From the NCBI GenBank assembly GCA_018819925.1, contig JAHJPG010000123.1:1-37316 (forward strand): a DNA stretch of 37,316 nucleotides, given 5' to 3'. This DNA comes from Pseudomonadota bacterium. GTDB taxonomy: Bacteria; Desulfobacterota; Desulfarculia; Desulfarculales; Desulfarculaceae. The position numbers and the translations under genes were made by a program. Under the pieces are notes generated by a model. It saw only the letters and a list, made by a program, of their open reading frames with translations, had not been told where the DNA came from and made no database searches. Of the stretch, positions 1-37,316 are shown piece after piece (positions within the stretch are counted from its first letter, which is position 1; the number at the start of each line of letters is the position of its first letter).

Positions 1-48
1 ATAGCCAACACCCTGGCACCAGGGCAATCCGCCAGGCCCATCCTCCCT

Positions 49-77
49 TTGACAACAACTCCGCGCCGGCTTACACT
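49..77 (+). promoter_or_regulatory. Sigma70-type promoter for the His-rich protein / ktr operon
   Basis: A perfect TTGACA (49-54) and TACACT (72-77) are separated by 17 bp. Transcription would start near 84 and give a leader of about 27 nt before the ATG at 111. A strong GGGAGGAGG ribosome site lies at 94-102. Assignment is by consensus only. Confidence 0.7.
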
Positions 78-110
78 TAGAGATCCTAACCACGGGAGGA
101 GGCGAACCAA

Positions 111-311
111 ATGTGCGACTGTTGCGGCAAGACCGGCCCCGGCCACCAGCACCCGCACGGGCATGACCACGGTCATCATCACGGCCACGACCACGACCAC
201 GGCCACGGCGAGGGCCATAGTCACTGCCACGGACACGAGTCCCAGCCCGGCCAGCCCCGCCCCCTCATCACCTTGATCCCCCCGGCCAAACCCAGCCCCA
301 GCGGCGACTGA
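111..311 (+). CDS. Small His/Cys-rich putative metal-binding protein (66 aa)
   Basis: The first 43 residues hold 16 histidines, mostly as H-x-H alternations (residues 12-42), plus Cys2, Cys4, Cys5 and Cys39. The tail is Pro-rich. There is no signal peptide or membrane segment, so the protein should be cytoplasmic. The start is well supported by GGGAGGAGG nine bases upstream and by a promoter at 49-77. The composition resembles the His-rich N-terminal nickel/zinc segment of HypB or the tails of metallochaperones, but here it is a free-standing protein. A role in binding or storing Ni, Zn, Co or Cu is inferred. It lies 36 bp upstream of ktrB in the same direction and may share its transcript, although potassium uptake has no known need for it. 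I do not recognise a named family. Confidence 0.65.
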   Translation: MCDCCGKTGPGHQHPHGHDHGHHHGHDHDHGHGEGHSHCHGHESQPGQPRPLITLIPPAKPSPSGD

Positions 312-318
312 GCCATAC

Positions 319-336
319 GGGGGCGGCCCCGCCCCC
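319..336 (+). other. GC hairpin just upstream of ktrB
   Basis: GGGGGCG (319-325) pairs perfectly with CGCCCCC (330-336) around a GCCC loop. The hairpin sits between the stop of the His-rich gene and the ktrB ATG at 348, where a ribosome site would be expected; no clear Shine-Dalgarno sequence is seen there. It could damp read-through or translation of ktrB. No T-run follows, so it is not a standard terminator. Confidence 0.4.
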
Positions 337-347
337 GATTGTAAATC

Positions 348-1691
348 ATGCCCAGTTGGCTGACACCCTCGCGCCTGGTGCTTGCCTCTTTCGCCCTTTT
401 CATACTTTTGGGCGCGTCCCTGCTGTCCCTGCCGGCAATGCAAGGCCCGGACGGGGTCGGCCCCTTGGACTGCCTGTTCACCGCCACCAGCGCGGTTTGC
501 GTCACCGGGCTCATTACCGTGGACACCGCCACCGCCTGGTCCCCCTGGGGCCAGGCCCTGATCCTGGTGCTGTTGCAGGCCGGCGGCCTGGGCATCATGA
601 CCTTTTCCGTGGCCCTGCTCTACCTGGCCCGCCTGCGGCCCGGCCCCCGCGCCCACCTGGCCCTCAAGGGCGCCCTGGGCCCGGTGCCCGGCGGGGAGAT
701 GGGCCGCCTGGTGGCCGATGTCTTGCTCTACACCTTCGTGCTGGAGGGGTTGGGCGCGGCCATCTTGTTCGCGCGTTTCTGGGGCGACTTCCCCGCCGCC
801 ACCGCCGGAGCCCTGGCCGTGTTCCACTCCATCAGCGCCTTTTGCAACGCCGGCTTCAGCCTGTTCAGCAACAATTTGCAGAACTACCCCACCGACCCCA
901 CGGTGAACCTGGTGATCCTGGCCCTGGTGGTGCTGGGCGGCCTGGGCTTCCTGGTGCTCCGGGAGCTGGCCGGCCGCCTGCGCCGCCCCCGGGAAAACCC
1001 GCCCAAGCGCCTGTCCCTCCAAGCCCGCCTGGTGCTTTTCACCAGCGGAGCCCTCATCGTGGGAGGCATGGTGGCCCTTTTGGCCGCCGAGTGGCTGGGC
1101 AAGGGCCCGGCCTGGCAGCAGGGGTTCTGGACCCTACTTTTCCAGGCGATCACCCCGCGCACCGCCGGCTTCAACACCGTGCCCATGGGCCAGCTCACCA
1201 ACGCCTCGCTGGTGGTCATCATGGTGCTCATGTTCATAGGGGCCTCGCCGGGCTCCTGCGGCGGCGGTGTAAAAACCACCACCATCGCGGTGCTGTGGTC
1301 CCTGGCGGTGAACCGCCTGAGGGGCCGCCCCGGGGCCGAGGCCTGGGGCCGGGCGGTGCCCGAGCGCCAGGTGGAGATGGCCCTCTTGCTGGTCCTGGGC
1401 ACAGGGGCCGTGCTGTTGGTGGCGGTCGTCCTGTTGAACGCGGTTGGTCTGGCCGACGGCGGCCATGTGCGGGGCGACTTCATCAGCCTGGCCTTCGAGG
1501 CCGCCAGCGCCCTGGGCACGGTGGGCCTGTCCCTGGGGGCCACGCCGCATCTCACCCCGGCGGGCAAGGTCATCATCATCCTGCTCATGTTCCTGGGCCG
1601 CCTGGGGCCCTTGGCCTTCGTCTACTCCCTGGCCCAATCCCTGCGCGATCCGGGATACCGCCTGGCCGAGGAGCGGGTCATCATGGGTTAG
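348..1691 (+). CDS. ktrB: KtrB/TrkH-type potassium channel subunit
   Basis: This is the membrane pore subunit of a K+ (or Na+-coupled K+) uptake system. At 447 aa it has the usual KtrB length, shorter than TrkH. Four pore repeats are visible, each with its selectivity glycine: SAVCVTGL (Gly54), SAFCNAGF (Gly169), ITPRTAGFN (Gly274) and SALGTVGLS (Gly393). Hydrophobic helices flank each one. The stretch FIGASPGSCGGGVKTTT (297-312) matches the conserved region after the third pore loop. The gene for the cytoplasmic gating partner KtrA follows 69 bp downstream in the same direction. The start has no obvious ribosome site and is preceded by a hairpin. KtrB rather than TrkH is chosen from length and the small adjacent RCK partner. 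Confidence 0.9.
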   Translation: MPSWLTPSRLVLASFALFILLGASLLSLPAMQGPDGVGPLDCLFTATSAVCVTGLITVDTATAWSPWGQALILVLLQAGGLGIMTFSVALLYLARLRPGPRAHLALKGALGPVPGGEMGRLVADVLLYTFVLEGLGAAILFARFWGDFPAATAGALAVFHSISAFCNAGFSLFSNNLQNYPTDPTVNLVILALVVLGGLGFLVLRELAGRLRRPRENPPKRLSLQARLVLFTSGALIVGGMVALLAAEWLGKGPAWQQGFWTLLFQAITPRTAGFNTVPMGQLTNASLVVIMVLMFIGASPGSCGGGVKTTTIAVLWSLAVNRLRGRPGAEAWGRAVPERQVEMALLLVLGTGAVLLVAVVLLNAVGLADGGHVRGDFISLAFEAASALGTVGLSLGATPHLTPAGKVIIILLMFLGRLGPLAFVYSLAQSLRDPGYRLAEERVIMG

Positions 1692-1760
1692 CCCGGAGCC
1701 GGGGCCTGGCAAAGACCGGCCCGGGGGGTATGCTATTCACAGGCAAGTTGGGAGGGTGTC

Positions 1761-2414
1761 ATGAACCTGGCGGTTATCGGATTGGGGCAGTTTGGTTCGG
1801 CCCTGGCCCTGGAGCTTAAAAAACTCAAGCATCACGTCACGGCCATGGACTCCAACCCCAAGGCGGTGGCCCGGGTGCAGGACGTGGTGGACCAAGCGGT
1901 GGTGGCCGATTGCACCGACCGGAGCCTGTTGGAGGAGCTGGGCCTGAACCTGGTGGACGGCGCGGTGATAAGCCTGGGCGACCACCTGGGTGCCAGCATT
2001 CTCACCACCCTGCACCTCAAGGAGATGGGGGTGGGCCGCATAGTGGCCAAGGCGGTGAGCCCGGAGCACGAGAAGATTCTCAAGCGGGTGGGGGCCGGCG
2101 AGGTGGTGTTTCCCGAGCGCGACGCCGCCGAGCGCCTGGCCCGATCCCTGGCCGACCCCAACCTGTTGGACTACCTGCCCATCGGCGGCGAGTTCTCCGT
2201 GGCCGAGGTGGCCCCGCCCGACGCCCTGGTGGGCAAGAGCCTGGCCGATTTGGGCCTGCGGCAAAATTTCGGCGTGAACGTCATCGCGGTGCGCGAGCTG
2301 GTTCCCGAGCGCACCCACCTGGTCCCCCCGGCGGACTACGTTATCAAGGACAGCGACGTGCTGGTGGTGGCCGGCCGCCAGGAGGACCTGGAAAGGCTGC
2401 GCCAGGCCAAGTGA
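1761..2414 (+). CDS. ktrA: KtrA/TrkA-type potassium uptake regulatory subunit
   Basis: A cytoplasmic RCK protein of 217 aa, the usual size for a single-unit KtrA. The N-terminal Rossmann domain starts MNLAVIGLGQFGSALALEL with an intact G-x-G-x-x-G and has an acidic residue after the second strand (AMDSNP), which fits NAD(H)/ATP binding. The C-terminal TrkA_C domain runs from about residue 140 to 217 and ends in DVLVVAGRQEDLERL. Known members form an octameric ring under KtrB and gate it in response to nucleotide. The ribosome site GGGAGG lies about 6 nt before the ATG. Its TGA stop overlaps the GTG start of the next gene (GTGA), so the two are translationally linked. Confidence 0.9.
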   Translation: MNLAVIGLGQFGSALALELKKLKHHVTAMDSNPKAVARVQDVVDQAVVADCTDRSLLEELGLNLVDGAVISLGDHLGASILTTLHLKEMGVGRIVAKAVSPEHEKILKRVGAGEVVFPERDAAERLARSLADPNLLDYLPIGGEFSVAEVAPPDALVGKSLADLGLRQNFGVNVIAVRELVPERTHLVPPADYVIKDSDVLVVAGRQEDLERLRQAK

Positions 2415-3640
2415 CCCCTCCCCCATCCTATCGCCGCGTCCTTTTCATCCTGGGCGTCACCACCTTCGTGGCCATGACCGGAGTGGGCATCATCGTGCCC
2501 TTCTTGCCCCTGTACGCCCGCGACCTGGGGGCCAACGGGGTGATGCTAGGCCTGATCTTCAGCTCCTTCTCCCTGTCCCGGGCCCTGGTGGTGCCCTGGC
2601 TGGGCGGGCTTTCCGACCGCTGGGGGCGCAAACCCTTCATCATCGCCGGCATGGCCGGCTACGGGGTCACCTCCCTGCTTTTCATGTGGGCCGGCAGCTC
2701 CGAGGCCCTGGTCTTCACCCGCCTGTTGCAGGGAGTCTTCGCGGCCATGGTGTTGCCCATAGCCATGGCCCTGGTGGCCGACATAACCCCCCCGGGCATG
2801 GAAGGCCGCACCTTCGGCGGCTTCAACATGTACTTCCTCATGGGCTTCGGGGTGGGGCCGGTCATCGGCGGGGCGGTGTACGACTACGCCGGGCTAAACG
2901 CCAACTTTTTGCTCATGTGCGGCCTGAGCCTGGCTGCCGCCCTGACCGTGTTGCTTTTCGTCACCGAGCCCGGGGCCGAACAGCGCTCCGGGGGCAAGCG
3001 CGGCATCAAGGAAATGGTCCACCTGGCCGGCGACCGCGCCTTTTTGGCCATCCTCATCGCCCGGGTGGGCGCGGCCGCGGGCATGAGCTGCTTCATCGCC
3101 TTTTTGCCCCTGGTGGCCAGCGGCCACGGCGTGGACACCCTGGGGGTGGGTCTGTGCCTCACCGCCAACGTGCTGGTGAGCACCGCCATGCAGCGGCCCG
3201 CCGGACGCCTCGCCGACCGCCTGCCCCGCCTGCCCTTGGCCGTGGGCGGTCTGGCCCTGTCCGGGGTCATGAAAATCCTCATCCCCTGGGGCGACGATTT
3301 AACCTCGCTGATGCTCTTGTCCATGGGCGAGGGCGTCTTCGCCGGTCTGGCCCTGCCCGCCCTCACCGCCATGGCCGTGAGCCGGGGCAAGGCCCTGGGC
3401 TCGGGTATGGGGCTCACCACCGGGGCCTTCACCATGGCCCTTAGCGTGGGGGTGTTCTTCGGCCCGGTGAGCGGCGGCTGGGCCGTGGACCTCGGCGGCA
3501 TCAGCGGCGCGGCCCTGTGGCTGGGGGGCGGGGCCGCCCTGGCCGGGGCCTTGCTGCTATGGCTGCTCTATCCCCTGTCCCAGGTCAAGCCCCAGGGAGT
3601 CGAAGCGGAAGACCTGGTCCCGGTGGACCGCCTGCCTTAA
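2411..3640 (+). CDS. MFS drug/metabolite exporter (DHA1-like)
   Basis: A 409-aa major facilitator protein with about 12 hydrophobic helices. The DHA1 loop motif is clear between helices 2 and 3 (GGLSDRWGRKPFII). The first helix carries GVGIIVPFLPLYARDLG, typical of multidrug efflux and sugar-efflux carriers. The GTG start at 2411 is chosen because it overlaps the ktrA stop by 4 bp and puts the first helix right after a short basic N-terminus; no in-frame ATG fits better. The substrate cannot be read from sequence. Co-translation with ktrA is suggested by the overlap, but a functional link to potassium is not established. A GC-rich hairpin follows the stop. Confidence 0.85.
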   Translation: MTPPPSYRRVLFILGVTTFVAMTGVGIIVPFLPLYARDLGANGVMLGLIFSSFSLSRALVVPWLGGLSDRWGRKPFIIAGMAGYGVTSLLFMWAGSSEALVFTRLLQGVFAAMVLPIAMALVADITPPGMEGRTFGGFNMYFLMGFGVGPVIGGAVYDYAGLNANFLLMCGLSLAAALTVLLFVTEPGAEQRSGGKRGIKEMVHLAGDRAFLAILIARVGAAAGMSCFIAFLPLVASGHGVDTLGVGLCLTANVLVSTAMQRPAGRLADRLPRLPLAVGGLALSGVMKILIPWGDDLTSLMLLSMGEGVFAGLALPALTAMAVSRGKALGSGMGLTTGAFTMALSVGVFFGPVSGGWAVDLGGISGAALWLGGGAALAGALLLWLLYPLSQVKPQGVEAEDLVPVDRLP

Positions 3641-3647
3641 GACCTCC

Positions 3648-3672
3648 GGCGGGCGGCCGCAGCCGCCCCGCC
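3648..3672 (+). terminator. GC-rich hairpin after the MFS gene
   Basis: GGCGGGCGGC (3648-3657) pairs with GCCGCCCCGCC (3662-3672) around CGCA, with one bulge. It starts 7 nt after the MFS stop. There is no T-run, so intrinsic termination is uncertain; it may act as an RNA 3'-end stabiliser. Confidence 0.35.
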
Positions 3673-3918
3673 CAAACCAGGCAACCCAGTGGCAGACAAA
3701 ATAGCCAATAAATTTAGCCTGTTGTCCTGGCCGCCGTGCGGCTTGGATGCTCCGCCTCCGAGCCGGACAAGGCGCCGGCCCCCTGCGGGCCCACGGGAGA
3801 GCTTGAATTGATATCAGCGCTGGAGTTGTCCACGGCGAGAGGGCGGGGCCTTGCCCAGGCGGGCGGATTGCCTCGTGGCCAAAGCCCGCGTCAAACCTGA
3901 ATCCCCCCTCACCCCGCC
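3673..3918. other. Intergenic stretch without a recognisable gene
   Basis: The 348-bp gap between the MFS gene and gatB holds the GC hairpin at its left end and the gatB promoter at its right end. In between I see no open frame with a ribosome site, no tRNA-like fold and none of the repeats found elsewhere in the window. A short AT-rich patch lies near 3700-3722. Confidence 0.4.
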
Positions 3919-3947
3919 TTGACTTTCCTCACCCCCCGCAGTAGATT
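3919..3947 (+). promoter_or_regulatory. Promoter of the gatB-mtnA-ilvE operon
   Basis: TTGACT (3919-3924) and TAGATT (3942-3947) are separated by 17 bp. Both differ from consensus at few positions. The expected start near 3954 gives a leader of about 35 nt with CAGGA ahead of the gatB ATG at 3989. Confidence 0.65.
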
Positions 3948-3988
3948 CATTTCTTGACCCGCAACCCAGTTAAGTTCAGGAAACCGCG

Positions 3989-5419
3989 ATGGAATACGAG
4001 GCGGTCATAGGGCTGGAAGTCCACGCCCAGCTCCTTACCGAGTCCAAGATTTTCTGCGGCTGCTCCACCAAGTTCGGCGCGCCGCCCAACACCCACGTCT
4101 GCCCGGTGTGCCTGGGCATGCCCGGGGTGCTGCCGGTGCTCAACGAACGGGTGGTGGAGTTCACCATCCGGGCCGGCCTGGCCACCGGCTGCGCGGTGCA
4201 GCCCCGCAGCGTGTGGGCCCGCAAAAACTACTTTTACCCGGATCTGCCCAAAAACTACCAGGTCAGCCAGTATGAACTGCCCATTTGCCTGGACGGCTGG
4301 CTGGATATCGAGGTGGAGGGCCAGACCAGGCGCATCGGCATCACCCGCATCCACATGGAAGAGGACGCGGGCAAGCTGATCCACGACCCCGGCCAGCCGG
4401 TGAGCTACGTGGACTACAACCGCACCGGGGTGCCGCTGATGGAGATCGTCAGCGAGCCCGACCTGCGCACCCCCGCCGAGGCCGGGGCCTATCTCCGGGC
4501 CCTGCGCGACATCCTGGTCTATCTGGAGGTCTGCGACGGCAACATGGAGGAGGGCTCCTTCCGCTGCGACGCCAACGTGAGCCTTCGGCCCCTGGGCCAG
4601 GTGGAGTTGGGCACCAAGGCCGAGCTGAAGAACATGAACTCCTTCCGGGGGGTCGAGCGGGCCCTGGAGTACGAGATCCGCCGCCAGCGGGCCATCCTGG
4701 ACGACGGCGGCAAGGTGGTGCAGCAAACCCGCCTGTGGGACCCGGACCAGGGCAAGACCTTCGGCATGCGGGGCAAGGAAGAGGCCCACGACTACCGCTA
4801 CATGCCCGACCCGGACCTGCTGCCCCTTTTGATCGGCCCGGAGTGGATAGAGCGGGTGCGCTCCCAGTTGCCCGAGCTGCCCGAGGCCAAGCGGGCGCGC
4901 TTCATGGAGCAGTACGGCCTGAGCGAGTACGACGCCGGGGTGCTTACCGCCTCCAAGGCCCTGGCCGGCTACTTCGAGGCGGTGGTGGCCGCCGGGGCCC
5001 AGGCCAAGGCGGCGGCCAACTGGGTGACAAGCGACCTCCTGGGCGCGCTAAAGGCCCAAGGCCGCGAAATCGGCCAGGCGCCCATCAGCCCCGCCGGCCT
5101 TAACGGCCTGCTGGGACTAGTAGACGCCGGGACCATCAGCGGCAAGATGGCCAAGGAGGTCTTCGCCGAGATGATGGAGACCGGCCGGGAAGCCGAGGCC
5201 ATCGTCAAGGACAAGGGCCTGGCCCAGGTGAGCGACGCCGGGGAGCTGGAGTCCCTGCTACAGGAGATATTCGCGGCCAACCCGGCCGAGGTGGAGGCCT
5301 TCAAGGGCGGCAAGAAAAAGCTCATGGGCTTTTTCGTGGGCCAGGTGATGCAAAGGACCAAGGGCCAGGCCAACCCCAAGGTGGTCAACCAGCTCATAAG
5401 CAAGCTCTTGGGAGGATAG
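3989..5419 (+). CDS. gatB: Asp-tRNA(Asn)/Glu-tRNA(Gln) amidotransferase subunit B
   Basis: GatB is the kinase/tRNA-binding subunit of GatCAB, which converts misacylated Glu-tRNA(Gln) or Asp-tRNA(Asn) to the correct amide form. At 476 aa it is full length. The GatB signature [19 protein letters not shown] (141-159) is intact. The structural zinc site is visible as C23-x-C25 and C38-x2-C41. The C-terminal YqeY-like helical tail (about 330-476) ends [13 protein letters not shown], as in other GatB. gatA and gatC are not beside it in this window. mtnA starts 2 bp after its stop, so translation is probably coupled. Confidence 0.97.
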
Positions 5420-5421
5420 CG

Positions 5422-6462
<1,041 letters not shown>

Positions 6463-6480
6463 CCCTTTAGGGAGAGCATC

Positions 6481-7554
6481 ATGGAGTGTAGAAAGGAACT
6501 GCTGCCCGCCGACAGCTGCAAGCCCAAGCCGACCGACGAGTCCAAGCTTGGTTTCGGCCAGATCTTCTGCGATCACATGTTCTTGATGGACTACGTCAAG
6601 GGCCAGGGTTGGCACGATGCCCGCATCGTTCCCTTCGGCCCCCTGTCCCTGTCCCCGGCCGCTCTGGTGCTGCACTACGGCCAGGAGGTCTTCGAGGGCC
6701 TCAAGGCCTACCGGGGGGTGGACGGCGGCATCTACATGTTCCGGCCCAAGGCCAACCTGGAGCGCATGAACCGCTCCAACCGCCGCTTGTGCATCCCCGA
6801 GCTGCCGGTGGATGAGACCCTGGAGCACCTGTTCGAGCTGGTCAAGACCGAGCACGAGTGGGTGCCCACCCTGGAGGGCACCAGCCTCTACATCCGGCCC
6901 ACGGTCATCGCCACCGAGGCCTGCCTGGGGGTCAAGGTCAGCTCCAAGTACCTCTACTTCGTCATCATGGGGCCGGTGGGGGCCTACTACCCCGAGGGCT
7001 TCAACCCGGTGCGGATCTACGTGGAGGAAACCTACGTGCGCGCCTCGGTGGGCGGCGTGGGCGAGGCCAAGACCATGGGCAACTACGCGGCCAGCCTGTT
7101 GGCCGCCGAGGAGGCCCACGCCAAGGGCTTCACCCAGGTGCTGTGGCTGGACGCCTGCGACAAGAAGAGCATCGAGGAAGTGGGCACCATGAACATGTTC
7201 TTCGTCATCGACAAAGAGGTGATCACCAGCCCGCTGCACGGCTCCATCCTGCCCGGCATCACCCGGGACTCGGTGCTCACCCTGTGCCGCCACTGGGGCC
7301 TCAACGTCAGCGAGCGCAAGCTCACCATCGACGAGGTCATCGAGGCCCAGGCGGCAGGCAAGCTGGAGGAGGCCTTCGGCACCGGCACCGCCGCGGTCAT
7401 CAGCCCGGTGGGGGCCATCCACTACCAGGGCGTCGACTACAGCGTGGCCGACGGCCAGACCGGCCCGGTCAGCCACAGACTCTACGACGAGCTCACCGGC
7501 ATCCAACTGGGCAAGCGGCCCGACCCCTTCGGCTGGGTGGTCAAGGTCAAGTAG
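6481..7554 (+). CDS. ilvE: Branched-chain amino acid aminotransferase (class IV)
   Basis: A PLP enzyme for the last step of Leu/Ile/Val synthesis. At 357 aa it belongs to the longer, eukaryote-like BCAT subgroup, with the N-terminal FGQIFCDHMFLMDY segment. The PLP lysine is Lys197 in VGGVGEAKTMGNYAASL. The C-terminal EAFGTGTAAVISPVG (297-311) matches the PLP-phosphate binding loop. It is the last gene of gatB-mtnA-ilvE and is closed by an intrinsic terminator. Enzymes of this family can also transaminate 4-methylthio-2-oxobutanoate to methionine, so the position next to mtnA allows an inferred role in methionine salvage. The ribosome site GGGAGAG precedes the ATG. Confidence 0.94.
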   Translation: MECRKELLPADSCKPKPTDESKLGFGQIFCDHMFLMDYVKGQGWHDARIVPFGPLSLSPAALVLHYGQEVFEGLKAYRGVDGGIYMFRPKANLERMNRSNRRLCIPELPVDETLEHLFELVKTEHEWVPTLEGTSLYIRPTVIATEACLGVKVSSKYLYFVIMGPVGAYYPEGFNPVRIYVEETYVRASVGGVGEAKTMGNYAASLLAAEEAHAKGFTQVLWLDACDKKSIEEVGTMNMFFVIDKEVITSPLHGSILPGITRDSVLTLCRHWGLNVSERKLTIDEVIEAQAAGKLEEAFGTGTAAVISPVGAIHYQGVDYSVADGQTGPVSHRLYDELTGIQLGKRPDPFGWVVKVK

Positions 7555-7579
7555 CCCCGACCCGCCTCACAAGCACAAT

Positions 7580-7609
7580 CCCCCGCCCGGTAACGGGCGG
7601 GGGCTTTTT
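7580..7609 (+). terminator. Intrinsic terminator of the gatB-mtnA-ilvE operon
   Basis: CCCCCGCCCG (7580-7589) pairs perfectly over 10 bp with CGGGCGGGGG (7594-7603) around GTAA and is followed by CTTTTT. It lies 25 nt after the ilvE stop. Confidence 0.9.
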
Positions 7610-7650
7610 AGTTGGGCGAGGCAGCCGGATGCAATCGCCGCACCTCTTGT

Positions 7651-7740
7651 CGTTGCGAGGAGCCAGGCGACAAAGCAATCTCTGCCCAACGAAGATGTTC
7701 CCGCCAATCACTTCCAGCCAATAGCGGTCATTGCGAGGCC
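7651..7740. repeat. Fragments of a TTGCGAGG-type dispersed repeat
   Basis: CGTTGCGAGGAGCCAGGCGA followed by CAAAGCAATCT (7651-7681) has the look of a dispersed TTGCGAGGAG...GAAGCAATCT repeat seen in many proteobacterial intergenic regions. A second partial copy, CATTGCGAGGCC, is at 7729-7740 and a third, CGTTGCGAGGAGCG, at 9117-9130. The whole 7611-8004 gap (about 390 bp) is a mosaic of such repeats. The frames open across it have no ribosome site and I do not call a gene. Confidence 0.55.
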
Positions 7741-7882
7741 GGGCAGAGGCCAACGCGCGGCGGAACAAGGCCGCCCGGTCTGTCCGGCCGTGGCAAACTT
7801 CGATTTCCCTCGTCATGCCTGCGTTCACAGGACATGGCCACACCACCCCCCAGACCCCAAGCCCTCCCGCCTGGGGGAAGGC

Positions 7883-7950
7883 GAAGATCACCACGTCGCA
7901 TCTTTTCCAAGATGCTCCTCGTGATGACGGCTATTGCTGGGTGGGCTTAA
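7883..7950 (+). repeat. 68-bp hairpin repeat, copy 1 (left flank of TA/DUF3795 island)
   Basis: This segment, starting GAAGATCACCACGTCGCATC and ending TGGGCTTAA, recurs at 9138-9205 with about 6 mismatches in 68 by hand alignment. It contains nested inverted repeats: an outer ATCAC...GTGAT and an inner GCATCT...AGATGC. The two copies are direct repeats that bracket the three-gene island 8005-9047. Confidence 0.8.
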
Positions 7951-7962
7951 CTCAGAGTCGTG

Positions 7963-7998
7963 TAGGTTGGCGTAGAGGGCGAAGCCCGAAACCCAACA
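7963..7998 (+). repeat. TAGGTTGG...ACCCAACA intergenic hairpin repeat
   Basis: The ends GTTGG and CCCAAC can pair around a purine-rich centre (GAGGGCGAAGCCCG). The layout resembles the widespread 'TAGGTTGGG...GAAACCCAACA' intergenic repeats of many bacteria. Only one copy is seen in this window. Confidence 0.4.
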
Positions 7999-8004
7999 AT
8001 TCCC

Positions 8005-8451
8005 TTATCTGTAACGCGGCGAATCCTTGGTCTCCTCGAAATACTGCTCCACCCCCACCTCGGCCATGCGTTGGTTCATGGCTATCCAGCGCTTTTCCAG
8101 GTGCGGGTCGAAGTTGGTCTTGCCGCAGGGGAACTCGTCGCACTGGAAGCAAAAGTCCACGCCCTTGGCTTGCCAACACTTGGCCACCCCGCAATCGGGC
8201 CACAGGCACTGGTCCTGGCGGCACCCGGCGCAGCCCGGCTCGGCCATGTAGCCCAGCAGCCGCTCAAAGGCCGGGTAGTCTTTCATTTCAGGCAGGAAGG
8301 CGCTGAAGCGCTCGGCGTAAATGCCGAAGTTGCCCAGCCGCTTCTTTAGCTCGGCGGCGTGATGGCCCAGCTCGCCGTCCTTGAAGGCGAAGCACTTGGC
8401 GCAGGACAGGCCGCACGGGGCCAGCCGCTTTATTACTTCCGAATACTCCAT
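8005..8451 (-). CDS. DUF3795 Cys-rich protein
   Basis: A 148-aa cytoplasmic protein with 11 cysteines, laid out as in DUF3795 proteins: an N-terminal APCGLSCAKC (Cys13, 17, 20), a central CAGC..C....C....C cluster (Cys74, 77, 82, 87, 92) and CFQCDEFPC (Cys101, 104, 109). Binding of zinc or Fe-S is expected from the cysteine pattern, but the function of the family is unknown. The ATG at 8451 has a good GGGGGGAAG ribosome site. It begins 14 nt after the stop of the toxin gene in the same direction and is probably co-transcribed with the toxin-antitoxin pair. No terminator is obvious after it. Confidence 0.85.
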   Translation of the reverse strand: MEYSEVIKRLAPCGLSCAKCFAFKDGELGHHAAELKKRLGNFGIYAERFSAFLPEMKDYPAFERLLGYMAEPGCAGCRQDQCLWPDCGVAKCWQAKGVDFCFQCDEFPCGKTNFDPHLEKRWIAMNQRMAEVGVEQYFEETKDSPRYR

Positions 8452-8465
8452 GGCTCACTTCCCCC

Positions 8466-8759
8466 CTATTTTTGCTTGAGGCGCTCCAGGCGGCGGTAGA
8501 CCTCCTTGCGGTCGCCCACCCTGAGCACCAGCACTAACAATTGATCGTCTTCTATCTGGTAGATCACCCGCCAGCTTCCCGCACGAATGCGCCGCCATTC
8601 AAGGCCGCGCGGCGCTCCGGCCAAGACCCGGCTGCCGCTGGGACGGGGTTGGGAAGCCAGATGGTCTATCTCTTTGGCCACTGTGGCGCGATCGACCGGG
8701 GCAAGCTTTTTCAACTGACGCAAGACGGCAGGGGCGATTTCGATGACGTAGCCCGCCAC
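8466..8759 (-). CDS. RelE/ParE-family toxin
   Basis: A 97-aa basic protein with the RelE/ParE fold pattern: an N-terminal strand (YVIEIAPAVLRQLKKL), a helical stretch (DRATVAKEIDHLASQP), the core strand EWRRIRAGSWRVIYQIEDD, and the C-terminal VLVLRVGDRKEVYRRLERL typical of RelE-type ribosome-dependent mRNA nucleases. The usual catalytic basic residues near Arg56-Arg63 and the late R-x-V/Y-R stretch are present. The start is GTG at 8759, 3 nt after the antitoxin stop, giving the standard antitoxin-first order. RelE (mRNA cleavage) versus ParE (gyrase poison) cannot be settled by eye; the DRKEVYRR ending favours RelE. Confidence 0.88.
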   Translation of the reverse strand: MAGYVIEIAPAVLRQLKKLAPVDRATVAKEIDHLASQPRPSGSRVLAGAPRGLEWRRIRAGSWRVIYQIEDDQLLVLVLRVGDRKEVYRRLERLKQK

Positions 8760-8762
8760 CGG

Positions 8763-9047
8763 CTAAAGTCCCAGTTCCTTCTTCACCTGCTCCCAGGAGA
8801 GGCTGCCCTTGCGCTTGGCCTCGGCCAGGGCTTTCTTGGCCTCGGTCAGGTCAAGGGCGTCCTCCAGGGCTTCCAGCGCCTCCAGGTCTTCCAGGGGCAC
8901 CATAGCGGCCACCGGCTTGCCGTGGCGAGTTACCGCCACCCGCTCGCCGCCGTACTCCACCCGGCTGAGCACCGCGCTGACGCCTTGGCGAAACTCAACC
9001 GCGCTCATCGAAGCTCCGCCGCTTTTTTTCCTGACTGTCTTGGCCAT
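8763..9047 (-). CDS. Phd/YefM-family antitoxin
   Basis: A 94-aa antitoxin. The N-terminal DNA-binding half has the Phd/YefM layout (MSAVEFRQGVSAVLSRVEYG, then ERVAVTRHGKPVAAMVPLED). The C-terminal half is a charged helix (LEALEALEDALDLTEAKKAL) that would wrap the toxin. The ATG at 9047 is used; an internal ATG at the MSAVEF position is also possible and would match shorter homologues. AAGGA lies about 10 nt upstream. An AT-rich promoter with an inverted repeat lies directly upstream, consistent with autoregulation by the antitoxin and the toxin-antitoxin complex. Confidence 0.88.
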   Translation of the reverse strand: MAKTVRKKSGGASMSAVEFRQGVSAVLSRVEYGGERVAVTRHGKPVAAMVPLEDLEALEALEDALDLTEAKKALAEAKRKGSLSWEQVKKELGL

Positions 9048-9065
9048 CGCGCGCCATCCTTTACA

Positions 9066-9104
9066 TTGTGTACATTTTATATCTTTTATACATTAGTTAC
9101 ACAA
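9066..9104 (-). promoter_or_regulatory. Promoter/operator of the toxin-antitoxin module
   Basis: On the minus strand TTGTGT (9104-9099), a 17-bp spacer and TATAAA (9081-9076) form a promoter. A 7-bp inverted repeat TTGTGTA...TACACAA (9066-9072 and 9098-9104) frames the whole promoter, as expected for a Phd-type operator. The patch is far more AT-rich than its surroundings. Confidence 0.6.
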
Positions 9105-9137
9105 GTGAAAAATTGCCGTTGCGAGGAGCGCAGCAGG

Positions 9138-9205
9138 GAAGATCACCACGTCGCATCTCTTCCGAGATGCTCTTCGTGATGACGGCTATTGCTGGATTAG
9201 CTTAA
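9138..9205 (+). repeat. 68-bp hairpin repeat, copy 2 (right flank of TA/DUF3795 island)
   Basis: Direct repeat of 7883-7950 with about 6 mismatches. It is joined on its left to a CGTTGCGAGGAGCG fragment (9117-9130). Inner GCATCT...AGATGC and outer ATCAC...GTGAT arms are both kept. The differences GATTAG versus GGTGGG fall at the right end. The 9048-9369 gap consists of the TA promoter, this repeat and repeat copy A; no gene is seen. Confidence 0.8.
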
Positions 9206-9243
9206 GGCAAAGCAGCGCGGGCTGACGATGATCGCCGCAACTC

Positions 9244-9366
9244 CCGGCACAGCCAGCCGCTGGCAAACAAGGCGTCTGGCTAAACGCGGACCGCAGGCGT
9301 AGCCTAAGCTACGTCGAGGTCCAAGCGATGCAGCCAACGCAGCATGGCGCTTCCTGGCGCAGCCGG
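9244..9366 (-). repeat. 122-bp CCGG-ended inverted-repeat element, copy A
   Basis: Read on the minus strand it begins CCGGCTGCGCCAGG and ends GGCTGGCTGTGCCGG, with a central CGTAGC...GCTACG hairpin. It matches copies B (13745-13866), C (26572-26693) and D (28958-29079) over the full length; this copy is 123 bp. On the minus strand it starts 3 nt after the engB stop codon (9370-9372), in the same sense as engB. Confidence 0.85.
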
Positions 9367-9369
9367 AGC

Positions 9370-9963
9370 CTAAACCCCCGCCGCCTCGCAGATGCGCCCC
9401 CAAAGCTGCTCGCGGCCCTGGCCGTTGAGGGCGGAAAACAAGGTGGGGCTGTGGTCGAAGGGGGCCAGGGCGGGCCTGAGCTTGGCCAGGCGCGAGGCCT
9501 GCTGGTTCTTGGAGAGCTTGTCGGCCTTGGTGATGGCCAGCAGGATGGTGATCTGCAGGGACCTGAGCCAGTCCAGGAGCATCAGGTCGTCGGCGGTGGG
9601 CTCGCGCCGGATGTCCAGGATCACCACCACCCCGGCCAGGGTGTCGCGCCCGCCCAGGTAGGCCTCCACCATGGGCCGCCAGGCCGCCTTGATGGCCTTG
9701 GGCACCTTGGCGTAGCCGTAGCCGGGCAAATCCACTAGGCGCAGGACGTCCTGGTTGATGCTGAAAAAGTTGATCTGCTGGGTGCGCCCCGGGGTTCCCG
9801 AGACCCGCACCAGCTTCTTGCGCCTGGTCAGGGTGTTGATTAGCGAGGACTTGCCCACGTTGGAGCGGCCGGCAAAGGCGATCTCGGGCGGGCCGGACGG
9901 GGGGTAGCCGCTGGGCTTCACCGCCGTGATGATGAAATCCGCTTGGCCGATGGGGATGGTCAT
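9370..9963 (-). CDS. engB: Ribosome-biogenesis GTP-binding protein EngB (YsxC/YihA)
   Basis: A 197-aa GTPase needed for large-subunit ribosome assembly and, in many bacteria, cell division. G1 is GRSNVGKSS (32-40), the switch region carries the family-specific TPGRTQQINFF (57-67), G3 is DLPGYGYAKV (78-87) and G4 is TKADK (about 147). The start ATG at 9963 gives the family N-terminus and overlaps the TGA of the aminotransferase gene by 4 bp (ATGA), with AAGGA upstream. A further upstream in-frame start would put about 42 non-homologous residues on the N-terminus and is rejected. A 122-bp repeat begins 3 nt after the stop. Confidence 0.95.
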   Translation of the reverse strand: MTIPIGQADFIITAVKPSGYPPSGPPEIAFAGRSNVGKSSLINTLTRRKKLVRVSGTPGRTQQINFFSINQDVLRLVDLPGYGYAKVPKAIKAAWRPMVEAYLGGRDTLAGVVVILDIRREPTADDLMLLDWLRSLQITILLAITKADKLSKNQQASRLAKLRPALAPFDHSPTLFSALNGQGREQLWGRICEAAGV

Positions 9964-11141
9964 GGCAGGTCCTTGGGGTAGAAGCGTTCCAAATACTCGC
10001 GCAGGCGCACCAGGGCCCGCTCGATGTTTTCCAGGCTGTTGCAGTAGGAGAAGCGCAGAAAGCCCCGCCCGCCGGGCCCGAAGTCGCATCCCGGGGCCAC
10101 GGCCACTCCGGCCTGCTCCAGCAGGTGGAAGGCCAGCTTGTAGTCGTCGGGGTCCAGGTGGCCGCAGCTGGTGAGGATGTAGAAGGCGCCCTTGGGCTCC
10201 ACGGGTATGGAAAAGCCCAGTTCACGCAGGCCGGCGATGAGCCGGCGGCGGCGGGTGTCGTAGACGGCGCGCATGCGCTCCACCTCGGGCCAGGCGTGGT
10301 TCAGGGCGGCCACCCCCGCCCACTGGCTCACCGAGGGGGCGCAGATGGCGAAGTTCTGGTGCATCTTCTGCAGAGGCCGCACGTAGTTGGCCGGGGCGAT
10401 GACATAGCCCAAACGCCAGCCGCACATGGCATAGCGCTTGGAGAAGCCGTCCAGCACGAAGGCGTTGTCGCTGTACTCCAGGATGGTGTGCTCCGCCTCG
10501 CCCTCGTAGACCAGGCCGTGGTAGATCTCGTCGCTTATCAGATAGGGGCCGCCGGGAGCGCCCGGCACCATCTCGGCGATGGCCGCCAGCAGCTCGGGGG
10601 GAGCCACCTGGCCGGTGGGGTTGCAGGGGCTGTTGATGAACACCGCCTTGGTCCGGGGCCCCATGGCCGCGGCGATCTCCGCCGGGCGGAACTGGAAGCC
10701 CTCGGCCTCGCGCACCGGCACCCGCACCGGCACCCCGCCCACGAAACTTATGAAATTGTCGTAGCAGGCGTAGTGGGGGTCGGAGATTATCACCTCCTGC
10801 CCCTGCTCCAGCAGGGCCGAGAACAGCAGCAGCATGGCCGTGCTGGTGCCGGAGGTCACCAGGACCCGCCCCGGGTCCACCTCCACCCCATAGCGCCGGG
10901 CGTAGTGCTGGGCGATGGCCTCGCGCAGCTCCCTCAGGCCCATGGAGTGGGTGTAGTGGGTGTGCCCGTCGGTGATGGCCTTGATGGCCGCCTCGGTTAT
11001 CACCGCCGGGGTCTCGAAGTCCGGCTCGCCCACCTCCAGGTGGATGATGTCCCTCCCCGAGGCGGCAAGCTCCTGGGCCCGCTCCAAGACGTCCATGACG
11101 ATGAAGGGCGGTATCTGTTTGGCTCTTTCGCTGACGCCCAT
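9960..11141 (-). CDS. Class I/II aminotransferase (aspartate-aminotransferase-like)
   Basis: A PLP-dependent fold-type I aminotransferase of 393 aa. Numbering from the GTG two codons upstream, landmarks are the substrate-side LEVGEPDFETP (37-47), SPCNPTG (173-179), SDEIYHGLVYEG (205-216), the PLP lysine Lys237 in DGFSKRYAMCGWRLGY, and GRGFLRFSYCNS near the C-terminus. The N-terminus SERAKQIPPFIVMDVLERA is typical of the AspC/alanine aminotransferase-like 1-gamma subgroup in deltaproteobacteria and archaea. The ATG at 11141 is preferred over the GTG at 11147 because the GGA element is better spaced. The amino-acid substrate is not settled. It is followed by engB with a 4-bp overlap. Confidence 0.88.
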   Translation of the reverse strand: MGVSERAKQIPPFIVMDVLERAQELAASGRDIIHLEVGEPDFETPAVITEAAIKAITDGHTHYTHSMGLRELREAIAQHYARRYGVEVDPGRVLVTSGTSTAMLLLFSALLEQGQEVIISDPHYACYDNFISFVGGVPVRVPVREAEGFQFRPAEIAAAMGPRTKAVFINSPCNPTGQVAPPELLAAIAEMVPGAPGGPYLISDEIYHGLVYEGEAEHTILEYSDNAFVLDGFSKRYAMCGWRLGYVIAPANYVRPLQKMHQNFAICAPSVSQWAGVAALNHAWPEVERMRAVYDTRRRRLIAGLRELGFSIPVEPKGAFYILTSCGHLDPDDYKLAFHLLEQAGVAVAPGCDFGPGGRGFLRFSYCNSLENIERALVRLREYLERFYPKDLP

Positions 11142-11171
11142 GACCACGTTCCGTGAAAAAACGGTTTGTTG

Positions 11172-11209
11172 AAAACTCGGGCGGGAGGGGCCTAGGCCCT
11201 GTCCCGCCC
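11172..11209 (-). terminator. Intrinsic terminator after hisI-hisG
   Basis: On the minus strand GGGCGGG and CCCGCCC form the outer arms (11179-11185/11203-11209), with an inner GGGCC-TA-GGCCC stem, followed by GAGTTTT (T-run from 11175-11172). It lies 23 nt after the hisG stop and separates the his pair from the aminotransferase-engB pair. Confidence 0.75.
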
Positions 11210-11232
11210 AAAGTGCCGCCCCCCGGGCGGGG

Positions 11233-12108
11233 CTAGATCACCTTGTTCAGCGAGTATTCGATGATGCCCTCGGCCCCGCGCTCCATGAGCAAGGGGATGA
11301 GGTCGCGCACGATGGACTCGTCCACCACGGTCTCCACGCTGAACCAGTCGCTGTTGTAAAGCGGCGACACGGTGGGCGCGTTGAGGCTGGGCAGGGCCTC
11401 CACCACGTCCTGCACCTTTATCTTGGGCACGTTCATCTTCAGCGCCACCAGCTTCTCGGCCACCAGGGCGCTTTTTAAGAGCATGGCGATCTGTTGAATT
11501 TTTTTGCGCTTTTCCGGAACCTCCCAGGCGTCTTTGTTGGCGATGAGCTGGGTGGTGGACTGCATGAGCTCGGCTATGATCCTCAGGCCGTGGGCCCTAA
11601 TGGTGCTGCCGGTCTCGGTGACCTCCACGATGGCGTCGGCCAGGCCGTTGACCACCTTGGCCTCGGTGGCCCCCCAGGAGAAATGCACCGTAACCTCGAT
11701 GCCCGCCTCCTCGAAGTAGCGGCGGGTGAAGTTGACCATCTCGGTGGCCACCCGCATGCCGGCCAGGTCCTCGGGCCGCTTGATGGGCGAGTCCTTGGCC
11801 ACGGCCAGCACCCAGCGGGCCGGGCGGGCGGAAACCTTGGAGTAGATCAGCTCCTCCACGTAGACCACCTCGGAGTCGTTTTCCTTGATCCAGTCCATGC
11901 CGGTGATGCCGGCGTCCAAGGTGCCCGACTCCACGTAGCGGCTCATCTCTTGGGCCCGGCAGATGGAGCACTCGATGTCCTCGTCGTCGATCTCGGGGAA
12001 GTAGGAGCGGCCGTTTACGTTGATGCGCCAGCCGGCCCGGCCGAATAGCCGGGTGGTGGAGTCCTGCAGGCTGCCCTTGGGAATCCCCAGCTTCAGGGGT
12101 TTTGTCAT
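11233..12108 (-). CDS. hisG: ATP phosphoribosyltransferase, long form
   Basis: First and feedback-controlled enzyme of histidine synthesis, joining ATP and PRPP. At 291 aa it is the long hexameric form: a catalytic bilobed domain (about 1-210) and a C-terminal PII/ACT-like regulatory domain (about 212-291, [24 protein letters not shown] in two parts) that binds histidine. Typical motifs are [13 protein letters not shown] (5-18), [10 protein letters not shown] (about 66) and the PRPP-loop region [18 protein letters not shown]. No hisZ is needed for the long form. Its ATG overlaps the TGA of hisI by 4 bp. Confidence 0.95.
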
Positions 12109-12482
12109 TTGCCGTAAACCTCCTTGGGGTCGAACAGAGGCTCGCCCTCGCTCACCAGCTCGTCGCCCTCCACCCTACGGAAGAAGCAGGAGCGCATGCC
12201 GGTGTGGCAGGCCGCCCCGCCCACCTGCTCAACCTTGAACAACACGGTGTCGTCGTCGCAATCCACGTACACGGCCTTGATCTTCTGTACGTTGCCGCTG
12301 GTGCCGCCCTTGTGCCAAAGCTCCTGGCGGGAGCGGGACCAGTAGTGCGCCTCGCCGGTGGCGAGGCTCTTGGCCCAGGATTCAGCGTTGATATAGGCCA
12401 TCATCAATACGTCGCCGGTGGCCGCGTCCTGGGCTATGGCCGGGATCAGGCCGCCGGTTTTGTTGAAATCCAGTTCAATCAT
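12105..12482 (-). CDS. hisI: Phosphoribosyl-AMP cyclohydrolase
   Basis: Third step of histidine synthesis, opening the adenine ring of PR-AMP. It is the stand-alone 125-aa HisI, without a HisE pyrophosphohydrolase domain. The metal-binding signature is visible: [17 protein letters not shown] (48-64), [13 protein letters not shown] with the Asp cluster (74-86), and the zinc cysteines [13 protein letters not shown] (91-100). A weak AGGAG is 12 nt upstream. It precedes hisG with a 4-bp overlap. hisE and other his genes are not in this window. Confidence 0.95.
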
Positions 12483-12528
12483 AATCGCTTAGGGCTCCTT
12501 GAGCCTGGTAAAAAGTTGAATTAATCTT

Positions 12529-12555
12529 TTTATAGCCAGGGTTGGGGGTTGTCAA
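12529..12555 (-). promoter_or_regulatory. Promoter of hisI-hisG
   Basis: On the minus strand a perfect TTGACA (12555-12550) is followed after 15 bp by TATAAA (12534-12529). The spacer is short, so TSS choice is uncertain. The leader of about 40 nt contains a small GGCTC-AAG-GAGCC hairpin near 12494-12506, close to the ribosome site. Confidence 0.5.
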
Positions 12556-12583
12556 GGCCGGGAAGCAGGCTAACACCCCGCCG

Positions 12584-13651
12584 TCACTCCAAAGTAACCT
12601 GGGCCGTGCCCGCCTTTTTGCCCGCCAGTTGCCCGCAGGCCGCGCTGATGTCCACCCCCCGGCTCTTGCGCACCATGGCCGTGACGTGGCGCTTTATCAA
12701 CTCCCCTTGGAAGGCCTCCACCCTCTGGGGCGCGGACCGCTCAAAGGCGGCCCCGGGGTGGGGATTGAAGGGGATGAGGTTCACCTTGGCCCTGAGGCCT
12801 TGCAGCCAGCGGGCCAGGGCCACCGCCTGGGCCGGCTGGTCGTTCACCCCGCCCAAGAGCACGTATTCGAAGGTGATGCGCCGGGTGGGCTTGAGGGGAT
12901 AGGCCATCAGGGCCTTTTTCAGCGCGGCCAGGTTCCAGCGCCGGTTCACCGGCATCAGGCGGCTGCGCAGTTCGTCGCTGGGCGCGTTCAGGCTCACCGC
13001 CAGGGCCGCCGGGCTGGCCGCGGCCAGGGCCGGGAGCCCCGCCACCACCCCGGCGGTGGAAACGGTCACCCTGCGCTGGCTCATGGCCAGGCCGTGGCTG
13101 CCCAGGATGTGCCTCAGGGCCAGGTTCACCGCCGGCAGGTTGTCCAGGGGCTCGCCCATGCCCATGAACACCAGGTTGGTCAGGGGCTTGTCAGGCTCGG
13201 CCAGGCGGCGGGCGGCCAACACCTGGCCCATGATCTCCGCCGGGCGCAGGTTGCGCTTGAAGCCCAGGGTGGCGGTGCGGCAAAAGGCGCAACCCATGCG
13301 GCAGCCCACCTGGCTGGACACGCACAGAGTGGAGTGATCCTCCTCTGGAATCAAGACGCTCTCCACGGCCAGGCCGTCCTGCAATTTGAACAAGAGCTTG
13401 CGGGTGCCGTCGGCCGAGGCCTCCACCAGGCTTGGGGCCATATTCTCCAAACGCGCCGCCCGGGCCAGGCGCTCGCGGAACACCTTGCTCAGGGTGGTCA
13501 TCTCCTCGAAGCTCTCGGCTCCGTGCTGGTAGAGCCACTGCAACACTTGGCGGGCCCGGTAGGGCTTTTGGCCCAGGGCCACCACCAACTCCTGCACCTG
13601 GGCCGGGCTGAGGTCGCGCAGTTCGGGGCGTTTGTCTTCGTTTGGGTTCAT
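12584..13651 (-). CDS. rlmN: 23S rRNA (A2503-C2)/tRNA methyltransferase RlmN
   Basis: A radical SAM enzyme that methylates C2 of A2503 in 23S rRNA (and A37 of some tRNAs). The 355-aa protein carries the cluster motif C117-x3-C121-x2-C124 (SSQVGCRMGCAFC), the GEPLDN loop (MGMGEPLDNLPAV), the SLNAP motif, and the methyl-accepting Cys339 in VDISAACGQLA. The start ATG at 13651 gives the expected MNPNEDKRPELRDLSPAQ N-terminus. Upstream in-frame codons would run through the repeat element at 13715-13973 and are rejected. The ribosome site is weak (AGGGAC). Confidence 0.95.
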   Translation of the reverse strand: MNPNEDKRPELRDLSPAQVQELVVALGQKPYRARQVLQWLYQHGAESFEEMTTLSKVFRERLARAARLENMAPSLVEASADGTRKLLFKLQDGLAVESVLIPEEDHSTLCVSSQVGCRMGCAFCRTATLGFKRNLRPAEIMGQVLAARRLAEPDKPLTNLVFMGMGEPLDNLPAVNLALRHILGSHGLAMSQRRVTVSTAGVVAGLPALAAASPAALAVSLNAPSDELRSRLMPVNRRWNLAALKKALMAYPLKPTRRITFEYVLLGGVNDQPAQAVALARWLQGLRAKVNLIPFNPHPGAAFERSAPQRVEAFQGELIKRHVTAMVRKSRGVDISAACGQLAGKKAGTAQVTLE

Positions 13652-13714
13652 GTCCCTAGTGTACCGCCCCCGGAGCGGCCCGCCACAATCTAGGGCCGCT
13701 CCGGGGGATAGGGT

Positions 13715-13973
13715 TAGCCCGGATATTTCACAAAAGTTGTGCGCCCGGCCGCGCCAGCCACCGGCATACGATGTTGCTGGCTGCGTTCGGGCCTCGACGT
13801 AGCTTTGGCTACGCCAGCGGCCCTCGCTTGCCGGACGCCTTGTCTGCCGGCGGCTGGCTGTGCCGGTCATGCATACAAACCGCACATTAATGATGCGAGC
13901 GTTTTTTCATAACGGCCCATGAATGCTGGGTCGTTGCTGGATACCACCCAACCTTCGTGAAATATCCGGGCTA
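13715..13973. mobile_element. 259-bp composite element with perfect 17-bp terminal inverted repeats
   Basis: TAGCCCGGATATTTCAC (13715-13731) and its exact reverse complement (13957-13973) flank a segment without any gene. The similarity extends inwards as an imperfect CAAAAGTTG/CGAAGGTTG. Inside lie repeat copy B (13745-13866) and about 90 bp of other sequence with a T-run. The right terminus includes the TAG stop of the BASS transporter gene. No target-site duplication is obvious and no transposase is inside. The size and ends fit a non-autonomous MITE-like element; a long RNA hairpin/terminator is the alternative. It fills the whole 319-bp gap between rlmN and the transporter gene. Confidence 0.6.
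13745..13866 (+). repeat. 122-bp CCGG-ended inverted-repeat element, copy B
   Basis: Begins CCGGCCGCGCCAGCC and ends GGCTGGCTGTGCCGG, with a central CGTAGCTTTGGCTACG. It differs from copy C at about 14 of 122 positions by hand count. It is nested in the 259-bp element. Unlike A, C and D it does not sit directly after a stop codon: it is about 104 bp from the BASS transporter stop and on the opposite strand to that gene. Confidence 0.85.
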
Positions 13974-14951
13974 GGCCGGGGCGGGCTGGGGGGCCGGGCC
14001 GAAGATGGCCTCGGTGAAGCGCACGTACCAGGCCGCCGACTGCACCTGGATGATGTAGGCCACGGCGATGACCAGGGCGGCTTCAGAGCCCTGGGGCCCG
14101 AAGGCCCCCATGGCCAGGGCCAGGGCGATGGATAGGTTGCGCATCACCGTACCGTAGACCAGGGCGATGGCCTCGCCCCGGGGCAGCAGCCAGCGCCCGG
14201 CCAGGGTGCTCAGGCCGTAGTTGAACACATACAGCAGGGCCAAGGGCAAAAGCAGTTCCAGCAGGGTCCAGGGGTCGGCGGCGATATGGCGGGACTTCAG
14301 GGCCATGGCGATGAACACGATGCCCAGCACCCCAAGGGTGGACACCGGCGGGAAACGCGGGGCCAGGCGCTGGGCGAAGTGGGCCTGGCCGTAGCGCCCC
14401 ACCAGCCAACGGCGGGTGAGCCACCCGAAGAACATGGGCAAGAACACGATCACCGCGATCTGGCGAAACACGGCCAGCATGTCCACCGACAGGCGCGAAC
14501 CCAGCAGCCACTCCACGTAGAAGGGGGTGGCCAAAGAGCCCAGGATCAGGCCCACCACGGTCATCTTCACCGCCGCGGCCAGCCGCCCCCCGGCAAAGCC
14601 GGTCCAGGAGATGGTCATGCCGCTGGTGGGCACCAGCCCGGCCAGCAGCAGGCCCAGCATCAGGTAGGGGTTGCCCCCGAAAAACAGCATCCCCAGGCCC
14701 AGGGCGGCGAAGGGCACCACCGCGAAGTTGATGACCTGGGCCAGGATTTGGGCCTTGAGGTCGCCTCCGGCCAAGACCTGGCCCAGCTTTAGGTTGACCA
14801 TCATGGGGTAGACCATGAGGAAGGTCAGGGGGATTATCGTCTGCTTAAGCCAGCCCACCGGAGCCGTTTGGCCGTAAAGGAAGCCCAGGAGCATCATGGC
14901 CGGGATGGCCAGAATCAGGTTCTTGTTAAGCTTTTGCAGCAGGCCCCACAT
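13971..14951 (-). CDS. Bile acid:sodium symporter (BASS/ACR3-like) family transporter
   Basis: A 326-aa integral membrane protein with about nine to ten hydrophobic helices. The arrangement, including MVYPMMVNLKLGQ and the broken-helix stretch LVPTSGMTISWTGFAGG, fits the SBF/ACR3 superfamily (PF01758 type). The conserved cysteine of true ACR3 arsenite exporters (normally in the fourth helix region) is not seen, so an arsenite role is not supported. It follows the DsrE-like gene by 15 bp and both are probably one transcript, which hints at a sulfur-containing anion as substrate; that is inference. Its TAG stop is part of a terminal inverted repeat. Confidence 0.75.
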   Translation of the reverse strand: MWGLLQKLNKNLILAIPAMMLLGFLYGQTAPVGWLKQTIIPLTFLMVYPMMVNLKLGQVLAGGDLKAQILAQVINFAVVPFAALGLGMLFFGGNPYLMLGLLLAGLVPTSGMTISWTGFAGGRLAAAVKMTVVGLILGSLATPFYVEWLLGSRLSVDMLAVFRQIAVIVFLPMFFGWLTRRWLVGRYGQAHFAQRLAPRFPPVSTLGVLGIVFIAMALKSRHIAADPWTLLELLLPLALLYVFNYGLSTLAGRWLLPRGEAIALVYGTVMRNLSIALALAMGAFGPQGSEAALVIAVAYIIQVQSAAWYVRFTEAIFGPAPQPAPA

Positions 14952-14966
14952 GGCCCCTCTCCCTGT

Positions 14967-15329
14967 CTAGAAGGTGAAAACCTTGTACTCCGGGTCGGTC
15001 ATCATCTTCACCAGCACTGGCGCGCCGGAGATGACCGCCCCGTTTATCAGCTCGTCCGGGCCCACCAGGCGCTTGTCCGCGCAGGCCTTGCACACGTGGA
15101 TGGGCGATCCCTGCCCCACCAGCTTGTCCAGCAACTCCTTCATGTGCTCGCCGGTGGAGGAGCGGATGCCCTCGGCCATGCCCAGCTGGGCCCAGTGGAT
15201 GGCGTCGTCGATGAGGAACACCTCGGTGTGGTGGCCCGCCTCGGCGGTGAGGGCGGCGAACTGCATGGCCCGGGTGGCCCCGCCGGACTTCTCGAAACCC
15301 TTGGACATCACGTACAGGAACTTGTTCAT
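14967..15329 (-). CDS. DsrE/DsrF-like sulfur-relay family protein
   Basis: A 120-aa soluble protein with the DsrE fold pattern: an N-terminal strand (KFLYVMSKGFEK), a helix with GGATRAMQFAALTAEAGH, the strand VFLIDDAIHWA, and a CxxC pair Cys80/Cys83 in IHVCKACADKR, where DsrE-type proteins carry their sulfur-bearing cysteine. Members move sulfane sulfur between protein cysteines. The ATG at 15329 has a GGGAGG ribosome site. It lies 15 bp upstream of the BASS-type transporter. It is not one of a DsrEFH triplet here, so sulfur trafficking is an inference from the fold and cysteines. Confidence 0.82.
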   Translation of the reverse strand: MNKFLYVMSKGFEKSGGATRAMQFAALTAEAGHHTEVFLIDDAIHWAQLGMAEGIRSSTGEHMKELLDKLVGQGSPIHVCKACADKRLVGPDELINGAVISGAPVLVKMMTDPEYKVFTF

Positions 15330-15497
15330 GAGCTAACCTCCCGTGGGCACTAAATGGATGAATGACTCTACTTGGGGAGGTATTGAGCAAGGAGCGTGCC
15401 GAGGCGGGGCCGCCGGGACGGGGCAGCCGCTAAACAGGTGTTAACATGGCAAAATTAACAGGTGGCGGCGCATGAAACCGCCAGGCGGATACGTTAA

Positions 15498-15520
15498 GCC
15501 CTTAACGAAACGTTAAGGGC
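15498..15520 (-). terminator. Perfect hairpin downstream of the yaiI-type gene
   Basis: GCCCTTAACG (15498-15507) and CGTTAAGGGC (15511-15520) form a perfect 10-bp stem around AAA. It starts 15 nt past the stop of the YaiI-family gene on the minus strand. A third CGTTAAG (15492-15498) lets an alternative stem form. No T-run follows. It separates the PBP-kinase-HAD-YaiI group from the DsrE-BASS pair. The remaining 15330-15497 gap shows only a TGTTAA...TTAACA inverted repeat (15439-15460 region). Confidence 0.5.
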
Positions 15521-15534
15521 GGCAAACGCGGCGT

Positions 15535-15990
15535 TCAGTCCTGGTTAAGGCAGGCGGTGAGCAGGCGGTCCAGGGCGTCGTTGAACTTCTGGCGGTCCTT
15601 GGGGCCAAAGGGGGCCGGGCCGCCGGTGACCACCCCGGCCTCGCGCAGGTTGCTCATGAAGTCGCGCATGCTCAGGCGCTCGCGCACGTTCTCCTCGGTG
15701 TAGAGCTCGCCCCGGGGGTTGAGCCCCAGGGCTCCCCGCGCCACCACCTGGGCGGCCAAAGGCAGGTCGGTGGTTATCACCAGGTCGCCGGGCTCCAGGT
15801 GCTCGGCTATGTAGCGGTCGGCGGCGTCCATGTCGCCGGGCACCACCACCGTGGTCACCAGGGGGTTGGAGGGCCGGCCCACCTGGCGGTCGGCCACCAG
15901 GGTCACCGGCAGCTTCAACCGCTGGGACACGTTGAAAACCACGTCTTTCACCGGCCGGGGGCAGCCGTCGGCGTCGATCCAGATACGCAA
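15535..15990 (-). CDS. yaiI: YaiI/YqxD family (UPF0178, DUF188) protein
   Basis: A 151-aa protein that begins MRIWIDADGCPRPVKDVVF, the hallmark of the family, followed by DMDAADRYIAEHLEPGDLVITTDLPLA in two adjoining stretches and FMSNLREAGVVTGGPAPFG. The fold is PIN/NYN-nuclease-like with several conserved acidic residues, but no activity is firmly assigned. The start is TTG at 15990, supported by AGGAAG just upstream, which overlaps the stop region of the HAD gene (8-bp gap). It is the last gene of the downstream end of the kinase cluster. Confidence 0.9.
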   Translation of the reverse strand: MRIWIDADGCPRPVKDVVFNVSQRLKLPVTLVADRQVGRPSNPLVTTVVVPGDMDAADRYIAEHLEPGDLVITTDLPLAAQVVARGALGLNPRGELYTEENVRERLSMRDFMSNLREAGVVTGGPAPFGPKDRQKFNDALDRLLTACLNQD

Positions 15991-15998
15991 GTTACTTC

Positions 15999-16955
15999 CT
16001 ATTCAAAGATGGTTAGCCAGTCACTCCGCATGCTGACCACTCTCCAGCCCCGCTCCTTGGCCATGGCCAGCAGCTCCGGGCGGGAGTAGACGAATTCCCG
16101 GGGGTCGTCGTGGTTGATAACCAGCACCATATGGGGCCGGGGATTGTCGCCGGTCATGCGCAGCAGCCAGGAGTCGCCGCTGGAGTTGCCCGCGGCCAAT
16201 ACCGGGGCGCGTCCGGCGGCGAAGTACATGTTCAGGGCCTTGTTAGCCCCCAGGTTCAAAAAGTCCAGGTCCAGGCCGCCGGTGCGCATCAACTCCACCC
16301 GGCCCCCTTGCTCCTGGGGCTGGGCCTGGTAGCGGGTGCCTATGCAGTGGCTGGGCTCCACCCCCAGGCTGGTGCTGATGGCCATCAGGGACAGGGCGTC
16401 GGCCCCGGAGTTCAGGTACACGGTGAAGCCCTTGCCCTTGAGATACTCCACCAGCTCGCGCATGGGCCGATACACCGTGTCCTTGAAGGGCCGCTTGAAC
16501 TTGGGGTGGATGCCCTTTTGCCACACCCGGGCCACCAGGTCCCGGTAACCGGCGAAGCTCATGCCCTTGAAGGGCAGGCTCAGGGCTTGGTCCAGATTTT
16601 TGCGGATATAGCGGCGGTCCTCTTGGGCCAGGGCCTGGCACAGCTTGGCCTGCTGGGGCCCCTCCTGGCCAAAGGCGGGGCAGATGCTCCTCAGGCGCTC
16701 CCGGGCCACCTCCAGCACGAAAAAGTTGGGCCGCTCGGCTATGAAGGTGCCGTCCAGGTCAAAGGCGGCCACCCGCTGGTGGGCGGGCACAAAACCCGGC
16801 GAGGCGGGGTCGGCGGCCTGGGCGGCGTAGGCCACGATCTGCCCCCGCAGGGGCTCGCGCCAAGAGGCCAGGGGCTCCTGGGCCGCGGCGGAAGCGGCCA
16901 GGGCCAGCAGCAGCGAGACAAGGCAAAGCCAACGCAAGAAAACCGAAGGTCGCAT
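15999..16955 (-). CDS. Secreted HAD-superfamily phosphatase
   Basis: A 318-aa protein with a signal peptide (hydrophobic 8-25, likely cleavage after ASAAA-Q). HAD motif I is AAFDLDGTF with Asp66 and Asp68; motif II is Ser183 in YLNSGAD; Lys239 fits motif III; motif IV is GNSSGDSW with Asp261. All catalytic residues are present, so an active Mg-dependent phosphatase in the periplasm is likely. The family is close to the phosphoserine-phosphatase-like HADs and the secreted acid phosphatases; the substrate is unknown. It starts 22 bp after the hybrid kinase stop and precedes yaiI by 8 bp, so it is probably in the same transcript. Confidence 0.82.
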   Translation of the reverse strand: MRPSVFLRWLCLVSLLLALAASAAAQEPLASWREPLRGQIVAYAAQAADPASPGFVPAHQRVAAFDLDGTFIAERPNFFVLEVARERLRSICPAFGQEGPQQAKLCQALAQEDRRYIRKNLDQALSLPFKGMSFAGYRDLVARVWQKGIHPKFKRPFKDTVYRPMRELVEYLKGKGFTVYLNSGADALSLMAISTSLGVEPSHCIGTRYQAQPQEQGGRVELMRTGGLDLDFLNLGANKALNMYFAAGRAPVLAAGNSSGDSWLLRMTGDNPRPHMVLVINHDDPREFVYSRPELLAMAKERGWRVVSMRSDWLTIFE

Positions 16956-16977
16956 GGCGGTGAAATCCTCCCGGCGC

Positions 16978-20331
<3,354 letters not shown>

Positions 20332-20379
20332 GGAGACTCCAGACGTTGGGACCGCTCCCCGGAGGGGGCGGGTGGGCTC

Positions 20380-21273
20380 TTAACGATTTTGGGCAAAAAA
20401 GCCGGGGAAGTGTTCCACCACCGTGGGGTAGTACTTTTGGGCCATTTTACGGTGCTCGCCGCTTTGTCTGAGCTGGGCCAAAAAACGGTTGAACTCCTGG
20501 CGCAGGCGGGGCGAGGAGGGGGCGAAGGCCGCGGCCAGTTGCTGGTCCGGGGACACCGGGCCGATGACCTTCAGGTCCCCGAGCCACTTTTCTTGGGAGA
20601 CCATGGCGTCGGAGGCGTCCTGCAGCACGGCCTGGGCCGCGCCGCTGATCACCGCGGCCGCCATATCGCTCAACTTGCCGGTGAAATCGATCAGGCGCGC
20701 CCCCGCCCGGTCCAGCTGGTACTGCCGGCCGTCCAGGCAGGTGCCGGACGCGATCAAGATGCTCAACTGATCCACCTGGGCCTTCACCAGGGCCACGTCC
20801 CGGGCCGTGTCGCCGCTGGGTTTGATGGGCCTCAGTTTGACCTCGGCCCGGGCCACCAGCCACACCTGGCCGGGGAAGGTGGTTTCCGAAAAGGCCACCA
20901 CCTTTTGCCGCCAGGGCAGTAAGGTGACCCCGCCGGCCCAGACGTCGCCCAATACCGGCTGGGCCGGGCCCAGGACCGCCTCGCCGTCCCTCACCGTCAC
21001 CCGGCGCCCCAGGAGCTCCCCCAATGCCGTGCCCCAGGTGCTGGGCACGAAACGGTAGCGCACCCCCAAGTGCCGGGCGAAGGCCTTCATCAGATCCACG
21101 GTCAGGCCGCCGCCCGCCCCGGTGATGAAGTTGGCGTAGGGTTCGCCCAAATGACGCAACTCGCCCCGGGCCCGCAGCTGGTCCAGATCGTCCGCCGCCG
21201 CCGGAGCGGCCCAGACCATGCCAAGCGACAAGACGCAAATACACGCTACGGCAAAAAGATCGCGTTTTTTCAT
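20380..21273 (-). CDS. Periplasmic solute-binding protein (SBP_bac_3-like)
   Basis: A 297-aa exported protein. The signal peptide is clear (KKR, then a hydrophobic run, cleavage near AAPAAA-DDL). The mature part has the two-lobed family-3 binding protein pattern: LRARGELRHLGEPYANF, GGGLTVDLMKAFARHLGVRY, FSETTFPGQVWLVAR and, late, LRQEFNRFLAQLRQSGEHRKMAQKYYP. There is no permease or ATPase partner nearby. Instead it directly precedes a hybrid sensor kinase, so a signalling rather than uptake role is plausible. The ATG at 21273 is preferred; a TTG two codons earlier is possible. The ribosome site is poor and an 8-bp hairpin sits in the leader. Confidence 0.8.
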   Translation of the reverse strand: MKKRDLFAVACICVLSLGMVWAAPAAADDLDQLRARGELRHLGEPYANFITGAGGGLTVDLMKAFARHLGVRYRFVPSTWGTALGELLGRRVTVRDGEAVLGPAQPVLGDVWAGGVTLLPWRQKVVAFSETTFPGQVWLVARAEVKLRPIKPSGDTARDVALVKAQVDQLSILIASGTCLDGRQYQLDRAGARLIDFTGKLSDMAAAVISGAAQAVLQDASDAMVSQEKWLGDLKVIGPVSPDQQLAAAFAPSSPRLRQEFNRFLAQLRQSGEHRKMAQKYYPTVVEHFPGFFAQNR

Positions 21274-21312
21274 GGACAACCCCGAGAGTTAGGCACGGCG
21301 GACAACTCCACA

Positions 21313-21333
21313 TGCCCTGGCCGACCCAGGGCA
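21313..21333 (-). promoter_or_regulatory. Leader hairpin upstream of the binding-protein gene
   Basis: TGCCCTGG (21313-21320) pairs perfectly with CCAGGGCA (21326-21333) around CCGAC. It lies 40 nt upstream of the binding-protein ATG, within its probable leader, and in the divergent promoter region. Function is unknown. Confidence 0.35.
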
Positions 21334-21336
21334 ATA

Positions 21337-21366
21337 TTGATCGGCGTATCGATCTTCTACCATAAT
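21337..21366 (+). promoter_or_regulatory. Promoter of the glycosyltransferase pair with an inverted repeat in the spacer
   Basis: TTGATC (21337-21342), an 18-bp spacer and CATAAT (21361-21366). The spacer carries GATCG-GCGTAT-CGATC (21339-21354), a candidate operator. A second inverted repeat ATAATC-CTTGCA-GATTAT (21362-21379) overlaps the -10 box. The region lies between divergent genes and could serve both. Confidence 0.5.
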
Positions 21367-21509
21367 CCTTGCAGATTATTATGCCAAACCCGGAGGGGCC
21401 CGGCCAGCCCTGCAATGTCCCGGGGCGGGGCTTGTGAGCCGGGGCGGAGCGTGTCATAGTGAGGCAACCCGCCGGGGAGGCGGGGCATTTCTCCAGGCGG
21501 AGGCATGAG

Positions 21510-22697
21510 TTGCGCATAGGCATGGTGGTTCAGCGCTACGGAAAAGGCGTGGACGGCGGGGCCGAGGTCCACTGCCGGGCGGTGGCCAGCCGCCTGGCCG
21601 CCCGGGGCCACCAGGTGACGGTGCTCACCACCACCGCCCTGGACTACCTGAGTTGGGCCAACTACTTCCCCCCCGGCGACAGCGAGTTGGAGGGGGTGGC
21701 GGTGAAACGCTTCCCCGTGGCCCGGCGGCGCTGGGTGCGGCCCTTCAACCTGTGGTCCCGCAAGATATACCGGGGCGGCCAGCCCATCGACATGCAGTGG
21801 CGCTGGTTGGTGCGCCAGGGCCCCTATTGCCCGGAGCTGGTCCAGCATTTGGTGGATAGCGAGGGAGAGTACCAGGCCATCGTTTTCTTCACCTACCTCT
21901 ACTTCCCCACCGCCGCCGGCCTGCCCCTGGTGCCCCGGCGGGCGCTGTTGGTGCCCACGGCCCACGATGAACCCACCTTGTATTTGCCCCTGTTCAGGCC
22001 GGTGTTCCACCTGCCCCGGGTCATCATCTACAACACCCACAGCGAGCGGGAGCTGGTGGAGCGAGTCACCGGCAACAGCCAGGTGCCCGGCCGGGTGGTG
22101 GCCCTGGGCATAGACCCCCCGGCCGCCGGGGGCGGGGACGATTTCAAGAAACGCCACGGCATCACCGGGCCCATGCTCTTGTACCTGGGCCGGGTGGACG
22201 TGATGAAGGGCTGCCGGGAGATGCTGGAGCACTACCAGCGCCTGGCCGCCGAACCGGAGATGGCCGGGCTCAAGCTGGTGCTGGTGGGCAAGCGCCACAT
22301 GGATCTGCCCCGGCACCCGGGCGTACTGGGCCTGGGTTTCGTGGCCGACGCGGAGCGCGACGCGGCCCTGGACGCCGCCGATTTGCTGGTGATGCCCTCG
22401 CCCCATGAGAGCCTGTCCATGGTCACCCTGGAGGCCTCGGCGGCAGGCAAACCGGTTTTGGTAAACGCCCGGTGCGAGGTGCTGGCCGACTACGTGGAGC
22501 GGGCCGGGGCGGGCCTGGCCTACCAGGACTACGAGCAGTTCCGGGCGGCGGTGGGCCGCCTGCTGGGCAGCCCCGCCGAGGCGGCGGCCATGGGCCGGGC
22601 GGGCGCGGCCTACGTGGCGGCGCACTACGGCTGGGAGCCAGTGCTCACGGCCTATGAGGAAGAAATGTCCCAAGTGGCCGAGCAGGCGCAGAAGTAG
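21510..22697 (+). CDS. GT4-family glycosyltransferase (first of pair)
   Basis: A 395-aa GT-B glycosyltransferase. The N-terminal acceptor domain begins MRIGMVVQRYGKGVDGGAE, a usual GT4 opening with the loop that contacts the donor. The C-terminal donor domain has LYLGRVDVMKGCREML and the E-x7-E region MPSPHESLSMVTLEASAAG, where the nucleotide-sugar is bound. The TTG start at 21510 is chosen because GGAGG ends 6 nt before it and the product then starts exactly at the first strand; the GTG at 21459 would add 17 odd residues. Donor and acceptor cannot be told from sequence. A second GT4 gene starts 2 bp after the stop, so the two probably act in one polysaccharide or glycolipid pathway. Confidence 0.88.
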   Translation: MRIGMVVQRYGKGVDGGAEVHCRAVASRLAARGHQVTVLTTTALDYLSWANYFPPGDSELEGVAVKRFPVARRRWVRPFNLWSRKIYRGGQPIDMQWRWLVRQGPYCPELVQHLVDSEGEYQAIVFFTYLYFPTAAGLPLVPRRALLVPTAHDEPTLYLPLFRPVFHLPRVIIYNTHSERELVERVTGNSQVPGRVVALGIDPPAAGGGDDFKKRHGITGPMLLYLGRVDVMKGCREMLEHYQRLAAEPEMAGLKLVLVGKRHMDLPRHPGVLGLGFVADAERDAALDAADLLVMPSPHESLSMVTLEASAAGKPVLVNARCEVLADYVERAGAGLAYQDYEQFRAAVGRLLGSPAEAAAMGRAGAAYVAAHYGWEPVLTAYEEEMSQVAEQAQK

Positions 22698-22699
22698 AG

Positions 22700-23848
22700 A
22701 TGCAGATCGGCATAGACATCTGCCGCCTCACCGACCCTTGGACCGGGGTGGGCAACTACATCGCCAACCTCCTGGCCGGGCTGGCCGCCGTGGACCGGGA
22801 AAACCAATACCTGCTCTACCCCTACTTTCCCGAGTGCTTCCCCCGCCGGGTCAAGGACATGGCCGCCTTCGTGCCGCCCCAGGACAACTTCTCCCTGTGG
22901 GGGGCCGGACGGCCCGAGCTACTTATCAAACTGTTGTGGTTCAAGCTCAAGCTGCCCCAGCCCTGGTTTCTGGCCAAGCCCCGGGTTACCCACTCCACCA
23001 ACCTGGCCGGGCCGCGCCTGAGGCACGGCAAGCTGGTGGTCACGGTGCACGACCTGTCCTTCTGCCGCCAACCCCAGTGGCACAAGACCGACAACGTGGC
23101 CTTCAGCCTGCGAGCCCTGGAAAACGCGGTGGCCAACGCGGATCTGCTGATCGCGCCGTCCACCTTCACCGCCGACGAGTTGGTGGAGTTGTACCCCGCC
23201 ACCCGGGGCCGGGTGCGGGTGGTGCCCGAGGCGGTATTGCCGGTGTACCGCCCGGCCGAGGACCCCTTCCAGATGCAGGCGGTGCTCAAGCGCCACGGCC
23301 TGGACCGGCCCTATCTGCTGTTCGTGGGCACCCTGGAGCCGCGCAAGAACCTGGTGCGCCTGCTGGCCGCCTACGAGCGTTTGCTGGCCGGGGGCCAGGA
23401 CCAATTCGATCTGGTGTTGGCCGGGGGCACCGGCTGGAAGGCGGGGCCCATCGAGGAGGCCCTGAGCCACAGCGAGGCCCGGGGGCGGGTGCGCCGCCTG
23501 GGCTACGTGCCCGGCCCGGATCTGCCCGCCCTGTACCAGGGGGCCTGGGCCCTGGTCTACCCCTCGCTCTACGAGGGCTTCGGCCTGCCGGTGCTGGAGG
23601 CCATGGCCTGCGGCGCCCCGGTGGTCACCTCAGCCGCCGCCTCCCTGCCCGAAGTGGGCGGCGACGCGGCCCTATACGTGGACCCCCTGGACGAGGACCA
23701 ACTCCTGGCCGCCCTGGAGCGCATCACCGGCCAGGCCGGCCTGCGCGCGGAGTTGGCGGCCAAGGCTCTAACTCAGGCGGGGCGCTTTTCCCAGGAGGCC
23801 ATGGGACGGGCGGCCCTGGCGGTCTACCAGGAAGCGGCGGGGCTTTAG
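22700..23848 (+). CDS. GT4-family glycosyltransferase (second of pair)
   Basis: A 382-aa GT-B enzyme. The N-terminus MQIGIDICRLTDPWTGVGNY matches mannosyl/rhamnosyltransferases of the WbdA/WsaF-like GT4 group. The donor half shows YLLFVGTLEPRKNLVRLL and YPSLYEGFGLPVLEAMACG with the E-x7-E residues. It uses an ATG 2 bp after the preceding glycosyltransferase gene. Its TAG stop is formed by the left arm of the TAGCCC/GGGCTA hairpin at 23846-23877. Addition of a hexose or deoxyhexose to a lipid- or polysaccharide-linked acceptor is likely; the specific sugar is unknown. Confidence 0.9.
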   Translation: MQIGIDICRLTDPWTGVGNYIANLLAGLAAVDRENQYLLYPYFPECFPRRVKDMAAFVPPQDNFSLWGAGRPELLIKLLWFKLKLPQPWFLAKPRVTHSTNLAGPRLRHGKLVVTVHDLSFCRQPQWHKTDNVAFSLRALENAVANADLLIAPSTFTADELVELYPATRGRVRVVPEAVLPVYRPAEDPFQMQAVLKRHGLDRPYLLFVGTLEPRKNLVRLLAAYERLLAGGQDQFDLVLAGGTGWKAGPIEEALSHSEARGRVRRLGYVPGPDLPALYQGAWALVYPSLYEGFGLPVLEAMACGAPVVTSAAASLPEVGGDAALYVDPLDEDQLLAALERITGQAGLRAELAAKALTQAGRFSQEAMGRAALAVYQEAAGL

Positions 23849-23877
23849 CCCAAACATTTCACGGAAAATTAGGGCTA
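23846..23877. terminator. TAGCCC...GGGCTA hairpin between convergent genes
   Basis: TAGCCC (23846-23851) and GGGCTA (23872-23877) are inverted repeats; the inner ATTT/AAAAT stretches can extend the stem with mismatches. The outer triplets are the stop codons of the two convergent genes. The left side TAGCCCAAACATTTCACGG resembles the termini of the 13715-13973 element (TAGCCCGGATATTTCAC). It may act as a bidirectional terminator or be a remnant of the same element. Confidence 0.5.
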
Positions 23878-24798
23878 GGGGGCTTTCTTGGCGCCGGGCG
23901 TGGCCTTGCCCGAGGTTTTTTGCTTACCCGGAACCTTGGGCTTACCGGGAGCCTGCTCCAGCTCTTTCTCTTCCTTGGCCGTTTGCTCCTCCTCCTCCAA
24001 CTCATCTCGGGCTTGGCGCTCCCGGTAGCGACGCATCATCTCTTGCAGCCGGTTGGGGTCGGCCAGCATCACCGACACCAGGCCGGTGGTGTGGCAGGAG
24101 CCCTGGCGGGTCACCACCAGGCGCTCCAGCGAACCCAAGGCGCTGCTCACCCGCAGGGTGTGGGCCAGCATGGGCTGGCGGTCGGGGAGGTAGCAGGGCA
24201 CCGAGGTCACGAAAACTCCATTCTCGTCGGTGAGCCCCTCTCGGAGAAAGATGTATTGCCGGGTGGAGATGCTCACCTGGGCCAGGGGAATGGGCTTGCC
24301 ATGGTCGTCGGTGACCACCACCTTTATCTCCCGCCGGGGCAGGACCAAGGCCGGGGCCGGGTCCGCCAGGCCGGGCGGGCGGGCCGGGTCCCGGGGATAG
24401 GCCGGCGTATCCGGCGCCGATGGAGCGGGAGAGGCGGAAGGGGCGGCCGGGGTTCGCCGGCCCGGAGGGTTGAGCAGGGGATCGTCGCCAAAACGATAAC
24501 GGGACTTGTACTCTTCCGTGGCCCGGGTCTCGCCCTCCTTACCCTTCTTGGCTTCCTCGGCTTTCTTGGCTTCCTCGGCCTTCTCGGTCTCCTCGGCCTC
24601 CTTGGCCTTCTTGGCCTTGTCGGCCTCCTTGGCCTCGTCTTGGCCGAGGGGCGGCGGGGGGCGGCCCCAGAGGGCCCGGTACTTCATCTCGTCCAGGCGC
24701 GGGTCAAGGAACCGCTGGTCGGACTGGGCCCAACCCGGCCCGGCCCCCATGAGGGCCGCCAGGATGAGGAGCAGACACCAGGGCAAAATGCGAAGCAT
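23875..24798 (-). CDS. Secreted Ala/Lys/Glu-rich protein with a carboxypeptidase-regulatory-like domain
   Basis: A 307-aa exported protein I cannot assign to a named family. Order: signal peptide (about 1-24, cleavage near GWA-QSD), a charged low-complexity segment (54-90) built of EAKKA-type six-residue units, a Pro/Ala linker (112-150), a beta-rich domain (about 155-240) starting IKVVVTDDHGKPIPLAQVSI with a D-x-x-G-V strand pattern typical of Cna-B or carboxypeptidase-regulatory folds, and a charged Lys/Glu C-terminus. Cysteines at 'VPCYLP' and 'GSCHTTG' might form a disulfide. The DNA of the charged segment is an 18-bp tandem repeat. It lies 58 bp from rpiA in the same direction. Function unknown; an envelope or surface role is inferred from export. 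Confidence 0.7.
   Translation of the reverse strand: MLRILPWCLLLILAALMGAGPGWAQSDQRFLDPRLDEMKYRALWGRPPPPLGQDEAKEADKAKKAKEAEETEKAEEAKKAEEAKKGKEGETRATEEYKSRYRFGDDPLLNPPGRRTPAAPSASPAPSAPDTPAYPRDPARPPGLADPAPALVLPRREIKVVVTDDHGKPIPLAQVSISTRQYIFLREGLTDENGVFVTSVPCYLPDRQPMLAHTLRVSSALGSLERLVVTRQGSCHTTGLVSVMLADPNRLQEMMRRYRERQARDELEEEEQTAKEEKELEQAPGKPKVPGKQKTSGKATPGAKKAP
24545..24634. repeat. Five degenerate 18-bp tandem repeats inside the secreted protein gene
   Basis: Five consecutive 18-bp units beginning TTCTTGGCTTCCTCGGCT can be laid out from 24545. The first two are nearly identical and later ones diverge. They encode the Ala/Lys/Glu six-residue repeats of the gene at 23875-24798. Unit number could vary between strains. 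Confidence 0.65.
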
Positions 24799-24856
24799 GC
24801 CGTCTCCCGGGGATCGATCCCGCTGCTTAACCTAATATGGTCTCGGCCCCTTGCCG

Positions 24857-25555
24857 CTACCGCGGGCGGGTGATGCGGCGGATGCCCCGGGCCTCGGCCA
24901 CGATGACCTCGCTGGCCAGCCCCAGGAACAAGCCGTGCTCCACCAGCCCGGCCCGGCCCTCCAGGGAGCGGGCCACCGCAGCCGGGTCGTCCATGGGGCC
25001 GAAGTTGCAGTCTATGATCCAGTTGCCCTGGTCGGTGACCAGGGGCTGGCCGCCCTCCAGCAGGCGCAGCTTCACCGCCGCCCCCAGGGAGGCCACGTAG
25101 CCGCTCACCGGCCTGAGGGCGAAGGGCACCACCTCCACCGGCAGGGCCCACTTGTCGCCCAAGCGCTGGCTCATCTTGGACTCGTCCACGATGATGATCT
25201 CCCGCTTGGAGGCCTGGGCCACCACCTTTTCGCGCAGCAGGGCCCCGCCCCCGCCCTTGATGAGGTTCAGCGCCGGGTCCACCTCGTCGGCCCCGTCCAC
25301 GGTGAGGTCCATCACCGGGTGCTCATCCAGGCTGGACACCTTGAGCCCCAGGGAGCGGGCCTCGGTCTCCATGGCCAGGGCGCAGGCCACCCCGGTTATA
25401 TCGGTCAGCTCGCCGGCGGCCACCTTCTTGGCCAGGCTGCGCACGAACAAAAGCGCCGTGCTGCCATAGCCCAGGCCCACCACCATGCCCGAGCGCACCT
25501 CGTCCACCGCCGCGTCGGCCGCTTGTTGTTTCAACCGGGTCTGCTCGTCGCTCAT
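24857..25555 (-). CDS. rpiA: Ribose-5-phosphate isomerase A
   Basis: Interconverts ribose-5-phosphate and ribulose-5-phosphate in the pentose phosphate pathway. 232 aa, full length. Family motifs: a phosphate loop GLGYGSTALLFV (27-38), the catalytic region VDGADEVDPALNLIKGGGG and ALLREKVVA with the usual Asp, Lys and Glu residues, and WIIDCNFGPMDDPA. The phosphate loop normally reads GTGST; here the first Thr is Tyr, which is mildly unusual. ATG at 25555. It lies 58 bp upstream of the secreted Ala/Lys/Glu-rich gene. Confidence 0.95.
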   Translation of the reverse strand: MSDEQTRLKQQAADAAVDEVRSGMVVGLGYGSTALLFVRSLAKKVAAGELTDITGVACALAMETEARSLGLKVSSLDEHPVMDLTVDGADEVDPALNLIKGGGGALLREKVVAQASKREIIIVDESKMSQRLGDKWALPVEVVPFALRPVSGYVASLGAAVKLRLLEGGQPLVTDQGNWIIDCNFGPMDDPAAVARSLEGRAGLVEHGLFLGLASEVIVAEARGIRRITRPR

Positions 25556-25780
25556 GCGTTTCGCTCCGCCAGGGTTGGGGTCCTGGCCCGAAGGTTTACC
25601 ATCTTTTGGGGTGCCTGGGCCAGACCCCGGTGCCGGCTTGTTTCAGGCCCGCCCGGGCGGCCTATGTTTGATCTTAGCAGAAAGGGCCCGGCCCGCGCCC
25701 GGGGCTTGCCCGCGGACCCGGCCCCGGCGTAGGCTCAGAGTTAGGGCCCTAGCTCAACCCCGGGGCCGAGGAGAAAAGAC

Positions 25781-26560
25781 ATGAAGATGCGTTTAAGCTT
25801 GGCCGCCCTGGGTGTTTTGCTTTTGGCTTCAACGGCCCAGGCCGGCTGGGTGGTGCACCAGCAGACCCCCGGCGGGCCCAGCACCATGTATCTGCAAGAC
25901 AACAAGGTGCGGGCCGGCTCGGGCCAGGGGGGCGTGATCTACGATCTCAACAACGAGACGGTGACCATGCTCAACCCCAGCCGCAAGGCCTACTGGTCCG
26001 GCAAGCCCCAGCAGCTCAACCAGCAGATGAACCAGGCCCTGGACGCGCGCATGGAGCAGGCCCTCAAGCAGGCCCCCCCGGAGCAGCGGGAGCAGATGCG
26101 CGCCATGATGCAGCGGCAGATGGGCCGGGGCGGCCAGGGCCGGATGGGGGGCATGGCCCCGCCCACGGCCAAGGTGGAGGTGAAGGCCACCGGCCAAAGC
26201 GCCAAGATGGCCGGCTACCAGGCCCGTGAATATCAGGTGTACGTGGACGGCCGCCTGCGCCAGGAGATGTGGATCGCCGAGGTCCCGGGCTTCCAGCGGG
26301 AGATGGACATGGCCAAGATGATGAAGCTGGCCCACGCCATGCGCGCCGGGGCCCCCGGCCCGGGCCTGGGCTGGCGGCGCTCCGAGGCGGTGCAAAAGCT
26401 CATGGCCCAGGGCATGCCCATGAAAATCGTGGAGCATGGCCACGGCGGGGCCCAGACGGTGATGAGCGTGACCAAGCTGGAAAAGAAGCCCTTGCCCGCG
26501 TCCACCTTCCAGGCCCCGGCCGGCTGGAAGAAGGTGGACTTTAGCCAGATGATGCGCTGA
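25781..26560 (+). CDS. Secreted DUF4412-type protein
   Basis: A 259-aa exported protein with a signal peptide (cleavage near AQA-GWV). The DUF4412 pattern is visible: GGPSTMYLQDNKVRAG, IYDLNNETVTMLNPSRKAYW, KVEVKATGQSAKMAGYQARE and a C-terminal LPASTFQAPAGWKKVDF. A Gln/Met/Gly-rich low-complexity insert (about 70-128, with QMRAMMQRQMGRGGQG) lies between the halves. Proteins of this family are periplasmic or outer-membrane-associated and of unknown function. The ribosome site GAGGAGAAAAGAC precedes the ATG. A 122-bp repeat starts 11 nt after its stop. The 225-bp leader region 25556-25780 has only GC-rich palindromes; no convincing promoter was found. Confidence 0.75.
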   Translation: MKMRLSLAALGVLLLASTAQAGWVVHQQTPGGPSTMYLQDNKVRAGSGQGGVIYDLNNETVTMLNPSRKAYWSGKPQQLNQQMNQALDARMEQALKQAPPEQREQMRAMMQRQMGRGGQGRMGGMAPPTAKVEVKATGQSAKMAGYQAREYQVYVDGRLRQEMWIAEVPGFQREMDMAKMMKLAHAMRAGAPGPGLGWRRSEAVQKLMAQGMPMKIVEHGHGGAQTVMSVTKLEKKPLPASTFQAPAGWKKVDFSQMMR

Positions 26561-26571
26561 TGACTATGTGT

Positions 26572-26693
26572 CCGGCTGCGCCAGCCACCGGCATACCGCG
26601 TTGCTGGCTGCGCCCGGGCCTCGACGTAGCCTCCGCTACGACTCCGGCCCTCGCTTGCCAGACGCCTTGTCTGCCGGCGCCTGGCTGTGCCGG
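26572..26693 (+). repeat. 122-bp CCGG-ended inverted-repeat element, copy C
   Basis: Begins CCGGCTGCGCCAGCCACCGG and ends GGCGCCTGGCTGTGCCGG. The first and last 22 bp pair with about five mismatches. It starts 11 nt after the DUF4412 stop in the same sense. Similarity to copy B continues about 45 bp past the right end (CAAAC...TTTTTCATAA in both). Confidence 0.88.
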
Positions 26694-26761
26694 GCTCAGG
26701 TGCAAACAGTACCCGGATGGGGACAACGCATTTTTCATAAAGATTACATAATCACGAATTG

Positions 26762-26774
26762 GGCATTTAATGCC
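26762..26774. promoter_or_regulatory. 13-bp perfect palindrome upstream of the small secreted protein
   Basis: GGCATTTAATGCC is a perfect palindrome around a central T. It lies in a short AT-rich patch 58 bp before the ATG at 26833. It is a candidate regulator site; no -35/-10 pair is convincing here. Confidence 0.35.
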
Positions 26775-26832
26775 GTTTAAACTAAATGAAATAGGCGGGC
26801 TGGCCTGTCACCCAAATGTTGCTCTGGCGGTC

Positions 26833-27243
26833 ATGCGTCGCTGCCTCGGCGCAGTCCTGCTTTTGACGCTTATCCTGGCCGCCTCGGCCTCCCCGGCCGG
26901 TGAGCGTTGGCAGGGCACCATCCAGGGCCTGACCTGCGTGACTCAGGGCAAGGTGTGCCCCATCAACATGGAGGACCCCCTCATCGCCCTGGAGAAGACC
27001 TTCGTGCTGCTGACGCCCGGCGGCGCCTGGTACTACCTGCCCAACCTGGACCGGGGCATCCTGGCCCGCCACCTCAACCGCCCGGTGGCGGTGGAGGGCC
27101 GCCTGGAGCCGAACGCCCGGACCATCCTGGTGGACAAGCTCCTGGTCAAGCGGGGCGATGCCTGGAGCGAGGCATGGAGCCAAGACATGGAGCGCGAGCT
27201 CTTGGAGCAGCTCCAGGGCTGGGGCCGGGGCAAGCAGGAGTAG
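26833..27243 (+). CDS. Small secreted protein, possible OB-fold
   Basis: A 136-aa exported protein. The signal peptide (MRRCLGAVLLLTLILAASAS) supports the ATG at 26833 over an upstream in-frame ATG at 26770 that would bury it. The mature part is beta-rich: WQGTIQGLTCVTQGKVCPIN with two cysteines, FVLLTPGGAWYYLPNLD, and NRPVAVEGRLEPNARTILVDKLLV, a pattern like short periplasmic OB-fold proteins. I do not recognise a named family. It is 6 bp upstream of the ZIP-like membrane protein gene and probably co-translated with it, so the two may work together. Confidence 0.65.
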   Translation: MRRCLGAVLLLTLILAASASPAGERWQGTIQGLTCVTQGKVCPINMEDPLIALEKTFVLLTPGGAWYYLPNLDRGILARHLNRPVAVEGRLEPNARTILVDKLLVKRGDAWSEAWSQDMERELLEQLQGWGRGKQE

Positions 27244-27249
27244 GCCCCG

Positions 27250-28032
27250 GTGGAGTTCATCAACCTCGGCAGCGTCCTCATCGCCCTTATCATCACCCTA
27301 GGCCTGATGGTCAGCCACTACCTCTCGCCGCTAATCGGGCGCATCCCCGGAGTCAGCGAGCGCCAGGCCGCCTCCTTCGCCGGGGGGGTGGCGGTGGCCT
27401 ACGTGTTCTTGCACATGCTGCCCGAGCTGGTGGAGGGCAACGCCGCGGTGGGGCGGCTGCTGGGCCAGGTGGAGCGCCTCACCCCGCTGCTGGACCTGGG
27501 CATCTTCATGGTGGCCCTGTTGGGCTTCACCCTCTACTACGGCCTGGAGCTCTTGGCCCAGCGGGCGGCCCAGCGCTCCAGCGCCGCCGAGGGACGGGTC
27601 TACGGCCTGCACCTGGGCATGTATTGCCTGTACAACTTTCTCATCACCTACACCATGCCGCTGAGGGTGCAGACCGGCCTGGTCTATGCCCTCATCTTCA
27701 CCGTGGCCATGGCCCTGCACTTCATCCTCAGCGACCGCAACTTCAAGCGAAACTTCCCCCGGCGCTTCTCTCTGCGGGGACGCCTGATCCTGTTGGCCTC
27801 CCTGGCCGCCGGCTGGGTGGTCACCGCCCTCACCGAGCCCATCGACGTGCTGGCCGTCAGCCTGATGATCGCCTTTTTGTCGGGCTCCATCCTCTACAAC
27901 GTGTTCAAGGAGGAGTTGCCCAGCGAGCGCAACTCCAGCTACGCCTGCTTCACCCTGGGCCTGGGCATCGTCACCGCCCTGCTGGCCCTGGAGGCCTACC
28001 TCGGCCACGCCCAGCGCGCCGTGGGGGGTTGA
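27250..28032 (+). CDS. ZIP-like multi-pass membrane protein
   Basis: A 260-aa protein with about seven to eight hydrophobic segments. The second segment ASFAGGVAVAYVFLHMLPEL has the H-x-x-x-E of ZIP metal transporters (His55, Glu59). A later helix carries His157 in MALHFILSDRNF and there is Glu197-region TEPIDVL. The usual ZIP helix IV HNxxE is not obvious, so metal transport is uncertain and the protein may be a divergent relative. The GTG start at 27250 is 6 bp after the preceding stop. The hydrolase gene follows 11 bp after its stop. Confidence 0.65.
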   Translation: MEFINLGSVLIALIITLGLMVSHYLSPLIGRIPGVSERQAASFAGGVAVAYVFLHMLPELVEGNAAVGRLLGQVERLTPLLDLGIFMVALLGFTLYYGLELLAQRAAQRSSAAEGRVYGLHLGMYCLYNFLITYTMPLRVQTGLVYALIFTVAMALHFILSDRNFKRNFPRRFSLRGRLILLASLAAGWVVTALTEPIDVLAVSLMIAFLSGSILYNVFKEELPSERNSSYACFTLGLGIVTALLALEAYLGHAQRAVGG

Positions 28033-28043
28033 AAGGAGCGCCC

Positions 28044-28835
28044 ATGGAATACTTTGATCTGGACGGAGCCCGCATGGCCTACGACCTGGCCGGGGCCGGC
28101 GATACGCCCCTGGTGCTTTTGCACGGCTTCGCCTGCAACCGAACTTTCCTGGCCCCCCAGATGGAGCACTTCGCCGCCGGGCGCCTGGTGTTGTCGGTGG
28201 ATTTTCTGGGCCACGGCGACAGCGACAAGCCCCGGCGCGCCTACCGCATACCAGGCTTCGCCGCCGAGGTGGCCCGCCTGCTGGAGCACCTGGAACTCAC
28301 CGGCGTGGTGGTGGTGGGACACAGCATGGGCGGGTCGGTGGCCCTGGAACTGGCCGTGGGCTGGCCGGAGCGGGTGCGGGCGGCGGCGGCCTTGGACTCC
28401 ACCCTGATCTCCAGTGTTGAGCGCAAGACTAAGGGCCTGCCCTCCCTGCTCCGATCCCTGGAGGAGCCGGACTACGCCCAGGCGGTGGACCGCTATTTCG
28501 GGGGCATGTTCCTGCCCGGCGACGGCGAGGAGCTCAAGCGGCGCGTCCAGGGGATCATGTCCTCCGCCCCCCGCCACGTGCTGATCGAGCTGACCAAGGC
28601 CCTGATCGCCTGGGACGGCCCCCCGGCCCTGGCCCGCCTGAAGCGGCCCCTGCTCTACCTGGGCGCCAGCCGCCCCCTGACCTCCCAGGCCGACATGTTG
28701 GCCGCCAGCCCATGGGTGCAATACGCCCAGGCGGCCGGCACCGGCCATTTCCTCACCTTGGTGACGCCCGCCCAGGTCAACGCCGTCATCGAGCGCTGGC
28801 TGGCCGTGCTGCCCTTCGCCGAGGCGGAGTCATAG
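28044..28835 (+). CDS. Alpha/beta hydrolase
   Basis: A 263-aa cytoplasmic hydrolase of the Abhydrolase_1 type. The oxyanion strand is PLVLLHGFACNRTF, the turn SVDFLGHGDSDKP is typical, and the nucleophile elbow is VGHSMGGSVA with Ser94. A late AGTGHFLTL supplies the catalytic His. The acid residue usually found after the sixth strand is not obvious (LLYLGASRPLTSQAD), so the Asp may be displaced. The ATG at 28044 is chosen for its AAAGGAG site 5 nt upstream and for the start of the first strand. Substrate unknown. A hairpin with a T-run follows. Confidence 0.85.
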   Translation: MEYFDLDGARMAYDLAGAGDTPLVLLHGFACNRTFLAPQMEHFAAGRLVLSVDFLGHGDSDKPRRAYRIPGFAAEVARLLEHLELTGVVVVGHSMGGSVALELAVGWPERVRAAAALDSTLISSVERKTKGLPSLLRSLEEPDYAQAVDRYFGGMFLPGDGEELKRRVQGIMSSAPRHVLIELTKALIAWDGPPALARLKRPLLYLGASRPLTSQADMLAASPWVQYAQAAGTGHFLTLVTPAQVNAVIERWLAVLPFAEAES

Positions 28836-28844
28836 CTTGAAATT

Positions 28845-28898
28845 ATTTAAGGCTCGTCAGGCACGTTGAATCGCGAACCAAAAGAGCCTTAAATTTTT
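28845..28898 (+). terminator. Terminator of the 26833-28835 gene group
   Basis: ATTTAAGGCTC (28845-28855) and GAGCCTTAAAT (28884-28894) pair perfectly over 11 bp around a 28-nt loop, followed by TTTTAT. It starts 9 nt after the hydrolase stop. Confidence 0.65.
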
Positions 28899-28957
28899 AT
28901 CGGCCCAAGCCAGGCACTTCATCTCACAGAACACGGCTTAATATTTTTCTTCGTTCA

Positions 28958-29079
28958 CCGGCACAGCCAGGCGGTCGCGGGCAAGGCGTCCGACGAGCGC
29001 GGGCCGTAGCGGTAGGCTAACCTACAGCGAGACCCAAACGAAGTCGGCAACGCAGCCCCCGGCCGCCTGGCGCAGCCGG
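28958..29079 (-). repeat. 122-bp CCGG-ended inverted-repeat element, copy D
   Basis: On the minus strand it begins CCGGCTGCGCCAGGCGG immediately after the TAG stop of the ABC ATPase gene (29080-29082) and ends CGCCTGGCTGTGCCGG. It is in the sense orientation of that gene. The centre is the most diverged of the four copies (GTAGGTTAGCCTAC). Confidence 0.82.
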
Positions 29080-29784
29080 CTACCCACAAACAGCCGCTAG
29101 TGCCTTCCCCGTCTCCTCGCCTTGCAGCCTACCGTCGGCCATGTTGAGCACCCTATCGGCATAGGACGCGCAGGCCGGGCTGTGGGTGACCATGACGATG
29201 GTCATGCCCTCGGAGCCCAGGCGCTTGAGCAGCTCCATCATGCGCTGGGTGTTGGCCTGGTCCAGGTTGCCGGTGGGCTCGTCGGCCAGTAGGATGGGCG
29301 GCTGGTTCACCAGGGCCCGGGCCACGGCGGCCCGCTCCTGCTCCCCGCCGCTCACCTCCGACGGCAGCCGCTTCTCCTTGCCCTCCAGACCCACCCGGGC
29401 CAGGGCCACATGGGCCATGTCCAGCTTTTCTTTCTTGGGCAGGCGCTTGATGGCCAAAGGCAGCATCACGTTTTCGGCCAGGCTTAGGTATGGCACCAGG
29501 TTGAAGGACTGGAACACGAAGCCCAGATACTCCCGCCGAAAGTCGGCCCGCTGGTCCTGCCCCAGGGAGAACACCTCGATGCCGTCCACCAGGTAGCTCC
29601 CGCCCTCGGGGGTGTTGAGCGCCCCCAGCACGGCCAGCAGGGTGGACTTGCCCGAGCCCGAGGGGCCCATCACCGCCGTGAACTGTCCGGCGTCTATCTC
29701 CAGGCTCACCGAATCCAGGGCCCGCACCAGCGACGACCCCTTGCCGTAGGTCTTCACCAGATCGCGCGCTATTATCATGCTCAT
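29080..29784 (-). CDS. MacB/LolD-type ABC transporter ATPase
   Basis: A 234-aa nucleotide-binding subunit. Walker A is GPSGSGKST (40-48), the Q loop is FVFQSFNLVPYLS (89-101), the signature is SGGEQERAAVARAL (145-158, with Glu where Gln is usual), and Walker B is ILLADEPTGNLD with catalytic Glu169. The VFQSFNLVPYLSLAENVMLPL stretch (split here by the Q loop) is typical of the LolD/MacB/FtsE-like group. Its partner permease is encoded just upstream with a 10-bp gap, and a DUF2318 gene precedes that. GGAGAATACTG gives a sound ribosome site. A 122-bp repeat starts directly after the stop. Confidence 0.93.
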   Translation of the reverse strand: MSMIIARDLVKTYGKGSSLVRALDSVSLEIDAGQFTAVMGPSGSGKSTLLAVLGALNTPEGGSYLVDGIEVFSLGQDQRADFRREYLGFVFQSFNLVPYLSLAENVMLPLAIKRLPKKEKLDMAHVALARVGLEGKEKRLPSEVSGGEQERAAVARALVNQPPILLADEPTGNLDQANTQRMMELLKRLGSEGMTIVMVTHSPACASYADRVLNMADGRLQGEETGKALAAVCG

Positions 29785-29794
29785 CAGTATTCTC

Positions 29795-30952
29795 CTACAG
29801 GGTGCGCAGGGCCTGGGCGGGGTCCAGGCGCGAGGCCATCCAGGCGGGGTAGAGGCTGGCCGCCGATCCGCAGACCAGGGCCAGGGCCAGGGCCGCTCCG
29901 GCCAGGGAGGGGTCCCAGGCCAGGTGGCCGCCGCCGTCTTGGCTGAACAAGGGCAGGGCCAGCTCGCCGGCCAGGTGCCCGGCCCCGTAGCCCAGCAGCC
30001 CGGCGGCGGCGGAGAGGATGAGGGCCTCGGTCAAGACCACCCGCATCACCTGGCCGCTACGGAAGCCGATGGCCCGGAAGATGCCAATCTCGCCGGTGCG
30101 CTCCTTCACGCTGCCCATCATGGTTACCAGCACCACCAGGGCTCCCAACAGGGCCACCAACAAGGACACCCCCAGGGCGAAGCGCTTGAAGTGGGCGATG
30201 GCCTCCATGCGGCCCTTGACCACGCTCTGGATGGCAACCGCCTTGGCTCCGGGCAGGGCCTGGTCTATCTGGCTCACCATGGCTTCGATGGGACAGTCCT
30301 TGCACAGGGCCGCCACCTCCACCAACGACACCAGCCCCTGCTTGCCCAATATCTCCTGGGCCGAGGCCAGGGGCATGAACAGCAGGTGATCGTCCTGGCT
30401 GCCGGTGGGCTCCAACACGCCGCTCACGGTCAACTCCCGCCCGGCCACCTTCACCCGGCTGCCGGTGGTCAGGCCCAGCAAACGGGCCGCCTCCGCGCCG
30501 GGAGCCACCTGGCCCGGACCGGGCTCCTTGCCCTGGAGCTTCCACCAGGGCTTGAGGATGCGGGCCTCGTTCCAGTCCACCCCGGCCAAGAGCACCGGAC
30601 GCCCCGCCGCCTCGGTGCGGCCCAAGACCATGGGCCCCACCGCAGCCACGTTGGCCGAGTTCTTTATCTTGCGGATGCCCGCCAGGTCGGCCTGGCGGAT
30701 CTCCCTTGCGTCAAAGGAAAAGCCCCCCAGGCTCAACCCGCCGTAGGAGAGGTTGAGCTGGTCGCTCTTGGGGGTGATGAGGATGTTGGCCCCGTACTTT
30801 TCCAGCTTGTGGTTTATCTCGTGGGTCAGCGCCGAGCCCAGGCCCATCAGGGCCACCATGGTGGCCACCCCGGTGAGCAGCCCGGCCAAGACAAAGGCCG
30901 CCTTGGCCTTTTTGCGCCTCAGGTTCAAAAGGGCGATGTCGGTGAGGTTCAT
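29795..30952 (-). CDS. MacB/FtsX-type ABC transporter permease
   Basis: A 385-aa permease with one N-terminal helix (about 18-40), a large periplasmic MacB_PCD-like domain (about 45-250) and three C-terminal helices ending LYPAWMASRLDPAQALRTL, the usual FtsX-fold closing. The periplasmic domain carries a CKDC pair in VEVAALCKDCPIEAMV. The ATG at 30952 gives the family start MNLTDIALLNLRRKKAKA; it is 4 bp after the DUF2318 stop. Known relatives next to DUF2318 genes belong to the P19-type iron uptake loci; here only one permease is present. Confidence 0.9.
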   Translation of the reverse strand: MNLTDIALLNLRRKKAKAAFVLAGLLTGVATMVALMGLGSALTHEINHKLEKYGANILITPKSDQLNLSYGGLSLGGFSFDAREIRQADLAGIRKIKNSANVAAVGPMVLGRTEAAGRPVLLAGVDWNEARILKPWWKLQGKEPGPGQVAPGAEAARLLGLTTGSRVKVAGRELTVSGVLEPTGSQDDHLLFMPLASAQEILGKQGLVSLVEVAALCKDCPIEAMVSQIDQALPGAKAVAIQSVVKGRMEAIAHFKRFALGVSLLVALLGALVVLVTMMGSVKERTGEIGIFRAIGFRSGQVMRVVLTEALILSAAAGLLGYGAGHLAGELALPLFSQDGGGHLAWDPSLAGAALALALVCGSAASLYPAWMASRLDPAQALRTL

Positions 30953-30956
30953 GGGC

Positions 30957-31523
30957 CTAGCCCCTGCGCGAAAAGTCGAAGAAGCGGCGGCCCTGGTCGA
31001 TGTCGGCCAGGCGGATGATGACCTTGCCGTTCTCAACCCGGCGCTCCAGGGGCGCGGGATTGCAGCCGCCCTTGACCTCGTTGACCCTCACCGAGGGGAA
31101 GCGCTTGCCGCAGTTGGCGCAGACCATCATGTCGCCTTCCTGGTAGTAGCCCTTGCCCTCGGGCCAGCACACGTCGCAGGCGTCGTAGGCCGCCCGGATC
31201 ACCCCGTCGGAGCTTTTGATCACGAAGTAGCGCACCGTTATGCCGTCGGAGCCCTTGTGCTCGAAGTGACGGGCCTTGCCGTCGTCGAACAAGGCGGCGG
31301 GCATGGCCACCACCTGCTCCCCGGCCACCACCGTGGAAGAGGCCGGGCGGGGGGCGTCGGCCTGGCTGGGGGTCATGAGCCACCAGCTGAGGCCGCCGGC
31401 CAAGACCAGCACCGCCACCACCACCATCGCCGCCAGGCCCTTGGAAGAGCCGCCCTTGCCGCCGCCCAACACCTGGGCCTTTTTGTCCTGGGTCTGCTCG
31501 TTCTGCTTGCTGTTGCCAGACAT
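30957..31523 (-). CDS. DUF2318 membrane-anchored Cys-rich protein
   Basis: A 188-aa protein with a cytoplasmic Gln/Lys/Gly-rich start, one membrane helix (29-50) and a periplasmic DUF2318 domain. The cysteine pattern is characteristic: YDACDVCWPEGKGYYQEG (Cys116, Cys119), MVCANCGKRFP (Cys135, Cys138) and KGGCNP (Cys154). These may bind a metal or Fe-S cluster. In known loci the domain goes with FTR1/P19 iron transporters and MacB-like ABC genes. The ATG at 31523 has AGGAGA 6 nt upstream. The permease gene starts 4 bp after the stop and the ATPase follows, so the three form one operon. Confidence 0.88.
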   Translation of the reverse strand: MSGNSKQNEQTQDKKAQVLGGGKGGSSKGLAAMVVVAVLVLAGGLSWWLMTPSQADAPRPASSTVVAGEQVVAMPAALFDDGKARHFEHKGSDGITVRYFVIKSSDGVIRAAYDACDVCWPEGKGYYQEGDMMVCANCGKRFPSVRVNEVKGGCNPAPLERRVENGKVIIRLADIDQGRRFFDFSRRG

Positions 31524-31642
31524 GATCTTCTCCTGATTTTTTAATAAACCGCCGGGTTCGCCCAATGGGGCGCGGGAACGCACCACCGCGCCGGTCGCGG
31601 AAGCGCCGTTTTGGGGGAGGCGGAGGCCTCCGGAGAGGCGGT

Positions 31643-31993
31643 CTAGATCAGGAGACTGGCCGTGGCCAGATACAGAGGCACCGGGGCGCGGGCCCGGGGT
31701 TGGGGCGCGGGCCGGGGCCGGGAGGCCGGGGCCGGCAAGGATGCGGGCAAGAGGGTGACGGCCAGGGCGCAAACGTCGGCCCGGGGGGCCTGGCTGAGAA
31801 CCAGGGACCGGCTGTCGCGGGGAGCGGCGTCAAGGCAGCAGCAGGCCGCCGCGCCGGTGGGGCAGCCGCCGTGCTCCACGGCCTGCTCGGCCATGGCCGG
31901 GCAGGATGGGGGCATTACTTCCGCCGCCGCGGGCGCGCCAAAGGCCGCCAGCAGCAGAATCAGCGCCGCCAAAAAGCACCCGCGAATCGACAA
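31643..31993 (-). CDS. Small secreted Cys-rich protein at the head of the DUF2318/ABC operon
   Basis: A 116-aa protein with a signal peptide (LSIRGCFLAALILLLAAFG, cleavage near APAAA-EVM). The mature part has PSCPAM, a His before GGCP, and a CCC triplet (AAACCCLDAAP), then a Pro-rich stretch and a hydrophobic end APVPLYLATASLLI. The TTG start at 31993 is used because GGGGAGGG is correctly spaced and because the promoter at 32023-32051 would start transcription near 32016, downstream of the alternative GTG at 32035. The Cys/His content suggests metal binding; similar small proteins head metal-resistance operons, but I cannot name the family. The DUF2318 gene follows after 119 bp. Confidence 0.6.
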   Translation of the reverse strand: MSIRGCFLAALILLLAAFGAPAAAEVMPPSCPAMAEQAVEHGGCPTGAAACCCLDAAPRDSRSLVLSQAPRADVCALAVTLLPASLPAPASRPRPAPQPRARAPVPLYLATASLLI

Positions 31994-32022
31994 GGGCCCT
32001 CCCCAACCAACAAGGTGCGCTA

Positions 32023-32055
32023 AAGATAACCACACCCCTCGCCATAGTCAACTAT
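32023..32055 (-). promoter_or_regulatory. Promoter with palindromic operator for the DUF2318/ABC operon
   Basis: On the minus strand TTGACT (32051-32046), a 17-bp spacer and TATCTT (32028-32023). The -35 box lies inside the perfect 12-bp palindrome ATAGTTGACTAT (32044-32055). A repressor bound there would block transcription; a metal-responsive regulator is a natural guess but the palindrome is not a motif I can assign. Confidence 0.65.
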
Positions 32056-32184
32056 TTTGGTAGGAATTAGCGCGGGCGACAGGGCCGGTTTGGGGATGAT
32101 GGCTGATTACTCTCAACCTACAACGCGTTAACCAGCCCCACTGTTCTACTTAAGAGGTTGCGTGGACGGGCGTGTAATCGGCGG

Positions 32185-33174
32185 CTAGCCCCACACCGCC
32201 ATGGACATGGCCGGGTTATGGGCGATGTCCTGCTGGATGAGACGGCGCAACTCTTTGGCCACCGGCCCCACCTGGCCGCCGGCCACCGGCTTGCCGTCGA
32301 TGCGGCTCACCGGCAGCACGTCCAGGGTGGTGCCGAAGAGCATCACCTCGGCGGCGCTTTGCAGCTCCTCCACCTTAAGGTGACGCCGGGCCACTCCGGC
32401 CAACTGGCCGCGCTCCACCAGAGTTTGGGCCAACTCCATGGCCCGCTTGGCCGTGGTGCCTTCCAAGATGTGATCCGGCGGGGGCAATAGCAGATTGCCC
32501 GCCTGGTCCACCAGGCCCATGTTCTCGGTGGAGCCCTCGGCTAGGTAGCCGTCCGGGTCCAGGCACACCGCGAAGTCCCAGCCCCGGGTGATGGCCTCGC
32601 GCTTCAGGAGCACGTTGGGCAGGTAGTTGCAGGACTTTACCCCCGCGAAGAACCCGCTCTTGGCCGGCACCAGGCTCACTCCCAGGTTCACCCCCCGCTC
32701 ATAGGACTCCTCGGCCGGGGGGTGGATGCGGCTGGCCACCAGGTACAGGCCCGGGGCGGGGCACTCGAAGGGGTTGGTGCTGAAGCCGCCAGGCCCCCGG
32801 GACAGGAAGATGCGCAGCATGCATTCCCGCTGGCCCCCGGCCCGGACCACCGCCGCCGCCAGGGCGCCCAGCTCCCGCCGGGTCACGGGCAGCTCCAGGT
32901 GGGTGGACGCGGCCGAGCCCTCCAGGCGGTCCAGGTGGCGCTCGAACAGGTAGATGCGCCCACCCAGGCACTTGGTGGCCTCGAAAACCCCGTCGCCCCG
33001 GTGCACCAGGTGGTCGTCGATGGGCACGCTCATGAGCCAGGGCTCGGTTACGATGCCCCCCAGCCAATTGGAGTACATGGCCAGGTAGTCGCCGGCCCAG
33101 GGCCGGGGAAGGGCCTTGAGGCGCGCCAGGGCCTGATCGGGGCTTAACAACGGTGAATTTTGATCCTTTGCCAT
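32185..33174 (-). CDS. Class IV aminotransferase (BCAT / aminodeoxychorismate lyase-like)
   Basis: A 329-aa PLP enzyme of fold-type IV. The HRGDGVFEATKCLGGRIYLF region (58-77), PLP lysine Lys180 in AGVKSCNYLPNVLLK, the EGSTENMGLV loop and LFGTTLDVLPVSRIDG are clear. KSCNYLPNVL is shared by BCAT-like and D-amino-acid-transaminase-like members, so BCAT, D-Ala aminotransferase and PabC cannot be separated by eye. The ATG at 33174 is chosen for the MAKDQNSPLL start. There is no ribosome site, and the -10 box ends only 7 nt upstream, so a leaderless transcript is possible. A second class IV enzyme (ilvE, 6481-7554) is also in this window. Confidence 0.87.
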   Translation of the reverse strand: MAKDQNSPLLSPDQALARLKALPRPWAGDYLAMYSNWLGGIVTEPWLMSVPIDDHLVHRGDGVFEATKCLGGRIYLFERHLDRLEGSAASTHLELPVTRRELGALAAAVVRAGGQRECMLRIFLSRGPGGFSTNPFECPAPGLYLVASRIHPPAEESYERGVNLGVSLVPAKSGFFAGVKSCNYLPNVLLKREAITRGWDFAVCLDPDGYLAEGSTENMGLVDQAGNLLLPPPDHILEGTTAKRAMELAQTLVERGQLAGVARRHLKVEELQSAAEVMLFGTTLDVLPVSRIDGKPVAGGQVGPVAKELRRLIQQDIAHNPAMSMAVWG

Positions 33175-33181
33175 AATCAGC

Positions 33182-33210
33182 ACTCTACACCTCTGACCTG
33201 GAGCGGGCAA
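33182..33210 (-). promoter_or_regulatory. Promoter of the class IV aminotransferase gene
   Basis: On the minus strand TTGCCC (33210-33205), a 17-bp spacer and TAGAGT (33187-33182). The -10 box ends 7 nt before the ATG at 33174, which would make the mRNA leaderless or nearly so. Confidence 0.45.
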
Positions 33211-33229
33211 GGAGCGGCCACCGGACGTC

Positions 33230-33257
33230 TTGACAACCCGCCCGGGGCGGCTACAGT
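33230..33257 (+). promoter_or_regulatory. Promoter of the acyltransferase/GpsA-like fusion gene
   Basis: A perfect TTGACA (33230-33235), a 16-bp spacer and TACAGT (33252-33257). Transcription would start near 33264 and the GTG start is at 33308. Confidence 0.65.
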
Positions 33258-33307
33258 TAGCCATATCATACTCACAGGTAGGTCCATAGCGGCCAGGCGA
33301 GGATTAC

Positions 33308-35773
33308 GTGGCCCCTGCCAAGAAAAAGCCCTTCCCTTTGTCCGTCACGGCCAATATTTCGCGCAGCCTTAAAAAACAGATGGTGCGCCAGGCCAGCCGG
33401 GTGGATTTTTATCGTCTGCTCCAGCATGTGGCCAACAGCGAATCCGGCCGCCCCTGGCTGGAGCGCTTCCGCGACATGCCTCCCTGCTCCCAAGAGGCCG
33501 GGGCCATCAAGGAGCGCGCCGCCGAGCTGACCATTGCCCAACTGGCGGCGGAAGGCCAGGAGTTCGACCCCAAGGTGGTGCGGAGCAACCTGGACTCCAT
33601 CGCCATGCGCTACGACCGGGAGATTCACGTCTACGGGGCCGCGGCGGTGGTGACCATGATGAACGGCTTTTTCAGCCAGCATGATCCCGCGGCCAGCTTC
33701 CTGTCCCCGGACCGGCGCGAACTGGCCCATATCGGCCAGCTCAAGGCCTACCGGGAGCAGGGCCTGGGGGTGGCCTACCTCATCAACCACTCCTCGCACC
33801 TTGACGAGTTTCTGGTGGCCGCGGTGCTGGCCCAGGAGGACCTGGGTCTGCCGGCCTTTGCCACCGGCGACAACATGATGGCCATCGAGAGCATCGCCCG
33901 AATTTTTTGGGTAGCCGCCTATGTGGTGCGCCGCCGGGGGGCCGACCGAGCCTACATGGCCACCCTTTTCAACTACTGCCGGGCCATGGCCGAGTGCGGG
34001 GGGCAGCAAAGCATCTTCTTGGAAGCCTGGGCCGGGGGGGCCCGCAGCCGCGACGGCAGCCTGCGCTACCCCCGCCGCCTGGTCACCCTGCGGGGGGCCC
34101 TGGCCGGGGAGCGGGAGCTGGTCATCCAGCCGGTGGCCGTCAGCTTCTCGATGGTGCCCGAAGACCTTTGCCTGGCCGCCCGCAAAGGGGCTCTCACCTG
34201 GATCAAAGGCCTCGGCGTCCTGCCCACCTTTGGGTGCATGCTGGCCCACCCCCGCTCCTGGCTCTGGCGCAGCATCCAGGGCCTCTATGGCCGGGCCTAC
34301 GTAACCCTGCCCCAGCCCCACCTGCTCTCGGAGTTGAAGGCGGCCCACGCCGCCGACCGCCAGGGCCGGGAGTTGGACGAGTTCGTGGCCCTGACCGCCA
34401 TCAGCGACATCGCCCGCTCCAAGAAGGTCATGGCCAGCCAACTCACCGCCCGGGGCTTGCAGCGGGCCCGGCGCCAGGGCATGCGCGATCTCAATGCGGC
34501 CACCAGCGCCGAACTGGAGGCCCTGACCAGCTATCACCTGGAGGCCTTCGGGGTGAAGCCGGACCTGGAGGACTTCATCCGGGACAACCCCATCTCCCTG
34601 GTGGTGGCCGACGGCCTCAAGACCTTGCGCCGCCGCGGGGTGGTGTGGCCCCTGAGGCGCGACAAGCGCCGCTTGCCCAAGGTGCGCTCTCCCCGTGGCC
34701 TGGGGTTCTACGCCACCCACGGCGACCGCCGCCTCTACTCCCCCACCGCCCAGGAAAACCTGGTGGTGGTGGGGGCCGGCGACTGGGGCTTCGCCCTTAC
34801 CAATTATCTGGGCAACCGCATGCTGGAGGGCCGCCGCTATCTGCATGCCAGCCTCGCCCTCTACGACTCCCGGCGGGAGCTCATAGAGCACCTGGCCTAC
34901 GACCGCAGCCCCGAGGGCCGCTTCGCGGAGCAACGCCTGCCCAAGAACGCCTTTGTCACCAGCGACCCGCCCAGCGCCTTCAAGAAGGCCAGCGAGGTGG
35001 TGGTGGCCTGCCCCTCCGAGTACCTGGCCAGCCAGGTGGAGGTGATCCTGGCCCACGCCGAGCAGGGGCTCAAGCTGGTGGTGGCCAGCCGGGGCCTGGC
35101 CCCGGAGGCCCCTTACCTGCCGGTGGCCCTGGTGCGCCGTATCGCCGCCCGGGCCGGCCGGGGGGACGTGGCGGTGTACGCCCTGGGCGGGGCGATGGGG
35201 GCCGGGGATTTGGTGGAGGGGCGCAGCGGCCGTTTGGTGGTGGCCGGCCCCGCCGCCGGGCGCGACGAATTGGCCAAGCTTTTCACCCTGGACCCGGTGA
35301 GCGTGGCGGTGAGCGACGACCCCCTGGGGGTTAACCTGGCCGCGACCCTGGCCCGGGTCTACGGGATGTGGGCCGGCTACCTCACCCGCCTGGGCCGGCT
35401 GAACCGGGCCTCGGCGGTGGGATACTATCTGGCCGACGCCTCGGCCGAGGCCATCGCCTTGGCCAACGCCCTGGGCGGAACGGAAAAAAGCTTCAGCGCG
35501 GCCAGCCCGGCCTGGTCCGCCGCCTTCGCGGCCAGCGGCCTGGGGGGCCAAGCCCGGGATTTTGGCCGCCGCATGGTCAGCCAGACCCGCCGGGGCCGCG
35601 AACCGGCCGCCGCCGCCGGCCGCCTGGCGCGGCAATTGGCCGAGGAGGGCCGCCCGCTCATCGCCTGGAAGGATCTGGGCTTGGCCGTCAAGATGGCCGG
35701 CTCCCTCCGGGTGGAGATGCCCATCCTGACCGAAGCCTGGGAAACCCTGATGGGGGGGGAGCCTAGCTCGTAG
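33308..35773 (+). CDS. PlsB-like acyltransferase fused to a GpsA-like domain
   Basis: An 821-aa two-part protein. Residues 1-450 are a PlsB-type glycerol-3-phosphate acyltransferase: the catalytic H-x4-D is NHSSHLDE (His161, Asp166), followed by [14 protein letters not shown] (238-250, the substrate-phosphate motif) and IQPVAVSF (273-280). Residues 485-815 look like glycerol-3-phosphate dehydrogenase: [18 protein letters not shown] with G-x-G-x-x-G (489-494), [18 protein letters not shown] and [10 protein letters not shown]. The dehydrogenase part is altered: where GpsA has GAVKNV with its catalytic Lys, this has ATLARV (679-684), and the SRN-RFG segment is not recognisable. The acyltransferase should work; the second half may be a substrate-binding or regulatory module. 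GTG at 33308 follows GCGAGGA. It converges with catalase, overlapping by 11 bp. Confidence 0.82.
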
Positions 35774-37271
35774 CCTCGGCCCGCTGGTCCTTGCTCATGG
35801 CGGCCAGCGTTTTCACCCGTTCCAGGTCCAGGCCCAGGCCTTGGGCCACCTTGGTCCCGTAGTCCACGTCGCACTTGTAGAAGATCGCCGCCTGGCGCTC
35901 CTGGATGCGCTTGGCGGCCCCGCCCAGGTGCTCCACGATGTTGCCCACCAGGTGCTCCCGGGCCTGACCGTCCATTACCTTGCGGTAGAGGTTGCCCGGC
36001 TGCACGAAGTCGTCGTTGTCAAAGGCGTACTCGTGCCGCCCGGCCTCGCCCTCCAGGGGGAAGGGCGGCTCCTGGGCCGAGGGGTCCGGGGCTGGCCCGC
36101 CCATGCTGTTGGGCCAATAGTTGGGCCCGCCGCCCCCGCCGTGGTCCACCCGCATCGAGCCGTCGCGCTGATAGTTAAGCTCCGGGGCGTTTTTGGCCTG
36201 ATTTACTGGGATCAGGTGATAGTTGGGTCCCAGGCGGTGGAGGTGGGTGTCGTGGTAGGAGAACACCCGGGCCTGGAGCATCTTGTCCGGGCTGATGGCG
36301 ATGCCCGGCACCAGGTTGCCCGGGCTGAAGGCGGCTTGCTCCACCTCTGCGAAGTAGTTCACCGGGTTGCGGTCGAGCACCAGCTTGCCCACGGTGACCG
36401 GCGGCACCTCGGCGTGGGGCCATACCTTGGTGATGTCGAAGATGTCCCACTTGAAGTCCTTGGCCTGCTCCGGGGTGAGTATCTGCATCTCCAGGGTCCA
36501 GGAGGGGAACTCGCCCGCCTCGATGGCGTTGTACAGGTCCCGGGTGGCGTGGTCCGGGTCCTTGCCCTTTAGCGCCTCGGCCTCCTGCCGGGTGAGGTTC
36601 CTGATACCCTGGCCGGTCTTCAAGTGGTACTGCACCCACACGTAATCGCCCTGGGCGTTGTACCACTTGTAGGTGTGGCTGGAATAGCCGTTCATGTGGC
36701 GGTAGGTGGCCGGGGTGCCCCGGTCGGAGAAGAGCACGGTCACCTGGTGGGCCGACTCCGGGGTCAGGGAGAGAAAGTCCCAGAACATGTCCGGATCGGG
36801 CAGGTTGGTGGCCGGGTTGCGTTTCTGGGTGTGGATGAAGTCCGGGAACTTGAGGGGGTCGCGGATGAAAAAGACCGGGGTGTTGTTGCCGGTCATGTCG
36901 TAGTTGCCCTCTTCGGTGTAGAACTTCACCGCGAAGCCCCGGGGGTCCCGGGCCGCGTCGGCCGAGCCTTTCTCGCCGCCCACGGTGGAGAAGCGGGCGA
37001 AGACGTCGGTTTTCTTGCCCACCTCGCTTAAAAACTTGGCCTTGGTCCACTTGGTCACGTCGGCGGTGACCTCGAAGTAGCCGTAGGCTCCCGCGCCCTT
37101 GGCATGCACCACCCGCTCGGGGATGCGCTCGCGGTCGAAATGCCCCAGCTTTTCCAGCAGATGCGCGTCCTGCATCAAGACCGGCCCCCGGGGGCCGGCG
37201 GTCATGCTGTTCAAGTCGCCGCCCACCGGAGCGCCGAAAGCGTTGGTCATGGGTCTTTTTTTCTCGGACAT
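35763..37271 (-). CDS. katA: Monofunctional haem catalase
   Basis: Degrades hydrogen peroxide to water and oxygen. At 502 aa it is a small-subunit (clade 1/3) catalase. Catalytic His56 is in [17 protein letters not shown], the distal Asn129 is in [12 protein letters not shown], and the haem-ligand Tyr338 is in [17 protein letters not shown]. The C-terminal catalase-related helical domain (about 430-490) includes [20 protein letters not shown]. No signal peptide is present, so it is cytoplasmic. A strong AGGGAGGG ribosome site lies before the ATG at 37271. Its promoter would lie near the window end. Its stop overlaps the end of the convergent fusion gene. Confidence 0.97.
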
Positions 37272-37316
37272 GGATGCCCTCCCTTTAGGCTTTGGTTTGG
37301 CGGACAGCCCCTTTAG

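Follow-up and report, generated by a model that had tools for sequence, protein, structure and literature searches.

The window, a 37,316 nt stretch from a Pseudomonadota bacterium (Desulfarculaceae; assembly GCA_018819925.1, contig JAHJPG010000123.1), carries a four-gene operon on its minus strand, preceded by a probable promoter. The features are as follows:

29080..29784, minus strand: ABC ATPase, MacB/LolD/FtsE-like, 234 aa (PF00005, E 4e-31)
29795..30952, minus strand: single MacB/FtsX-type permease, 385 aa (FtsX, E 3e-22; MacB_PCD, E 1e-17)
30957..31523, minus strand: DUF2318 (PF10080) protein, 188 aa (PF10080, E 6e-30)
31643..31993, minus strand: secreted Cys-rich head protein with a CCC triplet, 116 aa (open reading frame; signal-like N-terminus by eye)
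32023..32051, minus strand: probable sigma-70-like promoter, TTGACT-N17-TATCTT (pattern; function predicted)

The gaps between the head, DUF2318, permease and ATPase genes are 119, 4 and 10 nt, respectively. This gene content, proposed in the initial annotation, is borne out by the open reading frames and by Pfam and NCBIfam matches, and the two motifs it pointed out, the CCC triplet of the head and a CKDC pair in the permease, are present in the translations. The head gene starts with TTG, preceded by GGGGAGGG, and its product ends in APVPLYLATASLLI; a scan of 115 aa returned no Pfam or NCBIfam match. The DUF2318 protein has one N-terminal membrane-anchor-like stretch and the motif CxxC-x15-CxxC...GGCNP, and scores 103.8 bits against the FtrD-like family PF10080 (curated Pfam cut-off 26.3). 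The window carries one permease rather than a FetB/FetC pair, with the CKDC pair (C217-K-D-C220) in its periplasmic core domain. It combines an FtsX C-terminal domain and a MacB-like periplasmic core domain (MacB_PCD) with a MacB-like fold in the predicted model, and belongs to the type VII (MacB/FtsX) ABC proteins. No adaptor gene was found in the window or beside the operon.

In the genome of origin (4.03 Mb in 145 contigs, 96% complete), DUF2318 has a single match. The initial annotation had noted that P19 and FTR1 are missing from the operon, and allowed that they might lie elsewhere in the genome; profile searches of the assembly gave no match to either FTR1 (PF03239) or P19 (PF10634).

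Conservation of the operon and its head gene

Neighbourhoods were compared in the best 80 of 382 related stretches. Among the 77 with enough flank, all have DUF2318 directly before the permease gene and all have a same-strand ATPase gene directly after it; with each adjacency found in 77/77 loci, the gene order is not due to chance. Of 297 genomes sampled from the phylum, 62 (about one-fifth) have the single-permease form. Beside the Fet type it is a second DUF2318-ABC system, common and lacking an iron permease, and its four-gene operon is widespread in bacteria and apparently uncharacterised. Desulfosarcina alkanivorans (L100) and a Geobacteraceae relative are among the carriers.

A profile built from 15 Desulfarculia heads matches one gene ahead of DUF2318 in many further loci, and the head is kept with the operon in 55 of 61 loci, which rules out a chance neighbour. 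The protein had been described as new and its conservation questioned; it is not new to the operon, but a conserved partner family. The head is missing from its place in six loci. In three of them (L064, L069, L085) a SurA_N/Cys-rich gene stands instead, in L129 HMA genes do so, and in L095 the head lies further upstream with an HMA-SurA_N gene in between; the sixth, L105, holds masked stretches. The TTGACT-N17-TATCTT pattern occurs in all 13 upstream regions of head genes examined, window included.

Cysteines are conserved in DUF2318 and the permease as well. The five of DUF2318 are invariant in 75/75 aligned proteins, and both cysteines of the permease CxxC in 70/70. This CxxC is found in 88 of 88 single-permease loci (window included) and in none of 30 Fet-type permeases, the latter taken from two-permease loci of the class. 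In an unrooted tree, where L170 has a very long branch, the single, first and second permeases form three separate groups.

Predicted fold of the DUF2318 protein

Residues ~68–177 of the DUF2318 model resemble Rieske ferredoxins, with the cysteines at the ligand loops. The top Foldseek rows are Rieske-type (best E 4e-4), and VIA gave Z up to 9.4 over 101 residues against Rieske-type structures, with the background named by the tool not far below. Rieske ferredoxins have CxH...CxxH ligands, a pattern absent from DUF2318, which has CxxC...CxxC instead. The Rieske family (PF00355) is not in the list for the window protein, nor among the best 25 of 58 Pfam families for 45 members, and a sequence search for a relative of solved structure gave no convincing match. 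Comparison of the DUF2318 profile by hhalign with 12 Rieske domains (drawn from 14 loci; two without visible motif) was non-significant (P 0.17; two unrelated controls, P 0.48 and 0.49). Since the profile comparison is non-significant and no Rieske family is among those listed, a Rieske-like fold is an idea from structure prediction only; it provides a testable structural proposal for DUF2318.

Copper and silver efflux genes near related operons

At least 19 of 62 related genomes, among the matches listed, have a CusA/CzcA-type pump (TIGR00914) 2.9–7.7 kb downstream in the same orientation. These 19 represent eight families, with eight of them in one family. About 0.35 pump-permease pairs would be expected by chance at a mean genome size of 3.6 Mb, or 1.07 by a rougher estimate at 3.2 pumps per genome; the count used 63 matches over cut-off among those listed and one permease place per genome, and as the genomes are related, Poisson values are not strict probabilities. 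By tblastn, Cus-type genes were found in only 14 of 108 single-permease loci, many with short flanks, two of the 14 having them on the opposite strand. In L052 (CusA from annotation), L064, L077, L085, L114, L161–L165 and L174 the ATPase is followed, in the same orientation, by TolC-, CusB- and CusA-like genes; in L166, at the end of a contig, TolC is accompanied by a CusB fragment. Against solved CusA, the pumps of L064, L163 and L069 (that of L069 being on the opposite strand) reach 1020–1057 bits, versus 474–527 against ZneA; by sequence all three are CusA-like. Both CusB proteins tested (L052, L174) contain the heavy-metal-binding domain HMBD, and the Pelobacter island has a metal-sensing regulator and a heavy-metal P-type ATPase. 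HMA-domain proteins serve as heads on the Pelobacter plasmid and on one Geobacteraceae contig. The accessible text of one regulon study places DUF2318 proteins in the inferred CsoR copper regulon of Firmicutes (PMC4938975). None of 15 two-permease loci had Cus neighbours, a weak control because most of these stretches end within a few kb downstream.

These neighbourhoods tie the DUF2318-ABC system to copper/silver-type efflux. With relatives near such pumps in about one-third of the genomes checked, copper-like metal handling in the periplasm is probable, and the CxxC that marks the single-permease group points the same way. We give about an even chance to a distinct, four-component, ATP-driven system for handling soft metals in the periplasm, most likely Cu(I)/Ag(I); for the window, both the metal and the mechanism are what we infer. 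Against this, the window operon has no adjacent Cus genes, 43 of the 62 genomes have no TIGR00914 pump within 10 kb among the matches listed (some loci being at contig ends), some relatives adjoin thioredoxins or sulfur-transfer-like genes instead, and the best studied homologue, FetABCD of C. jejuni, supports iron uptake (PMC10783030). The genome of origin has no TIGR00914 match over cut-off among the matches listed, and carries a copper-type P-type ATPase away from the operon.

In such a system the head protein would capture a thiophilic metal in the periplasm, and the membrane-anchored DUF2318 domain would reduce or accept it, or keep thiols reduced. A permease homodimer of type VII, driven by two ATPase subunits, could then alter its CxxC-bearing periplasmic domain by mechanotransmission, the mode of action given for MacB in the accessible text of PMC8277102, so that the metal would be passed on or released. 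CusCBA, where encoded alongside, could be the receiver. It occupies the same compartment, but is an RND pump with an adaptor and outer-membrane channel, whereas the window encodes an ABC unit and its DUF2318 partner. The window system shares permease and ATPase families and the predicted fold with the type VII systems MacAB-TolC, LolCDE and HrtBA, but has no adaptor gene and adds DUF2318 and Cys-rich partners and a CxxC in the periplasmic core. A more specific version, which we put forward tentatively and regard as rather doubtful, is an ATP-driven copper relay of a new class in the periplasm, in which an all-Cys Rieske-fold protein and a CxxC homodimeric type VII ABC device would strip or reduce soft metal on a Cys-rich secreted carrier for CusCBA-type exporters, making it the copper-export counterpart of the Fet redox-ABC module.

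The ABC unit and DUF2318 might instead supply periplasmic proteins with reducing power or sulfur, and the copper links would then be secondary, arising from the damage that copper does to thiols. Cysteines abound in the exported parts, and the C. jejuni authors assign FetABCD a redox role (PMC10783030). TlpA/redoxin-type genes are next in L073, L074, L089, L112, L113, L116 and L119 (by Pfam in L073 only), a DsbC/DsbA-like gene is next in L158, and L155, L156, L157, L159 and L160 have sulfur-transfer-like PP-loop genes ahead of the operon (by Pfam in L160 only). However, no thioredoxin gene lies beside the window operon, the L073 thioredoxin query had no match in most relatives, and the recurrent CusCBA, HMA and P-type ATPase neighbours would be left unexplained, making a thiol or sulfur supply rather unlikely.

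Comparison with Fet-type iron uptake

DUF2318 genes are described as 'almost always mapped' to Fet-like clusters in the accessible text of PMC6083913. The Fet system of C. jejuni (fetMP-fetABCDEF; PMC10783030, PMC6083913) shares with the window a DUF2318 protein bearing two CxxC motifs plus a fifth Cys, a MacB/FtsX-type permease, an ATPase and the gene order; the Fet pairing of a DUF2318 protein with a FetD-like ATPase is present in the window. It differs in having an 8-TM FetA, two permeases, FTR1-type FetM, P19 and the thioredoxins FetE/F, where the window system has a short DUF2318, one CxxC permease and a Cys-rich head, with no FTR1 or P19. FTR1 and P19 co-occur in the same 29 of 63 genomes of the class, 28 of which also have a long DUF2318 (Fet type), whereas neither was found in any of the 17 genomes with a short DUF2318. 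In G012 and G026 the long DUF2318 is near a contig end and FTR1/P19 gave no match, G008 has FTR1/P19 with no DUF2318 match, and the DUF2318 match of G001 is weak and below cut-off.

A decayed Fet locus is ruled out by this distribution, the permease tree and the CxxC; judged from these comparisons, the operon is a cousin of the iron-uptake module. The initial annotation had proposed a reduced or different metal-handling or redox system; 'different' is supported by the neighbourhoods of relatives, while 'reduced' is not, as the single permeases group by themselves and this form is found in about one-fifth of the genomes sampled from the phylum. A reduced Fet system still serving iron uptake with another iron permease is improbable. 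FetA, FetB/C and FetD are the counterparts of DUF2318, permease and ATPase, and C. jejuni needs each of fetA, fetB, fetC and fetD to grow normally at low iron (PMC10783030), but that requirement covers both FetB and FetC where one permease is found here, the permease is in a separate group with its own CxxC, FTR1/P19 are confined to other genomes of the class, and a Cys-rich partner takes the place of P19. The function of the ABC/DUF2318 module itself is stated to be unknown in Campylobacter too (PMC10783030); its separation from iron transport makes that function testable.

Apart from the cysteines, the best-conserved part of the head is its extreme C-terminus, a PLYLxxxSLLI-like tail, which, with the MacB/LolE-like predicted fold of the permease, could suggest a Lol/MacB-like device that sorts or exports the head by its tail, but this is improbable given that no adaptor gene lies beside the window operon and that the permease family is unchanged where tail-less HMA (L052, L129) or SurA_N/Cys-rich proteins (L064, L069, L076, L085) replace the head.

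The four-gene operon and its conservation

The window operon comprises four genes on the minus strand (29080–31993), with intergenic gaps of 4 and 10 nt between the DUF2318, permease and ATPase genes.

Features of the window operon
32023–32051, minus strand: promoter-like TTGACT-N17-TATCTT, 5′ of the head gene
First gene, minus strand: head protein, 116 aa, secreted, Cys-rich, with a CCC triplet
Second gene, minus strand: DUF2318 (PF10080) protein, 188 aa, with one N-terminal anchor-like stretch
Third gene, minus strand: single MacB/FtsX-type permease, 385 aa, with CKDC
Last gene, minus strand: ABC ATPase, 234 aa

The −35 box lies within a palindrome-like sequence, ATAGTTGACTAT (32044–32055), and similar sequences occur 5′ of the head gene in members of the same genus (loci L032 and L034–L038); judged from sequence, this could be a regulator site. 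On its 3′ side, the operon has a gene for a ZIP-like membrane protein close by (27250–28032; PF02535 below cut-off), and by eye several genus members have similar genes in the vicinity of theirs.

A permease alignment, run against one genome per species, retrieved 382 stretches, and the best 80 were kept. Their titles are mostly Desulfo-, Syntropho- or unclassified Deltaproteobacteria, with one Spirochaetia; the nearest that carry a name are from Desulfarculaceae, the probable family of the window. Among these best 80 of 382, DUF2318 is directly 5′ and the ATPase directly 3′ of the permease in all 77 loci with enough flank. Across the phylum, 62 of 297 sampled genomes (45 of 198 genera) have a permease match with E ≤ 1e-60, the same alignment giving Fet-type permeases about 1e-34 to 1e-44.

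A head profile built from 15 Desulfarculia proteins matched 65 loci in its first round, one match each; once the 15 loci used for training and 8 duplicated contigs are set aside, 42 of them are independent. After one iteration, the head precedes DUF2318 in 55 of the 61 loci with enough upstream sequence, bearing out its conservation with the operon; the first round tests this more cleanly, because some of the same loci went into the iterated profile. Common to the head proteins are several cysteines, a C-terminus resembling PLYLxxxSLLI and an N-terminus that by eye looks signal-like. Other proteins can replace them: SurA_N-like proteins with a CC-rich stretch in L064 and L076 and, similarly, in L069 and L085, and HMA-domain proteins in L129 and the Pelobacter plasmid. 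HMA and SurA_N-like domains are fused in one operon-adjacent protein at L095:944–1927 and L084:2855–3940 (Pfam).

A form distinct from Fet loci

Passages of PMC10783030 and PMC6083913 describe C. jejuni FetA as a DUF2318 carrier, and the latter places DUF2318 genes almost always in Fet-like clusters. The operon represents a real and conserved variant DUF2318-ABC module that is separate from Fet. No description of the single-permease form was found in titles, abstract starts and passages of the literature on DUF2318, on Fet and on copper and permeases, and it is apparently undescribed so far.

The initial annotation had noted the lack of P19 and FTR1, and this extends to the whole assembly (4.03 Mb, 96% complete), which gave no match to either and one to DUF2318. 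Among 63 class genomes, DUF2318 is matched in 48: 30 have a long open frame (≥316 aa), 17 have a short form that is, or is expected to be, next to a single permease, and G001 has a sole weak match. FTR1 occurs in 29 of the 63 and P19 in the identical 29; 28 of these carry the long form, the remaining one (G008) having no DUF2318 match. Two genomes (G012 and G026) have a long form near a contig end and no FTR1 or P19 match. None of the 17 short-form genomes (8 of the window's genus, 5 of a sister genus and 4 of other families) has FTR1 or P19. A single permease was observed in 16 of them, and the other (G051) shows the head gene, its contig stopping within DUF2318. Each of the 15 long-type loci opened has two permeases.

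An unrooted maximum-likelihood tree was built from 61 permeases: 31 single ones and, for the Fet type, 15 each of the first and the second permease. In it, the three types each form one side of a well-supported branch. CxxC is present in 88 of 88 single permeases, including that of the window, and in none of 30 Fet-type permeases; both cysteines are invariant across 70 aligned single permeases. The predicted structure is MacB/LolE-like; in the model, CxxC follows the first long helix and precedes the second, within the periplasmic core domain.

Copper-type neighbourhood

The Pelobacter propionicus plasmid pPRO1 (L052) carries genes for an HMA protein, DUF2318, the permease and the ATPase within one island. 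Also annotated in that island are TolC, an RND adaptor and a CusA/CzcA pump, together with a metal-sensing regulator and a heavy-metal P-type ATPase. On this plasmid, an M23 peptidase gene (L052:10202–10783) overlaps the ATPase gene end. A tblastn survey covered 108 single-permease loci, of which many have short flanks. It found same-strand TolC-, CusB- and CusA-like genes 3′ of the operon in L052 (CusA by annotation only), L064, L077, L085, L114, L161–L165 and L174, and TolC with a CusB fragment 3′ in L166. L069 and L076 carry Cus-type genes on the other strand, and L052, L085 and L164 have an upstream P-type ATPase. By tblastn, no Cus genes were found in the 15 two-permease loci, whose flanks are short.

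In 62 single-permease genomes of the phylum, a TIGR00914 profile search gave at least 63 matches over cut-off in at least 40 genomes. Among the matches listed, at least 19 genomes have one no more than 10 kb from the permease, versus about 0.35 pairs expected. In all 19, a same-strand copy is 2.9–7.7 kb downstream, and one genome has a second copy upstream on the opposite strand; the 19 span 8 families, with 8 of them in one family. Export of Cu(I)/Ag(I) by CusA is established. Against solved CusA, the pumps of L064, L163 and L069 reach about double their score against ZneA, and HMBD is present in two CusB proteins. According to a passage of PMC4938975, DUF2318 proteins of gut Firmicutes belong to an inferred CsoR copper regulon. 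The neighbourhood is good evidence for copper/silver handling in relatives rather than in the window's own genome, where a copper-type P-type ATPase over cut-off is on a different contig from the operon and no TIGR00914 match over cut-off was among those listed.

In G004, a short DUF2318 gene without an adjacent permease (L049:4400–9948) is flanked by genes with HMA motifs, one P-type-ATPase-like (by eye), a copper-like context.

Proposed role, predicted fold and variants

The initial annotation suggested a reduced or different metal-handling or redox system. In the mechanism proposed here, the head protein may bind a thiophilic metal, DUF2318 would supply or accept electrons or metal, and the ABC unit could move metal or restore thiols via CxxC, the receiver probably being CusCBA where present. 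MacB, in a passage of PMC8277102, drives a periplasmic conformational change, not transport across the inner membrane.

The DUF2318 model (mean pLDDT 83.5) is of high confidence over the domain, where residues 71–180 form a block at 91–98. Its top Foldseek matches in the PDB are Rieske proteins (best E 4e-4), and VIA-align gave Z 9.4 over 101 residues with a Rieske ferredoxin and a Z of at least 8 for 27 chains. By eye, against the Rieske domains used for profile comparison, the second loop of DUF2318, CxNCGxxF, is similar to CPCHGSxF of Rieske proteins, with Cys for His. Profile comparison with Rieske was not significant (P 0.17), and therefore homology is not shown; the likeness is one of predicted structure. 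No paper linking DUF2318 with Rieske was found.

Several loci vary in their neighbours. A Crp/Fnr-type regulator gene (Pfam run on L113 only) is on the same strand 1.8–3.2 kb upstream of the permease in L063, L073, L074, L080, L089, L097, L100, L110, L111, L113, L116, L126 and L127. A TlpA/redoxin-type gene just 3′ of the ATPase at L073:10991–11647, with similar genes in L074, L089, L112, L113, L116 and L119, recalls FetE/FetF of the Fet system. In family f13, PP-loop sulfur-transfer-like genes are 5′ of the operon (L155, L156, L157, L159 and L160; Pfam on L160 only), and the DUF2318 proteins of L157, L158 and L159 start with a zinc-ribbon-like stretch (by eye). Lastly, the permease of L170 (3786–5592) carries a divergent CIAC, and the gene immediately upstream of it is Cys-rich and looks secreted; with no DUF2318 match, this locus possibly represents a form without DUF2318.
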